The notes under the pieces: generated by a model
What the model saw: only the letters and a program-made list of their open reading frames with translations
Databases searched by the model: none
Told to the model about the DNA's origin: nothing
Part shown: piece after piece, positions 1 to 58,262 of the stretch
Layout: each line of letters opens with the position of its first letter
How positions within the stretch are numbered: the stretch's first letter is position 1
Program-made: the position numbers and the translations under genes
Source of the DNA: Syntrophomonadaceae bacterium
GTDB taxonomy: Bacteria > Bacillota > Syntrophomonadia > Syntrophomonadales > DTU052
DNA length: 58,262 nucleotides
Direction: 5' to 3'
Assembly: GCA_012729505.1 (NCBI GenBank)
Contig: JAAYDA010000007.1
Location: forward strand, 1-58,262

Positions 1-124
1 AGAAAATTGCTATAGCCACGAACGCCTGACATAACTGAATACTACAACTGGTAAGCCGTATGCCTTAGTAGGGCACGTACGGTTTGATAGGGGGGTAGCC
101 AAGTAACTGGTTACCCTACCTTAT
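1..124 (+). mobile_element. 3' end of a group II intron (domains V and VI)
   Basis: Positions 53-85 fold as a typical group II intron domain V. The AGC triad sits at 54-56, the lower stem 53-60 pairs with 78-85, there is a two-base bulge at 76-77, and 61-64 pairs with 72-75. Domain VI follows: 93-100 pairs with 109-116, and A118 is the likely bulged branch-point adenosine. The intron would then end at about T124. Domains I-IV and any reverse transcriptase lie upstream of the window. The short domain V and VI resemble bacterial class C introns, but the class is inferred. Confidence 0.8.
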
Positions 125-154
125 TATACACAAATCAGGAAGGGAAAAGAGCTT

Positions 155-1024
155 ATGCAGGACCAAAGAGTCAGAGCGGCTGCGTTATCTATATTCAGCA
201 ATTTATTACTGGTAACCATGAAGGTTGTGGCGGGGATAGTTACCGGGTCGGTCAGTATAATATCTGAAGCCATCCATTCGGCCAACGACCTTTTGGCGTC
301 ATTCATTGCTTTCTTCGCGGTCAAAACGGCGAGTAAGCCTCCTGATGAACAACATCCCTTCGGTCATGGCAAAATTGAAAACATTTCCGGAACTATCGAG
401 GCTTTGTTAATATTTGTTGCGGCTGTTATGATTATTGTTGAAGCTGTGGGGCGCTTAAAGCATGGGGGTGAGGTAGAAACTATCGGCTTGGGACTTTGGG
501 CTATGGGGATATCGGCCCTGGTTAACCTGGTTGTCTCTCAGCATTTGCTTAATGTTAGCAAAGAAACAGATTCCATAGCTCTGGAGGCTGACGGTATGCA
601 TCTGAGAACCGATGTGTATACGTCGGCAGGTGTCTTTTTGGGTCTGCTGCTGATCAAGGTAACGGGTTACACCATTATTGACCCCATCGTGGCCATCCTG
701 GTGGCATTATTGATTATAAAGGCTGCCTATGATTTGACCCGCAAAGCTTTTATGCCTCTGATGGATACCGCCTTATCAGCGGAAGAGCTTGAGGAAATCA
801 GATTGGTTCTGATTGAATTTGAATACCAAAATGTAACTTATCATGATATGCGTACCCGGCGATCTGGGCGGGAATGCCACATTGATCTGCATCTGGAGGC
901 CAGACCGGATATGAGCATAAAAGAGGTGCACGATATCTGTGATAAGATTGAAAGGAAGATTCAAGAACGCATCCCATATTCATATGTGCTCATCCATGTA
1001 GAGCCCTATGAGGATTCGGTATGA
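155..1024 (+). CDS. Cation diffusion facilitator (CDF) metal efflux transporter
   Basis: This 289-residue membrane protein matches the CDF family, which exports divalent metals such as zinc, iron or manganese by proton exchange. The family's transport-site residues are visible as H41/D45 in the second helix and H149/D153 in the fifth. A HPFGHGK loop lies at 67-73. The last 85 residues form the soluble cytoplasmic dimer domain with ferredoxin-like fold. The H-D/H-D site favours zinc, but the substrate is not certain. The ATG has a good Shine-Dalgarno (AGGAAGGG). Only 30 bases separate it from the end of the group II intron, so its original promoter has probably been displaced or lies in the intron. 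Confidence 0.93.
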   Translation: MQDQRVRAAALSIFSNLLLVTMKVVAGIVTGSVSIISEAIHSANDLLASFIAFFAVKTASKPPDEQHPFGHGKIENISGTIEALLIFVAAVMIIVEAVGRLKHGGEVETIGLGLWAMGISALVNLVVSQHLLNVSKETDSIALEADGMHLRTDVYTSAGVFLGLLLIKVTGYTIIDPIVAILVALLIIKAAYDLTRKAFMPLMDTALSAEELEEIRLVLIEFEYQNVTYHDMRTRRSGRECHIDLHLEARPDMSIKEVHDICDKIERKIQERIPYSYVLIHVEPYEDSV

Positions 1025-1139
1025 GAAGATATCCCTCTTAAAAACTCCCCGCATATCCGGTAGATTTAGTATAGTATAGACGGAATTCCCGGTGTTCGCT
1101 ACAATGGATATGGAGGCTGAATTGGAAAGGGGAGTTAAG

Positions 1140-1421
1140 ATGCAGGCATATTTGATTACCGCACTGGCGGCTATTGTTATTATGGTAATTTTCGTTTTCC
1201 AGAACCCGCAGACGGTTACTATTTCATTTCTTACTTTCTCCTCGCCACCCATTTCACTGGCTTTAGTTGTTTTGCTGGCTGCGGCTGCCGGAGCATTGAT
1301 TACTTTGCTTATCGATAGTTTCAGGCATTTGAAAACGGTACAGCGGCTAAGGGAAGAAAAGATCAAAGGCAAAAAGCTGAAATCGGAATTGGAGAAAGTT
1401 AAACCTCCGGCAGTGGAGTAA
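1140..1421 (+). CDS. Small two-helix membrane protein, LapA-like (DUF1049)
   Basis: A 93-residue protein with two hydrophobic helices (about residues 3-22 and 38-60) followed by a charged, probably coiled-coil tail rich in lysine and glutamate. The first helix followed by a QNPQ turn, and the overall topology, fit the LapA/DUF1049 family. In proteobacteria LapA works in lipopolysaccharide assembly; the role in Gram-positives is not known. I chose the ATG at 1140 because GGAAAGGGGAG lies just upstream; the in-frame ATG at 1092 has no ribosome site. Confidence 0.75.
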   Translation: MQAYLITALAAIVIMVIFVFQNPQTVTISFLTFSSPPISLALVVLLAAAAGALITLLIDSFRHLKTVQRLREEKIKGKKLKSELEKVKPPAVE

Positions 1422-1576
1422 TAAATGAAGGCATTACTACCCCGGCAGAATTATTTGAGTAGCAAGGTTTTTTCTCAGTCGATGGGCCTGATTGTATAAG
1501 TATCGGCGGAACGAGGGGCTGGGTGCCGGGATGATTTCCAACTGCTCCTTAGTTTCTGTTTATGGAGCTAATTGTT

Positions 1577-1605
1577 CAGGAGGCGTCGATTTATGGCGCC
1601 TCCTG
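1577..1605 (+). terminator. Perfect 9-bp hairpin ahead of recJ
   Basis: CAGGAGGCG (1577-1585) pairs exactly with CGCCTCCTG (1597-1605) across an 11-base loop. It lacks a clear T-run, so it is only a weak terminator candidate for the upstream gene, or else a structured recJ leader. The rest of 1422-1648 holds nothing I recognise. Confidence 0.4.
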
Positions 1606-1648
1606 ATTATTCCAGTGTACATTCCAATTGTGAGGGAGTTAATACATA

Positions 1649-4465
1649 ATGAGGAGAAATCAGATTTGGTCGTTAACAGAGTTGCCCGGGGATTACACTG
1701 ATAAGACAGACCGACTTATGGAAGAATTTTTAATTTCATCGGTTATGGCTGATCTTTTGATAAAAAGAAATCTGGTTGATTCCCAAAAGGTTCGAGATTA
1801 TTTGCGGCCTGCGTATGAAAGTCTTTCGGATCCTTTTCTTATTTCCGGAATGGAAAAAGCAGTTTTGAGGATTCAAGCCGCGATTAAGGATAATGAGCGG
1901 ATAGTAATTTATGGTGATTATGATGCAGATGGGATTTGCAGCATTGTCATTCTCAAGGAGGCCCTCAGTTTACTTGTTTCGGGGATAGAATACTACATAC
2001 CCAATCGTTTTGATGAAGGCTATGGACTTAATTCCGAAGCAATCCAAATGTTGAGCGAAGGGGGATGTCAGCTGCTTATTACTGTGGACTGCGGGATTGG
2101 CTCTGTCGAGGAGGTGGAGCTGGCCCGCCGTCTGGGCATAGATGTGATTATTACGGACCATCACCAACCTGGAGAGATATTGCCGGAAGCTGTTGCCGTA
2201 TTAAATCCTAAATTAGATGATTATGCCGACAATTTTGATCTGGCCGGGGTGGGAGTAGCCTTTCAACTGGTAAGGGCCCTGGCACAAGGCTATGAGATTA
2301 TTAACCCTCGTGAATATCTGGAGTTGGCGGCTCTGGCGACGGTGGCCGATATTGTGCCTCTGTCAGGTGATAATCGCATATTAGTAAGAGAAGGTATGAT
2401 CCAGCTTAAATCAACGGAGAGGTTAGGTTTACAAGCTTTACTGGACATTTCAGGATTGTCCGGCAAAGATCTGCAGTATCGGAATATTGGTTATATCCTG
2501 GCACCCCGCCTCAATGCGGCCGGTCGATTAGCTGAAGCCAATAGTGCCGTGGAGCTGCTGCTTTCACGAAGTGAAATGGAAGCCCGAACTTTGGCGGAAA
2601 ACCTGGGTATTTTAAATTCCACTCGTCAAGGGATTGAAAGCGTTATATTTGATGAAGCCAGGGAAGAGGCACTGGACCGGGTAGGACAGGGTGATTCAGT
2701 ATTGGTAATGGCCCGGGAAGGATGGCACCAGGGAGTGCTGGGTATTGTCGCGTCCCGTTTGGCAGATGCTTTTGGAAGACCGGTTTTACTGGTATCATTG
2801 GATGGAGAGCAGGGCAAAGGCTCCGGGCGTGCTATTCCTGGTTTTAACTTGTTTCAGGCTCTAAAAGATTGTCGGCAGTATCTCAGCAATTTTGGGGGAC
2901 ACCGCTTGGCTGCGGGGGTGACCTTACATAAATCCCAGATAGATTCGTTGAGAAAGGCATTGAATGAATTGGCTGCCAATGCATGGGAAGACCCTGATGA
3001 GGTCCAAAAAATTACTGTCGACAGTGTTATTAATGCCAGGCAGATTGACTTTCAACTGTTAAAAGAAATTGAGCAGATGGAACCTTTTGGGTTGGGCAAT
3101 CCCAGTCCCCTGTTTATGCTGCGCCAAGCCATGATAATAAAGCCGCGGCGGGTAGGGAAGAAGCAGGACCATCTCAAATTCTCGGTTGAATCAGATGGGA
3201 GGTTAATGGATGCGATAGGTTTTGGCATGGGGGTTCTGCCAGATTTGCATTGCGATAATCAGTATTATGATCTGATTTTTGAGCCGGGGCTCAACAGCTT
3301 TAAAGGGAAGAACACCGTGCAGCTAAAAGTCAGTGATCTTAAGCTTTCTGACGAGCCTTTTAATCCTATTCTCTTCCATGACTACCCTACATCCAAGATA
3401 ACAAGGCCCTTTTTTGAATCCTTTGAAGGGGCCATTAAAAAGGTCATAAATAATGGAGACCCGGTTTTGATTATGTATCCATCTGTTCGGTGTTTGAATA
3501 AGCATCTGCCGGGATTGCGGAATATTTTCCCTCCGAATCTTTTGGCGCCTGTCCACGGTTGTGTTCAGGAAGTGGAAAGAAACAGAAACATAAAAGCATT
3601 AAAAGCTGGGAACAGACAGGTTTTTTTAACAACATCCCATTTCTTTCGGAGTAAATTAAGTAAAATGGATTTGAACAGCGGAATTAAAGGAATAACACTA
3701 TGGTCAGAAGATTTGCCATCTCCAGGGGCTTTGAACTGGCAAAGGTTTGATCGTGAAGCAATAAATTCGGTAGTCACGCCGGAAAAATGGCTTTCTTCGG
3801 AGGAGATTGGCAGCAGGCCCAGGATAATCTACACTAATAGAAAGGCCACCTTGCAAAGACTGTATAAACCGGAGGATATCACAGAAGCTGGGATAGAAGA
3901 TATTGGTTGCCGGATTAAAAGACGTGAGGAGTTCATGTCAAAGGCGACGGGTTGTTATTTCTGGGATGGAACATTTGGGGGAGGCTTACCCAGAATTGCA
4001 GGCAGCGAATTGATACTGGGGGATGTTCCCTTTGGGGATTACGAAATTGTCAGCTGCTTGGCTCAGCTTGTTGATCCGCTCCCCACATTATTCAAGCTGT
4101 TTTCTGACGAAGATATTGAATGGAATCGTTGGTATTTGGATCAGCTTTATCCAGATTACGGGGCTTTATTGGGATTGCATGAAAAACTCCTGGGTAAGGA
4201 TAAAACGGTTTGCGCTTTTTTGGATATAGCCAATGCAAATCCAAAGGTTGATGCCTGGCGAGGAGGTCGTGAACTAGCCCTGGGTTCGGGACTCAGGATA
4301 TTAAGTGAAATTGGCTTGATCAGAAAGTCAAATGGGTCTTGGGAAGTGAGATCCCGTGATCTTAATACCGCTGAATTGGCTGATTCCCCCTATTATCAGG
4401 AAGGGTCTGAGGAAAAGAACCTTTTTGACAGATTCATAACCATGCATAACCTCAAGGAGTGTTAA
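1649..4465 (+). CDS. recJ: Single-strand DNA 5'-3' exonuclease RecJ, long form
   Basis: RecJ degrades single-stranded DNA from the 5' end in recombination and mismatch repair. The DHH domain shows GDYDADG (89-95), VDCG (146-149) and the signature DHH (170-172). The DHHA1 part shows GSGRAIPG (391-398) and GGH (416-418). An OB-like domain follows near 450-560. At 938 residues it is much longer than the E. coli enzyme (577) and longer than that of B. subtilis (about 786). The extra C-terminal half (about 570-938) looks like a helicase-like RecJ C domain with no complete Walker motif that I can see. The ATG has GAGGGAG upstream. The gene ends 2 bases before relA, so the two are probably co-transcribed. 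Confidence 0.95.
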   Translation: MRRNQIWSLTELPGDYTDKTDRLMEEFLISSVMADLLIKRNLVDSQKVRDYLRPAYESLSDPFLISGMEKAVLRIQAAIKDNERIVIYGDYDADGICSIVILKEALSLLVSGIEYYIPNRFDEGYGLNSEAIQMLSEGGCQLLITVDCGIGSVEEVELARRLGIDVIITDHHQPGEILPEAVAVLNPKLDDYADNFDLAGVGVAFQLVRALAQGYEIINPREYLELAALATVADIVPLSGDNRILVREGMIQLKSTERLGLQALLDISGLSGKDLQYRNIGYILAPRLNAAGRLAEANSAVELLLSRSEMEARTLAENLGILNSTRQGIESVIFDEAREEALDRVGQGDSVLVMAREGWHQGVLGIVASRLADAFGRPVLLVSLDGEQGKGSGRAIPGFNLFQALKDCRQYLSNFGGHRLAAGVTLHKSQIDSLRKALNELAANAWEDPDEVQKITVDSVINARQIDFQLLKEIEQMEPFGLGNPSPLFMLRQAMIIKPRRVGKKQDHLKFSVESDGRLMDAIGFGMGVLPDLHCDNQYYDLIFEPGLNSFKGKNTVQLKVSDLKLSDEPFNPILFHDYPTSKITRPFFESFEGAIKKVINNGDPVLIMYPSVRCLNKHLPGLRNIFPPNLLAPVHGCVQEVERNRNIKALKAGNRQVFLTTSHFFRSKLSKMDLNSGIKGITLWSEDLPSPGALNWQRFDREAINSVVTPEKWLSSEEIGSRPRIIYTNRKATLQRLYKPEDITEAGIEDIGCRIKRREEFMSKATGCYFWDGTFGGGLPRIAGSELILGDVPFGDYEIVSCLAQLVDPLPTLFKLFSDEDIEWNRWYLDQLYPDYGALLGLHEKLLGKDKTVCAFLDIANANPKVDAWRGGRELALGSGLRILSEIGLIRKSNGSWEVRSRDLNTAELADSPYYQEGSEEKNLFDRFITMHNLKEC

Positions 4466-4467
4466 GA

Positions 4468-6642
4468 ATGGGAGACATATATCCATTATTGGAATGTACA
4501 AAAAAGTATAATCCGAGTGCGGATACTGATATTATTGATCGAGCTTTTCAGTATGCTTCTGCTGCTCATCAGGGTCAGTATCGTATTTCCGGGGAAGATT
4601 ATATTAATCATCCCTTGGCCACCGCCAATATTCTGGCTGAATTAGGGCTGGATGACACTACTATTGTTGCGGCATTGCTTCATGATGTGGTTGAGGACTG
4701 TGGGATTTCCATAGAGGAGATTATCGAGACATTTGGTGAAGAAGCCGGTCTGCTGGTGGACGGGGTCACCAAATTAAGCCGCATTGACTTTAAATCGAAG
4801 GAAGATGCTCAGGCGGAATATCTGCGCAAGATGTTTTTTGCTATGGCCAAAGATATAAGGGTTATTCTCATAAAGCTAGCTGACAGACTGCATAATATGA
4901 GAACTCTCAAACACCAGAATCCGGCCAAACAAATTGAGATTTCCCAAGAGACTATTGATATTTATGCTCCTTTGGCTCATCGCTTGGGGATATTCAGATT
5001 CAAGTGGGAGCTTGAGGATCATGCTCTGCGATACCTGGAGCCCGAAGTATTTTATGAACTGGTGGATCGGCTTAAGGTAAAGCGCCAGGAAAGGGAGGAA
5101 TATGTTCGGAGTTTGATTTCTCAAATCAAAGAAAGTCTGGATGAAGTTCATATTGAGGCTGATATCGAGGGGCGGCCCAAGAATCTTTACAGTATTTACA
5201 ACAAGATGCTGAAACAAGGCAAGGATCTGGATGAGATTTATGACAAGATTGCCATAAGAGTGGTAGTTAATTCCATCAGAGATTGCTATGGGGTTCTGGG
5301 CGTAATTCATACGTTGTGGAAACCACTTCCCAGAAGGTTTAAAGACTATATAGCCACACCCAAAACCAACATGTACCAGTCCCTTCACACTACGCTGGTG
5401 GGCAAAGGTGGTGAGCCTTTTGAAGTGCAGATAAAAACCTGGGACATGCACCGTACTGCTGAGTACGGAATTGCGGCTCACTGGCGCTACAAAGAAGGGA
5501 AGCAGGGTGACACAGAGTTTGAAGAGAAACTGTCTTGGCTTAGGCGCACCCTGGAGTGGCAGCAGGATGTTAAAGATACCAAGGAGTTTATGGAGTCACT
5601 AAAAATAGACTTGTTTACCGCCACAGTATTTGTTTTTACTCCAAAGGGTGATGTTATCGAGTTGCCGGCCGATTCCTGTCCGGTTGATTTTGCCTATCGT
5701 GTTCACACTGAGGTAGGACACCGCTGTGTAGGGGCCAAAGTTAACGGGCGTATTGCTCCCCTTGATATTAAGCTGAGTAATGGAGATATAGTCGAAATCC
5801 TGACTTCCAAGCAATCCTCTGGCCCCAGCCGGGATTGGCTGAATTTTGTAAAGACCTCTCAGGCCAGGAGCCGGATCAAGGCCTGGTTCAAAAAGGAACA
5901 GCGCCAGGAAAATATAATTAAGGGCCGGGACAGTCTGGAATTTGAACTGAAAAAACATAACCTTGAAATTAAAGAGTTTCTGAAGGAAGACAGATTGCTG
6001 GAGATAGGCCGTAAATTCAGCCTTACCCGGGCGGACGATCTCTATGCTGCCATTGGTGATGGCGCTATTACAGCCAATCAGGTTATTAGCAAATTGACTG
6101 AAGAGTACTTCCGACAGAAGAAACTCGACGATTTACTGGTAATTCAGCCCCCCAAACCGGGACATCAAGCTAAAGAACGGTCTTCCACTGCGATTCGGGT
6201 TAAAGGAGTGGAAGATGTTATGGCCCGATTGTCTCACTGCTGCAACCCTTTGCCTGGAGATGAGGTTGTCGGATATATTACCCGGGGAAAAGGGGTGTCG
6301 GTACATCATGTGGATTGCCCTAACCTTAAGGCCCACATTCGTACGGAGCCGGACAGAATTGTTGAGGTTGAATGGGTTTCTCAAAAACCCAGCAATTATA
6401 CAGTGGAGATTGAAGTGTATGCTGTTGATCGTCCCCGTCTTACAACGGATATTATGAATGTTATTGCCGATGCCCATATCGGAATTCACTCCGTGTTTTC
6501 CCGGGCGAATCGCAATTCAATTGCTACCATTAATCTAAAGCTAGAAATCAAGGATTTGGATCACTTGCAGGCTATTATGCAAAGGGTAGGTAAAGTGAAA
6601 GATGTTATGGAGGTAAAAAGGGTGGTGCCAACTGCCCATTAG
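4468..6642 (+). CDS. relA: Bifunctional (p)ppGpp synthetase/hydrolase RelA/SpoT
   Basis: This enzyme makes and breaks the stringent-response alarmone (p)ppGpp. An intact HD hydrolase domain is present (NH at 47-48, HDVVED at 72-77). The synthetase domain follows with RFKD at 290-293, the version typical of bifunctional rather than synthetase-only enzymes. Next come a TGS domain from about 388 and a C-terminal ACT domain (about 650-724). The length, 724 residues, is normal. I use the ATG at 4468, eight bases after AAGGAG; the in-frame GTG at 4459 overlaps that Shine-Dalgarno. Position between recJ and dtd is the usual Firmicutes order. Confidence 0.96.
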   Translation: MGDIYPLLECTKKYNPSADTDIIDRAFQYASAAHQGQYRISGEDYINHPLATANILAELGLDDTTIVAALLHDVVEDCGISIEEIIETFGEEAGLLVDGVTKLSRIDFKSKEDAQAEYLRKMFFAMAKDIRVILIKLADRLHNMRTLKHQNPAKQIEISQETIDIYAPLAHRLGIFRFKWELEDHALRYLEPEVFYELVDRLKVKRQEREEYVRSLISQIKESLDEVHIEADIEGRPKNLYSIYNKMLKQGKDLDEIYDKIAIRVVVNSIRDCYGVLGVIHTLWKPLPRRFKDYIATPKTNMYQSLHTTLVGKGGEPFEVQIKTWDMHRTAEYGIAAHWRYKEGKQGDTEFEEKLSWLRRTLEWQQDVKDTKEFMESLKIDLFTATVFVFTPKGDVIELPADSCPVDFAYRVHTEVGHRCVGAKVNGRIAPLDIKLSNGDIVEILTSKQSSGPSRDWLNFVKTSQARSRIKAWFKKEQRQENIIKGRDSLEFELKKHNLEIKEFLKEDRLLEIGRKFSLTRADDLYAAIGDGAITANQVISKLTEEYFRQKKLDDLLVIQPPKPGHQAKERSSTAIRVKGVEDVMARLSHCCNPLPGDEVVGYITRGKGVSVHHVDCPNLKAHIRTEPDRIVEVEWVSQKPSNYTVEIEVYAVDRPRLTTDIMNVIADAHIGIHSVFSRANRNSIATINLKLEIKDLDHLQAIMQRVGKVKDVMEVKRVVPTAH

Positions 6643-6645
6643 AAT

Positions 6646-7086
6646 ATGAAAACAGTTGTTCAAAGAGTAAAATCGGCCCGAGTATTAGTGGATGACCGAA
6701 TAATAGGGGAAATTGAAACGGGATTATTGGCTCTTATCGGAGTAGGGAAAGATGATACTCTTAAGGAAGTTGACTTTGTAGCGGACAAAATCGTTAACTT
6801 GAGAATATTTGAGGACCAATCAGGTAAAATGAATCTTTCGGTGCTTGATATTGGAGGGCAGGTGCTGGCGGTTCCTCAGTTTACCCTCTATGGTGATGTT
6901 AAAAAAGGCCGGCGCCCAAATTTCACGGAAGCGGCGCTTCCAGAATTGGGCAAAAGCTTATTTGATGAGATTATCAGGAAAATTACGGAGCGGGGTATTA
7001 AGGTTAATACCGGTGAATTTGGGGCCAAAATGCTGGTGGAAATCAGTAATGACGGTCCCTGCACAATAATAATTGATAGTGAATGA
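6646..7086 (+). CDS. dtd: D-aminoacyl-tRNA deacylase
   Basis: Dtd removes D-amino acids wrongly attached to tRNA. The 146-residue length and the Gly-Pro cross-subunit motif (G137-P138) fit the family. The other signature, usually SQFTL, reads PQFTL at 77-81: the conserved serine is proline (codon CCT, one base from TCT), while T80 is kept. Current family knowledge places chiral selection in the Gly-cisPro motif, so activity may survive. The ATG is 3 bases after relA with no strong Shine-Dalgarno, so translation is probably coupled. Confidence 0.93.
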   Translation: MKTVVQRVKSARVLVDDRIIGEIETGLLALIGVGKDDTLKEVDFVADKIVNLRIFEDQSGKMNLSVLDIGGQVLAVPQFTLYGDVKKGRRPNFTEAALPELGKSLFDEIIRKITERGIKVNTGEFGAKMLVEISNDGPCTIIIDSE

Positions 7087-7102
7087 CAAGGAGGAATGAG
7101 TC

Positions 7103-7726
7103 TTGATATTAAAGGGATTAGAGCTGGGAGGTATTGGTGCTAATTGTTATATAATCGGATGCGAAGAAACCAAGGAAGGAGCGGTTATTGATCCGGGAGG
7201 AGGCGCTGCTTCAATATTAAAAGTCGTTAAAGAAGAGGGATTGGTTATTAAATATATCATAAATACCCACGGCCATATTGACCACATAGGTGCCAATACG
7301 GAAATAAAGGAAGCTACCGGTGCAGACATTCTAATTCACGAAAAGGATGCGAAAATGCTCACCAGCTCTGCCGCTAACTTTTCTATGTTTATGGGACGCA
7401 AGGTTACCAGTCCCGCAGCCAGTTGGCTGTTAAAGGATGGCGATACAATAAAGATCGGCAAGACTATTCAATTGGAAGTTATTCATACTCCCGGACATAC
7501 GCAGGGTGGCATCTGCTTGAAAACCGGGAATGTTCTGTTTTCCGGGGATACTCTTTTTGCGTCCTCAATAGGACGGACAGATTTTCCGGGAGGCTCCTAT
7601 AAAACTTTGATTAGCTCGATTAAGGAACGGCTCATGAGCCTTGATGATGATGTGGTGGTTTATCCCGGACATATGCAGCCAACCACCATTGGATACGAAA
7701 GAAGAAACAATCCGTTTCTTGATTAG
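7103..7726 (+). CDS. Metallo-beta-lactamase-fold hydrolase, glyoxalase II-like
   Basis: A 207-residue soluble hydrolase with the complete metallo-beta-lactamase ligand set: THGHIDH (H56, H58, D60, H61), H132 in HTPGHT, D149 in SGDT, and H190 in YPGH. This is the small YqgX/GloB-like type, often annotated hydroxyacylglutathione hydrolase, but glutathione use is doubtful in anaerobic Clostridia and the true thioester substrate is unknown. The start is TTG at 7103, seven bases after GGAGG. The ATG at 7096 is out of frame. It belongs to the recJ-relA-dtd run. Confidence 0.9.
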   Translation: MILKGLELGGIGANCYIIGCEETKEGAVIDPGGGAASILKVVKEEGLVIKYIINTHGHIDHIGANTEIKEATGADILIHEKDAKMLTSSAANFSMFMGRKVTSPAASWLLKDGDTIKIGKTIQLEVIHTPGHTQGGICLKTGNVLFSGDTLFASSIGRTDFPGGSYKTLISSIKERLMSLDDDVVVYPGHMQPTTIGYERRNNPFLD

Positions 7727-7780
7727 GTGAAAGATGGTCTGAGGAGAATATTTTTGATCTATTCCGGGGTTGGTGGATAA

Positions 7781-9235
7781 ATGCAGATTAACATAAATGT
7801 ATCACCTGGTTACGATAACAGGGTACATGAAATATTCCGGCTTTTTTTCCCTCGGGCTAAGGTGGTTTGCGGCCAGGAAGACGGGGATTTGCATGGGAAT
7901 CTGACGGTTAAGGAGTGCCCTGATTTTTGGGAGCTTCAAGCTGTTCTAACCGGGTGTTTTGAAGGACGGCGGCAGGGTGTGGTTTGCTCGGGGGAGAGCA
8001 AGGCCGAGGTTAAAAGGGAGCTGCTTCGTTTAACCTACTTGCTGCTGGAGCAGGTCACATCCTATACACCAAATCCCTACGGTATTCTTACCGGAGTAAG
8101 GCCCACTAAGCTGGTTCATGGCTTTCTGGACAGAGGCTGGTCATGGGCCCGAATTGAAGAGGAGCTGCTTGATAAATACCTTGTCAGGCCGGAAAAGGCG
8201 GATCTTCTTATTGACGTAGCCTTACGCGACAGGCCTTATTTGTTGAAGTCACCTGATACCGGCCGCAATATTGGGGTATATATCGGAATTCCCTATTGCC
8301 CCAGCAGATGTCATTACTGTTCTTTCCCAGGGTATTCTTTGGGACATCATCCCGGGGTGGCCCAGTTCCTGGAGGGACTGATTTATGAACTGAACCGGGT
8401 AGGTCAGGAATTGCAGGATGCGGGCATTACAGTTGAGTATATTTATATTGGCGGAGGGACTCCTACTGTTTTGACATTGGATGAATGGCGGCAATTATTG
8501 GTTCCTGTCCGTCGCTTCTATCTCAGCCAAGCCACAAGGGAGTTTACGGTGGAGGCGGGACGTCCCGATACCTTTAATTATGAAATATTGTGTTTCCTGG
8601 TGGAAAATGGCGCCAATCGAATATGTGTGAATCCTCAAACCATGAATGACTCTACTCTGGAGATGATCGGCAGACCTCATACCCGGGCCATGACAATTGA
8701 AGCTTTTCAAAAAGCCCGGCAGGCAGGCTTTCGGAATATTAACATGGATCTTATTGCCGGCTTGCCTGGTGAAGGTCCTGAAGAATTTGAAAACAGCTTG
8801 AAGGAGCTGCTGCAATTAGCCCCGGAGGGAATAACGATACATCACCTGGCTCGTAAACGAGGTTCAGCCTGGAATGAGCAAGATCCCTTTATTACGGAGA
8901 GACAGCCGGTTGGGGAAGCAATTGTCGGAAACGCTTATCAGCATTTAATTGCCGCAGGCTATCTCCCTTACTATCTCTATCGTCAAAAGAGGATAGCCGG
9001 CAACCAAGAAAACATCGGATTTGCCTTGCCTGGATTTTTCGGAGAATACAATATTCAAGTAATAGAAGAACGCCAGACCATTATTGGCTTGGGGGGAGGA
9101 TCGGCCACTAAGTTTGTCGATTACAATGATGGGAGCATAAGCACTCACCATCATCCTCAGGACCCGGCGACTTACTTGTCAAATCTTGAAAGCCTCATAA
9201 AAGGCCAAGTTGACAAGCTTAGGGGCTTGCCATAG
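7781..9235 (+). CDS. hemZ: Oxygen-independent coproporphyrinogen III oxidase-like radical SAM enzyme HemZ
   Basis: HemZ-type radical SAM enzymes decarboxylate coproporphyrinogen III, or act on related tetrapyrroles, without oxygen. The [4Fe-4S] motif CPSRCHYC is at 173-180, followed by the HemN-like core with GGGTPT. The N-terminal 165 residues carry the HemZ signature GILTGVRPTK (101-110), which ordinary HemN lacks. The 484-residue length is close to B. subtilis HemZ. No other haem gene is visible here, so the role in this organism is unproven. The 54 bases upstream have no strong promoter; it may be read from the preceding genes. Confidence 0.9.
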   Translation: MQININVSPGYDNRVHEIFRLFFPRAKVVCGQEDGDLHGNLTVKECPDFWELQAVLTGCFEGRRQGVVCSGESKAEVKRELLRLTYLLLEQVTSYTPNPYGILTGVRPTKLVHGFLDRGWSWARIEEELLDKYLVRPEKADLLIDVALRDRPYLLKSPDTGRNIGVYIGIPYCPSRCHYCSFPGYSLGHHPGVAQFLEGLIYELNRVGQELQDAGITVEYIYIGGGTPTVLTLDEWRQLLVPVRRFYLSQATREFTVEAGRPDTFNYEILCFLVENGANRICVNPQTMNDSTLEMIGRPHTRAMTIEAFQKARQAGFRNINMDLIAGLPGEGPEEFENSLKELLQLAPEGITIHHLARKRGSAWNEQDPFITERQPVGEAIVGNAYQHLIAAGYLPYYLYRQKRIAGNQENIGFALPGFFGEYNIQVIEERQTIIGLGGGSATKFVDYNDGSISTHHHPQDPATYLSNLESLIKGQVDKLRGLP

Positions 9236-9292
9236 AATAAAGGTTAGCTTTTTTCAATGTGTCGGTATTTTTCCAATCTGGAGGTACAAAAA

Positions 9293-10588
9293 ATGGAAAT
9301 TTCAGGACCCCGAGGTACTCGTGATATACTGCCGGAGGAATCATATTTGTGGCAAAAGATGGAGAACATCCTCCATCAAGCAGCACAACAGTATGGTTTT
9401 TCGGAGGTGCGCCTTCCAGTATTTGAGCATACCGAGCTTTTTGAGCGAGGAGTAGGAGATACTACCGATATAGTTCAAAAGGAAATGTACACTTTTACAG
9501 ATCGGGGGGAGCGAAGCATAACCTTGCGTCCTGAGGGCACGGCTCCCAGTGTGCGATCCTTTATTGAGCATAAGATTTTTACCAAAGCCCAGCCCACCAA
9601 GTGGTATTACATGGGCCCTATGTTCAGATATGATCGGCCTCAGGCTGGTCGGTTCAGACAGTTTCACCAATTTGGCATAGAAGCTTTCGGCACTTCGGAT
9701 CCGGATATTGATGCCGAGGTTATGGCTGTTATGGTGCGAATTGTGAAGACCATGGGGATAAGCCAATTCCAGCTGCACCTGAACTCGGTGGGCTGTCCGG
9801 ATTGCAGACCATTATACCGAGAAAGATTGATTCAGTATCTTACTCCCTTTGAGAGGGATTTCTGCGGGGATTGTAAACAAAGGTTCCATAAGAACCCCCT
9901 TCGAATTTTAGACTGCAAAAATCCGGGCTGCCAGGAGGCGGTTAAAGGACATCCGGCATTATCAGATTACTTGTGTGATCGATGCGGACAACACTTTGAG
10001 CAAGTTAAAAACACTCTTGCTCTTTATGGAATTGATTATGTATTGAATCCCCAATTAGTCAGGGGGCTGGATTATTATACTAAGACTGCATTTGAGCTGT
10101 TGCTGCCGGATCTGGGGGCACAGGCGGCGGTAGGCGGCGGAGGGCGATACGATGGACTGATTGAAGAATGTGGAGGTCCTCCCACTCCGGGAATAGGTTT
10201 TGCTATTGGCTTAGAGCGACTTTTGACCGCCGCCCAAAAACAAAACCCAGAGGCCTGGCAGGCGTCATATTCTCCTGTTGATGTGTTTGTGGTCACCGCT
10301 GAAAATGAATTTGCTCCCGATGCCTGCAGTTTGCTGGAAGAGATTCGCGGTTCAGGAATGAAAGCCGACAAAGATTACTTAAGCAGGAGTCTTAAGGCAC
10401 AGATGAAGTTTGCCGGCAAAACCGGTGCTCGTTTGGTGATAGTCATCGGAGAAGAGGAAAAAAAGAAAGGTTATTTCGTCTTGCGAGATATGAAGCTCCA
10501 TGAACAGCGTCAAATTCCCGCAGATCAGATAATTGATGAGATCAAATCTATTTTGGTTAAGCCTGAGGAGGAACAATATGCAGAATAA
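9293..10588 (+). CDS. hisS: Histidyl-tRNA synthetase
   Basis: A class II synthetase charging tRNA-His. Motif 2 ([18 protein letters not shown]) is at 111-128, and the histidine-A motif RGLDYYTK at 257-264. A C-terminal anticodon-binding domain follows. Several cysteine pairs (168/171, 191/194, 208/213, 228/231) in the insertion domain suggest zinc binding, as in many Firmicutes HisRS. I chose the ATG at 9293 (protein starting [11 protein letters not shown]) because GGAGG lies nine bases upstream; the in-frame ATG at 9257 has none. The length is 431 residues. The gene overlaps aspS by 11 bases. Confidence 0.96.
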
Positions 10589-12344
10589 TCTTAAGAGAAC
10601 TCATCATATTCAGGGGCTAGGGTTAGAACATGCCGGCCAAAGAGTGGTGTTGAACGGCTGGGTAAATACCCGACGTGATCATGGAGGATTAATATTTGTT
10701 GATCTAAGGGACCGTTCCGGACTAATTCAGGTTGTATTTAATCCGGATATCAGCAAGGCCGCTTTTGATCTGGCGGAAAGAATCCGCAATGAGTATGTTA
10801 TTGCCATTGCCGGCTTGGTAAACCCCCGACCGGAAGGGACGGTAAATCCTAATCTTGAAACCGGTCAAATAGAAGTATTCGCCTCTGAATTAGTAGTGCT
10901 TAATGGCGCTAAGACACCGCCTTTTTACCTTGATGATGATGTTGAGGTGGATGAGGGGCTTAGACTTCGCTATCGTTATCTGGATTTGCGGCGTCAGGAA
11001 ATGAAAAACAATCTGCTGCTCCGGCACAAAGTAGTCAGGTCACTGCGAGGATTTTTGGATGAACAGGGATTTATTGATATTGAAACCCCGATCTTGACCG
11101 CCAGCACCCCGGAGGGTGCGCGAGATTACTTGGTTCCCAGCCGGGTTCATCCGGGGGAATTTTATGCCTTGCCCCAGTCGCCTCAGTTATTTAAACAGAT
11201 TCTGATGGTGGCCGGAATGGAAAGATACTATCAGGTAGCCAGATGTTTCAGGGATGAAGATTTGAGAGCGGATCGTCAGCCCGAGTTTACTCAACTGGAT
11301 ATAGAGATGTCATTTATCGATGAGGATGATGTTATTGGGTTAAGTGAGGCCATGATATCAAGGGCTTATAAAGAGGCGTTAAACCTGGAGATTGCCACTC
11401 CTTTTCCCCGCTTAACATATCAGGAGGCCATGACCACCTATGGCAGTGACAAGCCTGACAATCGTTTTGAAATGCATATTCAGGACCTGACCGATTTGTT
11501 GCAGGATTCGGAGTTCAAGGTGTTCGCGGCTGCCATAAAAAACAAAGGTGTAGTCCGGGCCTTGAATGCTAAAGGGTGTGCCTCCTTTTCCCGCAAAGAG
11601 ATTGATGATCTTTCCCAAAAGGCCACCGGTCTGGGCGCTAAGGGATTGGCCTGGATACAAGTGACTGCTGAAGGAATGAAATCGCCTATCATCAAGTTCC
11701 TCACTGCTGAAGAAATTCAGGCAATAATATCGCACCTTGATGCCGAACCGGGTGATTTGCTGTTATTCAGCGCAGATACAGAAGAGGTGGTGGCTCGAGT
11801 TCTGGGAGGCATCAGGCTGGAGCTGGGACAGCGTCTTAATTTGATTGATGAAAGCCTGCATAGTTTTCTTTGGGTAACAGAGTTTCCTTTGCTGGAGTGG
11901 GATGAGGATGAGAAAAGATACGTAGCGGTTCACCACCCCTTTACTTCTCCCCGGGATCCCGAATTGTTGGAACTGGAGCCGCAAAATGCTACTGCTATGG
12001 CCTACGATCTGGTTCTTAACGGTACTGAGATCGGAGGGGGGAGCATTCGTATTCATCAGCATAGCCTGCAGCAAAAGATGTTTTCTCTCCAGGGGCTATC
12101 ACCTCAGGAGGTGGAAACTAAGTTTGGATTTTTGATGGAGGCATTTGAGTATGGCGCCCCTCCACATGGAGGTATCGCACTGGGAATTGACCGGTTGGTG
12201 ATGTTGATGGCCGGACGAGATTCGATCCGGGATGTAATTGCATTTCCTAAGACTCAAAGTGCATCCTGCCCGCTAACCCAAGCTCCATCGATGGTTAGTG
12301 AAAAGCAGCTTCAAGAAATTAACATAAAGACCATAATTAAATAG
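10578..12344 (+). CDS. aspS: Aspartyl-tRNA synthetase, probably non-discriminating type
   Basis: A 588-residue bacterial-type class II enzyme: N-terminal OB anticodon domain (about 1-110), catalytic core with [14 protein letters not shown] as motif 2, the inserted GAD domain (about 290-410), and GIDRL motif 3 near the C-terminus. The OB loop reads RRDHGG with histidine at residue 34. In family literature a histidine here marks AspRS that also charges tRNA-Asn, with later amidation by GatCAB; leucine marks the discriminating type. GatCAB is not in the window. The ATG at 10578 overlaps the end of hisS and follows GAGGAGG. Confidence 0.95.
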
Positions 12345-12376
12345 ATTGTATTAGCTCCCCAGGGTTTGGGCGCTTC

Positions 12377-12405
12377 TTGAAAACCCCGGCCAGCTATGAT
12401 ATTAT
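12377..12405 (+). promoter_or_regulatory. Candidate sigma-A promoter for the 6S RNA
   Basis: TTGAAA (12377-12382), a 17-base gap, then TATTAT (12400-12405). The distance to the first recognisable 6S bases at about 12425 is slightly long, so a second -10 (TAAGAT at 12419) is also possible. Confidence 0.45.
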
Positions 12406-12424
12406 AAGCATAATCAAATAAGAT

Positions 12425-12620
12425 ACTTCATTCCCTGCTGTGTTCGTGAAAAGCTGGTTTCGTTTTGGCCCAACACCAAAATGAAGGGTGCCTGACTCTG
12501 TCAATGGCCTGCAGGCCCTTGTCTTTGAGGGAAGCATAAAATTGATAGGAGGGTTCCCACCTGCTGATTCGCAGGTTCAAAACGCCTGGCTCACACGACT
12601 CGGTGGGGCTCTTGTTTTCT
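12425..12620 (+). ncRNA. ssrS: 6S RNA
   Basis: The non-coding gap after aspS carries the hallmarks of 6S RNA, which binds the sigma-A RNA polymerase holoenzyme by mimicking an open promoter. The 5' part has CCCTGCTGTGTTCGTG at 12433-12448. The 3' part has GGGTTCCCACCTG...CAGGTTCAAAACGCC (12551-12585), the conserved closing-stem arm, and then a CACACGA element that can pair back with the 5' TGTGTTCGTG side. A T-rich stretch follows. Its position just after aspS matches 6S genes in other Firmicutes. Ends are approximate. The rest of the gap (12621-12761) is AT-rich with a small CCCTTTG/CAAAGGG hairpin at 12715-12730. Confidence 0.72.
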
Positions 12621-12761
12621 TGCAGACCATTTAAGCCTGATAATGATATGGCCAATGTTCCGGTTTGTTTGACCGGATATGAATAAAGCCGGAGCTGGCC
12701 CGGTGGTTTAAAAGCCCTTTGCACAAAGGGATAACTTGAAGATATGACAGGAGGGTTATCA

Positions 12762-14060
12762 ATGTATTGGAACCAGGAAATTGAATGTTTACCACGAAAT
12801 GAACTAGAGAAGTTGAAACTGCGGCGACTGAAAGAAACGGTATTTAGAATTTATTCTTTTGTGCCCAGCTATCAGGCGAAAATGGATAAAGCCGGCATTA
12901 GCCCCGGGGATATTCGGACCCTGGAGGATATTAGCAAACTGCCTTTTACCACCAAACAAGATCTGCGCGATAATTATCCATTTGGCCTGTTTACGGTGCC
13001 TATGTCAGATGTGGTAAGGATTCATTCATCCTCGGGAACTACTGGGAAACCTACTGTAGTTGGATATAGCAGGCGAGATATAGACGGATGGGCGGACCTG
13101 ATGGCCAGAGCATTAATTTGTGCGGGCGCTACCCGTTATTCGGTGGTTCAAAATGCCTATGGCTATGGGTTATTTACGGGAGGATTAGGAGTTCATTACG
13201 GAGCAGAAAAAATAGGCGCCTCAGTTATTCCCAGTTCCGGCGGTAATACTAAACGCCAGATTATGATGATGCAGGATTTCGGCACTACAGTATTGACTTG
13301 CACTCCTTCTTACGCCATGTATATGCATGAAGTCTTGAGTGAAATGGGAATCAGCCCCTCTGATTTGAAACTGAAATCCGGGATTTTCGGAGCAGAACCA
13401 TGGTCAGAGGATATGCGCCGCCAGCTGGAGGAGAAGTGGGGGATTGATGCTTACGATATTTATGGATTGAGTGAAATGATGGGACCGGGAGTCGCTATCG
13501 AGTGTCCCGAAAAGGTTGGGCTCCACATATTTGAAGACCACTTTATTGCTGAGATAATAGATCCCGAAACCGAGGAGGTTCTTCCCCTCGGGGAGAAGGG
13601 AGAGCTGGTTCTGACTACCGTAAACAAGGAAGCATTGCCGATTATCAGGTATCGTACCCGTGACCTTACTTCCTTGATAGCTGAACCCTGTCCCTGTGGC
13701 CGGACTCATGTAAGGATGAACAAGGTCCTGGGTCGTTCCGACGATATGGTTATTATTAGGGGGGTTAACGTATTCCCGTCTCAGGTAGAAAGCGTCCTGC
13801 TCAATATCGAGAATGTTGAACCTTATTATCTTCTGGTGGTGGAAAGAAAAAATAACCTGGATGAATTAGAGGTTTGGGTAGAGGTCTCGGAAAAGGCTTT
13901 CAGTGATGAGATCAGGAAGCTGGAGAGATTGGAGAAACAGATAAGTAAAGAGCTGGAGAGCAGTCTTGGAGTATACGCCAAAGTAAAACTGGTTGAACCT
14001 AAATCTTTGCAGCGGAGCGAGGGCAAGGCCAAAAGAGTCGAAGACCGGCGAGTATTGTAA
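12762..14060 (+). CDS. paaK: Phenylacetate-CoA ligase family protein
   Basis: A 432-residue adenylate-forming enzyme that activates an aryl acid, typically phenylacetate, to its CoA thioester with ATP. The P-loop-like motif [11 protein letters not shown] is at 89-99, the YGLSE motif in the middle, and the hinge and catalytic-lysine C-domain at the end. In anaerobes such enzymes often serve arylacetates from aromatic amino-acid breakdown. The pairing with an ACT-domain protein immediately downstream is common for this branch. The ATG at 12762 follows AGGAGGG; an upstream in-frame start at 12744 has no ribosome site. Confidence 0.9.
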
Positions 14061-14100
14061 TGGCGAGTTTTGACGAAATTTGAACAAGGAGGGAAAAACA

Positions 14101-14529
14101 ATGGTCAAGCAAATATCGATTTTCCTGGAGAATAAGGCGGGGCGTTTAGCGAATGTAACCAGGGTTTTGGGCGAGAACCAAATAAACATCAGGGCTTTGT
14201 CCATTGCCGACACATCGGATTTCGGAATCTTAAGGCTCATAGTCAATGAGCCGGAAAAGGCCTACGAAGTGCTCAAGAGAGACGGGTTTACCGTAAGTGA
14301 GACTGAAGTCATTGCGGTAGAGGTCCCTGATTCCCCCGGAGGGCTGGCGACAGTCCTTGATATTATGGGGGAAGCATCCATTAATATCGAGTATCTTTAC
14401 GCCTTCATTGGCAAAGCTACAGATGATGCCCTGGTGATTTTCAAAGTCGAAAATCCAGAGCGGGCTATGGAAGCATTTGAGTCAAAAGGCATTGTGGTTT
14501 TAGATAGCAGCAAGGTTTACAGATTGTAG
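14101..14529 (+). CDS. Tandem ACT-domain amino-acid-binding protein
   Basis: A 142-residue protein made of two ACT domains (about residues 3-68 and 72-141) with no attached enzyme. Each begins with the pattern of a beta strand, then a glycine-rich turn (NKAGRLANV; DSPGGLATV) where amino acids bind. It sits 40 bases after paaK with its own AAGGAGGG site, and the pair is common in anaerobes, suggesting it senses an aromatic or branched amino acid for the neighbouring ligase. That role is inference. Confidence 0.85.
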   Translation: MVKQISIFLENKAGRLANVTRVLGENQINIRALSIADTSDFGILRLIVNEPEKAYEVLKRDGFTVSETEVIAVEVPDSPGGLATVLDIMGEASINIEYLYAFIGKATDDALVIFKVENPERAMEAFESKGIVVLDSSKVYRL

Positions 14530-14602
14530 GCCGGAGCACGGATTTGATGTGATACCCGTATATTCTTACGGCTGAGGTATAGTCTGGTAAAAACCGAAAT
14601 GT

Positions 14603-15652
14603 GTGGTGAATAGCTTGAACGAGTTGGCCGGGAATATACATATTCATACCCGGTATTCAGATGGTTCGGGTGATATCCCTACGATAGCTGGAGCTGCGGA
14701 AAAAGCGGGGCTGGACTTTATAATCATTACTGATCACCATCATCTTCAGGGTAAAGCCGAAGAAGGTTATTATGGCAAAGTAATGGTATTGGTTGGCAGT
14801 GAGATTAATGAAGAATGCAACCATTACCTGGCCTTGGACATAGAACAGCCTGTGCCCGGCAATGACCACCATCCACAGGAAGTAATTGATATGGTGAACA
14901 ATCAGGGTGGATTCGGGTTCATTGCTCATGGTATTGAAAAAGGATCGCTTCTTTATAGAAACGGCAAGACTTACCCTTGGAATGATTGGCGGGCCACCGG
15001 GTTTACCGGAATTGATATCTGGAGCTATCTTTCCCAATGGAGGGATGAAATCACCGGGATTCCTAAAGGGTTCTTTCTTTATTTCAATCCTCACTATGCA
15101 TTCAAAAAAGGGCCCATGAAGCCTTTACTGAGAAAATGGGATGAGCTTCTGCGAAAACGGATGGTGGTGGGCATCGGCTGCTCCGATGCCCATGCCATTA
15201 AGTTAAAACTGGGGCCCTGGCGCCCGGTCCTTTCTGATTACTATTTATGTTTTCGTTGTATCAATACTCATCTTTTTGTGAAAGAGCCATTGTCAGGGGA
15301 TTTTGAAAAGGATAAAGCTCAAATATATCAGGCTTTAAAATCGGGGCGCTGTTTCGTGGGATATGATTTCTTCAGGAAAACAACGGGATTCAATTTTGTT
15401 GCCAAAGACCAGGGAAAAACAGCTCTTATGGGAGAAAAAATTCGCCTGACCGAAAAGACCGTGCTGGAGGTTGAAGTGCCCGAGGCGGCCAAAATATTTT
15501 TGATTAAAGATGGGCGTAAATTCCGTGAGACAATGGGCAAAAGATCACGTTTTTCATGGCTCGGCAAGGGTGTATATCGTGTAGAAGCCTACCTCCCACA
15601 TGGCCGGGGACATCGAGCCTGGATTTTTTCTAATCCTATTTTCCTTGAGTAG
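14603..15652 (+). CDS. PHP-domain metal-dependent phosphoesterase-like protein
   Basis: A 349-residue protein with an N-terminal PHP fold: HIHTRYSDGSG (H13, H15, D20), TDHHH (43-47), GSE, and SDAH further on. These metal ligands are the set used by PHP phosphoesterases such as the 3',5'-nucleotide phosphatases. The C-terminal third (about 260-349) is a separate beta-rich domain with no name I can give. The start is uncertain: tandem GTG codons at 14603 and 14606 or TTG at 14615, none with a strong Shine-Dalgarno. It ends ahead of a strong terminator. Confidence 0.82.
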   Translation: MVNSLNELAGNIHIHTRYSDGSGDIPTIAGAAEKAGLDFIIITDHHHLQGKAEEGYYGKVMVLVGSEINEECNHYLALDIEQPVPGNDHHPQEVIDMVNNQGGFGFIAHGIEKGSLLYRNGKTYPWNDWRATGFTGIDIWSYLSQWRDEITGIPKGFFLYFNPHYAFKKGPMKPLLRKWDELLRKRMVVGIGCSDAHAIKLKLGPWRPVLSDYYLCFRCINTHLFVKEPLSGDFEKDKAQIYQALKSGRCFVGYDFFRKTTGFNFVAKDQGKTALMGEKIRLTEKTVLEVEVPEAAKIFLIKDGRKFRETMGKRSRFSWLGKGVYRVEAYLPHGRGHRAWIFSNPIFLE

Positions 15653-15656
15653 TAAA

Positions 15657-15678
15657 GCAGCGGGATTTTGGCCGCTGC
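15657..15678 (+). terminator. Small hairpin after the PHP gene
   Basis: A perfect 7-bp stem (GCAGCGG/CCGCTGC) with an 8-base loop directly after the stop codon. It has no T-run; the main terminator follows it. Confidence 0.4.
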
Positions 15679-15690
15679 AATATGGGTAAA

Positions 15691-15734
15691 AAAGAAAGCT
15701 TGTTCTCAATCATAGAGACGAGCTTTCTTTTTTT
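15691..15734 (+). terminator. Strong rho-independent terminator, possibly bidirectional
   Basis: A ten-pair stem AAAGAAAGCT/AGCTTTCTTT extends inward with one bulge and closes on an AATCATA loop. A T-run follows on the plus strand and an A-run precedes it. It insulates the dcw cluster from the PHP gene. Confidence 0.85.
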
Positions 15735-15852
15735 GGGATCAACCCCACTTGACCTGTTCTTTTCCAGGACGTAAAGGCAAGTATTTCATGACTATAGATT
15801 CATATTGTCTGACTTTTCATGAAAGTTTTATAAAAAAAGAAGGAACTACCAA

Positions 15853-15881
15853 TTGACTAGTAGAATAAAGTGGAGTAAAGT
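15853..15881 (+). promoter_or_regulatory. Candidate promoter of the dcw cluster
   Basis: TTGACT (15853-15858), 17 bases, TAAAGT (15876-15881). The -10 lies inside the MraZ repeats, so MraZ binding could block the polymerase directly. Confidence 0.5.
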
Positions 15882-15895
15882 GGTGCAAAGTGGTT
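15866..15895 (+). promoter_or_regulatory. MraZ operator: three 10-bp direct repeats
   Basis: The core AAAGTGG occurs at 15867-15873, 15877-15883 and 15887-15893, spaced exactly ten bases, one helical turn. MraZ is known to bind such short G-rich tandem repeats ahead of its own gene with this spacing. mraZ starts 36 bases downstream, so autoregulation of the whole cluster is likely. Confidence 0.8.
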
Positions 15896-15931
15896 TAGTG
15901 ACCCTAAAAAGTTATCAAGAGGGACAAACGT

Positions 15932-16363
15932 ATGTTCTTGGGTGAATACCAACATTCATTAGACCCAAAAGGGCGAATTACCATACCGGCCAGATTTCGC
16001 GAAGAGCTTGGAGATGCATTCGTTGTCACCAAGGGCCTCGATAACTGCCTTTTTGTCTACTCGATGCCGGAATGGAAAACGGTTGAAGAGAACCTCAAAC
16101 GTTTACCCTTCACCCAGGGAGATGCCCGGGCCTTTGCGCGCTTTTTCTTTTCCGGTGCATGTGAATGCGAAATTGATAAACAGGGTCGCATTTTGCTGCC
16201 ATTAAGTTTACGGGAGTATGCCAATATTGACAAGGATGTTGTAATTATTGGGGTTGGCAGCCGAGTTGAAGTTTGGTCCCAGGAAAACTGGGGAAAATAT
16301 GCCGAGAAGGCTGAGGCGTCTTATGAGGAGATATCCGAAAAGCTGGTGGACCTTGGACTTTAG
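15932..16363 (+). CDS. mraZ: Transcriptional regulator MraZ
   Basis: The 143-residue first protein of the dcw cluster, with two AbrB-like beta-hairpin domains (about 5-50 and 78-125). The N-terminus MFLGEYQHSLDPKGR is typical. MraZ forms ring oligomers and binds the repeats just upstream, regulating the cluster. The Shine-Dalgarno AAGAGGGA precedes the ATG. The gene is 5 bases from rsmH, whose ATG has its own GGAGG, so they are one operon. Confidence 0.97.
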   Translation: MFLGEYQHSLDPKGRITIPARFREELGDAFVVTKGLDNCLFVYSMPEWKTVEENLKRLPFTQGDARAFARFFFSGACECEIDKQGRILLPLSLREYANIDKDVVIIGVGSRVEVWSQENWGKYAEKAEASYEEISEKLVDLGL

Positions 16364-16368
16364 GAGGC

Positions 16369-17301
16369 ATGTCATTGCATTTGCCGGTATTGTACGCAGA
16401 GACCCTGGAATATTTGATAACTGATCATCAGGGAAGTTATGTTGATTGCACATTAGGCGGTGGTGGTCACTTCCGGGGGATTATCCAAAGGACGGGCAGC
16501 GAAGCCCTATTAATAGGGATTGACCAGGATCCGGCAGCTATTCAAAGAGTACAAGAACAGCTGGGCGAAGAGCTGCGGGCCAGATTTATCAAGGGTAATT
16601 TCCGTGATTTGGAGTCAATCCTGATCAGAAATGAGATTGCAGGGGTTAACGGGATTTTGATTGACCTGGGAGTTTCATCCTTCCATCTGGATGAAGAAGA
16701 AAGAGGGTTTTCTTATCACAAAGAAGCGCTGTTAGATATGAGAATGGATCCGGAGAATGGTAACAGCGCCTGGGAGATTGTTAATAAATGGTCGGTCAAA
16801 GACCTGCAAAGAATAATTCATACTTACGGAGAGGAGCGTTTTGCCGGGAAGATAGCCCGGGGTATTGCCAAAGCCAGAAGTGACGCTCCTATTCAGACCA
16901 CTCTTGACCTGGTTGAAATAATACGTCAAAGTGTGCCGGCTGCATACCGGAGAGAGACTCACCCAGCGCGCCGGACTTTTCAAGCATTGCGCATCGAAGT
17001 AAATCAGGAATTAGAAGCTCTTAAGGAAGTTCTTCCCCAGGCTGTACGTTTGTTAAAACCGGGAGGGCGATTATGTGTAATCAGCTTCCATTCCCTGGAA
17101 GACAGAATAGTCAAGGAGTTTTTTATCCACGAAGCAAAAGAGTGTCTGTGCCCTGCCAAACAGCCGATTTGTACCTGTGATCATGTGGCCGGGCTGAAGA
17201 TACTGACTAAAAAACCGGTGGTCCCTTCTCCTGAAGAGGTGGCTGATAATAGCAGGGCCCGCAGTGCAAAATTGAGAGTTGCGGAAAAAAAGATGTGCTA
17301 A
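16369..17301 (+). CDS. rsmH: 16S rRNA (cytosine-1402-N4)-methyltransferase RsmH
   Basis: RsmH (MraW) adds the N4-methyl to C1402 in the 16S rRNA P site. The 310-residue protein has the SAM-binding GGGGH motif near residue 27, LIDLGVSSFHLD in the catalytic core, and the C-terminal SFHSLEDRIVK block near 240. Length and order next to mraZ are standard. ATG follows GGAGG. Confidence 0.97.
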   Translation: MSLHLPVLYAETLEYLITDHQGSYVDCTLGGGGHFRGIIQRTGSEALLIGIDQDPAAIQRVQEQLGEELRARFIKGNFRDLESILIRNEIAGVNGILIDLGVSSFHLDEEERGFSYHKEALLDMRMDPENGNSAWEIVNKWSVKDLQRIIHTYGEERFAGKIARGIAKARSDAPIQTTLDLVEIIRQSVPAAYRRETHPARRTFQALRIEVNQELEALKEVLPQAVRLLKPGGRLCVISFHSLEDRIVKEFFIHEAKECLCPAKQPICTCDHVAGLKILTKKPVVPSPEEVADNSRARSAKLRVAEKKMC

Positions 17302-17323
17302 AGGAAATGGAGGTTGAATAGTT

Positions 17324-17812
17324 TTGGTATTGGCAGAGCTTAAAGAACAACCTGGTTTTCTGGACCCGGATGCCAAAACAACCCGTTTTCCCCAAAAAAT
17401 TAAGAAAAAGAAACCTGATCATTCCGGGCTGATGGCCAATCTGCTGATTTTCATTTTTGCCTTTTGCATTGTCGGAGTATCTTTGTATATTCACAGCGCT
17501 TTACTGGGATATGAAATGGTGGCTTTACAGAATGAAATTACTAGTATTGAAAACGACAACACCAGGCTTGAGTATGCTATAGCACAAGCTGCTTCTCTGA
17601 GCAGAGTGGAGATTGAAGCCCAGGAGAAATTAGGTATGATTAAACCCCAAACCGAGAATATGGTTGCTATGGTAGGGGTGCCAATGGTGAATGTTGAAGC
17701 TGTAATTCCGGATAATACCACAATTTCAGATAGTCAGGCGCTTTCAGAAGAAAAGGATAATCGATTTATCGCGAGTGTTTTGGGGCGACTTGCCGAAGGC
17801 TTCCGGGATTAA
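17324..17812 (+). CDS. ftsL: Cell division protein FtsL
   Basis: A 162-residue bitopic membrane protein: basic cytoplasmic N-terminus of about 35 residues, one transmembrane helix (about 38-60), then a coiled-coil periplasmic segment (65-105). Sequence is weakly conserved but position, topology and the LGMIKP motif after the coiled coil identify FtsL, which joins FtsQ/DivIB and FtsB/DivIC at the septum and activates FtsW/FtsI. It begins with TTG after GGAGG. The tail is unusually long for FtsL. Confidence 0.85.
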   Translation: MVLAELKEQPGFLDPDAKTTRFPQKIKKKKPDHSGLMANLLIFIFAFCIVGVSLYIHSALLGYEMVALQNEITSIENDNTRLEYAIAQAASLSRVEIEAQEKLGMIKPQTENMVAMVGVPMVNVEAVIPDNTTISDSQALSEEKDNRFIASVLGRLAEGFRD

Positions 17813-17828
17813 TTGTATGTAAGAAGAG

Positions 17829-19940
17829 GTGGGGCGGTTGAAGACCACCAATATTGAAAGCAGAAAGCGCATTGCGTCGCTTTTTTTAATATTTGTAGCC
17901 TTAATTGGAGCTTTGTTCGTCAGGTTTTTCTGGATTCAGGTGGTAAGAGGTGACGAACTGGCCAAGCAGGCTCTTGATAACCGCATGAGAGAAATTCCGG
18001 TTAAAGCCAAGCGGGGAATACTGTATGACCGTAATGGACGGGAATTGGCGATTTCAGTAAGTACTGATTCGATTTACGTTAATCCGGCCGAAATTAAAAA
18101 GGCGGGGGAGGAAGAAAAGACTGCCCGGGAACTGGCTGCGGTGCTTGAAATGGATGAGGAAAAGGTGCTGTCTTTGATTACCAGTAACAGCAGCTTTGTC
18201 TGGTTAAAAAGACAGGTGGATTTCAATGTATCCCAACAGCTGAAAGAGTTGAAAATTGATGGAATTGGTTTTCATGAAGAGAGCAGGCGCTATTATCCCA
18301 AAGGGACATTGGCCTGTCATATATTAGGCATTTCCGGAACTGATCACACTGGACTTGATGGGATCGATTTATATTACGAAAAACTAATTGGCGGTCAGGA
18401 TGGGAAGATTGTCATTGAACATGATGCTGCCGGACGTCAGATCCCTGAGGCTGTTCATCGCTATGTATCTCCAACCGAAGGCTCTGATGTAGTATTGACT
18501 CTCGATGAGACTATTCAGTATATAGTGGAAAGGGAATTGGATAAAATCGTGGAGGCTCGCCAGCCCAAGGCTGCCTGTGCAATTGTAATGGATCCTAAGA
18601 CTGGGGAAATACTGGGTATGGCTTCCCGGCCCAATTTTGATCCTAATAATTACAACGATTTTCCTGCCAAGAATCGCCGCAATTTTGCAGTTAATAATGC
18701 TTATGAGCCAGGCTCAACTATGAAAATTGTTACCGCATCTGCAGCCATGGAGGAGCAGCTGGTATCTTCGCAGGACCGTTTCAACTGTCCCGGTTACATT
18801 AAGGTTGGCGGTCATCGGATTTCTTGTTCAGACACTGTTCACGGCCACCAGACTTTTAGTGAGGTGGTTGAACATTCCTGCAATGTCGGATTCATAAATT
18901 TGGGATTAAAAATGGGTATTGACACATACTACCGTTATCTGACCGCTTTTGGCTTTGGTGCCAAAACGGGAATAGATCTTCCCGGTGAAGCAACAGGAAT
19001 TGTTATGAAGGAATCTCAGGTAAAGCAGATTAATCTAGCCACTATGTCCATGGGTCAGACCAATGCTGTAACTCCCATTCAGCTGGTAACGGCTGCTTCC
19101 GCTATAGCCAATGGAGGAGCTCTCATGAAGCCTCACTTGCTGAAGAAGGTGCTGGACGGAGACGGGAATGTGCAGAAGGTGGTGGAACCCGTCAAAGCTC
19201 AACAAGTGATTTCGAAGGAGACGGCTGATGAGCTTTGTTTGATACTGGAGGGGGTAGTGCTTAATGGCAGCGGCCGTAATGCTGCAGTGGAAGGCTATCG
19301 GGTGGCGGGCAAGACGGGAACTGCACAAAAGGTCGGAGAAGACGGAAGGTATCTGAAGAGTGAATATGTGGCATCGTTCTTAGGGTTTGCCCCGGCTGAC
19401 GATCCCCAATTGGTTTGCTTGGTGGTGGTGGATGCACCCAAGGGTTATCCGTATTATGGAGGTTGGGTGGCAGCGCCGGTGTTCAAAGAAATTATATCTG
19501 ACAGCCTGCGTTATCTTGGAGTGCCCCGAACCGTAATGGAAGAAAAGGAAGAGAAAACTCCATCTGTTGCCGTTCCTGATGTAATTAATCTTCCCATTGA
19601 TGAAGGGATTAAGAGTTTGCAGAATGCGGGCTTGAATGCCCAGGTTCAAGGGGAAGGGGATGTGATTTGGGGTCAAGTACCCAAAGCTCATGCCAGTGTT
19701 AAACGAGGCTCCAGGGTAGTTGTATATTTGTCGGCCGTTTCCGAACAGAGTGGGCAAGGGAAAGTTACGGTGCCTGATTTGGAAGGAAAATCAATCAAAG
19801 AGGTAGCCCGGATCCTCTCCCAGTTGGGATTACATCTGGCACCGGACGGGTATGGTCTGGCTTTTGAACAGGATCTGGCCGCGGGCCAACAGGTGTCGGT
19901 GGGATCAACCATCTCTGTCAAATTCCAGCCATTAGAGTAG
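17829..19940 (+). CDS. spoVD: Septal penicillin-binding protein with PASTA domains (SpoVD/FtsI)
   Basis: A class B transpeptidase that cross-links peptidoglycan. It has one N-terminal membrane helix (about 15-37), a dimerisation domain, and the catalytic serine S296 in STMK, then SCN and KTGTAQ motifs. Two PASTA repeats close the 703-residue protein (about 580-640 and 645-703). B. subtilis has separate pbpB and spoVD here; this genome has one gene in the slot, which could serve vegetative division, the spore cortex, or both. PASTA domains fit either. The start is GTG 17829 or TTG 17838; the second has better spacing from AGAGGTGG. Confidence 0.93.
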   Translation: MGRLKTTNIESRKRIASLFLIFVALIGALFVRFFWIQVVRGDELAKQALDNRMREIPVKAKRGILYDRNGRELAISVSTDSIYVNPAEIKKAGEEEKTARELAAVLEMDEEKVLSLITSNSSFVWLKRQVDFNVSQQLKELKIDGIGFHEESRRYYPKGTLACHILGISGTDHTGLDGIDLYYEKLIGGQDGKIVIEHDAAGRQIPEAVHRYVSPTEGSDVVLTLDETIQYIVERELDKIVEARQPKAACAIVMDPKTGEILGMASRPNFDPNNYNDFPAKNRRNFAVNNAYEPGSTMKIVTASAAMEEQLVSSQDRFNCPGYIKVGGHRISCSDTVHGHQTFSEVVEHSCNVGFINLGLKMGIDTYYRYLTAFGFGAKTGIDLPGEATGIVMKESQVKQINLATMSMGQTNAVTPIQLVTAASAIANGGALMKPHLLKKVLDGDGNVQKVVEPVKAQQVISKETADELCLILEGVVLNGSGRNAAVEGYRVAGKTGTAQKVGEDGRYLKSEYVASFLGFAPADDPQLVCLVVVDAPKGYPYYGGWVAAPVFKEIISDSLRYLGVPRTVMEEKEEKTPSVAVPDVINLPIDEGIKSLQNAGLNAQVQGEGDVIWGQVPKAHASVKRGSRVVVYLSAVSEQSGQGKVTVPDLEGKSIKEVARILSQLGLHLAPDGYGLAFEQDLAAGQQVSVGSTISVKFQPLE

Positions 19941-19965
19941 ATACAGTTGTAAGGAGGGGATTATA

Positions 19966-21444
19966 TTGCTAACGCTCCAACGATTACTTAATGGGGTTCA
20001 ATATGAAATGCTTCAGGGAGATTCTGCAGCGATGGTGTCCGGTGTGGAGTATGATTCCCGAAGGATTGAGGCAGGGAATGCTTTTGTATGCATATCAGGA
20101 TTCAATCAAGATGGGCATGATTTCGCTTCTCAAGCTGTTGCCAATGGGGCCAACTCTCTGATAGTAGAAAGAAGCCTTATTGCTCCCGAAAACTGTAATG
20201 TGGTGCTGGTTCAGGACACCCGTGCGGTGTTGCCTGTTTTGGCGGCAAATTTTTATGGACGACCATCGGAAAAGCTGAGGGTAGTAGGTGTAACCGGCAC
20301 CAATGGCAAGACAACCACTACTCATCTTATTCGGTCGATTTTAGAGGAAAGTGGTTATAAGGTTGGTTTGCTCGGGACTCTTTATGCGAGCTTTGGCGAT
20401 TACGAGGAGCATCTTGCTAATACAACCCCTGAATCATTGGATATTGAACGATTTATGCACCGGGTGGCACAGGGCGGAGGCAGTCACGTGATAATGGAGG
20501 TATCCTCTCATGCTTTAGATCTGGGGAGAGTTGATGAAATTGATTTTGATGTAGCGGTGTTCACTAACTTTACCCAAGATCATCTGGATTATCATAAATC
20601 CATGGAGAGCTATTGCCGGGCTAAACTCAAACTGTTTGCAGGATTATCATCGGCTGATGATCAGTATGGTATTATCAATAACGATGATGATTATGCCGAA
20701 GCTTTTTTACAGACCGGCAAGGCCAAAAAAATTTCCTATGGGATTAAAAACCATGCTGATGTCCGGGCCGGTAATATACATATAGGTCCGAGGGGCTCGT
20801 CAATGGATATTGATTTCCCGGGAGGGAAAATGCGGTGTAATACAAAATTGGCGGGAATATTTAATGTTTATAATTCGCTGGCTGCCATTTCGGTAGGGAT
20901 TGCCGAAAATGTGGCGCCTGATGTAATCAGAAAGGGCATTGAGAAGGTGGCGGGGGTGCCGGGGAGGTTCGAGTTAATAGATGAAGGCCAGAATTATTCG
21001 GTTATCGTTGATTATGCCCATACCCCGGATGGTCTTGAAAACATTTTGAAAACAGCCCGGGAGATTGCTGAAGCCCGGATAATTACGGTTTTTGGAGCGG
21101 GTGGAGACCGGGACCGGACCAAAAGGCCTTTAATGGGAAGAATAGCTGCACAGTATAGTGATTTTAGCATTATTACCTCCGATAATCCCCGCAGCGAGGA
21201 TCCTCTGGCTATTATCGATGAAATTATGGTTGGGGTTAAGGAGAATGACCGGGCTCATTACGCAATAGTGCCGGACCGCCGCGAGGCTATTCGCCACAGT
21301 GTCTATTTGGCCAATAAAGATGATTTGGTGATAATAGCCGGTAAGGGACACGAGGATTATCAAATTATCAAAGGTGAGATTTTGCCCTTCGATGACCGTA
21401 GGATAGCGCGTGAATATATTAAAGAAAAGGAGCGGCATGAATAA
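19966..21444 (+). CDS. murE: UDP-MurNAc-tripeptide synthetase MurE (meso-DAP adding)
   Basis: MurE adds the third residue of the peptidoglycan stem peptide in the cytoplasm. The ATP-binding GTNGKT is at 111-116. The substrate motif DNPR at 406-409 is the signature for meso-diaminopimelate rather than lysine. The length, 492 residues, is usual. Start TTG follows AAGGAGGGG. The last 8 bases overlap murF. Confidence 0.97.
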   Translation: MLTLQRLLNGVQYEMLQGDSAAMVSGVEYDSRRIEAGNAFVCISGFNQDGHDFASQAVANGANSLIVERSLIAPENCNVVLVQDTRAVLPVLAANFYGRPSEKLRVVGVTGTNGKTTTTHLIRSILEESGYKVGLLGTLYASFGDYEEHLANTTPESLDIERFMHRVAQGGGSHVIMEVSSHALDLGRVDEIDFDVAVFTNFTQDHLDYHKSMESYCRAKLKLFAGLSSADDQYGIINNDDDYAEAFLQTGKAKKISYGIKNHADVRAGNIHIGPRGSSMDIDFPGGKMRCNTKLAGIFNVYNSLAAISVGIAENVAPDVIRKGIEKVAGVPGRFELIDEGQNYSVIVDYAHTPDGLENILKTAREIAEARIITVFGAGGDRDRTKRPLMGRIAAQYSDFSIITSDNPRSEDPLAIIDEIMVGVKENDRAHYAIVPDRREAIRHSVYLANKDDLVIIAGKGHEDYQIIKGEILPFDDRRIAREYIKEKERHE

Positions 21445-22801
21445 CTCTTTAGAGGTCATTGCTGAAGTTATTGGGGCTGAAATGCCGTCTGAGTATGCCG
21501 GTATCAGGGTGAATGCTGTGGTCACTGATTCAAGGAAGGTGACGCCGGGCGCCCTCTTTTTTGCCTTGTCGGGGGAAAAATTTGACGGACATGATTTTGT
21601 GGAGCAATCAATTTCTTTGGGGGCGGCTGGAGCTGTAATATCACGGCCCAGGGAAGAGGGACCTTATCTCTTAGTTGAAGATACCGAAGCTGCTCTGCAA
21701 AAATTGGCGGCTTATCATCGGAGTCAGTTTAATATTCCTGTGATTGCAGTAACTGGAAGCGTGGGCAAGACTACTACCAAAGACATTCTCGCCCATCTTT
21801 TGCAGGGAGAGTTCGACACTCTGAAAACTGAAAAAAATTATAATAACCAAATTGGATTGCCATTAACGCTGTTCAATTTGAATAATGCTCATCAAGCCTG
21901 CGTGGTGGAGATGGCAATGCGAGCACCCGGCGAGATTTCTTTGCTTTCACAAATTGCGCGGCCCAATGGGTGTATTATTGTAAATGTGGCTCCGGTACAT
22001 ATGGAGACAATGGGCACGATTGAAAACATTGTCCGGGCCAAGCTGGAGGTTCTGGACTATACCAGTGACTTTGCCGTGTTGAATAGGGATGACAAAGAGC
22101 TGCGCCATTTTGCCAGGGATTTTTCAGGGGCGATTTACTGGTTCGGGTATGAGGCGGATTGTGATTGGAGAATAATTGATGCCAGGAGCAGAGCCGCCCA
22201 AACGGTAGTTGAAATGGATATAAAGGGTCAGTATTTGCAGGTTTTATTGCCTTTTCCCGCCGTTCATCTGGCCGAAAATGTGGTGGCGGCAGTAGGAACG
22301 GCGATATTGCTGGGGGTTAGTCCTGAAAGCATAAAAGACAGGATTAGTGGTTTCCAAATTTCTGCCGGTCGTTTGACTATACTAAACGGTATTAATGGAT
22401 GTACTATTATTGATGATACATATAATGCTAATCCCCGGTCAATGAAGGCTGCTCTGCAGGTGCTGACTGATTTGGCTGATGGAAGATACAAGATAGCAGT
22501 TCTGGGAGATATGTTCGAGTTAGGAGAATATGAAACTGAAGGACATTATGAGGTAGGGCAGCGAGCTGCTTCTTTAGGAATCGAATCATTGATAACGGTG
22601 GGGAGGTTGGCCGGTAACATATCAGCCGGCGCCAAAGCCGCCGGTTTTCAAGGAGAAATGAGACATTTCGAGACAAAGCCGGAAATTGTTGCTTTTCTCG
22701 CTAAGAAGATCAAGGCAGATGATGTGGTGCTAATAAAGGCTTCCCGGGGACTATTTATGGAAGAAATTGTGCAGGCTCTGAGCAAAGGGGATGCGGGCTG
22801 A
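21437..22801 (+). CDS. murF: UDP-MurNAc-tripeptide:D-Ala-D-Ala ligase MurF
   Basis: MurF completes the UDP-MurNAc-pentapeptide by adding D-Ala-D-Ala. It has the Mur ligase ATP motif GSVGKTTTKD and DDTYNANPRSM in the central domain. I use the ATG at 21437, which overlaps the murE stop and follows AAAGGAG; the in-frame ATG at 21410 lies inside murE. Predicted length 454 residues. Confidence 0.96.
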   Translation: MNNSLEVIAEVIGAEMPSEYAGIRVNAVVTDSRKVTPGALFFALSGEKFDGHDFVEQSISLGAAGAVISRPREEGPYLLVEDTEAALQKLAAYHRSQFNIPVIAVTGSVGKTTTKDILAHLLQGEFDTLKTEKNYNNQIGLPLTLFNLNNAHQACVVEMAMRAPGEISLLSQIARPNGCIIVNVAPVHMETMGTIENIVRAKLEVLDYTSDFAVLNRDDKELRHFARDFSGAIYWFGYEADCDWRIIDARSRAAQTVVEMDIKGQYLQVLLPFPAVHLAENVVAAVGTAILLGVSPESIKDRISGFQISAGRLTILNGINGCTIIDDTYNANPRSMKAALQVLTDLADGRYKIAVLGDMFELGEYETEGHYEVGQRAASLGIESLITVGRLAGNISAGAKAAGFQGEMRHFETKPEIVAFLAKKIKADDVVLIKASRGLFMEEIVQALSKGDAG

Positions 22802-22873
22802 ATATTCGGTTCTTTGCCGGGGTGCCGATAACAAAATGATTCCAAAGCAAAATCATGCTTGAGGAGGTTGGGG

Positions 22874-23851
22874 TTGGACAGTATTATTATGGATTGTTTG
22901 ATGGCTATGGGTCTGGCGTTTTTGACAACAGCAGTATTGGGACCTTTTCTTATTCCGATTCTGGCCAAACTCAAAGCCGGGCAGGTCATTCGCACTGATG
23001 GACCTTCCAGGCATCTGGGGAAATCCGGGACTCCGACTATGGGGGGCATCTTGATAATCTCATCGATTATTTTAGCTTCTCTGACGGTTGTCGGGAATAG
23101 CAGAGAGGTTGTATTATGCCTGGCAGCAATGGCGGCATTTGGTATCATTGGCTTCTGGGATGATTACATAAAAGTGGTTCTGAAAAGATCACTAGGGTTA
23201 AGGGCGCGTGAAAAGCTGATAATGCAGATTTTCTTTGGGCTGGTATTCTGTATTTTCCTGGTGTTTGGGTTGTCCAGGGGTACTGATGTAATAGTGCCTT
23301 TCACCGGAGAAGTTTGGGCTCTCTCCTATTGGTATTTTCCTTTTATTATTATGGTATTTATGGCTACTGCTAATTCAGTTAATCTCACTGATGGCCTGGA
23401 TGGCCTGGCAGCGGGATCCACCTTTATTGTGGCACTGGGATTAGTTCTGGTTTGCTTTATGACCGGGCACCATGCATTGGCTGCTTTTTCCGCAAGTCTG
23501 GCGGGAGCGTGCCTGGGTTTTCTCATTTATAATCGTTATCCCGCCCGGCTTTTTATGGGAGATACGGGTTCAATGGCTTTGGGAGGAGCTATTGCTGCTG
23601 TCGCCGCCTTGACCGGATCTGAATTGGCTCTGATTGTTATCGGCGGAGTATATGTTATCGAAGCCATCAGTGTCATAATCCAAGTCATATCTTTCCAGAC
23701 AACGGGCAGACGTGTTTTTCTGATGACCCCTCTCCATCACCATTTTGAATTGAAAGGCTGGCACGAAAAAAGAGTGGTGGCTTTTTTTTGGTTTCTGACT
23801 TTGATTTTCGTGATCGCAGGGATTTGGGGGATAAGTACCCTCAGGTTCTAA
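22874..23851 (+). CDS. mraY: Phospho-MurNAc-pentapeptide transferase MraY
   Basis: MraY transfers phospho-MurNAc-pentapeptide to undecaprenyl phosphate to make lipid I. The 325-residue protein has about ten membrane helices and the family motifs FWDDYIK, NLTDGLDGLAAG, GDTGSMALGG and the HHHFE loop. The start is TTG at 22874, six bases after GAGGAGG; the upstream TTG at 22859 overlaps that site. A 72-base gap separates it from murF and shows no clear signal. Confidence 0.96.
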   Translation: MDSIIMDCLMAMGLAFLTTAVLGPFLIPILAKLKAGQVIRTDGPSRHLGKSGTPTMGGILIISSIILASLTVVGNSREVVLCLAAMAAFGIIGFWDDYIKVVLKRSLGLRAREKLIMQIFFGLVFCIFLVFGLSRGTDVIVPFTGEVWALSYWYFPFIIMVFMATANSVNLTDGLDGLAAGSTFIVALGLVLVCFMTGHHALAAFSASLAGACLGFLIYNRYPARLFMGDTGSMALGGAIAAVAALTGSELALIVIGGVYVIEAISVIIQVISFQTTGRRVFLMTPLHHHFELKGWHEKRVVAFFWFLTLIFVIAGIWGISTLRF

Positions 23852-23870
23852 TCGGCGGGCAGGAGTGTGT

Positions 23871-25238
23871 ATGTTGAAATACCAAGGAAAAAGAGTTTTG
23901 GTGATGGGCATGGCTCGGAGCGGATTATCTTCAGTCCAATTGTTGATGGACGCCGGAGCAGATTTAACCGTATATGATCGCAAAAGCCCCCAAGAGCTGG
24001 CTGAGCATATGGGTTCTATACCGAATAGAACCCGGTTAATAACCGGTGAGGGGGTTGAGATTGCACGGGGAGATTTTGATTTAGTAGTGACGAGTCCGGG
24101 TATTCCCCTGGACAACCCGATGATGATGACCATACAGGAAGCGGGCATTCCCATAATCAGCGAAATCGAGCTGGCCTTTAAATTCAAACCCGCGGAGTTG
24201 AGTCTGTTGGCTATCACCGGAACTAACGGCAAAACAACCACAACCTCGTTGGTGGCAGAAATCATTAACAGCGCAGGCATACCCTCGGTAGCCGCAGGGA
24301 ATATAGGCTTGCCTCTTTCCGCTGCAGTACAAGCAGAGAAAGAGGGCATTGTGAGTGTGGAGTGTTCCAGCTTCCAATTGGAGGCTATTCAGGAGTTTCA
24401 CCCCCTGGTTAGTGCCATAATAAATATTACTCCCGATCATCTGGACCGGCATAAGACTATGGAAAACTACGCCCGGATTAAATCCAGGATATTTATGAAC
24501 CAGACACTGGGGGAATATACCATCCTCAACGGGGATGACCCTTTGATCAGGCAAATGACTCCTCCATGCAAAGTCTGCTATTTTTCTTTCCGGACCACCC
24601 TTGAGCAGGGAGTATGGATAGAGAACGAAGATATAATGGTGCGGCTGGATGAGTCTCCTCCTCAACGGGTTTGCCGGGTATCTGAAGTCAGATTACGGGG
24701 GAGACACAATCTGGAGAATGTTCTTTGTGCGGTGGGCTTGACCAGAGCTGCAGGAATTGAGCCATTTCTGATAAGAGAAACCCTGATCAGATTTGAAGGT
24801 GTCAAGCATCGTTTGGAAGATATCAGGACTGTGAATGGGGTTTTGTATGTTAATGATTCTAAGGGAACTAACCCGGAGTCTACCATCAAGGCAATGGAAT
24901 CTTTTTCTGATCCCATCATTTTGATTGCGGGTGGAAGTCATAAAAATAGCGATTTTTCGGAAATGGCTAAAGTTATTGCCCGGAGGGTTAAGGTTCTGGT
25001 ATTACTGGGAGAAACCAGGAGTATAATTAGAGAGGCTGCTGAGAAGGTTGGCTTCCGGGATATTACCGAAGCCTCCTCTCTGGAAGAGGCTGTGGCTCTG
25101 GCTAAGGAACGAGCTGATGCGGGGGATGTAGTTCTCCTGTCACCTGCCTGTGCCAGTTATGATATGTTCCGGGATTATGAGGAGCGGGGAGAATATTTCC
25201 GTAAGATCGTGTGGTCACTGGGGGAGGATAGGATATGA
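23871..25238 (+). CDS. murD: UDP-MurNAc-L-alanine:D-glutamate ligase MurD
   Basis: MurD adds D-glutamate to UDP-MurNAc-L-Ala. It has an N-terminal Rossmann-like domain (VLVMGMARSG), the GTNGKTTTT ATP loop, and the conserved NDSKGTNPEST segment. I chose the ATG at 23871 after AGGAG, giving 455 residues; a GTG at 23865 is inside that site. The gene overlaps ftsW by 4 bases (ATGA). Confidence 0.96.
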   Translation: MLKYQGKRVLVMGMARSGLSSVQLLMDAGADLTVYDRKSPQELAEHMGSIPNRTRLITGEGVEIARGDFDLVVTSPGIPLDNPMMMTIQEAGIPIISEIELAFKFKPAELSLLAITGTNGKTTTTSLVAEIINSAGIPSVAAGNIGLPLSAAVQAEKEGIVSVECSSFQLEAIQEFHPLVSAIINITPDHLDRHKTMENYARIKSRIFMNQTLGEYTILNGDDPLIRQMTPPCKVCYFSFRTTLEQGVWIENEDIMVRLDESPPQRVCRVSEVRLRGRHNLENVLCAVGLTRAAGIEPFLIRETLIRFEGVKHRLEDIRTVNGVLYVNDSKGTNPESTIKAMESFSDPIILIAGGSHKNSDFSEMAKVIARRVKVLVLLGETRSIIREAAEKVGFRDITEASSLEEAVALAKERADAGDVVLLSPACASYDMFRDYEERGEYFRKIVWSLGEDRI

Positions 25239-26338
25239 AAATGAGGAAAGGCCCGCCCGATCTGGTGCTTTTCCTGGTGGTATTCTTGCTGGTGGCGATT
25301 GGTATAATTATGATCTTCAGCGCCAGTGCAGTTACTGCAAACATCAAGTATCAAGATCCATTTTTGTTCCTGCGTAAGCAGGCTATCTGGATCGTACTGG
25401 GTTTTATCCTGATGTTGGTGGCTATGAAGCTTAATTATCACAGGCTTCGCGAGCTTGGTGTTGCCGCCATTATAATTTCGGTTTTATCGCTCATTGCAGT
25501 ACTGCTGCCGGGAATAGGCAGTACGGTTAAGGGTGCGGCTCGGCAGATAGACCTGGGCTTTACCAGCTTTACTCCATCAGAATTGGCTAAACTTTGTACC
25601 GTAATTTTTATGGCCTCAAGCCTCAGCCGTAATTTTGATAAGATCAAATCATTTACCAAAGGATTGCTCCCATATTTATTGTTTTTGGGGGTCATTTGCG
25701 GTCTGATAATACTGCAGCCTGATTTGGGCACCACATTCGCAATTGCTGTCACCGGCTTTCTCATGTTAGCCATGTCTGGGGCGCGCTATTCCCATCTGGG
25801 GATTTTGGCATTGGTGGGTATGGTGTTGGTGGGATTGGCAATCTATCTCGAACCTTATCGCATGATTCGGTTTATAGCTTTTCTTGATCCTTGGAAATAT
25901 GCCAATGATGCCGGTTTTCAAACAATACAGTCACTTTATGCATTAGGGTCGGGTGGTCTGTTTGGCATGGGACTGGGACAAAGCAGACAGAAATTCTTTT
26001 ACCTGCCTGAACAACATACCGATTTTATTTTTGCCATTCTTGGGGAAGAATTAGGCTATCTTGGTGTTATACTGGTTTTAGGTCTTTTTCTCATATTCGC
26101 TTGGCGGGGGTTCAGAATTGCATTAAAGGCCCCTGATAGTTTCGGAAGCTTATTGGCAGCGGGTCTGACAACCATGGTTATGGCACAGGCTCTGATCAAT
26201 TTGGGGGTTGTGTCAGGATCATTACCGGTTACGGGAATCCCTTTGCCCTTTATTAGTTTTGGCGGTTCGTCGTTGATATTTACTTTGATAGCCGTGGGCC
26301 TTTTGTTAAATATTTCACGATATGTTTATGACCGATAA
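25235..26338 (+). CDS. ftsW: SEDS glycosyltransferase FtsW/SpoVE
   Basis: A polytopic SEDS protein that polymerises lipid II into glycan chains together with the neighbouring penicillin-binding protein. The 367 residues hold about ten helices, the long extracellular loop with DPWKYANDAGFQ, and the conserved EQHTDFIFAILGEELG and PFISFGGSSL segments. As with spoVD there is only one such gene in the cluster, so a vegetative (FtsW) or sporulation (SpoVE) label cannot be decided from sequence. Confidence 0.94.
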   Translation: MKMRKGPPDLVLFLVVFLLVAIGIIMIFSASAVTANIKYQDPFLFLRKQAIWIVLGFILMLVAMKLNYHRLRELGVAAIIISVLSLIAVLLPGIGSTVKGAARQIDLGFTSFTPSELAKLCTVIFMASSLSRNFDKIKSFTKGLLPYLLFLGVICGLIILQPDLGTTFAIAVTGFLMLAMSGARYSHLGILALVGMVLVGLAIYLEPYRMIRFIAFLDPWKYANDAGFQTIQSLYALGSGGLFGMGLGQSRQKFFYLPEQHTDFIFAILGEELGYLGVILVLGLFLIFAWRGFRIALKAPDSFGSLLAAGLTTMVMAQALINLGVVSGSLPVTGIPLPFISFGGSSLIFTLIAVGLLLNISRYVYDR

Positions 26339-26358
26339 AAGGAAGGGAGAACGAGGTT

Positions 26359-27450
26359 TTGCGTGTTATTATGGCGGGAGGCGGTACGGGCGGACATATC
26401 TATCCTGCTCTGGCAATAGCTCGCGGGATACAGGTGAGGTGGCCTCAGGCTGAGATAGTATTTGCAGGCACCAAAGAGGGACTTGAGAACACCATCATAC
26501 CGGAGACCGGGTTTAAGCTGATGACCATATCGGCTCAGGGTTTGGACAGATCCTCCTTGATTAAGGCGGCGGGTTCATTATTACAAGTGCCACTGGGTTT
26601 TTGGCAAGCCCGCAACATAATAAAGGAGTTTAAACCGAATATCGTTATCGGTACCGGCGGCTATGTTTCTTATCCGGTAGTTCTTGCAGCGAGTATTATG
26701 CAAGTTAAAACGGTTATTCATGAGCAGAATGCCTTCCCGGGCCTGGCGAATCGAGCTTTGGCCAAGCGGGTGGACAGAGTCTTGCTGACTTTTCCGGGTG
26801 CAGCGGCTCATTTTCCCAGTGAGGTGACACATCTCACCGGATTGCCGGTAAGACCTGAGATATCTTCTGCCACTCGCAAGGAGGCCGCTGATTTTTTTCA
26901 GTTGAGAGAGGACAAGTTTACTTTGCTGGTTGTGGGTGGAAGCCGGGGGTCCTTGAGAATTAATCAAGCAACAACTGAGTTATTGAAGAAATATAAAGAT
27001 AAAGACATACAGTTGGTTTGGGTAACCGGGCCACAGCACTTTGAGGTATTAAGCAAAGCGCTGGAGGAAGAGAAGCTGCCTGGTAATATGAGGGTATTTC
27101 CCTATCTGTTTAATATGGAAATGGGCTGGGCAATTGCAGATCTGGCCGTTTGCCGGGCCGGCGCTACTACCCTTTCCGAATTGACGGTGCGAGGATTACC
27201 GGCGATTCTGATTCCATATCCATATGCGGCTGAAGGTCATCAGGAAAAAAATGCTCGCTACCTGGAAGACAAAGGGGCAGCTTTGATCATAGTGGATGAG
27301 TTTTTGGATGAACAGACCTTGTTTGATAAAATTGAAAGTCTGAGACAGAACAAGTTTCGATTGTTGCGCATGGCTCAAATTATGAAAGAAGAAGGCAGAC
27401 TACGGGCACTTGATGATATTCTGGATGTTATACAGGATGTCATGGGGTAA
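26359..27450 (+). CDS. murG: Lipid II synthase MurG
   Basis: MurG adds GlcNAc to lipid I at the inner face of the membrane. It is a GT28/GT-B enzyme with GGTGGHIYPALA at the N-terminus, IGTGGYVS, and GAEGHQEKNA-like donor binding at PYPYAAEGHQEKNA. Start TTG at 26359 follows GGAAGGGAG. Length 363 residues, normal. Confidence 0.96.
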   Translation: MRVIMAGGGTGGHIYPALAIARGIQVRWPQAEIVFAGTKEGLENTIIPETGFKLMTISAQGLDRSSLIKAAGSLLQVPLGFWQARNIIKEFKPNIVIGTGGYVSYPVVLAASIMQVKTVIHEQNAFPGLANRALAKRVDRVLLTFPGAAAHFPSEVTHLTGLPVRPEISSATRKEAADFFQLREDKFTLLVVGGSRGSLRINQATTELLKKYKDKDIQLVWVTGPQHFEVLSKALEEEKLPGNMRVFPYLFNMEMGWAIADLAVCRAGATTLSELTVRGLPAILIPYPYAAEGHQEKNARYLEDKGAALIIVDEFLDEQTLFDKIESLRQNKFRLLRMAQIMKEEGRLRALDDILDVIQDVMG

Positions 27451-27524
27451 CCATTTCTAATAATTTTGCATAAGATAACGGTGTAGAGTCTGGCGGTGGC
27501 GCCCGCAAAAAGGAGATGAAACAG

Positions 27525-28910
27525 TTGACCGTCAATTCGGAGAAAAGAATTCATATGGTTGGTATTGGAGGTTCCGGTATGAGCGGTATTGCCTGGATAC
27601 TTAAGGAGATGGGCAAAGATATAACCGGTTCCGATTTGAATAGCAGTGAAGTCACCACCGACCTTAGGGAAGCAGGCATTACTGTCTATAGCGGGCATTC
27701 CCCGGCTAATCTTGATGGCAATACTGATTTAGTAGTATTTTCTTCCGCTATTCCGGCCTCAAATCCGGAAGTAAAAAAAGCATTTAATCTGGGAATACCG
27801 GTAATGAAGCGGGGAGAAATGTTAGCCTGTCTTTTTAACTCCTCTCAAGGTATAGCCGTGGCCGGTGCTCACGGTAAGACTACAACTACTTCAATGATCG
27901 CCCAGGTACTGGAGGAATGTGGCCTTGATCCAAGCTTCATCATCGGCGGACAGCTGCAGGCCACAAGTCAGGGCGCGAGACTCGGCAACGGGGAGTACTT
28001 TGTGGCTGAGGCCGATGAGAGTGATGCCTCTTTCTTGCAGCTAAACCCCTATGTAGCCATAGTCACTAATGTTGAGGATGACCACTTGGATTACTACCGT
28101 TCCAAAGAAAGACTAGACGATGCATTCCGGCAATTTATCGGCCAGGTAAAAAAAGGGGGATTCGCTATCCTCTGCCACGACGATCCTTTTTTACGGGGTA
28201 TGAAGGATCAGTTTCGCCATTTGATTTATTATGGGTCATCTCCGGAGGCGGATTATTCCTTTAGCGGTTTAAAGACCAACGGATGGGGATCGTCCTTTGA
28301 TGTTTTCCATCACGGTACTTATTTGGGAGCAGTTGAATTATCAATACCCGGGCAACACAATGTTGTCAATGCATTGGCGACCCTGACGGTAGGCCTCGAA
28401 TTAGGCGCGGATTTTTCAACGATGAAAGCAACCCTCATGCATTTTAAGGGGGCAAAAAGACGGCTGGAATTACTGGGCAAGATTGGAGGCGTAAGCCTGA
28501 TAGATGACTATGCTCATCATCCTACCGAGATTGCGGCTACGGTCAATGCGGTGAGACAATCTTATACCGGCAGATTGACAGTAGTATTTCAGCCTCATCG
28601 CTATTCAAGAACCAGGCTTTTGGCAGAGGACTTTGGGAGAGCCTTTAAGGGAGTGGACCTCCTGATTGTTACCAGCATATACAGTGCCGGAGAAGAGCCA
28701 ATTCCCGGGATTGATGGACATAGGATCAGTGAATCAGCTAACAAACAAGGATGTAATGCGATATATATGCCTGACAACGACAGTATTGCGGCTATGCTAA
28801 CGAAAGAAGCACAGTCCGGGGATTTGATTATTTTTATGGGGGCCGGTGACATTTGGAAGATCGGAATAAAGACTAAAGCACTTTTGGAAGGTTCACACCC
28901 GTCGACATAG
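27525..28910 (+). CDS. murC: UDP-MurNAc:L-alanine ligase MurC
   Basis: MurC starts the stem peptide. It shows the GIGGSGMSG nucleotide motif, the ATP loop GAHGKTTTTS, and the DDYAHHPTEI block. I prefer TTG at 27525 (461 residues), nine bases after AAAAAGGAG; the in-frame ATG at 27516 is only one base from the Shine-Dalgarno. In many Clostridia murB follows murC, but here murA follows directly and no murB is in the window. Confidence 0.95.
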   Translation: MTVNSEKRIHMVGIGGSGMSGIAWILKEMGKDITGSDLNSSEVTTDLREAGITVYSGHSPANLDGNTDLVVFSSAIPASNPEVKKAFNLGIPVMKRGEMLACLFNSSQGIAVAGAHGKTTTTSMIAQVLEECGLDPSFIIGGQLQATSQGARLGNGEYFVAEADESDASFLQLNPYVAIVTNVEDDHLDYYRSKERLDDAFRQFIGQVKKGGFAILCHDDPFLRGMKDQFRHLIYYGSSPEADYSFSGLKTNGWGSSFDVFHHGTYLGAVELSIPGQHNVVNALATLTVGLELGADFSTMKATLMHFKGAKRRLELLGKIGGVSLIDDYAHHPTEIAATVNAVRQSYTGRLTVVFQPHRYSRTRLLAEDFGRAFKGVDLLIVTSIYSAGEEPIPGIDGHRISESANKQGCNAIYMPDNDSIAAMLTKEAQSGDLIIFMGAGDIWKIGIKTKALLEGSHPST

Positions 28911-28928
28911 TTTGGCGGAGGTGGAGAA

Positions 28929-30185
28929 TTGGATAAACTGGTTATCGATGGAGGGACCCGAGTTCGTGGCCGGGTAAGGATCAGTGGTTCAAAAAATGCC
29001 ACTCTTCCAATAATGGCTGCGTGTTTATTGACTGGCAAAGAATGTGTGCTTCATCAGGTTCCTGATTTAGATGATGTTAAGGTTATGGAAAATGTATTGG
29101 CAGGTTTGGGCGCCTCAGTGAAAAGGGAAGCTTCCACCCTGATCATAGATCCCGGCAGTGTTAATGCCTGGGAGATTCCCGAGCATACGAGCAGAAAAAT
29201 GAGGGCATCTAATTTGGTAATGGGGGCATTATTGGGGAAATTTGGCCAGGCCAAGGTCTCGTATCCAGGCGGGTGTGCCATCGGGCAGCGCCCCATGGAT
29301 ATTCATCTTGGTGGTTTACGACAGTTGGGCTACAAAGTTGAAGAATGCTATGGTTATATTGAAGGATATTTTTCTGAAGCGGTTGACAGTGACATAACCT
29401 TGGATTTTCCCAGTGTAGGCGCTACTGAAAACTTAATGATGGCGGCGGTAATTTCAAGTCGGAATACCGTAATCCGTAACGCTGCCCGTGAACCGGAAAT
29501 CGTTGATTTGCAGAATTTCCTCAATAAAATGGGGGCCAGAATTCGAGGTGCGGGTCTTGGGGTAATCAGAATCGAAGGTGTTCCTGAACTTAATGGGGTG
29601 GAGCATGAGGTGATACCAGACCGCATTGAAGCCGGAACATTTATGATTATGGCGGCTGCTTCCCGGGGAGATATTATTGTGGAAAATGTTGTGTTCGAAC
29701 ATCTGGGTGCTATTACTTCTAAAGTTCGAGAGACGGGGGCGGAAGTAATCGCCTATAATGGAGGAAGCTTGCGGATTTTAGGAAATCGCAAGCTGGGTTC
29801 GGCTGATATAAAGACTATGCCTTATCCTGGTTTTCCTACTGATGCTCAGCCGCAGATGATGGCTTTCCTTAGCGGAGTGGAAGGTACTAGTGTCATGGTG
29901 GAGACTATTTTCGAAAACCGCTACATGCATGTTAATGAGCTTCGCCGCATGGGGGCAGATATCAAGGTTGAGGGCCGTGTAGCAATCCTGAAAGGGAAAA
30001 GCAGATTAAGGGGTACTACTGTAGAAGCGACTGACTTGAGAGCGGGTGCGGCTTTGATTGTTGCGGGTGTGAGCGGGTCAGGAGAAACACAAATCGAGAA
30101 CGCATTTCACATAGATCGTGGCTACGAGAAGATTGAAGAAAAGCTGCATTCTTTAGGAGTTAAGGCCTTCAGAATAAGAGACTAA
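28929..30185 (+). CDS. murA: UDP-GlcNAc 1-carboxyvinyltransferase MurA
   Basis: MurA makes the first committed precursor by adding enolpyruvate to UDP-GlcNAc. The catalytic cysteine C116 lies in GGCAIGQRP, so the enzyme should be sensitive to fosfomycin. The 418 residues form the usual two inverted alpha/beta domains, with SKNA near residue 21. Start TTG follows GGCGGAGGTGG. It ends the precursor part of the cluster; a promoter follows. Confidence 0.96.
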   Translation: MDKLVIDGGTRVRGRVRISGSKNATLPIMAACLLTGKECVLHQVPDLDDVKVMENVLAGLGASVKREASTLIIDPGSVNAWEIPEHTSRKMRASNLVMGALLGKFGQAKVSYPGGCAIGQRPMDIHLGGLRQLGYKVEECYGYIEGYFSEAVDSDITLDFPSVGATENLMMAAVISSRNTVIRNAAREPEIVDLQNFLNKMGARIRGAGLGVIRIEGVPELNGVEHEVIPDRIEAGTFMIMAAASRGDIIVENVVFEHLGAITSKVRETGAEVIAYNGGSLRILGNRKLGSADIKTMPYPGFPTDAQPQMMAFLSGVEGTSVMVETIFENRYMHVNELRRMGADIKVEGRVAILKGKSRLRGTTVEATDLRAGAALIVAGVSGSGETQIENAFHIDRGYEKIEEKLHSLGVKAFRIRD

Positions 30186-30194
30186 GCAATTCAC

Positions 30195-30223
30195 TTGAAA
30201 TTTTTATACTGTTCTACTAATAT
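30195..30223 (+). promoter_or_regulatory. Candidate internal sigma-A promoter ahead of ftsQ
   Basis: TTGAAA (30195-30200), 17 bases, TAATAT (30218-30223), in an 81-base AT-rich gap. A second TATAAT lies at 30235-30240. It would let ftsQ-ftsA-ftsZ be expressed apart from the mur genes. Confidence 0.55.
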
Positions 30224-30266
30224 AATATTTTTGATATAATGCTCTTGATGCATTAGAGGAGAGGAA

Positions 30267-31007
30267 ATGAAGAAAAAGAGTAATAGAAACAGCAGAAAGA
30301 TACTACTATTCCTCGTTCTCTGCTTATGTGGTGCAGTTGCTTGCTATTATGTCCTTCACAGTTCAATCTTTGATATTGCCAAAATAGCAGTTCTGGGAAA
30401 TGAAAGAGTTTCCAACCAAGAGATAATTCAACTTTCGGGAGTTAATTTAGGAACGAACACCTTTGATATCAGTACCGAGGCCAGTGCAAAAGCAATTGAG
30501 ATAATTCCCTGGGTTAAGCAGGCTGAGGTAAAGAGGAATTGGCCGGATAAAATCATAATAAATATCGTGGAAAGGCTTCCGTGGGCCATCGTAGTAAATC
30601 AAAAAGACTATTTGGTAGTTGATGATGAGGGAGTTTGTCTGCAGGCATTGGAAAAACTGAGTGATATCAATTTACCGGTAATAACCATGGTAGGACTATC
30701 CCCGAAAATTCCGGAGGGACAAAAGGTCAATACAACAGGTTTTGAACTGGTAAAGAGCCTTATTGACGCCCTCCCGGATGATTTGGCCGAGAGTGTTTCC
30801 GAATACCATTATACGGAGAGTCAACAAGTCTTGGTATACACTCTGGACGGGATAGAGATAAGGTTGGGTGATTCTGAGCGCTTGGAAGATAAAATCCAGA
30901 TTTGGAGACAGGTGATTAAAATGCAGGACGAAGATAAAATTCAAGGCAGGTTGGAGTATATTGACCTTAGATATAAAGGGCAGCCGGTTATTCATTACAA
31001 GCAGTAA
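30267..31007 (+). CDS. ftsQ: Cell division protein FtsQ/DivIB
   Basis: A 246-residue bitopic protein: highly basic N-terminus (KKKSNRNSRK), one membrane helix (about 10-29), then a POTRA domain (about 33-102) and a beta domain. It links FtsL/FtsB in the divisome. Good AGGAGAGG site. The sequence is divergent, as usual, but order and architecture are clear. Confidence 0.9.
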   Translation: MKKKSNRNSRKILLFLVLCLCGAVACYYVLHSSIFDIAKIAVLGNERVSNQEIIQLSGVNLGTNTFDISTEASAKAIEIIPWVKQAEVKRNWPDKIIINIVERLPWAIVVNQKDYLVVDDEGVCLQALEKLSDINLPVITMVGLSPKIPEGQKVNTTGFELVKSLIDALPDDLAESVSEYHYTESQQVLVYTLDGIEIRLGDSERLEDKIQIWRQVIKMQDEDKIQGRLEYIDLRYKGQPVIHYKQ

Positions 31008-31019
31008 TGAGGTGATCTT

Positions 31020-31742
31020 TTGAAGTTAAAAGGAGCCCAGATCTCAATGGCAATAGTGTGTCTGATTCTGGGCGTAATGCTTGCGATTCAATTTCGGGCC
31101 AATGAAAACAGCCCTGTGAATCCATCAGTGGATCGCTGGGCTGAGATTACTATTCAGTTGGACAACCTCCGAACGGAAAGGGATGCTTTGGCAGACGAGG
31201 TAATCTCCTTGCGTGCCAAGCTGGAAGAAACAGCTTCTCATCAGCAAAGTGATGCCATAAAAGCTCTTAATGAAGAGTTGATCAAAGCTAATATGGCGGC
31301 AGGATTGATACCGGTCCGGGGGGCGGGGGTAATTGTAACTCTGAACGATAGCCCCCAGGTGCTGCAACCGGGTGATAACCCCAATCTTGGCCTGGTTCAT
31401 GATGAAGATCTTTTGAAGGTGGTAAATGAATTAAAAGCTGCGGGGGCAGAGGCGATAAGCATTAATGGAAATCGCTTGATAAGCACCTCCGAGATTCGTT
31501 GTGCAGGAACCACGATCCTGGTTAATGTAAACAGAATAGCGCCTCCTTTTGTTATAAATGCTATTGGTAATCCTGAGACGTTAAAAAGTTCTCTGCTAAT
31601 AACAGGCGGCCACCTTAAATATATTGAGAATTTTGGAATCCAGTATCAGATCCAAAACGTTGATTCTGTTGAGGTTCCTGCTTACAAAGGAGCCGTTAAA
31701 TACGAATATGCTCAACCGGTAAAAAAAGACGACAATAATTAG
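31020..31742 (+). CDS. DUF881 family protein (YlxW/YlxX-like)
   Basis: A 240-residue protein with one N-terminal membrane helix (about 7-25), a coiled coil (about 40-80), then the DUF881 alpha/beta domain with RGAGVIVTLNDSP and INGNRLISTSEIRC. Such genes sit between ftsQ and sbp/ftsZ in many Firmicutes; B. subtilis has two (ylxW, ylxX), here there is one. Function is not established; a division or envelope role is inferred from context. TTG start after GAGGTGAT. Confidence 0.88.
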   Translation: MKLKGAQISMAIVCLILGVMLAIQFRANENSPVNPSVDRWAEITIQLDNLRTERDALADEVISLRAKLEETASHQQSDAIKALNEELIKANMAAGLIPVRGAGVIVTLNDSPQVLQPGDNPNLGLVHDEDLLKVVNELKAAGAEAISINGNRLISTSEIRCAGTTILVNVNRIAPPFVINAIGNPETLKSSLLITGGHLKYIENFGIQYQIQNVDSVEVPAYKGAVKYEYAQPVKKDDNN

Positions 31743-31778
31743 CTTGACGTCATTATGACAAAGAGAGGCGGTCCTTTT

Positions 31779-32117
31779 ATGTGGCTGATAGTTTTATTTT
31801 GCTTGGCACTGGGGATATTTATTGGCTTTCAATTGCCTATATTTATCCCGGTTGTCTTTGCCAAGTATATGTCTATTGCTATTCTGGCCATGTTTGACTC
31901 GGTTTTTGGCGGAATCAGAGCTTATATGGAATCTGTTTTTGATACGGAGATTTTTTTAAGTGGATTCATAACCAATGCACTTTTGGCAGCAGGCTTGGCC
32001 TATCTAGGGGATCGTCTGGGAGTTGAGTTATATTTGGCTGCGGTAGTAGCCTTTGGGGTAAGATTGTTCCAGAACCTGGCTATCATCAGGCGTTATCTCT
32101 TTAGAAAACCGTACTAA
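31779..32117 (+). CDS. sbp: Small basic protein Sbp (DUF1290)
   Basis: A 112-residue membrane protein with three hydrophobic helices (about 2-20, 25-45, 60-95), matching the DUF1290 small basic protein coded between the DUF881 gene and ftsA in spore formers. Function unknown. I chose the ATG at 31779 because AGAGGCGG precedes it at normal spacing and family members begin near MWL; the ATG at 31755 would add eight residues. Confidence 0.87.
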   Translation: MWLIVLFCLALGIFIGFQLPIFIPVVFAKYMSIAILAMFDSVFGGIRAYMESVFDTEIFLSGFITNALLAAGLAYLGDRLGVELYLAAVVAFGVRLFQNLAIIRRYLFRKPY

Positions 32118-32158
32118 TGTTAGGTTAATAAAGGAAATATTAATCGTATGTAGTAATA

Positions 32159-33421
32159 ATGGGTATAGATGAAAAATATCGGGGGTCGCTAGTGAGAAAG
32201 AACATAGTGGTTGCCCTTGATTTGGGTTCGTCGAAGCTGTCAGTAGCAGTAGGCCAATTGAATAAGGATGGTTCTATTACTGTTTTAGCCATAAATCAGG
32301 TTGAATCCGCCGGTATGCGCCGGGGGAATGTGGTTAATATTGAATCATTGGTTGGAGCTATTGATGAACTGCTTGACGGGGTCGAACGAATATCTGGAAT
32401 TCAAATAGCTGAAGTCACACTTGGTTTTAGCGGAACAAGTCTGGATACGGTCATTAATCAGGCCACCATTGCCGTGGCCAATCCAAATCATGCCATTACC
32501 GGCGAAGATATCGAGAGAGCCATTCAAGCGGCTCGTATGATACCGATTTCCCCGGATCGATCCGTTATTCACGTCATACCTCGGCAATTCACGGTGGACG
32601 GTTTTGAGGGTGTGGTTGATCCTTTGGGGATGATGGGCTCCAGACTTGAAGTTGAAGTAATAATAGTATCGGCCATGACCTCTGCCCTCCAGAATTTAGT
32701 CAGAACTGTGACCCGCAGCGGAACCAGAGTAAAGGCAATTGCCATCAGTGGCATTATGGCGGCTGAGGCAGTTCTTTCGCCGGCCGAAAAGGAAATGGGA
32801 GTGGCTCTGATCGATATCGGAGGAGGTACAAGCGATGTTGCCATCTTTGAGCAGGGAAGCCTGATTTTTGCATCAGTTCTTCCGATAGGGGGCGACTATA
32901 TTATTCGTGACCTTGCGGTAGGTTTGCGAACCACAATTGAAGAGGCGCGCAGGGTTATGGAAACGTATGGCGATGCGGCTGCGGATATGCTGCCGGAGGC
33001 TCGTATGGTTGAAATCGCTAATATATATGGTAAAGAAAGCCGCCAGATTTCCGAAAATAGCATTGCTGCCATTATTCAACCGCGCGTTGAGGAGATATTA
33101 GGTCTGCTGGATATGGAACTGCGCCGGGCAGGTTTCGGAGGTGTCCTTCCAGCCGGAGTTGTTTTTACAGGAGGGACCGCATTATTAAAAGGAATTGCCC
33201 AAGTCGGAGAAGAATGTATTAGAATGCCGATTAGAATAGGTTATCCGGAGAATATTGGTTTTGGAATTAATCAGATCTATGGTCCCGAGTATGCAGCTTT
33301 ATTAGGGAATCTCATTTATTCGGGGCGTTCGCTCAAAAGCTTTGGAGGAGCTGGAAAAGAAAGGTTCACAGGAGGCTTGTTTGCTAAAATTGGCTATTGG
33401 TTTAAAGATTTGTTTAATTGA
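32159..33421 (+). CDS. ftsA: Cell division protein FtsA
   Basis: An actin-like ATPase that tethers FtsZ to the membrane. ALDLGSSK near the N-terminus is the phosphate-1 loop, and DIGGGTSD the phosphate-2 loop. The SHS2-like 1C domain lies around 90-170. The C-terminal GGLFAKIGYWFKDLFN is the amphipathic membrane helix. The start is uncertain: ATG 32159 (420 residues) has no ribosome site, while GTG 32192, giving MRKNIVVALD, follows a GGGGG run and better matches relatives. Confidence 0.95.
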   Translation: MGIDEKYRGSLVRKNIVVALDLGSSKLSVAVGQLNKDGSITVLAINQVESAGMRRGNVVNIESLVGAIDELLDGVERISGIQIAEVTLGFSGTSLDTVINQATIAVANPNHAITGEDIERAIQAARMIPISPDRSVIHVIPRQFTVDGFEGVVDPLGMMGSRLEVEVIIVSAMTSALQNLVRTVTRSGTRVKAIAISGIMAAEAVLSPAEKEMGVALIDIGGGTSDVAIFEQGSLIFASVLPIGGDYIIRDLAVGLRTTIEEARRVMETYGDAAADMLPEARMVEIANIYGKESRQISENSIAAIIQPRVEEILGLLDMELRRAGFGGVLPAGVVFTGGTALLKGIAQVGEECIRMPIRIGYPENIGFGINQIYGPEYAALLGNLIYSGRSLKSFGGAGKERFTGGLFAKIGYWFKDLFN

Positions 33422-33433
33422 GGGGGTTAAAGT

Positions 33434-34486
33434 GTGCTGGAGTTTGATACTGACGGGCAGCAATTTGCAGACATAAAGGTTATAGGTGTAGGCGGTGGCG
33501 GCAATAACGCCATTAACCGCATGATCGAAGCCGACTTAAAAGGAGTAGGATTTTCAGTTGTTAATACTGATTGCCAGGCATTACAGCTTTCCAAAGCCGA
33601 AAAGAAGATTCAGATTGGAGAGAAATTAACCAAAGGTTTGGGAGCAGGAGCCAATCCTGAGATAGGTAAAAAGGCTGCGGAAGAAACCCGTGATGAAATT
33701 AGAAAAGCTCTTGAGGGAGCGGACATGGTTTTCATTACTGCCGGCATGGGAGGCGGAACCGGAACTGGAGCAGCACCGGTAATTGCTGAAGTTGCCAGGG
33801 AATTAGGCGCTTTGACGGTTGGAGTGGTGACCCGGCCGTTCATGTTTGAAGGAAAGAAACGGGGAGCTCAGGCTGAGCAGGGAGTAAATGAATTAAAGGC
33901 CAAGGTGGACAGTCTGATTACTATTCCTAATGACCGTTTGCTGCAGGTAGTTGACAAACATACATCAATTCAAGATGCTTTCAGGATTGCAGATGATGTT
34001 CTCCGGCAAGGGGTTCAGGGCATTTCGGATCTCATTGCTGTTCCGGCTTTGATAAACTGTGACTTTGCAGATGTCAGAACAATAATGCATGAAACAGGGA
34101 CTGCTTTAATGGGTATAGGGGTTGGCAAAGGAGAAAACAGGGCACTGGAAGCAGCCCGCACAGCCATTTCAAGCCCCTTGCTTGAGACCTCGATTGATGG
34201 TGCCCGCGGGGTTCTTTTCAACATAACCGGAGATTCCAAGCTGACTCTGTTTGAGATTAATGAGGCTGCGGATATAATTTCCCAAGCCGCTGATCCTGAA
34301 GCTAACATCATCTTTGGAGTTATGGTCAATGATGATCTGGAAGATGAGGTGAGAGTAACCGTAATCGCCACCGGATTTGATGCCAAAAAGAAAGAAATCA
34401 TTGCTCCCGAAATACCGGAGCTGAAAATGAAATCTTTCGGATCTCAAGATTTAGAGATTCCTACATTTTTAAGAAGAAACAAATAA
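33434..34486 (+). CDS. ftsZ: Cell division GTPase FtsZ
   Basis: A tubulin-like GTPase forming the cytokinetic Z ring. It has the [10 protein letters not shown] signature loop, GVGGGGNNA at the N-terminus, and the conserved C-terminal peptide LEIPTFLRR, which binds FtsA and SepF; both partners are coded in this window. The length is 350 residues, with a short linker. GTG start after GGGGG. A strong terminator follows. Confidence 0.98.
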
Positions 34487-34516
34487 AGTCTACCCTACAT
34501 AACAAATCGAACTGGG

Positions 34517-34544
34517 GCCTCTGGATATTATCCGGAGGCTTTTT
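34517..34544 (+). terminator. Terminator after ftsZ
   Basis: GCCTCTGGAT pairs with ATCCGGAGGC across a three-base loop, followed by TTTTT. It closes the dcw transcript before the sporulation genes. Confidence 0.85.
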
Positions 34545-34666
34545 CCATATAATTACATAATTTGCGGTTTAAGTTTGCTATAATTTGGAAGAATGATTTG
34601 GGGGTATCGTTCATAAAGATTTAGTGTTGGATTTGGGGCTTCACACTCCCGCCGATTGGAGAGTGA

Positions 34667-35560
34667 TTGTGTTTGAACGGAAATAGCCCCGTTTATGTTG
34701 ATGTTATTCTTTTGGTCAACTTCATTATGGATTTCTTCATTTTCTGGGCAGCCGGAAAGCTGGCCGGTATACGGGTGATCTGTGGGAGGCTGGCGGCTGT
34801 ATCGGTTCTTGGGGCTATTTATTCTGTAGGATGTATTTTCACCCATCTGTCATCTTGGTATAGTTTCCCGGTGAAAATAATTATTTCAGGAATTCTTGTG
34901 GTTCTGGCATATTGGCCAAGATCTGGTGCAGAGTTCTTTAAAGCATGGGCTTATTTCTATGGGGTAAGCTTTGCTATGGCTGGCGGAGTTATTGGAATCT
35001 CTTACTTTTTTCAAGGCTGGTCTGCCGGAGTAGTGCCGGATTTCTCCTATATGTGGCTGGGTGGGGGAGTAATCTGTGCAGTGGCTCTGGGGAGATACGG
35101 TGATCGATTTGTGAAAGAGCGAATTATACCGAATCTTCTCCAATGCCCGGTGCAAGTGCGGTTCGGTTCCAGTTGGTGTGAAGGCCAAGGCTTTATAGAT
35201 ACCGGGAATATTCTTACTGATCCCCTTACCAATCGTCCGGTAGCCATAGCTGAGTATCAGCTGTTAAGCGGATGTTTTCCCGGAGATGTACGTGCCGTTA
35301 TGGAATCATGTCTGCCCGAGGATAACCTTTTTGAAGCATTGGCACAGACCAGCTGGGCCCATCGTCTGCGCTTGATCCCCTTTACCTCTATCGGGAGCAA
35401 GCATGGACTGCTGGTGGGGGTTCGAAGCGACGAGTTCACCATTCAGACTGGAAGTGAGTCGTTAAGCTATCCCCAGGTAGTAATAGGCTTATACCGAGAG
35501 CCTTTAAGTCCCGAAGGCAGTTTCCAGGTACTGGTTCCAGCCAGTCTGGTACAGAGGTGA
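34667..35560 (+). CDS. spoIIGA: Pro-sigma-E processing peptidase SpoIIGA
   Basis: A sporulation membrane protease: five membrane helices in the first half (about 8-155), then an aspartic-protease domain with the catalytic DTGN at about 178-181. It cuts the pro-sequence from the sigma-E coded next door, in the mother cell, after a signal from SpoIIR. The length of about 297 fits. Start TTG at 34667 or 34673 after GGAGAG. A TATAAT lies at 34579-34584 but I found no convincing -35 or Spo0A box, so its promoter stays undefined. Confidence 0.93.
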   Translation: MCLNGNSPVYVDVILLVNFIMDFFIFWAAGKLAGIRVICGRLAAVSVLGAIYSVGCIFTHLSSWYSFPVKIIISGILVVLAYWPRSGAEFFKAWAYFYGVSFAMAGGVIGISYFFQGWSAGVVPDFSYMWLGGGVICAVALGRYGDRFVKERIIPNLLQCPVQVRFGSSWCEGQGFIDTGNILTDPLTNRPVAIAEYQLLSGCFPGDVRAVMESCLPEDNLFEALAQTSWAHRLRLIPFTSIGSKHGLLVGVRSDEFTIQTGSESLSYPQVVIGLYREPLSPEGSFQVLVPASLVQR

Positions 35561-35633
35561 CAAGCTAAGCAAAATGGCAGTCATGGCGAGTATTCTGTGT
35601 TCGCTGACCATGTTTTAATGGAGGTAGATAATA

Positions 35634-36362
35634 ATGACAGACAGCTTCAAAAGGGTATTTTCATATTTCAGGCTATGGCTGGTTAGACTACTGCTCCGGT
35701 TCAAAGCTTATCGCTACGTGTATTATGTAGGAAGCACCGAAGTATTACCGCCCCCATTGACTACGGATGAAGAGATTTACCTGATTAGAAAGCTGGAAAA
35801 TGGCGATATGTCGGTAAAAAGCAGTTTGATTGAACACAATCTGCGATTAGTTGTTTACATTGCAAAAAAATTTGAAAACACCGGCATCAATATCGAAGAC
35901 CTTGTCTCTATTGGAACCATAGGATTGATAAAAGCTGTCAATACATTTGATCCCCATAAGAACATTAAGCTGGCAACTTATGCCTCTCGTTGCATAGAAA
36001 ATGAAATTCTTATGTATCTGCGCCGCAACCAGAAAACGAAAATTGAAGTTTCTCTCGATGAACCTTTAAACATTGATTGGGATGGCAACGAACTGCTGCT
36101 GTCGGATGTGCTGGGCACCGAAGTTGATATGATTTATAAGCAGGTTGAAGAGGAAGTAGAAAAGACTTTATTGGTTCAAGCTATGTTAAAGCTATCTCCA
36201 CGGGAAAAGACTATAATTAAATTGAGATTTGGATTGGAGGATGGCACCGAAAAAACCCAGAAGGAAGTGGCTGATGTCTTGGGAATCTCTCAGTCCTACA
36301 TATCTAGATTGGAAAAAAGAATATTGAAGCGTCTCAAAAGAGAGATTAAGAAGATAGAATAA
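35634..36362 (+). CDS. sigE: RNA polymerase sigma-E precursor
   Basis: The mother-cell early sigma factor, 242 residues. The first 27-30 residues form a basic, amphipathic pro-sequence, with the expected cleavage site in YVYYVGSTE just before the conserved LPPPL. Regions 2 ([16 protein letters not shown]) and 4 (helix-turn-helix at about 205-235) are intact. It follows spoIIGA, the protease that activates it, by 73 bases, and has a GGAGG site. Confidence 0.97.
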
Positions 36363-36385
36363 TTCTTAATAATCAAGTCGTTGCA

Positions 36386-36412
36386 GGGCCCCGGAGGGGG
36401 CCTCTTTTTTTG
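36386..36412 (+). terminator. Terminator between sigE and sigG
   Basis: GGCCCC/GGGGCC stem with a GGAG loop and a long T-run. It separates the sigE transcript from sigG, in line with their different cell compartments. Confidence 0.88.
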
Positions 36413-36510
36413 GCCAAAATTGGGTTAACTTCCATTGATATCAGAATAAATCAGCGGTTGAAAGTTAATACTGAAAATGAAAATTAGGTCAACGAGAGGA
36501 CGGAAAGTAA

Positions 36511-37281
36511 TTGATTAACAAGGTAGAGATTTGCGGTGTGAATACATCTAATCTCCCGGTTCTCAAGAATGAAGAAATGAGAAAGCTTTTCGTAAAAGTT
36601 CAGCAAGGTGACAAAGAAGCCCGTGAAGACCTGATTCAAGGAAACCTTCGCTTGGTTTTGAGTGTAATTCAAAGATTCAGTAATCGAGGAGAGTATGTTG
36701 ATGATCTGTTTCAGGTGGGTTGTATAGGGTTAATAAAAGCGATAGATAATTTCGATCTTGGACAGAATGTGCGCTTTTCTACCTATGCGGTTCCTATGAT
36801 TATCGGAGAAATCAGAAGATATCTGCGGGACAATAACCCGGTAAGAGTTTCCCGGTCATTGCGGGATACTGCTTATAAGGCTCTGCAAGTAAGAGAAAGG
36901 CTGTTGGCCGAAAAATCTCGTGATCCGACTATTCAGGAGATTGCTGAGCAGCTGCTTATTCCTCAGGAACAAGTAGTATTCGCCCTTGATGCCATTCAAG
37001 AACCGATTTCTCTATTCGAGCCAATTTACAATGATGGCGGTGATCCTATCCTGGTGATGGATCAGATCAGTGATGATAAGACCAGTGACGATATTTGGCT
37101 GGAGGAAATCTCAATTAAAGAAGCTCTGGTCAGATTGGGTGAACGGGAAAAATTAATTCTCTCCATGAGGTTTTTTGAAGGCAAGACTCAGATGGAAGTA
37201 GCTGAGGAAATCGGCATCAGTCAGGCGCAGGTTTCGCGTCTCGAAAAGGCTGCATTAAAGCATATGAAAAAACATGTTTGA
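36511..37281 (+). CDS. sigG: RNA polymerase sigma-G, late forespore
   Basis: The 256-residue late forespore sigma factor. The N-terminal KVEICGVNTS...LPVL block distinguishes sigma-G from sigma-F. Region 2 (DDLFQVGCIGLIKAID) and the region 4 helix-turn-helix (QMEVAEEIGISQAQVSRLE) are complete. Start TTG after GAGAGGACGG. spoIIR begins 14 bases later, so the two are probably cotranscribed. A weak GAATA element at about 36443 could be part of a forespore promoter but is not convincing. Confidence 0.96.
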   Translation: MINKVEICGVNTSNLPVLKNEEMRKLFVKVQQGDKEAREDLIQGNLRLVLSVIQRFSNRGEYVDDLFQVGCIGLIKAIDNFDLGQNVRFSTYAVPMIIGEIRRYLRDNNPVRVSRSLRDTAYKALQVRERLLAEKSRDPTIQEIAEQLLIPQEQVVFALDAIQEPISLFEPIYNDGGDPILVMDQISDDKTSDDIWLEEISIKEALVRLGEREKLILSMRFFEGKTQMEVAEEIGISQAQVSRLEKAALKHMKKHV

Positions 37282-37295
37282 TAGGAGGCTGGAAG

Positions 37296-37853
37296 ATGAA
37301 ACGAATAATTCTTCTGGTAATTGCATTAGGAATAGGGTTTTCTTTATTTCAGCACCTGGCCGCTAGGCAGGAAGCGTTTACTCCCAATAACCTTATCAGA
37401 ATTCATGTGGTGGCCAATAGTGATTCAGCATTTGATCAGGATGTTAAAATAAAAGTCAAGGATCGTCTGGTAAACTGGCTGTCTCCCCAGCTGGCACAAT
37501 GCCGGTCTGCAGAAGAAAGTCGGCAAATACTGTCCGACAACATTGATCTGATACAGGAAGCGGCTTATCAGGAAGTTATAGCCAACCAGGGGAATTATGA
37601 AGCCAATATTATGTTGGGAGAGTATGATTTTCCCACTAAGACTTATGGTGATATAACCCTGCCACAGGGTAAGTACCAGGCCCTGCGGGTGGTTTTGGGT
37701 GATGGGACCGGGGAAAACTGGTGGTGTGTCTTATTTCCGCCTCTCTGCATAGGTAAGGATATGCCAGCTATCGAACGAGGGGATCCCCAATGGCTGCTGA
37801 GTACAATGTCCTCCAACGCTCGGAAAAAATTGGTCTCAAAAAGAGAACCTTAA
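37296..37853 (+). CDS. spoIIR: Stage II sporulation protein R (signal for sigma-E activation)
   Basis: A 185-residue secreted protein: signal sequence at about 1-20, then the SpoIIR core with NLIRIHVVANSDS. Made in the forespore, it crosses to the septum and triggers SpoIIGA. In B. subtilis spoIIR lies elsewhere; here it is next to sigG, and its target pair spoIIGA-sigE is just upstream, a compact signalling locus. I chose ATG 37296, with AGGAGGC upstream. Confidence 0.93.
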   Translation: MKRIILLVIALGIGFSLFQHLAARQEAFTPNNLIRIHVVANSDSAFDQDVKIKVKDRLVNWLSPQLAQCRSAEESRQILSDNIDLIQEAAYQEVIANQGNYEANIMLGEYDFPTKTYGDITLPQGKYQALRVVLGDGTGENWWCVLFPPLCIGKDMPAIERGDPQWLLSTMSSNARKKLVSKREP

Positions 37854-37883
37854 GATAAAAGGCCCCAAGTTTGCTACAATTAA

Positions 37884-37910
37884 GCCCCCCGGGAGCAGGG
37901 GGCTTTTTTG
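37884..37910 (+). terminator. Terminator after spoIIR
   Basis: GCCCCC/GGGGGC stem followed by TTTTTT. Confidence 0.88.
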
Positions 37911-38031
37911 TCGGCAAAATTAATCACATGGTATAACAAGCCTACATAATATTAAGAGAGGGGACCGGACAGCTATATAGTTAATAGGAAAAGTCTCACT
38001 TATTTTATGTTGAAATGGGGGGAAAACGATT

Positions 38032-38307
38032 ATTAAGATATCGGACTTGAGAACCCGTGAGGTAGTCAACATTCAGGATGGCAAAAAAATGGGACCGATT
38101 AAGGATTTGGATTTGGATGTGGAAAAGGGCAGAATAAAGGCCCTTGTTTTGCCAGGGCCAAACCGGTTAATGAATTTTTTTACCCGTAAGGAGGACATTG
38201 TGGTTCCCTGGGAGCAAATAGTCAAAATAGGACGAGACGTAATTTTGATTGAAACGCTGCCCTATGGCGAAGTGGTGAGGAGTGAGGGGTTAGGGGTGAG
38301 GAGTTAG
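38032..38307 (+). CDS. ylmC: YlmC/YmxH family PRC-barrel sporulation protein
   Basis: About 91 residues with the PRC-barrel pattern of YlmC/YmxH (REVVNIQDGKKMG, then VPWEQIVKIGRDVILIE). Function unknown; found in spore formers. The start is unusual. Between the in-frame TGA at 38011 and TTG 38047 there is no ATG or GTG. TTG 38047 would lose the conserved KISDLRTR strand and has no Shine-Dalgarno. GGGGGG at 38017-38022 is well placed for ATT at 38032 (protein MKISDL) or ATT at 38029. The last nine residues (VRSEGLGVRS region) are coded by the first units of the heptamer array that follows. Confidence 0.82.
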   Translation: MKISDLRTREVVNIQDGKKMGPIKDLDLDVEKGRIKALVLPGPNRLMNFFTRKEDIVVPWEQIVKIGRDVILIETLPYGEVVRSEGLGVRS

Positions 38308-38680
38308 GCGAAAGGCGAGAGGCGAAAGGCGAGAGGCGAGAGGCGAGAGGGGAGAGGGGAAAGGGGAAAGGCGAAAGGCGAGAGGGGAAAGGGGAAAGGC
38401 GAAAGGCGAAAGGGGAAAGGCGAGAGGCGAGAGACGAGAGGCGAGAGGCGAGAGGGGAAAGGCGAGAGGCGAGAGGGGAAAGGCGAGAGGCGAGAGGCGA
38501 GAGGCGAGAGGGGAAAGGCGAGAGGGGAAAGGCGAGAGGGGAAAGGGGAAAGGCGAGAGGAGAGAGGGGAAAGGCGAAAGGGGAAAGGCGAGAGGCGAGA
38601 GGCGAGAGGGGAAAGGCGAGAGGCGAGAGGGGAAAGGGGAAAGGCGAGAGGCGAAAGGCGAGAGGCGAGAGGGGAAAGGC
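38275..38680 (+). repeat. Array of 58 seven-base repeats, purine-rich
   Basis: The 406 bases divide exactly into 58 heptamers with no slip. The first five (38275-38309) are GTGAGGA-like and lie within or at the end of ylmC. The other 53 follow GARAGGS, with only two one-off variants (38429 and 38555). The plus strand from 38310 to 38683 has no T, so no frame on either strand holds a stop codon. GG or GGGG runs recur every seven bases, allowing G-quadruplex or triplex structures. It ends 18 bases before the nrdR promoter. There is no spacer structure, so it is not a CRISPR array. Confidence 0.97.
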
Positions 38681-38700
38681 GAGTTTAAGTTAAAATTTGC

Positions 38701-38729
38701 TTGACCTATAATATATTATTTGATGTAAT
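38701..38729 (+). promoter_or_regulatory. Sigma-A promoter of nrdR-nrdD-nrdG
   Basis: TTGACC (38701-38706), 17 bases, TGTAAT (38724-38729). Confidence 0.75.
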
Positions 38730-38732
38730 AGA

Positions 38733-38778
38733 GGCATATATAGTAGGTGCGAATGAAATGGTGCACTATATATTGAGG
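38733..38778 (+). promoter_or_regulatory. Two NrdR boxes
   Basis: Two ATATAT-centred elements: CATATATAGT (38735-38744) and GCACTATATATTGAG (38763-38777). The second fits the known NrdR box (CACwATATwG type) closely, the first moderately on the minus strand. Their cores are 32 bases apart, close to three helical turns, the spacing usual for NrdR pairs. They lie just after the -10, suited to repression. Confidence 0.7.
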
Positions 38779-38786
38779 AGGCAGCC

Positions 38787-39263
38787 GTGAAGTGTCCTTT
38801 CTGCAGCGAGTTTGAAAGTCGGGTCATAGACTCCCGCAACACTGATGAAGGAACGGTGATCAGGCGTCGTCGGGAATGTGCTCAATGCAAGCGGAGGTTT
38901 ACTACGTATGAAAGACTAGAAGAACGCCCCCTGATGGTTATCAAGAAGGAAGGGAATCGAGAAGTATTTAAACGGGATAAGCTGATGCAAGGCATTTTAA
39001 AGGCTTTGGAAAAACGGCCGGTAGGCATCGAAACAGTTGAAAAAATGGTGAGTGATATCGAAATAGAGCTCAGAGATTCTTATGAAAAAGAGGTAAACAG
39101 TAAAGTTGTAGGTCAGAAGGTAATGGACAAGCTGCGGGTGATTGACGAAGTCGCTTATGTGAGATTTGCCTCAGTTTATCGCCATTTTACCGATGTAAAA
39201 GGCTTCGTTGAAACGGTCGAGCAATTAAAAAATGATCCGGATTTTGAGGAGGGTAAGATTTAA
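38787..39263 (+). CDS. nrdR: Ribonucleotide reductase repressor NrdR
   Basis: A 158-residue repressor: N-terminal zinc ribbon (CPFC at 3-6, CAQC at about 31-34) that binds the NrdR box, and an ATP-cone (about 49-139) that senses ATP/dATP. The GTG start follows GAGGAGG. It overlaps nrdD by one base (TAATG), so repressor and target enzyme share one transcript, and two NrdR boxes upstream suggest feedback control. Confidence 0.97.
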
Positions 39264-41278
39264 TGTTTGAGGTAATAAGGAAGAGAGATGGCCGTGAAGC
39301 TTCATTTGATCCTTCCAAAATAACTGAGGCGATTTTCAAAGCGGCCAAAGCCGAAGGTGGTGAGGATCGCCAAAAGGCTCTGGAATTAACGCTGGAGGTT
39401 ATGAAGGTTCTGGGTGAAGAGTTTGGCGGAAAAGGCTTTTCGGTGGAAGATGTCCAGGACATAGTGGAAAAAGTCCTGATTGAGAAGGGACATGCACGTA
39501 CCGCTAAGGCCTATATACTATATAGAGCAGAGAGAACCAGATACCGCGAAGGCAAATCTGATCTGATGGATGTAGTGGAGGAGATTCTCAAAGAAACCAA
39601 TCGAGAAAACGCCAATGTGGGCAATTCCCCTTCCGCCAAGATGCTGCAGATTGCCAGTGCCGCATCCAAACAATACTATTTGGATCGCTTGATAGCACCG
39701 GAGTTTGCCGAGGCCCACCGCAGTGGAGACATCCACATTCATGATCTGGATTTTTATGGCAAGACTCTGAACTGTGTTCAGATTCCTCTGGGACAGCTTT
39801 TGCAACAAGGTTTTAGTAATGGACACGGTTATATCAGACCTCCGAAAAGGCCGGCTTCAGCGGCAGCTTTAGCGGCTATTATTCTGCAGAGTTCACAGAA
39901 TGATATGTTTGGCGGCCAGTCTTTCCCATTCTTTGACCGGGATATGGCGCCATTTGTGGAAAATGCCAGTGATGGCGAGACTTATCAGGCCATGGAAGCA
40001 TTGATCTACAACCTTAATTCCATGCATTCCCGGGCCGGCGCCCAAGTGCCTTTTTCTTCCCTGAACATTGGAGCAGACACCTCGGATGGCGGCCGGAGTG
40101 TGGCGAAAAATATTCTTCTTGCCTATGATGCCGGTTTGGGAAATGGAGAAAACCCGATTTTCCCCAATATTATTTTTCGGGTCAAGGAAGGAATCAACCT
40201 TAATCCTGAAGATCCCAATTATGATCTTTTTCAGTTGGCCATGAGGGTGGCGGCCAAGCGCATGAACCCTACCTTTAGCTTTATGGATTCTTCATTTAAT
40301 CAGCAGTTTGGCTCAGATGTGGCTTATATGGGCTGCCGTACACGGGTAATAGGCAATCGTCACGGAGAGGCTGTAACTGAACGTCGAGGGAACCTGTCTT
40401 TTACTACTGTAAATCTTCCGCGTTTGGCCCTGAAATCCAAGGGTAGCCTGGGTGAGTTTTATCGTCTCCTGGAATCTACGGTAGCACTGGCATGTGAGCA
40501 GCTGTATCAGCGATATCGTGTTCAAGCTGATCTTAAGGTCAAGGACATGCCTTTTGTTATGGGACAGCGCTTGTATTTAGGATCAGATAATCTGAAGAGC
40601 TGTGATCCTATTAAAGAGGCCATAAAACATGGAACCTTATCGGTTGGCTTTATTGGATTGGCGGAGACTCTGGTTTCCTTGACCGGCAAGCACCACGGTG
40701 AATCAGATGATTCTCAAGCCATTGGTATTTCTATCGTTCAGTTCATGAGCAGGCTGGTGGAAAAAGCGGCCGAAGATTATGATTTAAATTATACGTTTAT
40801 CGCTACTCCGGCAGAAGGTCTGTCCGGCCGCTTTATTAAGCTGGATCGGGAACAATATGGGTTGATACCGGGAGTGACTGATGGAGAATATTATACCAAC
40901 AGTTTCCACATTCCCGTCAGCTATGATATCTCTTATATGGACAAGATATCCAAGGAGGGACCCTACCATAAGTATACAAATGCCGGTCACATAAGCTATG
41001 TAGAGTTTCCGGCACCTCCAATTAATAACGGTGAAGCGGTTCAGGCCGTAGTAAAACATATGAAAAACAGTGACATGGGATATGCGGGGATAAATTTCCC
41101 CATCGACTTTTGCGAAAGCTGCAGATATCTTGGGGTTATTGATGAGGATCAATGTCCTCAATGCGGTTCCCGTGAAATCAGAAGGGTCAGGAGGATAACC
41201 GGTTACTTGTCTACTGTTGATCGTTTTAATGATGCCAAGGTGGTAGAGCTGAGAAATCGAAAAGCTCACTGTTTTTAG
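39263..41278 (+). CDS. nrdD: Anaerobic ribonucleoside-triphosphate reductase, large subunit
   Basis: A glycyl-radical enzyme turning ribonucleotides to deoxyribonucleotides without oxygen. An N-terminal ATP-cone (about 3-95) gives allosteric control. The C-terminal zinc site has CESC and CPQC, and the glycyl-radical motif RRITGY carries G647. The 671 residues are complete. The radical is installed by NrdG, coded 9 bases downstream. Confidence 0.97.
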   Translation: MFEVIRKRDGREASFDPSKITEAIFKAAKAEGGEDRQKALELTLEVMKVLGEEFGGKGFSVEDVQDIVEKVLIEKGHARTAKAYILYRAERTRYREGKSDLMDVVEEILKETNRENANVGNSPSAKMLQIASAASKQYYLDRLIAPEFAEAHRSGDIHIHDLDFYGKTLNCVQIPLGQLLQQGFSNGHGYIRPPKRPASAAALAAIILQSSQNDMFGGQSFPFFDRDMAPFVENASDGETYQAMEALIYNLNSMHSRAGAQVPFSSLNIGADTSDGGRSVAKNILLAYDAGLGNGENPIFPNIIFRVKEGINLNPEDPNYDLFQLAMRVAAKRMNPTFSFMDSSFNQQFGSDVAYMGCRTRVIGNRHGEAVTERRGNLSFTTVNLPRLALKSKGSLGEFYRLLESTVALACEQLYQRYRVQADLKVKDMPFVMGQRLYLGSDNLKSCDPIKEAIKHGTLSVGFIGLAETLVSLTGKHHGESDDSQAIGISIVQFMSRLVEKAAEDYDLNYTFIATPAEGLSGRFIKLDREQYGLIPGVTDGEYYTNSFHIPVSYDISYMDKISKEGPYHKYTNAGHISYVEFPAPPINNGEAVQAVVKHMKNSDMGYAGINFPIDFCESCRYLGVIDEDQCPQCGSREIRRVRRITGYLSTVDRFNDAKVVELRNRKAHCF

Positions 41279-41287
41279 GGGTGTATT

Positions 41288-41794
41288 GTGAGTAAGATTA
41301 GGGTAAGTGGTTTTACCAAAGAGAGTGTAACTGATGGCCCTGGTATCAGGGCGGTGCTGTTCACCCAGGGATGTCCTCATTGCTGTCCGGGGTGCCATAA
41401 CCCTTCTACCTGGAATTACGAAGGCGGATACGAGATAGAGGTTGAGGATATCATTAATCTGATTCAACCTAATCGGCTGCTTCAAGGGTTAACCATATCA
41501 GGGGGAGAGCCTTTCGCCCAGGCAAATGAAGCAGCAGATTTGGCAGCGAGAATACAAGGACTCGGCCTGGATGTGGTAACATATTCAGGCTATACTTTTG
41601 AACAGCTGGTCGAAATGGGTGAGAATGATCCGGCGGTGAGAAGACTCCTGGAAGTTACCGACATTCTAATTGATGGAGGGTTCAGGCTGGAAGAGCGGGA
41701 TTTGTCTCTGGCCTTTCGAGGTTCGAGAAATCAGCGCATAATCAATCTGAAAGAAACCCTTAAGACGGGGGAACTGGCCTTACTGGAATATTAA
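41288..41794 (+). CDS. nrdG: Anaerobic ribonucleotide reductase activating protein NrdG
   Basis: A radical SAM activase, 168 residues, that makes the glycyl radical on NrdD. The cluster motif is CPHCCPGC (C-x3-C-x2-C), followed by HNPSTW and the SAM-binding SGGEPF. GTG start. Its end lies two bases from the end of the opposing minus-strand gene. Confidence 0.95.
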   Translation: MSKIRVSGFTKESVTDGPGIRAVLFTQGCPHCCPGCHNPSTWNYEGGYEIEVEDIINLIQPNRLLQGLTISGGEPFAQANEAADLAARIQGLGLDVVTYSGYTFEQLVEMGENDPAVRRLLEVTDILIDGGFRLEERDLSLAFRGSRNQRIINLKETLKTGELALLEY

Positions 41795-41796
41795 CT

Positions 41797-42102
41797 CTAA
41801 TGAGTATCGGAAGAAAAAGATTCCGAATCAATTAATAGTTTGGCTTCCTGGAGGGTTTCTTCAGGAACCATAATCATTACTTCTGCCAAGGGACCGAAGG
41901 ATAGGCCTTGCACTCTCCCAATGCTTTCACGTTGCCGTATGATTACGGGGATGCCGCAGCTTTCAAGGAAACCTTTGATAAGGGTGTCTTCCGGAGGATA
42001 TACTGTTTTTAGCAGCTTCCAAGAAACCGGAACAGGGTGTCGGCAATCCGGGCATTCTTTTATGCCATCGGCGAATTGACAGTGACAACTTCTGCAAAGC
42101 AT
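41797..42102 (-). CDS. Zinc-ribbon protein with DUF2007-like domain
   Basis: The only clear minus-strand gene. The 101-residue product has a small zinc ribbon at the N-terminus (CRSC at 3-6 and CPDC at about 17-20) and a DUF2007-like (putative signal-transducing) domain with SCGIPVIIRQRES and VMIMVPEETLQEAKLLI. The start is the ATG at 42102, seven bases after AAGGAGG on the minus strand. It faces nrdG tail to tail with no terminator between. Function unknown. Confidence 0.8.
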   Translation of the reverse strand: MLCRSCHCQFADGIKECPDCRHPVPVSWKLLKTVYPPEDTLIKGFLESCGIPVIIRQRESIGRVQGLSFGPLAEVMIMVPEETLQEAKLLIDSESFSSDTH

Positions 42103-42240
42103 TTGGGGACCTCCTTTTATTCTGATGATACCAGATATGTGGAGCGTAACCAAGAGGTCAGCCGACAGAGGTAATCTTACCTCAGCCTATAGAAGATAAT
42201 ATGGATAAGCTGCAGAAATATTATTCTTTGGAGGAGTAAT

Positions 42241-43056
42241 ATGACGTGGGGCTGGAGACTTGATGATGATATGTGTCACCTGGTATTGACCGATTGGAAC
42301 AAAAAAGGCGCTCAAGCTGGCTTTACCACCCGCAAGGGGGGATTCAGCAGCGGAGACTACGAATCTTTGAATATGGCTCTTCATGTTGGCGATACTTCCC
42401 GAACGGTTCTGGACAATAGGGAGAAGGTCGCTGTTTCTTTTGGATTTGATCCGGGTCAGATGGTCTGTGCTCAGCAGATACATGGCAAACAGGTAGCAGT
42501 AGTCGGCGGAGGAGATGCGGGGCGGGGTTTTTATGATCATGCAGACTCGCTGGCCGGTTGTGACGGCATAGTCACTAATCAGCCCGGGATAATGTTGACT
42601 CTTTTTTTCGCCGACTGTATTCCTATCTATTTGTTTGATCCGGTCCGGAAAGCAGTGGGGCTGATTCACAGCGGCTGGAAGGGAACGGCCTTGCGCATTG
42701 TGGAAGTTGGCATCACTGCCCTGGAAAAAAACTTTCGGTGTCATCCTCGGGATTTGCAGGTATTTATTGGACCGGGAATCGGCCCGGAATGCTTTGCCGT
42801 TAATGAAGAACGTTTGCGGCAAGTACGGCAAGCATTTGCCTGGAGTGAGAAGGTAATATATTCTGATGCAGAGAACCACTATTACTGGGACTTGCCTTTG
42901 ACAAATGAACTGATTATTCGTGACGCCGGAGTTCCAGAAGAGAATATTACCTCTTGCCGAATTTGCACCGCATGTAATCAGGAACTGTTTTTCTCTTACC
43001 GGGGCGCGGGGGGGCGTACCGGAAGAATGGGAGCGGTCTTAGGTTTATTAGACTGA
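42241..43056 (+). CDS. pgeF: Peptidoglycan editing factor PgeF (YlmD/YfiH family)
   Basis: A 271-residue DUF152 copper/laccase-like protein. The metal and active-site residues of the family are visible: QQIHGKQV, FADCIP and IHSGWKGT. In E. coli YfiH acts on cytoplasmic UDP-MurNAc-L-Ser, editing out wrong L-serine; other members also have purine nucleoside activities. It starts the ylm/sepF part of the division region. ATG after GGAGGAG. Confidence 0.88.
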   Translation: MTWGWRLDDDMCHLVLTDWNKKGAQAGFTTRKGGFSSGDYESLNMALHVGDTSRTVLDNREKVAVSFGFDPGQMVCAQQIHGKQVAVVGGGDAGRGFYDHADSLAGCDGIVTNQPGIMLTLFFADCIPIYLFDPVRKAVGLIHSGWKGTALRIVEVGITALEKNFRCHPRDLQVFIGPGIGPECFAVNEERLRQVRQAFAWSEKVIYSDAENHYYWDLPLTNELIIRDAGVPEENITSCRICTACNQELFFSYRGAGGRTGRMGAVLGLLD

Positions 43057-43068
43057 GGGTGAAAAAAG

Positions 43069-43782
43069 ATGCCGACTAAAATTTTAGTAGTTGATGACGA
43101 AGCAAATATTGTTGAGCTGGTTAAATTCAGTCTTGAAAAAAACGGTTTTACAGTTATAGTCGCCTATGATGGACTAGAGGCTATTAATATGGTAGAGCGG
43201 GCAGAGCCTGATCTGCTGATCCTTGATATTATGCTGCCTGTTATGGACGGATTGGAAGTCTGCCGACACCTGAGGCAATCTGCCCGGCATCGTAATCTGC
43301 CTATTATTATGCTTACCGCCAAGGGAGAAGAGATTGATACTGTATTGGGTCTGGAAATGGGGGCTGATGATTATATTAAAAAACCTTTTAGCCCCAGAGA
43401 AATGGTGGCCCGAGTGAAAGCGCGGCTGCGAGCTAAACGCATTATCGATGCTGAAGAGGCTGATGGAAAAAAAGCATTGGTACGGAAAGACCTGGTTATT
43501 ATTCCGGACAAGTATGAAGCGTTTATTGGGGAGAAGAAATTGGATCTTACTCCCAAAGAGTTTGAATTGTTGCGAATTTTGGCATCCAGTCCAGGTAAAG
43601 TCATGACCAGAGATATGCTCCTGGAGCGAATATGGGGATACGAATTTATTGGTGATACACGGACGGTTGATGTTCATATCCGACATCTGCGCATGAAGCT
43701 GGGGGATGATAGCAGTGCACCCCAATATATTGAAACGGTTCGCGGAGTCGGCTATAAATTGTGTGAAAACGAATATCGATAA
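43069..43782 (+). CDS. OmpR/PhoB-family response regulator, no kinase adjacent
   Basis: A 237-residue regulator: receiver domain with D9/D10, the phosphorylated D53, and the KPFSP loop near 105; then a winged-helix DNA-binding domain (about 140-235). It matches the PhoP/WalR type. No histidine kinase lies in the window, so its partner is unknown. Its place between pgeF and the HlyD-like gene suggests envelope control, as inference only. Confidence 0.93.
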   Translation: MPTKILVVDDEANIVELVKFSLEKNGFTVIVAYDGLEAINMVERAEPDLLILDIMLPVMDGLEVCRHLRQSARHRNLPIIMLTAKGEEIDTVLGLEMGADDYIKKPFSPREMVARVKARLRAKRIIDAEEADGKKALVRKDLVIIPDKYEAFIGEKKLDLTPKEFELLRILASSPGKVMTRDMLLERIWGYEFIGDTRTVDVHIRHLRMKLGDDSSAPQYIETVRGVGYKLCENEYR

Positions 43783-43938
43783 GAAATCCGGGCAGATCAC
43801 TGCGTAGAGCCAGCTCTTATTATTTGCCGTGTTCCAGGGGGGAGTGCTTTGTGGAGGGATTTCACCGGCGAAAACAGCAGAGGAAGGGGACCGCCTGCTG
43901 ATTGCCGAAGAGTTTAACCAGAATAAGGGGAGTACCGT

Positions 43939-44892
43939 ATGAGTCGTCGGCAGCAAAGAATTCGTGCAGAGGAGCAGACCAGGAAGGGTCTGCAGACAAT
44001 GGCAAAAGCTTTTCTTGGACTGGCAATAATATTGGGAATTGGAAGTATGCTGTTATTGGCAGTCCAAAAAGGGAGTAATATGCTGATTAAGACAGAGGCC
44101 GTCAGCAGCGGAGAGATTGAACAAACTTTTCGTGTTCCCGCCATTATTATTAAAAATGAACAAGTAGTATTAGCTCCGGGCAGAGGGCGGCTGGAGAATC
44201 TGGTCAGGGAAGGTGAACGTGCCAGAAATGGCAGCAAGATAGGGCAGTTTTTTCGGGAAGGGACAATAAAAGCTACTGCAATCACTGCCCCGAGTGGTGG
44301 AATAATAAGTTTCCGACCGGATGGCTGGGAAGAGATCTTGCAGGATTTCAGCCTTGAATATGGGGACGGCAGGATATTTGAATTCGAACCCCGAGTGTTG
44401 AATGACGGGAGCTTTCAATATGAATCCGGGGATCCGATTTTTAAGGTGGTGGACAATCTGTCTGCCATGAAAATGCTTATTCTTTTTCAACCGGTACAGG
44501 AAACAGTGTCTCTTGAAGTTGATGATCAGATAATGATCAGATATGGAGAGGACTATTTGGAAAAGACCATATGTGTCGGGTGCTGGACCGGAGATAACCG
44601 ACATGTTGCCATGTTGTCGCTGCCAGGTTATTATGAGCCTTTTCTTAAAGAGAGAAAAATTGAAGTGGAGTGTATAACCCACCAATATACCGGCATCTTT
44701 GTGCCAGAGAAGGCATTGATTGAGAATGACGGGGAGTACGGAATTTATGTCATTCAGAAAGATAAGATCAAGTATCAGGCCATCGATGTCGCAGTGATAA
44801 TTGACGGGAAAGCTGTCGTCAGTGGGATCGAAGAAGGGGATCTCGTAGTTACAACTCCTCGCTTGGTCGAGGAAGGTCAAAAATACAGATAG
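43939..44892 (+). CDS. HlyD-like membrane-anchored protein
   Basis: A 317-residue protein with a basic N-terminus, one membrane helix (about 23-43) and a large external domain of HlyD/periplasmic-adaptor type with beta-barrel hairpins. The usual long coiled-coil hairpin is short or absent, and no transporter genes are nearby. Such genes occur next to yggS-sepF in some Clostridia, so a division or wall role is possible. The 156 bases before it show no clear promoter. Confidence 0.72.
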   Translation: MSRRQQRIRAEEQTRKGLQTMAKAFLGLAIILGIGSMLLLAVQKGSNMLIKTEAVSSGEIEQTFRVPAIIIKNEQVVLAPGRGRLENLVREGERARNGSKIGQFFREGTIKATAITAPSGGIISFRPDGWEEILQDFSLEYGDGRIFEFEPRVLNDGSFQYESGDPIFKVVDNLSAMKMLILFQPVQETVSLEVDDQIMIRYGEDYLEKTICVGCWTGDNRHVAMLSLPGYYEPFLKERKIEVECITHQYTGIFVPEKALIENDGEYGIYVIQKDKIKYQAIDVAVIIDGKAVVSGIEEGDLVVTTPRLVEEGQKYR

Positions 44893-44908
44893 AGGAGATC
44901 TTGTCGGA

Positions 44909-45595
44909 ATGACGAAAATAGATGAAAACATAACCTGGGTCAGGGACCGGATCAGTCAGGCTGCCCTTCGGGTCAGGCGTGATCCTGAAGCTATTGGTTT
45001 GATTGCAGTTAGTAAAACGGCGGGGCTGGATGCGGTTGCCGCAGCTGTAAGATGTGGAATTAGTGATTTTGGAGAAAACCGGGTGCAGGATCTCATATCT
45101 AAGTCAGGAGTCTATCCGGAGGTAAACTGGCATATGATTGGTCGCTTACAGACGAATAAAGTCAAGGAGGTTATCGGCCGGACTGCCCTGATTCATTCGC
45201 TGGACAGATGGGCACTGGCAGAGTATATTGAGAAGAGGGCGGTTTTGGCGGGGATAACCGTTCCGGTTCTGGTCCAGGTCAACGTTTCCGGAGAAGAATC
45301 AAAAGCAGGGATATCTGGTTCCCAGGTAGAAGAATTTCTGGATGATCTGAGTCAGTTCAATCAAGTTCAGGTAAAAGGATTGATGACAATAGCCCCCGAG
45401 GTAGACAACCCTGAAGAGACTCGTCCTGTATTCCGGGAATTAAACAGATTGTTTAAGCAAATAGGTAAGAAAGACTACCCGAGGGTAAAAATGAATATTT
45501 TGTCCATGGGGATGACTCAGGATTTTGAGATAGCAATTGAAGAGGGTGCTAATTTAGTCAGGATTGGTTCGGCAATTTTTGCTTCGGGAAGATAA
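44909..45595 (+). CDS. yggS: PLP homeostasis protein YggS/YlmE
   Basis: A 228-residue fold-III pyridoxal-phosphate binding protein (PROSC/YggS) that buffers free PLP. The lysine that binds PLP is K36 in AVSKTAG, followed by FGENRVQD, HMIGRLQTNK and MNILSMGMTQDFEIAI. It lies 17 bases after the HlyD-like gene and 13 before sepF, in the conserved ylmE-ylmF order. Confidence 0.95.
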   Translation: MTKIDENITWVRDRISQAALRVRRDPEAIGLIAVSKTAGLDAVAAAVRCGISDFGENRVQDLISKSGVYPEVNWHMIGRLQTNKVKEVIGRTALIHSLDRWALAEYIEKRAVLAGITVPVLVQVNVSGEESKAGISGSQVEEFLDDLSQFNQVQVKGLMTIAPEVDNPEETRPVFRELNRLFKQIGKKDYPRVKMNILSMGMTQDFEIAIEEGANLVRIGSAIFASGR

Positions 45596-45607
45596 GGAGG
45601 GGTATTA

Positions 45608-46042
45608 ATGGGTTTCATGGATAAGGTCTGGGCATGGTTGGGCATTGGGGGGACGGAGGAAGAAGAGATTACCCGCTTGCCCTTTGCAGAAGAAAAAGAT
45701 GTCGGCCGGAAGCCCAATCTGGTAAGTCTTCAGGGTGCCAAATCCATCAAGGTAGTAGTATGTGAACCAACAAACTTTGAGGATGCCCAGGAATTGGCGG
45801 ACAGCCTCAAAAACCGTCGTCAGGTAGTTGTTAACCTTAATAATACTGATACAGAAGTGGCCCGAAGATTAATCGACTTTTTGAGTGGGACCGCATATGC
45901 TCTGGATGGCTCAACTCAGAAATTGGGGGAAGATATATTTTTGTTTGCTCCCAGCAATGTGGAGATATCCAGAGAACCTAAGATGCAGATGAGAAGCACC
46001 TATGCTTATTCCCGAAATACTTCATTCGGGAGAGAAGAATAA
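45608..46042 (+). CDS. sepF: Cell division protein SepF
   Basis: A 144-residue protein with a membrane-binding amphipathic helix at the N-terminus (MGFMDKVWAWLG), a charged linker, and the SepF domain (about 48-130) with NLNNTDTEVARRLIDFLSG. It tethers FtsZ to the membrane and shapes the septum, acting beside FtsA. Good AAGGAGGGG site. It abuts proC with no gap (TAAATG). Confidence 0.96.
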   Translation: MGFMDKVWAWLGIGGTEEEEITRLPFAEEKDVGRKPNLVSLQGAKSIKVVVCEPTNFEDAQELADSLKNRRQVVVNLNNTDTEVARRLIDFLSGTAYALDGSTQKLGEDIFLFAPSNVEISREPKMQMRSTYAYSRNTSFGREE

Positions 46043-46861
46043 ATGACAGAGAAACCTGGACTTGGAATAATCGGCTGCGGACAAATGGGGAAAGCATTAT
46101 TCCAGGGTCTGATCAAACAAGAAATGGAATTGGGTAAAATAGCGGTCTTTGATATTGATCACACCAGATCTGCCGAGTTAGCCCGTCAGACAAAGACGGC
46201 CAGGGCAGCAGATTCGGCAGTATCTCTGGCAGAAGCAGTTGATGTAATTATTGTGGCGGTTAAGCCTCACCAAGTGGCTTTGATTTTGCAGGAAATACGC
46301 CCCGCTCTTCGAAGAAATCAAATCTTGATTTCCGTCGCTGCCGGAATCCCTTTAGAAGTTTTGCAGGCAGAAGCAGGTCCGGACATTCCTGTAGTGCGAG
46401 TTATGCCGAATGTGCCTTCCCTGGTGGGACAGGGGGCATTGGGAATATCTTTTAGCCTTAGTGTTAATGAAACTCAGAAAGCTTTAATAATTGAACTATT
46501 TGAAGCCCTAGGTCTGGTGGAGGAAGTGCCGGAGGCTTTAATGGATGCAGTAACTGCTTTATCAGGCAGTGGACCGGCTTTTATTTTTCTGGTAGCTGAG
46601 GCTTTGTGTGATGGGGCTGTAAGTGTTGGAATGCCCCGGGATATGGCCCGGCGTTTAACTGACCAGACTATCCTGGGATCAGCAGCAATGCTGCAGCAAA
46701 CCGGTGAGCATCCGGCGGTGCTCAGAGAACGAATTACCTCACCGGGAGGAACTACTATTGCCGGTTTGGGGGCTTTGGAGCGGGGAGGTACCAGAGGGAT
46801 TTTTTATGATGCCGTCAAGGAGGCTTTCATGAGATCTCAGCAAATAAAAAGTCAGCAATGA
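46043..46861 (+). CDS. proC: Pyrroline-5-carboxylate reductase
   Basis: The 272-residue final enzyme of proline synthesis, reducing pyrroline-5-carboxylate with NAD(P)H. Rossmann motif GIIGCGQMG at 8-16, and the signature ALSGSGPAFIF plus SPGGTTIAGL in the helical domain. Commonly inserted between sepF and yggT in Clostridia. Confidence 0.96.
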   Translation: MTEKPGLGIIGCGQMGKALFQGLIKQEMELGKIAVFDIDHTRSAELARQTKTARAADSAVSLAEAVDVIIVAVKPHQVALILQEIRPALRRNQILISVAAGIPLEVLQAEAGPDIPVVRVMPNVPSLVGQGALGISFSLSVNETQKALIIELFEALGLVEEVPEALMDAVTALSGSGPAFIFLVAEALCDGAVSVGMPRDMARRLTDQTILGSAAMLQQTGEHPAVLRERITSPGGTTIAGLGALERGGTRGIFYDAVKEAFMRSQQIKSQQ

Positions 46862-46876
46862 TGGGGTGGAATTAAT

Positions 46877-47137
46877 TTGTTGATTTATGATATTGTCGAT
46901 ATTATTTTTGATGTGATGATGTTCCTGATATTGGTGAGGGTTGTCCTTTCTTTTATCAGGCATGATCCTTACCAACCGCTGTTCCGTTATGTTTATGAAA
47001 TAACAGAACCGATACTGGCGCCATTCCGAAGACTTCTGCCCTTCGCAGGAGGTCTGGATTTCTCTCCGCTTATTGCGTGGATGGCATTGATGTTAGTTCG
47101 CAATATAATCTTAGGGATTATAAGTGCTTTGATTTAA
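46877..47137 (+). CDS. yggT: YggT family membrane protein
   Basis: An 86-residue protein with two membrane helices (about 5-25 and 63-84) and the family loop RHDPYQPLFRYVYEITEPIL. YggT (YlmG) proteins lie beside sepF widely; a role in osmotic tolerance or division is suspected. TTG start after GGGGTGG. The following 113 bases hold no gene I can support. Confidence 0.9.
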   Translation: MLIYDIVDIIFDVMMFLILVRVVLSFIRHDPYQPLFRYVYEITEPILAPFRRLLPFAGGLDFSPLIAWMALMLVRNIILGIISALI

Positions 47138-47250
47138 CAAGGGTTGCAGTACGCGGCACTAAGGTTTCTAAACTTCCGAAAACCCGGTAGCTGAGATGAT
47201 TGGTTTGGATATTGAGACCGTTTTGCCGGTAGGGTTTGGAGGTTTCAATA

Positions 47251-49164
47251 TTGGGGATGGAAAACAAAGTTGAATTGCTTGCTCCGGTCGGCCGAAAATC
47301 GGTATTGCAGGAAGTCATCAATGCTGGGGCGGATGCTGTATATTTAGGTGGTAAAAGGTTTAACATGCGCCTTTTACGTCCAGAATTTAATTTTTCGGAT
47401 CAAGAACTGCGAGATGCCTTGGCTTTGTGTCATGATCAAGGGGTGAAGCTTTACGTAACCCTCAATAATATTTTTCATGATGATGAATTGCCTGCCTTGG
47501 AGGAGCATCTGAATTTTTTGGTTCAGATCGGTGTAGATGCGGTTATTATTCAGGATTTGGCTTTAGCAGTAATTGCCCGGTCAAAAGGGATCCACTTGCA
47601 TGCCAGTGTACAGATGGGGGTAAACAATGTTGATACTGTAGCCAGGCTGGAGCAAGACGGATTCCGGCGAGTGATATTGTCTAAAAATGTAACTCTTGAG
47701 GATATTAAAGTAATTAAGAGCAGAACCGGTATGGCGCTGGAATACTTTGTCCATGGTGATTTGTGTATTGGCCATACCGGTCAATGCCTTTTGTCCGGGC
47801 TAATGTTTGGTGACAGCGGCAATCGAGGGCTCTGTCATAAGCCGTGTCGTTGGACTTATGATCTGTCGGGACATGCTTCTCACCTGATCTTTGCGGGAAA
47901 ACACTGCCTTTCACATAAGGATTTGTGTCTGTATGGACATGTCCCTGAGCTTATTGAGGCTGGAATAACATCGTTTAAGATAGAAGGCCGTATGCGAAAC
48001 GTGGATTATTTGAGTATTTTAGTGACCGCATATCGGCAGGTGATTGACAGATACTATCAGGGAGTCTCCTTGCCTTTAAACAAAGATCCGGATTGGGAGA
48101 AAATAAATGCTCAGCGGGTGAGAGATTTTTCTTCAGGAAGTCTCAGAGGATCGACGAGTCTTAAAGATGTTGATTTTACCGGCTTCAGAGAACCGGCGCT
48201 ATCTACCGGTCCCCGAAGAGGGAAGGTGCTGGCAGCTGAAGATTACCATTCCATTGAGAAGCTTAAATCTCATAGCATGGCCTTGTCGGTTAAAACAAAC
48301 AGCACGGACGGTTTGAAGGCTGCAATTGCGAAAGAGGTTAAAACCATTATCCTGCCCGGTTATCTTACTAATTACCCTGGTTCTTTCCAATCGTTGCAGG
48401 AGATTAGTGACGCCATTGCAGAAATCATTAGTAGTGGGGCGGAGGTTGTCATTGATCTTCCCCGCATTGTTATGGCCGATGATAAGAAATGGCTTGATGC
48501 TATTCTGGAATTGGCCCATTCGCACCAAGTTAATGCAGTTGCGGCCCATGATCCGGGGACACTTTCGCGGGTTACTTCATTGGGAATCAAAGGATGGGCC
48601 GGTTCCGGCTTTAATATTAGCAATATAATAGCTTTAAAACAGGTGGAGTCTTGGGGAGCGGTCAAAGCTTGTCCGTCTCTGGAAATGAAGGGACATGATT
48701 TTATCTCTATGGCGGAGATGGGGCATCTGCCGCTGGAAGTGCTGATTCATGGTCCTATGGATGGAATTATAACTGATTTCTGTCTTTTGTCAGCAAATGA
48801 AGGAGATGACAAGAGCGGTTGTACTGCCCGGTGTCAGAAGGATCAGTTTTCATTAACAGATGAAATAGGACAGAAATATCCGCTGGTATTTGATAATCGA
48901 TGCAGATGTCATATTATATATCCGCTGGAACGTTCATTTTTTCTACAGTTACCTTGGTTTGGCCGTAGAATTGACTCGGTCAGAATCGATGGAGAAGGTT
49001 ATTCTCAGGAATTGCTGAGCAGGGTTATCCACATATACCAGAAGGCCCTTAATGATCTGGAAATTGGGCAGTGGAACCGGCAGGACAATTACATCGGTCT
49101 GATTAAGTTGTTTCCCACGGGACTGACTCAGGAACCATTGGGAAGTCTGGAAGAATTAAATTAG
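47251..49164 (+). CDS. U32 family (peptidase-like) RNA hydroxylation-type protein
   Basis: A 637-residue U32 protein. The N-terminal part shows the family block FVHGDLC, GQCLLS, and SGNRGLCHKPCRW, whose cysteines likely bind an iron-sulphur cluster; the C-terminal part has the second domain of long members. Relatives RlhA and TrhP hydroxylate rRNA or tRNA; older names call them collagenase-like peptidases. It occupies the place of ylmH, the usual neighbour of divIVA. The start is TTG 47251 after GGAGG; ATG 47257 is farther away. Confidence 0.87.
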   Translation: MGMENKVELLAPVGRKSVLQEVINAGADAVYLGGKRFNMRLLRPEFNFSDQELRDALALCHDQGVKLYVTLNNIFHDDELPALEEHLNFLVQIGVDAVIIQDLALAVIARSKGIHLHASVQMGVNNVDTVARLEQDGFRRVILSKNVTLEDIKVIKSRTGMALEYFVHGDLCIGHTGQCLLSGLMFGDSGNRGLCHKPCRWTYDLSGHASHLIFAGKHCLSHKDLCLYGHVPELIEAGITSFKIEGRMRNVDYLSILVTAYRQVIDRYYQGVSLPLNKDPDWEKINAQRVRDFSSGSLRGSTSLKDVDFTGFREPALSTGPRRGKVLAAEDYHSIEKLKSHSMALSVKTNSTDGLKAAIAKEVKTIILPGYLTNYPGSFQSLQEISDAIAEIISSGAEVVIDLPRIVMADDKKWLDAILELAHSHQVNAVAAHDPGTLSRVTSLGIKGWAGSGFNISNIIALKQVESWGAVKACPSLEMKGHDFISMAEMGHLPLEVLIHGPMDGIITDFCLLSANEGDDKSGCTARCQKDQFSLTDEIGQKYPLVFDNRCRCHIIYPLERSFFLQLPWFGRRIDSVRIDGEGYSQELLSRVIHIYQKALNDLEIGQWNRQDNYIGLIKLFPTGLTQEPLGSLEELN

Positions 49165-49260
49165 CGTATTGTATTCCCAGAATTTGCACTGGAATTGTCG
49201 AAGTACAAGGGGTGCCGACGAAACCATTTATTTTGAAGTGCTGATAAAGGAGGCGAGGCT

Positions 49261-49761
49261 GTGATTTCACCAATAGAAGTTAGGAGACAGGAATTTAGTC
49301 AAACTGTAAGAGGATATCGAAAAGATGAAGTTGATTCCTTTTTAAAAAATGTATCCGACGAATTTGAACGGCTTTATCGAGAAAACGCCGAACTCAAGGA
49401 AGCTTTGCAAAGAGCAGAGGCTGATATGTTAAAATATCGCAAGCTGGAGGATACTTTGAACCAGACATTGCTCCTTGCTCAGCAAACTGCGGAGGAGATC
49501 AGAGCCAATGCACACAAAGAGGCCCAGACTATGTTAGAGGGTGCCCGACACAAGATAAATGAGACTTTTGCCGCCTATGAAGAAATCCTTAAAATGTTAA
49601 ATATCTATCGAGCTGAAATCAAGTCTTATCTCAATTCGCAGGTTGAGTTTATGGAGCGACACGATAAACGGATTGATGAATTGACCTCTGTTTTCTACGC
49701 TAAAGATTCCAAGAATTTATTAGAGGCCTTCAGCAAGAATGAGCTGAAGATTGAAGAATAG
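49261..49761 (+). CDS. divIVA: Cell division initiation protein DivIVA
   Basis: A 166-residue coiled-coil scaffold that marks negatively curved membrane at poles and septa. The N-terminal domain carries the family motif FSQTVRGYRKDEVDSFL, followed by long coiled coil (about 35-135). It directs site selection and chromosome anchoring in spore formers. The GTG start has AAAGGAGG. Place after the ylm genes and before ileS is the common order. Confidence 0.95.
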   Translation: MISPIEVRRQEFSQTVRGYRKDEVDSFLKNVSDEFERLYRENAELKEALQRAEADMLKYRKLEDTLNQTLLLAQQTAEEIRANAHKEAQTMLEGARHKINETFAAYEEILKMLNIYRAEIKSYLNSQVEFMERHDKRIDELTSVFYAKDSKNLLEAFSKNELKIEE

Positions 49762-49763
49762 AG

Positions 49764-50063
49764 TTGGCTGTTTCTGTCTGGCAGGATGGAATCTGTCTCG
49801 AAATAAAAGTACAGCCCCGTTCATCCCGAAACAAATTGGTGGGTAATCAGCAAGGGATATGGAAGGTAAAGCTCACCGCTCCACCGGTGGACGGGGAAGC
49901 TAACCAAGCTCTGGTTAGCTTTCTGGCAGATATTTTCGGGGTTAGCAAACAGAGTGTGAAGATTTTGAGAGGCGATACGTCCAAACTAAAATTAGTCGGA
50001 ATCCACGGTGTTTCTCCGGGGCAGGCTGCAGAGGTACTGGAGAATTTATCCGGCAAGAAATAA
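49764..50063 (+). CDS. yggU: DUF167 protein YggU
   Basis: A 99-residue small alpha/beta protein with VQPRSSRNKL, KLTAPPVDGEAN and ILRGDTSKLK, the signature of UPF0235/DUF167. Function unknown. TTG start 2 bases after divIVA with a weak ribosome site, so translation is probably coupled. Confidence 0.92.
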   Translation: MAVSVWQDGICLEIKVQPRSSRNKLVGNQQGIWKVKLTAPPVDGEANQALVSFLADIFGVSKQSVKILRGDTSKLKLVGIHGVSPGQAAEVLENLSGKK

Positions 50064-50120
50064 CAGAATCGGTTTGTATCCGGACCGTTCGAGTATTAAT
50101 GGGATCAAGGGGATCTGATA

Positions 50121-50753
50121 TTGGCAGGAACAAAGCGGCAGATGAGCGCGATCTTAAAAGATCTGAAACGAGAATTCCCCGAGGCAGAAACTCGTTTGCA
50201 ATTCAGGAATGTATTTGAGCTGCTGATAGCCACCATATTGTCTGCCCAAACTACCGATGAGCAGGTTAATACCATTACCAGGGCTCTTTTCAAACAATAT
50301 AATACACCTCAAGAATTTGCCGGTCTTTCACCCCTTGAACTGGAGCCGTTAATAAATGGATGCGGACTCTTCCGCAATAAAGCTCGCAGCATAATCGGAG
50401 CTTCACAAATGATACTGGAGCGCTTTGGCGGACAGGTTCCCGATTCGATGGAAGAACTGATGGAGCTTCCAGGTGTGGGACGCAAAACGGCTAATGTGAT
50501 GCTTAATGTAGGGTTTGGCAAACCCGGATTAGCAGTTGATACCCATGTCCAAAGGGTTTCACGAAGGTTGGGGTTTGCTGAGAATGATAATCCGGAACAC
50601 ACTGAGCTCATACTTAAAAGCCTGATTCCTGTCCGGCAATGGGGACGAGCACATCATCTTTTTATATGGCATGGCCGCGCCTACTGCCAGGCTAAAAAGC
50701 CTAAATGCCATGAATGTCCCATTGCTAAGCGGTGCCCCGGCAGACAGACTTGA
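50121..50753 (+). CDS. nth: Endonuclease III
   Basis: A base-excision glycosylase/AP lyase removing oxidised pyrimidines. Helix-hairpin-helix LPGVGRKTAN contains the catalytic K122, D140 is the second catalytic residue, and the [4Fe-4S] cysteines are 189, 196, 199 and 205 (C-x6-C-x2-C-x5-C). Length 210 residues, normal. TTG start after AAGGGGATC. Confidence 0.97.
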   Translation: MAGTKRQMSAILKDLKREFPEAETRLQFRNVFELLIATILSAQTTDEQVNTITRALFKQYNTPQEFAGLSPLELEPLINGCGLFRNKARSIIGASQMILERFGGQVPDSMEELMELPGVGRKTANVMLNVGFGKPGLAVDTHVQRVSRRLGFAENDNPEHTELILKSLIPVRQWGRAHHLFIWHGRAYCQAKKPKCHECPIAKRCPGRQT

Positions 50754-50769
50754 CTTGATATGAGTTCAA

Positions 50770-50783
50770 GATACATAATTTAA
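50770..50783 (+). repeat. Left copy of 14-bp direct repeat
   Basis: GATACATAATTTAA, identical to 51225-51238. It may be a target-site duplication, though 14 bases is long for IS21. Confidence 0.8.
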
Positions 50784-51224
50784 CGTCAATGATCAGGAAA
50801 ATGTCATATAGAGAATGGTGGGAGGCACACATATTTTAGCAGAAATTTGACCTCCGGCTTCGACCCGGATTTAATTCCACTTGCTCCCGGAATGAGAACC
50901 GGCAAATGCAACTGCTCAAGTTCGGCCTCCGAGCAGCACACCGCCAATTCGCCCTCCATGGCTCAGGAGGCGGACTCGGGACCTCCTGTCCCTCGGCTGC
51001 TCTTCTGCCTCACCTTCGCAGGTGTTTGCTCGGTTCTCATCCCAAAGAGGAAGTTCAGCGTTCCACGCCGAACCAAGCGGGAAGCACAAATCTCTTTGGT
51101 GAGATTTGGCTTCCGCCTGGCTACGCTGGAATTAATCTCGTGTCTCCGCATTCGGTTTCGGATTGTGAGGATGACATTTTCCCTTATGACTTGTACCATG
51201 ACATTATCGCTGATCAACAATAAG
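50784..51224. mobile_element. Non-coding insertion, MITE-like or relic IS
   Basis: This 441-base stretch interrupts the gap between nth and ileS. It is flanked by an exact 14-bp direct repeat (GATACATAATTTAA at 50770-50783 and 51225-51238). Its ends carry the inverted pair GGAAAATGTCAT (50796-50807) and ATGACATTTTCC (51171-51182), and a TGATCAG element near both outer ends (50790-50796; CTGATCAA at 51210-51217), with an extra TGACATT copy at 51199-51205. Repeated end motifs of this kind recall IS21-family termini. Composition is richer in C and G than the surroundings. Reading frames inside (up to 128 codons) look random. Confidence 0.6.
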
Positions 51225-51238
51225 GATACATAATTTAA
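51225..51238 (+). repeat. Right copy of 14-bp direct repeat
   Basis: GATACATAATTTAA, identical to 50770-50783. It lies 8 bases before the -35 of the ileS leader promoter. Confidence 0.8.
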
Positions 51239-51246
51239 TTGAGATT

Positions 51247-51274
51247 TTGACAAGAATATGGTAGCATATACGAT
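51247..51274 (+). promoter_or_regulatory. Sigma-A promoter of the ileS leader
   Basis: TTGACA (51247-51252), 16 bases, TACGAT (51269-51274), just upstream of the T-box. Confidence 0.65.
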
Positions 51275-51289
51275 TATACCGGCAAACTA

Positions 51290-51540
51290 AAAAACATTGA
51301 CGATGATGGGGACAGTAACGTCTTTTTCAAGGTTTAAAGCGAGTCTGGGATGGTGTAAGCCAGGCCTAAAGTTAAGACGCCAAAATCACCCCGGAGTTTT
51401 TCAACCGAACCGGATACTGTATAACAGTAGGCTTGAACGGCTAATCCTCGTTAACGGATAGTGGAGTGGACTTATGGTCCATGAGGGTGGTACCACGGAA
51501 GAAGACCTTTCGTCCCTTGGGATGAAAGGTTTTTGTTTTA
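51290..51540 (+). promoter_or_regulatory. T-box riboswitch, isoleucine, with terminator
   Basis: The leader begins with the stem I pattern GACGATGATGGGGACAGTAA (51300-51319). The likely specifier ATC lies at 51385-51387 in the internal loop, matching Ile. The T-box sequence AGGGTGGTACCACGG is at 51484-51498, and the competing terminator ACCTTTCGTCCC...GGGATGAAAGGT with a T-run ends near 51540. Uncharged tRNA-Ile would stabilise the antiterminator and turn on ileS. Confidence 0.93.
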
Positions 51541-51579
51541 AGATTAAGAGTAAAACCCAATTCAGTAAGGAGTGTTAAG

Positions 51580-54357
51580 ATGGCAAAGGGCAGGTATGAT
51601 GAAACCATAAATTTAATGAAAACGGATTTCCCCATGAGGGCCAATCTTCCTGTAAAGGAACCGGAGATTCTTAAATTCTGGGAGGATATCGACATTTACC
51701 GCATGGTGGAAAATCAAAACAAGGGTAACTTAAAATATATCCTGCATGATGGACCACCCTATGCCAACGGACATATTCATCTGGGACATGCCTTAAACAA
51801 GGTTTTGAAGGATATCATTGTTAAATTTTTTACGGGCATCGGTGCCGATGCTCCCTATGTGCCCGGTTGGGATACTCATGGATTGCCCATTGAGCAGCAG
51901 GCCATTAAGGACTTGGGCATTGACCGGCATCGCATTGATGTGGTGGAGTTCAGACGCTATTGTCGGGATTATGCCCTCAAATACGTTGATATTCAGCGGC
52001 AGGAGTTTAAGCGGCTGGGAGTGCGTGGTGATTGGGAGCATCCTTATCTGACCCTGAACCCTCAGTTCGAAGCTGAACAAATCGGCGTCTTTGGCGCAAT
52101 GGCTAATAAGGGCTATATATACAAGGGCATGAAAACTGTTTATTGGTGCTGTGATTGTGAAACAGCACTGGCGGAGGCCGAAATCGAATATTCCGAAAAA
52201 AATTCTGATTCCATCTATGTTAAATTCCCCCTGATAGATGCTAATGAGCTCTTTCCCATTGAAAATGCCTATGTGGTTATTTGGACCACAACTCCCTGGA
52301 CATTGCCGGCTAATACCGGGATTACCCTGCATCCGGAATTTAACTATGCTCTGGTGCAGGTAGAGCAGGAAAAGTATGTGATTGCGGCAGACTTAGTTGA
52401 AAACGTGGCTGGTGAGCTGGGATGGCCTTCTTATCAGGTGCTGCAAAAATTTCAGGGAAATGAGCTGGAAGAAGGGGTTTGCCGGCATCCCTTTATTGAC
52501 AGGGAATCACTGATCATTTGCGGCGAGCATGTTACTTTGGAGCAGGGAACCGGGTGTGTTCACACTGCCCCCGGTCATGGTGCTGATGACTTTGAGATTG
52601 GAAGAGCCTATGGCTTGCCCATATTGTCTCCTTTAGACGGAAAGGGGATATTTACTGCAGAGGCAGGAAAATTCGAAGGATTGTTTTGTAATGATGCCAA
52701 TTCAGCCATAATTCAAGAGCTTGACCATCTTCAAATGCTGCTGGGATCCAGCCAAATCAGCCATCAATATCCACATTGTTGGCGCTGCAAGCATCCAATA
52801 ATTTTCAGGGCCACCGAGCAGTGGTTTGCATCGATTGAAGGCTTTCGGCAGGATATTTTAGACAGTATAGATCAGGTGGAGTGGATTCCGGCCTGGGGAC
52901 GGGAGCGAATTTACAATATGGTTCGAGACCGCGGTGACTGGTGTATATCTCGCCAGCGGACCTGGGGGGTACCTATTCCGATTTTTTATTGTAATGACTG
53001 TAATAAAACGATAATAAATGAGGAAACTATCGCCAATATTAAGGCCATCTTCTCCCGGGAGGGAAGTGAAGCCTGGTTTGCTCGCCCGGCAGAAGAGCTT
53101 CTCCCCCCCGGATTTGTATGTCCGGATTGCGGCGGGCGGGAATTTACGAAAGAAACTGATACCATGGATGTTTGGTTTGACTCCGGTTCGAGTCATTTGG
53201 CGGTTCTGGAAGGCAGACCTGAACTTAGATGGCCGGCTGATCTGTATTTGGAAGGCAGTGATCAGCATCGCGGGTGGTTTAATTCATCACTGACTACCTC
53301 GGTGGCGGTCAGGGGTGTTGCTCCTTATCGTGCCGTTCTTACTCATGGATTTGTAGTAGATGAACAGGGACGCAAGCAATCCAAGAGCCAAGGCAACGTG
53401 GTTGACCCCCTGGATATAGCACAAAGAATGGGGGCCGACATTCTTCGCCTCTGGGTCTCATCAGTAGATTATCGGACCGATGTCTCGGCTTCAGACAACA
53501 TCATGAAGCAGTTGGCGGAGGCTTACCGCAAGATACGTAATACTTGCCGTTTTATTTTGGGTAATATTTATGACTATGATCCGGCTAAGCACCGGGTCAG
53601 TTTTGATGATATGAATGAACTGGATCGATGGGCTCTGTTGAAGCTGAACAAATTAGTGGACCGGGTGACCAAGGCTTATAAGAATTATGAGTTTCATGTG
53701 GTTTACCATGGGGTGCATAATTTTTGTACTGTGGATATGAGTTCTATCTATCTGGATATTATTAAGGACCGGCTCTATACGAACCATAAAGAAAGCCAGG
53801 ACCGAAGAGCTGCTCAAACGGTCATGACTGATGTTATTCAGGCTTTAGTGCGGATTCTGGCCCCGATTTTAGCTTTTACCAGTGAGGAGCTCTGGCAATA
53901 TCTGCGGACAGAAGCTGATCCCATCTCAGTTCAGTTGGCCGGCTGGCCTGCCACCGATGAAAGCAGAGCTGATGCCGAGCTGGAGGCTAAATGGGAGGAA
54001 ATCTTTAAAGTAAGAGAAGTTGTGGCCAAGTCTTTGGAGGAGGCCAGACGGGACAAGGTTATTGGACATTCACTCGGTGCTCGCGTATTATTGGCGGTTA
54101 ACGAACGGTGGCTATCCGTCTTGCAGTCTACCGCAGATCTTGATAAAATTTTCATAGTATCCGAGGTTTTACTTGTTGACGAAGAAGCTGTCGGCGAAGG
54201 TTTTGTTGAGCTGAATGAAGTTCCGGGTGTGAAGGTCAAGGTGGAACCGGCCAAAGGGGAAAAGTGTGAAAGATGTTGGGTATATAGCCCAACAGTAGGA
54301 CAAGATGTCATTCACAAAACTTTGTGTCACAGATGTTTGGGGGTTATAACCGGATAA
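51580..54357 (+). CDS. ileS: Isoleucyl-tRNA synthetase
   Basis: A 925-residue class I synthetase. HIGH motif is HIHLGH at 65-70; the KMSKS motif reads KQSKS at 599-603. The editing CP1 domain contains WTTTPWTLPAN. The C-terminal zinc finger is CERC (896-899) and CHRC (916-919). It is the bacterial type that is usually mupirocin-sensitive, judged by length only. Expression is under the T-box just upstream. ATG after AAGGAG. Confidence 0.97.
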   Translation: MAKGRYDETINLMKTDFPMRANLPVKEPEILKFWEDIDIYRMVENQNKGNLKYILHDGPPYANGHIHLGHALNKVLKDIIVKFFTGIGADAPYVPGWDTHGLPIEQQAIKDLGIDRHRIDVVEFRRYCRDYALKYVDIQRQEFKRLGVRGDWEHPYLTLNPQFEAEQIGVFGAMANKGYIYKGMKTVYWCCDCETALAEAEIEYSEKNSDSIYVKFPLIDANELFPIENAYVVIWTTTPWTLPANTGITLHPEFNYALVQVEQEKYVIAADLVENVAGELGWPSYQVLQKFQGNELEEGVCRHPFIDRESLIICGEHVTLEQGTGCVHTAPGHGADDFEIGRAYGLPILSPLDGKGIFTAEAGKFEGLFCNDANSAIIQELDHLQMLLGSSQISHQYPHCWRCKHPIIFRATEQWFASIEGFRQDILDSIDQVEWIPAWGRERIYNMVRDRGDWCISRQRTWGVPIPIFYCNDCNKTIINEETIANIKAIFSREGSEAWFARPAEELLPPGFVCPDCGGREFTKETDTMDVWFDSGSSHLAVLEGRPELRWPADLYLEGSDQHRGWFNSSLTTSVAVRGVAPYRAVLTHGFVVDEQGRKQSKSQGNVVDPLDIAQRMGADILRLWVSSVDYRTDVSASDNIMKQLAEAYRKIRNTCRFILGNIYDYDPAKHRVSFDDMNELDRWALLKLNKLVDRVTKAYKNYEFHVVYHGVHNFCTVDMSSIYLDIIKDRLYTNHKESQDRRAAQTVMTDVIQALVRILAPILAFTSEELWQYLRTEADPISVQLAGWPATDESRADAELEAKWEEIFKVREVVAKSLEEARRDKVIGHSLGARVLLAVNERWLSVLQSTADLDKIFIVSEVLLVDEEAVGEGFVELNEVPGVKVKVEPAKGEKCERCWVYSPTVGQDVIHKTLCHRCLGVITG

Positions 54358-54409
54358 GCCGGTTTATGCCCAAGGCAGAAAATCTATTATAGGTGGAGGC
54401 AGTTGGGCT

Positions 54410-54694
54410 ATGCAAGAGGAAGGACACCGGTTAGTCATTACGGTTATCGGCAAAGATCGAATCGGCATAATTGCGGCCATATCACAAATATTGGCCGAAG
54501 CATCTATTAATATCCTGGATATCAACCAGACCATTATGCAAGGCATATTCACAATGACTATGGTTGTTGATGCCCGTAAAAGTCAGATAGATGTAGCAGA
54601 TTTAAGTGGTAAGCTAGCCGATAAGGGCAATGAATTAGGGTTGGTAATTACGACTCAACATGAAGATGTCTTCAGATTTATGCATCGTATATGA
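54410..54694 (+). CDS. ACT-domain regulatory protein (UPF0237)
   Basis: A 94-residue protein with one ACT domain and the UPF0237 pattern GKDRIGIIAAIS and NILDINQTIMQG. Such proteins are usually next to the UPF0210 gene, as here, so they probably work together; the ligand is unknown. ATG preceded by GGTGGAGG. Confidence 0.92.
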   Translation: MQEEGHRLVITVIGKDRIGIIAAISQILAEASINILDINQTIMQGIFTMTMVVDARKSQIDVADLSGKLADKGNELGLVITTQHEDVFRFMHRI

Positions 54695-54750
54695 TATATA
54701 TTCATGAAATGTTCCATAGGTTAGGAATTTTCACGTGGATGGAGCAAGGA

Positions 54751-54775
54751 AGAATCGCCGCCGCGGCGATTCTTT
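54751..54775 (+). terminator. Weak terminator hairpin in the UPF0237-UPF0210 gap
   Basis: AGAATCGCC pairs with GGCGATTCT across GCCGC, then TT only. Partial termination is possible; the rest of the 155-base gap shows nothing clear. Confidence 0.5.
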
Positions 54776-54849
54776 CCGCTACTCAGAGTAAAACGGGGCG
54801 AAGCCATTTAGATGGGAGCGTTTTTTGATTATTAAAGTGAGGTGACAAT

Positions 54850-56217
54850 ATGGCGGTAATTCTGACTCCATCAGAGATAGTTGAAACTGTACAGATGCTG
54901 CAGCTTCAAAACCTGGATATAAGGACTATTACCATGGGTATTAGTCTGCGCTCCTGTCGAAGCGATACTTCTGCCCGGACCGGACAGAGGATTTATGACA
55001 CCATAACATCCAGGGCCAGTCAATTGGTGAAAACAGGTGAGGATATTGAAAAGGAATATGGTATACCCATTATAAATAAGAGAATATCTGTCACTCCAAT
55101 AGCCATTGTTGCAGATGGTTTTTCCCAGGACGAAATGTTTGAGATAGGACGCTATCTGGATGATGCGGCGCGAGAAGTGGGAGTAAATTTTATTGGCGGA
55201 TTTAGCGCTCTGGTTCACAAAGGCATGACTGATGGAGATTTGTCACTGATCAAAGCTATCCCCCAGACTTTGGCTCAAACTGAAAGAGTATGTTCATCGG
55301 TAAATGTGGGAACAACCAAAGCGGGAATAAATATGGATGCGGTTTGTCTGATGGGGCACATTATCAAGGAAACCGCTCACTTGACGGCAGACCGGGATGG
55401 AATTGGCTGTGCGAAACTAGTGGTTTTTTGCAATGCTCCCGAGGATAATCCTTTTATGGCCGGCTCCTTTCACGGCATTGGCGAACCTGAGACTACAATA
55501 AATATTGGCATTAGTGGCCCCGGAGTCATTCTCGAAGTAGTCAAGCAATTAGATGGAGCCGATTTGGGCATTATGGCTAATAAGATCAAAAATACCGCTT
55601 TTAAGATTACCCGTATGGGTGAATTAGTGGGCCGGGTGGCCAGTAATCGTTTGGGGGTTCCCTTTGGGATTGTGGATTTATCATTGGCGCCAACCCCAAC
55701 TATAGGAGACAGCGTGGCGGAAATTCTTGAAGCAATGGGTCTGGAAAGGTGTGGCGCCCCTGGCACCACTGCTGCTCTGGCCTTGTTAAATGATGCGGTA
55801 AAAAAAGGCGGTGCTATGGCATCGTCAGCGGTCGGAGGATTATCAGGGGCCTTTATTCCCGTAAGTGAAGATCTGGGTATGATCAGAGCGGTCCAGGAGA
55901 AATCACTTACCATCGAAAAGCTGGAAGCTATGACTTGCGTATGTTCAGTAGGGCTGGATATGGTGGCTATACCCGGCGATACTTCGGCCGCCACTATTTC
56001 TGGAATAATTGCTGATGAAGCTGCCATAGGAATGATAAATAGAAAAACTACTGCTGCAAGACTTATTCCAGCTCCCAATAAATCTGAGGGAGATTGGGTT
56101 GAATTTGGCGGACTCTTGGGCAGAGCTCCTGTTATGGCCGTTAATCAGCGAGATTCCCAGCAGTTTGTTAACCGAAAGGGGCGGATTCCGGCTCCGCTTC
56201 AAGCATTAAACAATTAA
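54850..56217 (+). CDS. UPF0210 protein (PFL-like family, DUF711)
   Basis: A 455-residue soluble protein of the UPF0210/DUF711 family, structurally like pyruvate-formate lyase in fold but without a glycyl-radical motif that I can see. Conserved-looking blocks include [26 protein letters not shown] and [12 protein letters not shown]. Function unknown; gene pairing with the upstream ACT protein is common in bacteria. Confidence 0.93.
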
Positions 56218-56229
56218 AGGAAGTGAAAG

Positions 56230-56913
56230 ATGTTAGATCTGGAAGAATATGATGAGGTACTTTCGATTCGAATGTCACGCCGGGTATTAGGGCGTGAGGT
56301 GTCCAGGTCATTTGTGTATCTGGCAGGAGGTCTGCTGATCGATACCGGTCCTTCAAAAATGGGAGAAGAGCTTAAGCGGGTTTTAGACCAACGCGAGCTT
56401 AAATTGATAGTGAATACCTCTTGCCTCCCCGAAAGTATCGGAAATAATAGTCTTTTACAGAGAGCTTACAGTGTTCCTGTAAAAGCGCACAAGGAAGCGG
56501 TATTCAACATAAAACATCCGCGTTCCAGAGGGCTGATGCCCAGATTGATGTGGGGGCAGCCTTTGACCAGCAAGGTATCCAAGCTCAAAAGTTCTGTTCA
56601 TATCCAAGAATTTTCTTTTAGAGTTATAGAAACACCCTCCCTGAGGGCCGGACATATCTGTTTGTTCGAGCCTGATCGTTCATGGTTATTTTCCGGCAGT
56701 CTTCTTGCCTGCGCGGAAACAGACAGATATCAGGATGCGGCGGGGTTAATCAAGGACCTGAAGATGATTATTTCCTTACGGCCACAGGTGGTCTATGATT
56801 CTTCCAACGGATTAATTGGTGAGGGATTACCGATTTTTGAAGCAGCGATAAAATCTATTGAGAATAGGACATATCCCCACAGTCTGCCGGAGGTATCCAT
56901 CGGAAACAGATAA
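56230..56913 (+). CDS. Metallo-beta-lactamase-fold protein lacking all metal ligands
   Basis: A 227-residue protein keeping the fold pattern of the metallo-beta-lactamase family but none of its metal-binding residues. LLIDTGPS (35-42) is the usual first strand. The HxHxDH position reads NTSCLPESIGN (62-72), the HTPGHT position reads ETPSLRAGH (134-142), the GD position reads SGS (155-157), and the final HG position reads SSNG (191-194). The frame is intact with a good start after GGAAGTGAAAG, so it is not a decayed pseudogene. A structural or binding role is inferred; the partner may be its UPF0210 neighbour. Confidence 0.7.
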   Translation: MLDLEEYDEVLSIRMSRRVLGREVSRSFVYLAGGLLIDTGPSKMGEELKRVLDQRELKLIVNTSCLPESIGNNSLLQRAYSVPVKAHKEAVFNIKHPRSRGLMPRLMWGQPLTSKVSKLKSSVHIQEFSFRVIETPSLRAGHICLFEPDRSWLFSGSLLACAETDRYQDAAGLIKDLKMIISLRPQVVYDSSNGLIGEGLPIFEAAIKSIENRTYPHSLPEVSIGNR

Positions 56914-57015
56914 TCAATGCGGTTTGTTAAAAGTGTTCAGCGGCGTTAATTCAGCAATTTAGTATCGTCCGGTCATCAGGATGGTATAATATAACCAAGG
57001 GGCAATAATAGCGCA

Positions 57016-57348
57016 ATGACAGTTGAAGAAAAACCGCCTATCCAAATCTTGCAACGGTTAGATGAAAAGATCGATGAACTGTCAGTCAATATGGAAAAGA
57101 TGGGGTTGGCAGAATATCTCGAAATGCTGGATAGCCCACGAAGACTCCTGTATATTAATTTCTTAATGGGGTTGGCGCGTGGTTTTGGGATGGCCATCGG
57201 TTTTACATTGCTGGCTGCTTTGGTGCTTTGGATATTGCAGTGGTTAGTAGTATTAAACCTTCCCTTAATCGGGGACTTCATTGCCGAGATTGTAAAGCTT
57301 GTGCAGATTGAGCTGCAAATGGGAGGGCCAAATATTGGTGGGACGTGA
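57016..57348 (+). CDS. DUF5665-type small membrane protein
   Basis: A 110-residue protein: acidic, probably coiled N-terminus (1-40), then a hydrophobic hairpin (about 58-80) and a second, weaker helix (84-96). The pattern LDSPRRLLYINFLMGLARG resembles the DUF5665 family in Clostridia. Function unknown. The TATAAT at 56986 with an upstream -35-like TTCAGC is a weak promoter candidate. Confidence 0.75.
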   Translation: MTVEEKPPIQILQRLDEKIDELSVNMEKMGLAEYLEMLDSPRRLLYINFLMGLARGFGMAIGFTLLAALVLWILQWLVVLNLPLIGDFIAEIVKLVQIELQMGGPNIGGT

Positions 57349-57350
57349 TA

Positions 57351-57455
57351 TTGCTGCAGATCAATGAAATCAAAGAAAAGGGTGGCCAATTTCAAGTAGC
57401 CGGCTATGATATATTCGATGAATATGGTTTGAACGATTCTGGTAAGAATGATTAG
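57351..57455 (+). CDS. Possible 34-residue small protein
   Basis: A TTG-started frame two bases after the DUF5665 stop coding for 34 residues (MLQINEIKEKGGQFQVAGYD then a short acidic tail). Placement suggests coupled translation, but the ribosome site is poor and composition alone cannot prove it is translated. No family recognised. Confidence 0.35.
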   Translation: MLQINEIKEKGGQFQVAGYDIFDEYGLNDSGKND

Positions 57456-57483
57456 GATTATTTAAGAAAGGGGGAACCCTTAG

Positions 57484-58262
57484 ATGCGAATAGGTGTATT
57501 TTCCGATAGTTATCGACCTTATACCAGTGGCGTTGTAACCTCAATATGTACCTTTAAAGAAGAACTTAGTAAAATGGGGCATGAAACGTTTATTTTTGCT
57601 CCCAGCTACCAAAATTATCACGACGACGAAGACAATGTTTTCAGATGCTTTTCAGTTCCATCACCGAGTAATAGAGACTTCGCGGTTCCGATTCCCCTGT
57701 CACCGCGGGTTAATACAATAGTCAAGAATCTTGATTTGGATATTATTCATGTACATTCTCCGTTTATCCTGGGCCCTATGGGGGCCGGGTTTTCTAAGAA
57801 ACTCAATGTACCTCTGGTTTTTACCTACCATACCCTTTATGATCAATATGTTCATTATGTTCCTATGGCCCAAGAATTGGCCCGAGATTTGGCTATCAAG
57901 TACTGCAGCTATTTCAGCAATCGGTGCGATCTGGTTATAACACCTACTACTGATATCAAAGAAATGATTCAGCGTTACGGAATTAGCAGTCCGATTGAAG
58001 TGATACCTACCGGTGTGGAGACCGACAGGTTCAAGAGAGGAGACCCGAATTGGATTCGGCAGCATTTTGCCATTCCCGCAGATAAAAAGATATGCCTGTT
58101 TGTAGGACGGCTGAGCAAGGAAAAGAATCTGGAGTTTCTGATCCAGGCTTTTCAAAAGGTGAAACAGCAGTATGATAACGCATGCCTGGTAATCATTGCT
58201 ACAGGCCCACTGGAAAAGCAACTCAAGAAAATGGTGATCAATCTGGACATGGTATTAAATGA
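57484..58262 (+). CDS. Glycosyltransferase family 4 (partial, 3' end outside window)
   Basis: The first 259 residues of a GT4 enzyme, cut by the window end. The N-terminal GT-B domain reads MRIGVFSDSYRPYTSGV, with VHSPFILGP and FTYHTLYD, and the C-terminal domain begins with IPTGVETDRF and FVGRLSKEKN. This resembles diacylglycerol glucosyltransferases and PimB-like enzymes, which glycosylate membrane lipids; the acceptor cannot be set from half the protein. ATG after AAGGGGGAA. Confidence 0.9.
   Translation, partial: MRIGVFSDSYRPYTSGVVTSICTFKEELSKMGHETFIFAPSYQNYHDDEDNVFRCFSVPSPSNRDFAVPIPLSPRVNTIVKNLDLDIIHVHSPFILGPMGAGFSKKLNVPLVFTYHTLYDQYVHYVPMAQELARDLAIKYCSYFSNRCDLVITPTTDIKEMIQRYGISSPIEVIPTGVETDRFKRGDPNWIRQHFAIPADKKICLFVGRLSKEKNLEFLIQAFQKVKQQYDNACLVIIATGPLEKQLKKMVINLDMVLN

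Follow-up and report, generated by a model that had tools for sequence, protein, structure and literature searches.

A window of 58,262 nucleotides (the whole stretch of DNA analysed) from the draft genome of a Syntrophomonadaceae bacterium contains, between ymxH and nrdR-nrdD, 406 bases that consist entirely of seven-base units, which raises the question of how such an array has grown, what keeps it in phase, and whether it serves the genes beside it. The account that we consider likely is that of a largely neutral, lineage-specific satellite that grew by slippage or template switching at the trinucleotide AGG. The genes of the region all lie on the forward strand, in the order spoIIR, a PRC-barrel ORF (ymxH), the array, nrdR, nrdD and a radical-SAM activase-like ORF, and the relevant features are the following.

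37278-37853, + strand: spoIIR, upstream neighbour (PF09551)
38047-38307, + strand: ymxH, PRC-barrel protein of YlmC/YmxH type (PF05239, 3e-11)
38275-38680, + strand: GNNAGGN heptamer array of 58 units, G-rich on the + strand, natural unit AGGSGAR
38275-38309, + strand: five T-containing edge units (GTGAGGA GTGAGGG GTTAGGG GTGAGGA GTTAGGC) encoding the final ymxH codons and stop
38310-38680, + strand: 53-unit core of mixed AGGCGAG, AGGGGAA and AGGCGAA in random order, from unit parsing and order tests
38681-38786, + strand: nrdR promoter region with putative NrdR boxes, from the sister alignment; promoter-like matches at 38690-38719
38787-39263, + strand: nrdR (PF22811, PF03477)
39263-41278, + strand: nrdD, anaerobic ribonucleotide reductase (PF13597, 1.6e-190)

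The array and the 3' end of ymxH

The array is a real series of 58 heptamers in tandem: tiling of the 406 bases leaves no insertion or deletion, and Tandem Repeats Finder reports a period of 7 with 0% indels, as a sequence-only reading of this DNA had claimed from hand tiling. GNNAGGN fits 57 of the 58 units and GARAGGS 51, namely GAAAGGC (18), GAGAGGC (15), GAGAGGG (12) and GAAAGGG (6), and two units, GAGAGAC and GAGAGGA, occur once each. Chance can be ruled out as an explanation, because the longest exception-free GNNAGG run spans 35 units, whereas 100 shuffles of the window gave at most 2. The purity stressed in the same reading holds for four to five of the seven positions, but not for the third (A/G) and seventh (C/G) bases, which are nearly free. 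An Rfam search of the array for structured RNA gave no match up to E = 1. With head-to-tail 7-bp units that recur at many loci and are mostly non-coding, the array is a heptameric long simple sequence repeat.

The array is partly coding, because its first units have overwritten the end of ymxH: the ORF extends through the first 4.7 units and terminates at the TAG of unit 5, and the C-terminus of YmxH reads ..LPYGEVVRSEGLGVRS / ..GEVVRSEGLGVRS here vs ..NPYNEIHHLNE (..NEIHHLNE or similar) in the sister genus. The own genus is represented by one genome among the relatives, and the comparison was made through four sister-genus genomes. Alignment with three of these places the first array units on the ancestral ymxH stop, GAGTGA, and the ymxH-nrdR interval lacks the array in all three genomes in which it is readable; the stretch read at the fourth locus has a different sequence upstream of nrdR.

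The number or order of the units could in principle be a short-read artefact, since the 2.45 Mb genome is a draft of 80 contigs in which another array breaks contigs C22 and C27. However, the longest exact repeat inside the window array is only 49 bp, which ordinary reads can resolve, and its flanks are syntenic with the sister genomes, making mis-assembly a quite improbable explanation.

Unit linkage, unit order and phase

When the core is cut as AGG-S-GA-R, it is composed of AGGCGAG (27), AGGGGAA (17), AGGCGAA (7) and three singletons. S and R are strongly linked within one unit (p = 1.6e-7), while R and the following S are unlinked (p = 0.25), and the other arrays of the genome similarly hold 0.314 bits within NGNN (0.051 shuffled) vs 0.108 bits across AGG (0.049 shuffled). 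Since linkage exists within units and hardly extends across AGG, it is intact modules that are exchanged, and most of the breaks fall at AGG. The S-R linkage also rules out a uniform array that diversified by point mutation at two hot positions.

By LZ complexity (19 vs 17.0 shuffled) and longest repeated word (6 vs 6.4) the unit types stand in random order, and their autocorrelation likewise reveals random order and no excess of identical neighbours. Clustering of identical neighbours is the usual sign of single-unit slippage; it is strong in several Methylotuvimicrobium buryatense arrays and in arrays of Halomonas, Granulosicoccus and Luteimonas, whereas other external arrays lack it. Other arrays of the own genome, such as L033 with its 10-unit higher-order period, do display block duplication, so that the family is shaped by more than one process. 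The argument from order and linkage is carried by one assembled array, and assemblies tend to break at long arrays that contain long internal repeats, which biases what can be sampled.

Ordinary tandem duplication, by unequal sister exchange or contiguous slippage and with no special realignment at AGG, is the standard account of bacterial tandem repeats and agrees with the clear period of L033. For the window array it is already disfavoured and we regard it as unlikely, as the random order comes with no surplus of identical neighbours or of long repeated words; furthermore, simulated contiguous duplication produces long repeated words unless the unit type switches at a rate of at least 1-3% per unit per event, yet the invariant positions remain almost unchanged. 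When template switching was simulated in a toy model that required a terminal match of 3 nt and jumped often, S-R carried 0.55 bits and R-next S 0.02 bits, and LZ came near the observed value. A match of one or two bases lets the S-R linkage decay under frequent jumping, a match of 14 or more makes the array too repetitive, and a match of 7 is not cleanly excluded. These models are toys with chosen parameters and no fitting, and as such illustrative; within them, template switching on a terminal match of about 3 nt (AGG) fits the array and contiguous block duplication does not.

We therefore favour growth from a seed, probably a short GTGAGG-type sequence at the ymxH stop codon, through many rounds of slippage or template switching while DNA is synthesised. 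About three matching bases, those of the invariant AGG, would suffice for the growing end to re-prime, whichever unit it meets. Because re-priming at AGG could occur on any unit, whole modules (NGNN) would be joined in random order and the phase would maintain itself. Growth by slippage or recombination, as proposed in the sequence-only reading, remains the best account of the array, considering the unit linkage, the random order and the toy models. A counterpoint to this account is that several Bacillota families share the GNNAGGN core, with few matches for the reversed-pattern control, a recurrence that would not be expected from plain drift of an arbitrary heptamer.

The same reading had taken the strict seven-base phase as a sign of a register-keeping mechanism, which did not survive comparison with the related arrays. 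Nine phase changes (offsets of 1, 2, 3, 5, 6, 12 and 13 bp), from nine sister arrays or array pairs of the own genome, stand against 373 in-phase junctions, corresponding to about 2.4% per junction or roughly one slip per 42 junctions. At this rate no slip is expected in 57 junctions with P = 0.26, therefore its absence from the window array is not statistically special. Base-paired realignment at the conserved G..AGG positions would keep the phase without a special device.

A dedicated RNA-templated, telomerase-like polymerase that adds units and uses AGG as a realignment anchor would also be in line with the whole-unit linkage, the random order, the breakpoints at a 3-nt anchor and the strict period. 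On the other hand, the two reverse-transcriptase matches of the own genome are not distinctive, full-length RVT_1 is present in three of the four array-free sister genomes, ordinary slippage accounts for the same facts, and phase slips do exist, which leaves this possibility barely credible. The broader proposal, in which whole AGG-anchored modules are added singly from a mixed pool by a dedicated polymerase activity, either RNA-templated or a strongly processive form of template switching, that operates in this lineage but is missing in the sister genus, is also very improbable.

A dispersed repeat family and its relation to the nrd locus

The window array belongs to a lineage-specific, dispersed and mostly intergenic family of G-rich degenerate heptamers (GNNAGGN), of which it is the longest fully assembled member found. 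Four consecutive GNNAGGN units are matched 290 times in the own genome, compared to 0 times for the reversed-pattern control. Arrays were studied through loci and stretches of this genome; about 35 are visible to BLAST and 53 distinct arrays of at least three units were found in the stretches read, giving a family of about 35-50 arrays. Only 3 of 38 arrays lie within ORFs, as called mechanically. The four sister-genus genomes have 0-2 three-unit matches each and essentially no arrays, so the search of host and relatives suggested earlier finds dozens at home and next to none in the sister genus. The dominant unit differs from locus to locus, as expected for arrays that grow locally from small seeds. 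Most sense-oriented G-rich arrays start at most about 20 bp from the stop codon of the upstream gene, and in several the first units themselves spell the stop (G-TGA-GG, GT-TAG-G), although this proximity is partly expected, because GTRAGG units hold stops in every frame and the ORFs were mechanically called.

Beyond this lineage, 31 of 249 genomes of the phylum have a four-unit GNNAGGN match, including same-order relatives with GTRAGGR types, and exact GARAGGSx6 is found in cyanobacteria, gamma- and betaproteobacteria, Chloroflexota, planctomycetes and others; the same motif across such distances need not reflect common descent. Several routes of dispersal were rejected. Direct copying between loci has as its best case a 62-bp exact match to an array on C42, which is compatible with shared unit types (p = 0.04-0.11). 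GARAGGSx5 occurs in only 2 stretches among 2.9 million viral contigs, which speaks against phage carriage; a search for plasmid carriage of the adjoining nrdR-nrdD found no match; and REP/RAYT or Y1-transposase mobilisation is contradicted by the lack of a PF01797 (Y1_Tnp) match in the own genome.

The arrays have other repeats for neighbours. A dispersed element of ~71 bp at 51048-51119 of the window has about 35 further own-genome copies (e.g. L055:1601-1671 and L033:1401-1471) and two hairpins, GTTCGACG..CGTCGAAC and AAATCT..AGATTT; it is also lineage-specific (37 matches in the own genome, 1 weak match in a sister genome), and about ten of its copies are adjoined by heptamer arrays in this genome devoid of Y1 transposase. 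Octamer (GAACGGGR) and decamer (ACGCAGATTW) short repeats follow some heptamer arrays (C4:1994-2032, C12:50842-50869, C60:444-461), forming composite repeat-rich intergenic spacers. At L050:1505-1743 (C70), three four-unit heptamer blocks with similar flanks are spaced about 101-110 bp apart, that is, a larger tandem repeat contains the heptamers. The end of C22 (L034) and the start of C27 (L037) both lie in an array of the largely private unit type GGGAAGC, and probably belong to a single array, about 50 units long, at which the assembly broke. Finally, L051 (C63:5455-8509, - strand) includes an ORF of ~486 aa that looks by eye like glutamyl-tRNA synthetase and takes its final residues from an array, as ymxH does.

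The emphasis that the sequence-only reading placed on the nrd promoter was right in position, as the array does lie upstream of the nrdR-nrdD promoter, but not in specificity: with dozens of arrays genome-wide, a unique nrd-locus element is ruled out. A regulatory element of nrdR-nrdD, G-quadruplex-prone or protein-binding and with a copy number that tunes expression, would be suggested by the distance of about 20 bp from the end of the array to the promoter-like sequence downstream, a mean G4Hunter score of 1.24 (best 25-nt window 2.16) and two-tetrad patterns that can cover 76% of the array. However, the canonical four-tract motif (G3+N1-7 x4) has 0 matches in the array, which excludes a canonical G-quadruplex, and dozens of similar arrays adjoin other genes in both orientations. 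Moreover, the array-free sister genomes retain in alignment an NrdR-box-like block close to the nrdR start codon. The motifs CATATATAGTAGGTGC and GTGCACTATATATTGAGG at 38681-38786 are presumably NrdR boxes, and because the block close to the start codon is common to array-free genomes, the array lies outside the presumed nrdR operator. A regulatory role is accordingly rather improbable. As regards a phase-variation contingency locus, which would have its repeat in the ORF or promoter spacer of a surface or variable gene, the array reaches the 3' end of ymxH and stays outside the promoter-like sites, and a change in unit number would affect only the tail of YmxH. The satellite is probably largely neutral and most likely persists because of its site, with the ymxH stop on one side and an nrdR promoter left intact on the other. 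The locus itself is probably of little consequence for the cell.

Comparison with known heptamer repeats

Among LSSR classes, heptamers have been reported as the most abundant in the majority of surveyed genomes, and polymerase slippage has been proposed for them (PMC4679880, PMC4692102). Heptamer repeats are reportedly over-represented in many bacterial genomes, and their mechanism is not agreed upon. Arrays that overlap stop codons have been published for Xanthomonas and Nostoc (PMC4692102) and for TAACTGA repeats (PMC4679880). The GGGNATC / GGGGA(C/T)T repeats of Xanthomonas and Nostoc (Rehm et al. 2015, PMC4692102) are likewise G-rich, degenerate, dispersed and mostly intergenic, and, as here, are found next to unrelated genes, on the coding strand and close to or across stop codons. 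Their core differs from G..AGG. (GNNAGGN), the GGGNATC class has four G-tracts of at least 3 with short loops, a pattern absent from the window array, and their arrays reach up to 26 units, compared to 58 here (PMC4692102).

The TAACTGA direct repeats of Beggiatoaceae, Cyanobacteria and Bacteroidetes (MacGregor 2015, PMC4679880) also form dispersed heptamer arrays with a patchy distribution across phyla, some of which overlap the stop codon of the upstream gene, and long arrays extend to 43 units in some species. Unlike the window array, they have another, nearly invariant sequence and are mostly found just upstream of start codons. The cyanobacterial STRR heptamers of Calothrix and Nostoc, as cited in PMC4692102, are tandem, degenerate and intergenic too but presumably differ in sequence, and the likeness to STRR drawn in the sequence-only reading holds as an analogy.

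A closer relative of the motif occurs in the same order. In the relative G005 (single contig, 2,936,195 bp), loci L221-L236 carry a dispersed element of ~110 bp, AGTAAGAAAAGTGAGGAGTGAGGGGTAAGGGGTGAGGGG..TTTCCTACTACATCTTACT..CTCACTTTTCATC, with the same GNNAGGN heptamers in an internal GTGAGGAGTGAGGGGTAAGGGGTGAGG stretch. Within that element, which has inverted-repeat-like ends, the heptamers form a short and fixed component, whereas the window array is free-standing.

Because its unit types can be told apart, the window array records its own history: bases are linked within units, exchange at AGG is free, and the order is random. This signature offers a testable separation of 3-nt re-priming from contiguous duplication, also for other arrays of degenerate heptamers. 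The repeat class is already known, and what the present array adds to it is a motif family, its length at this locus and the module and order signature.
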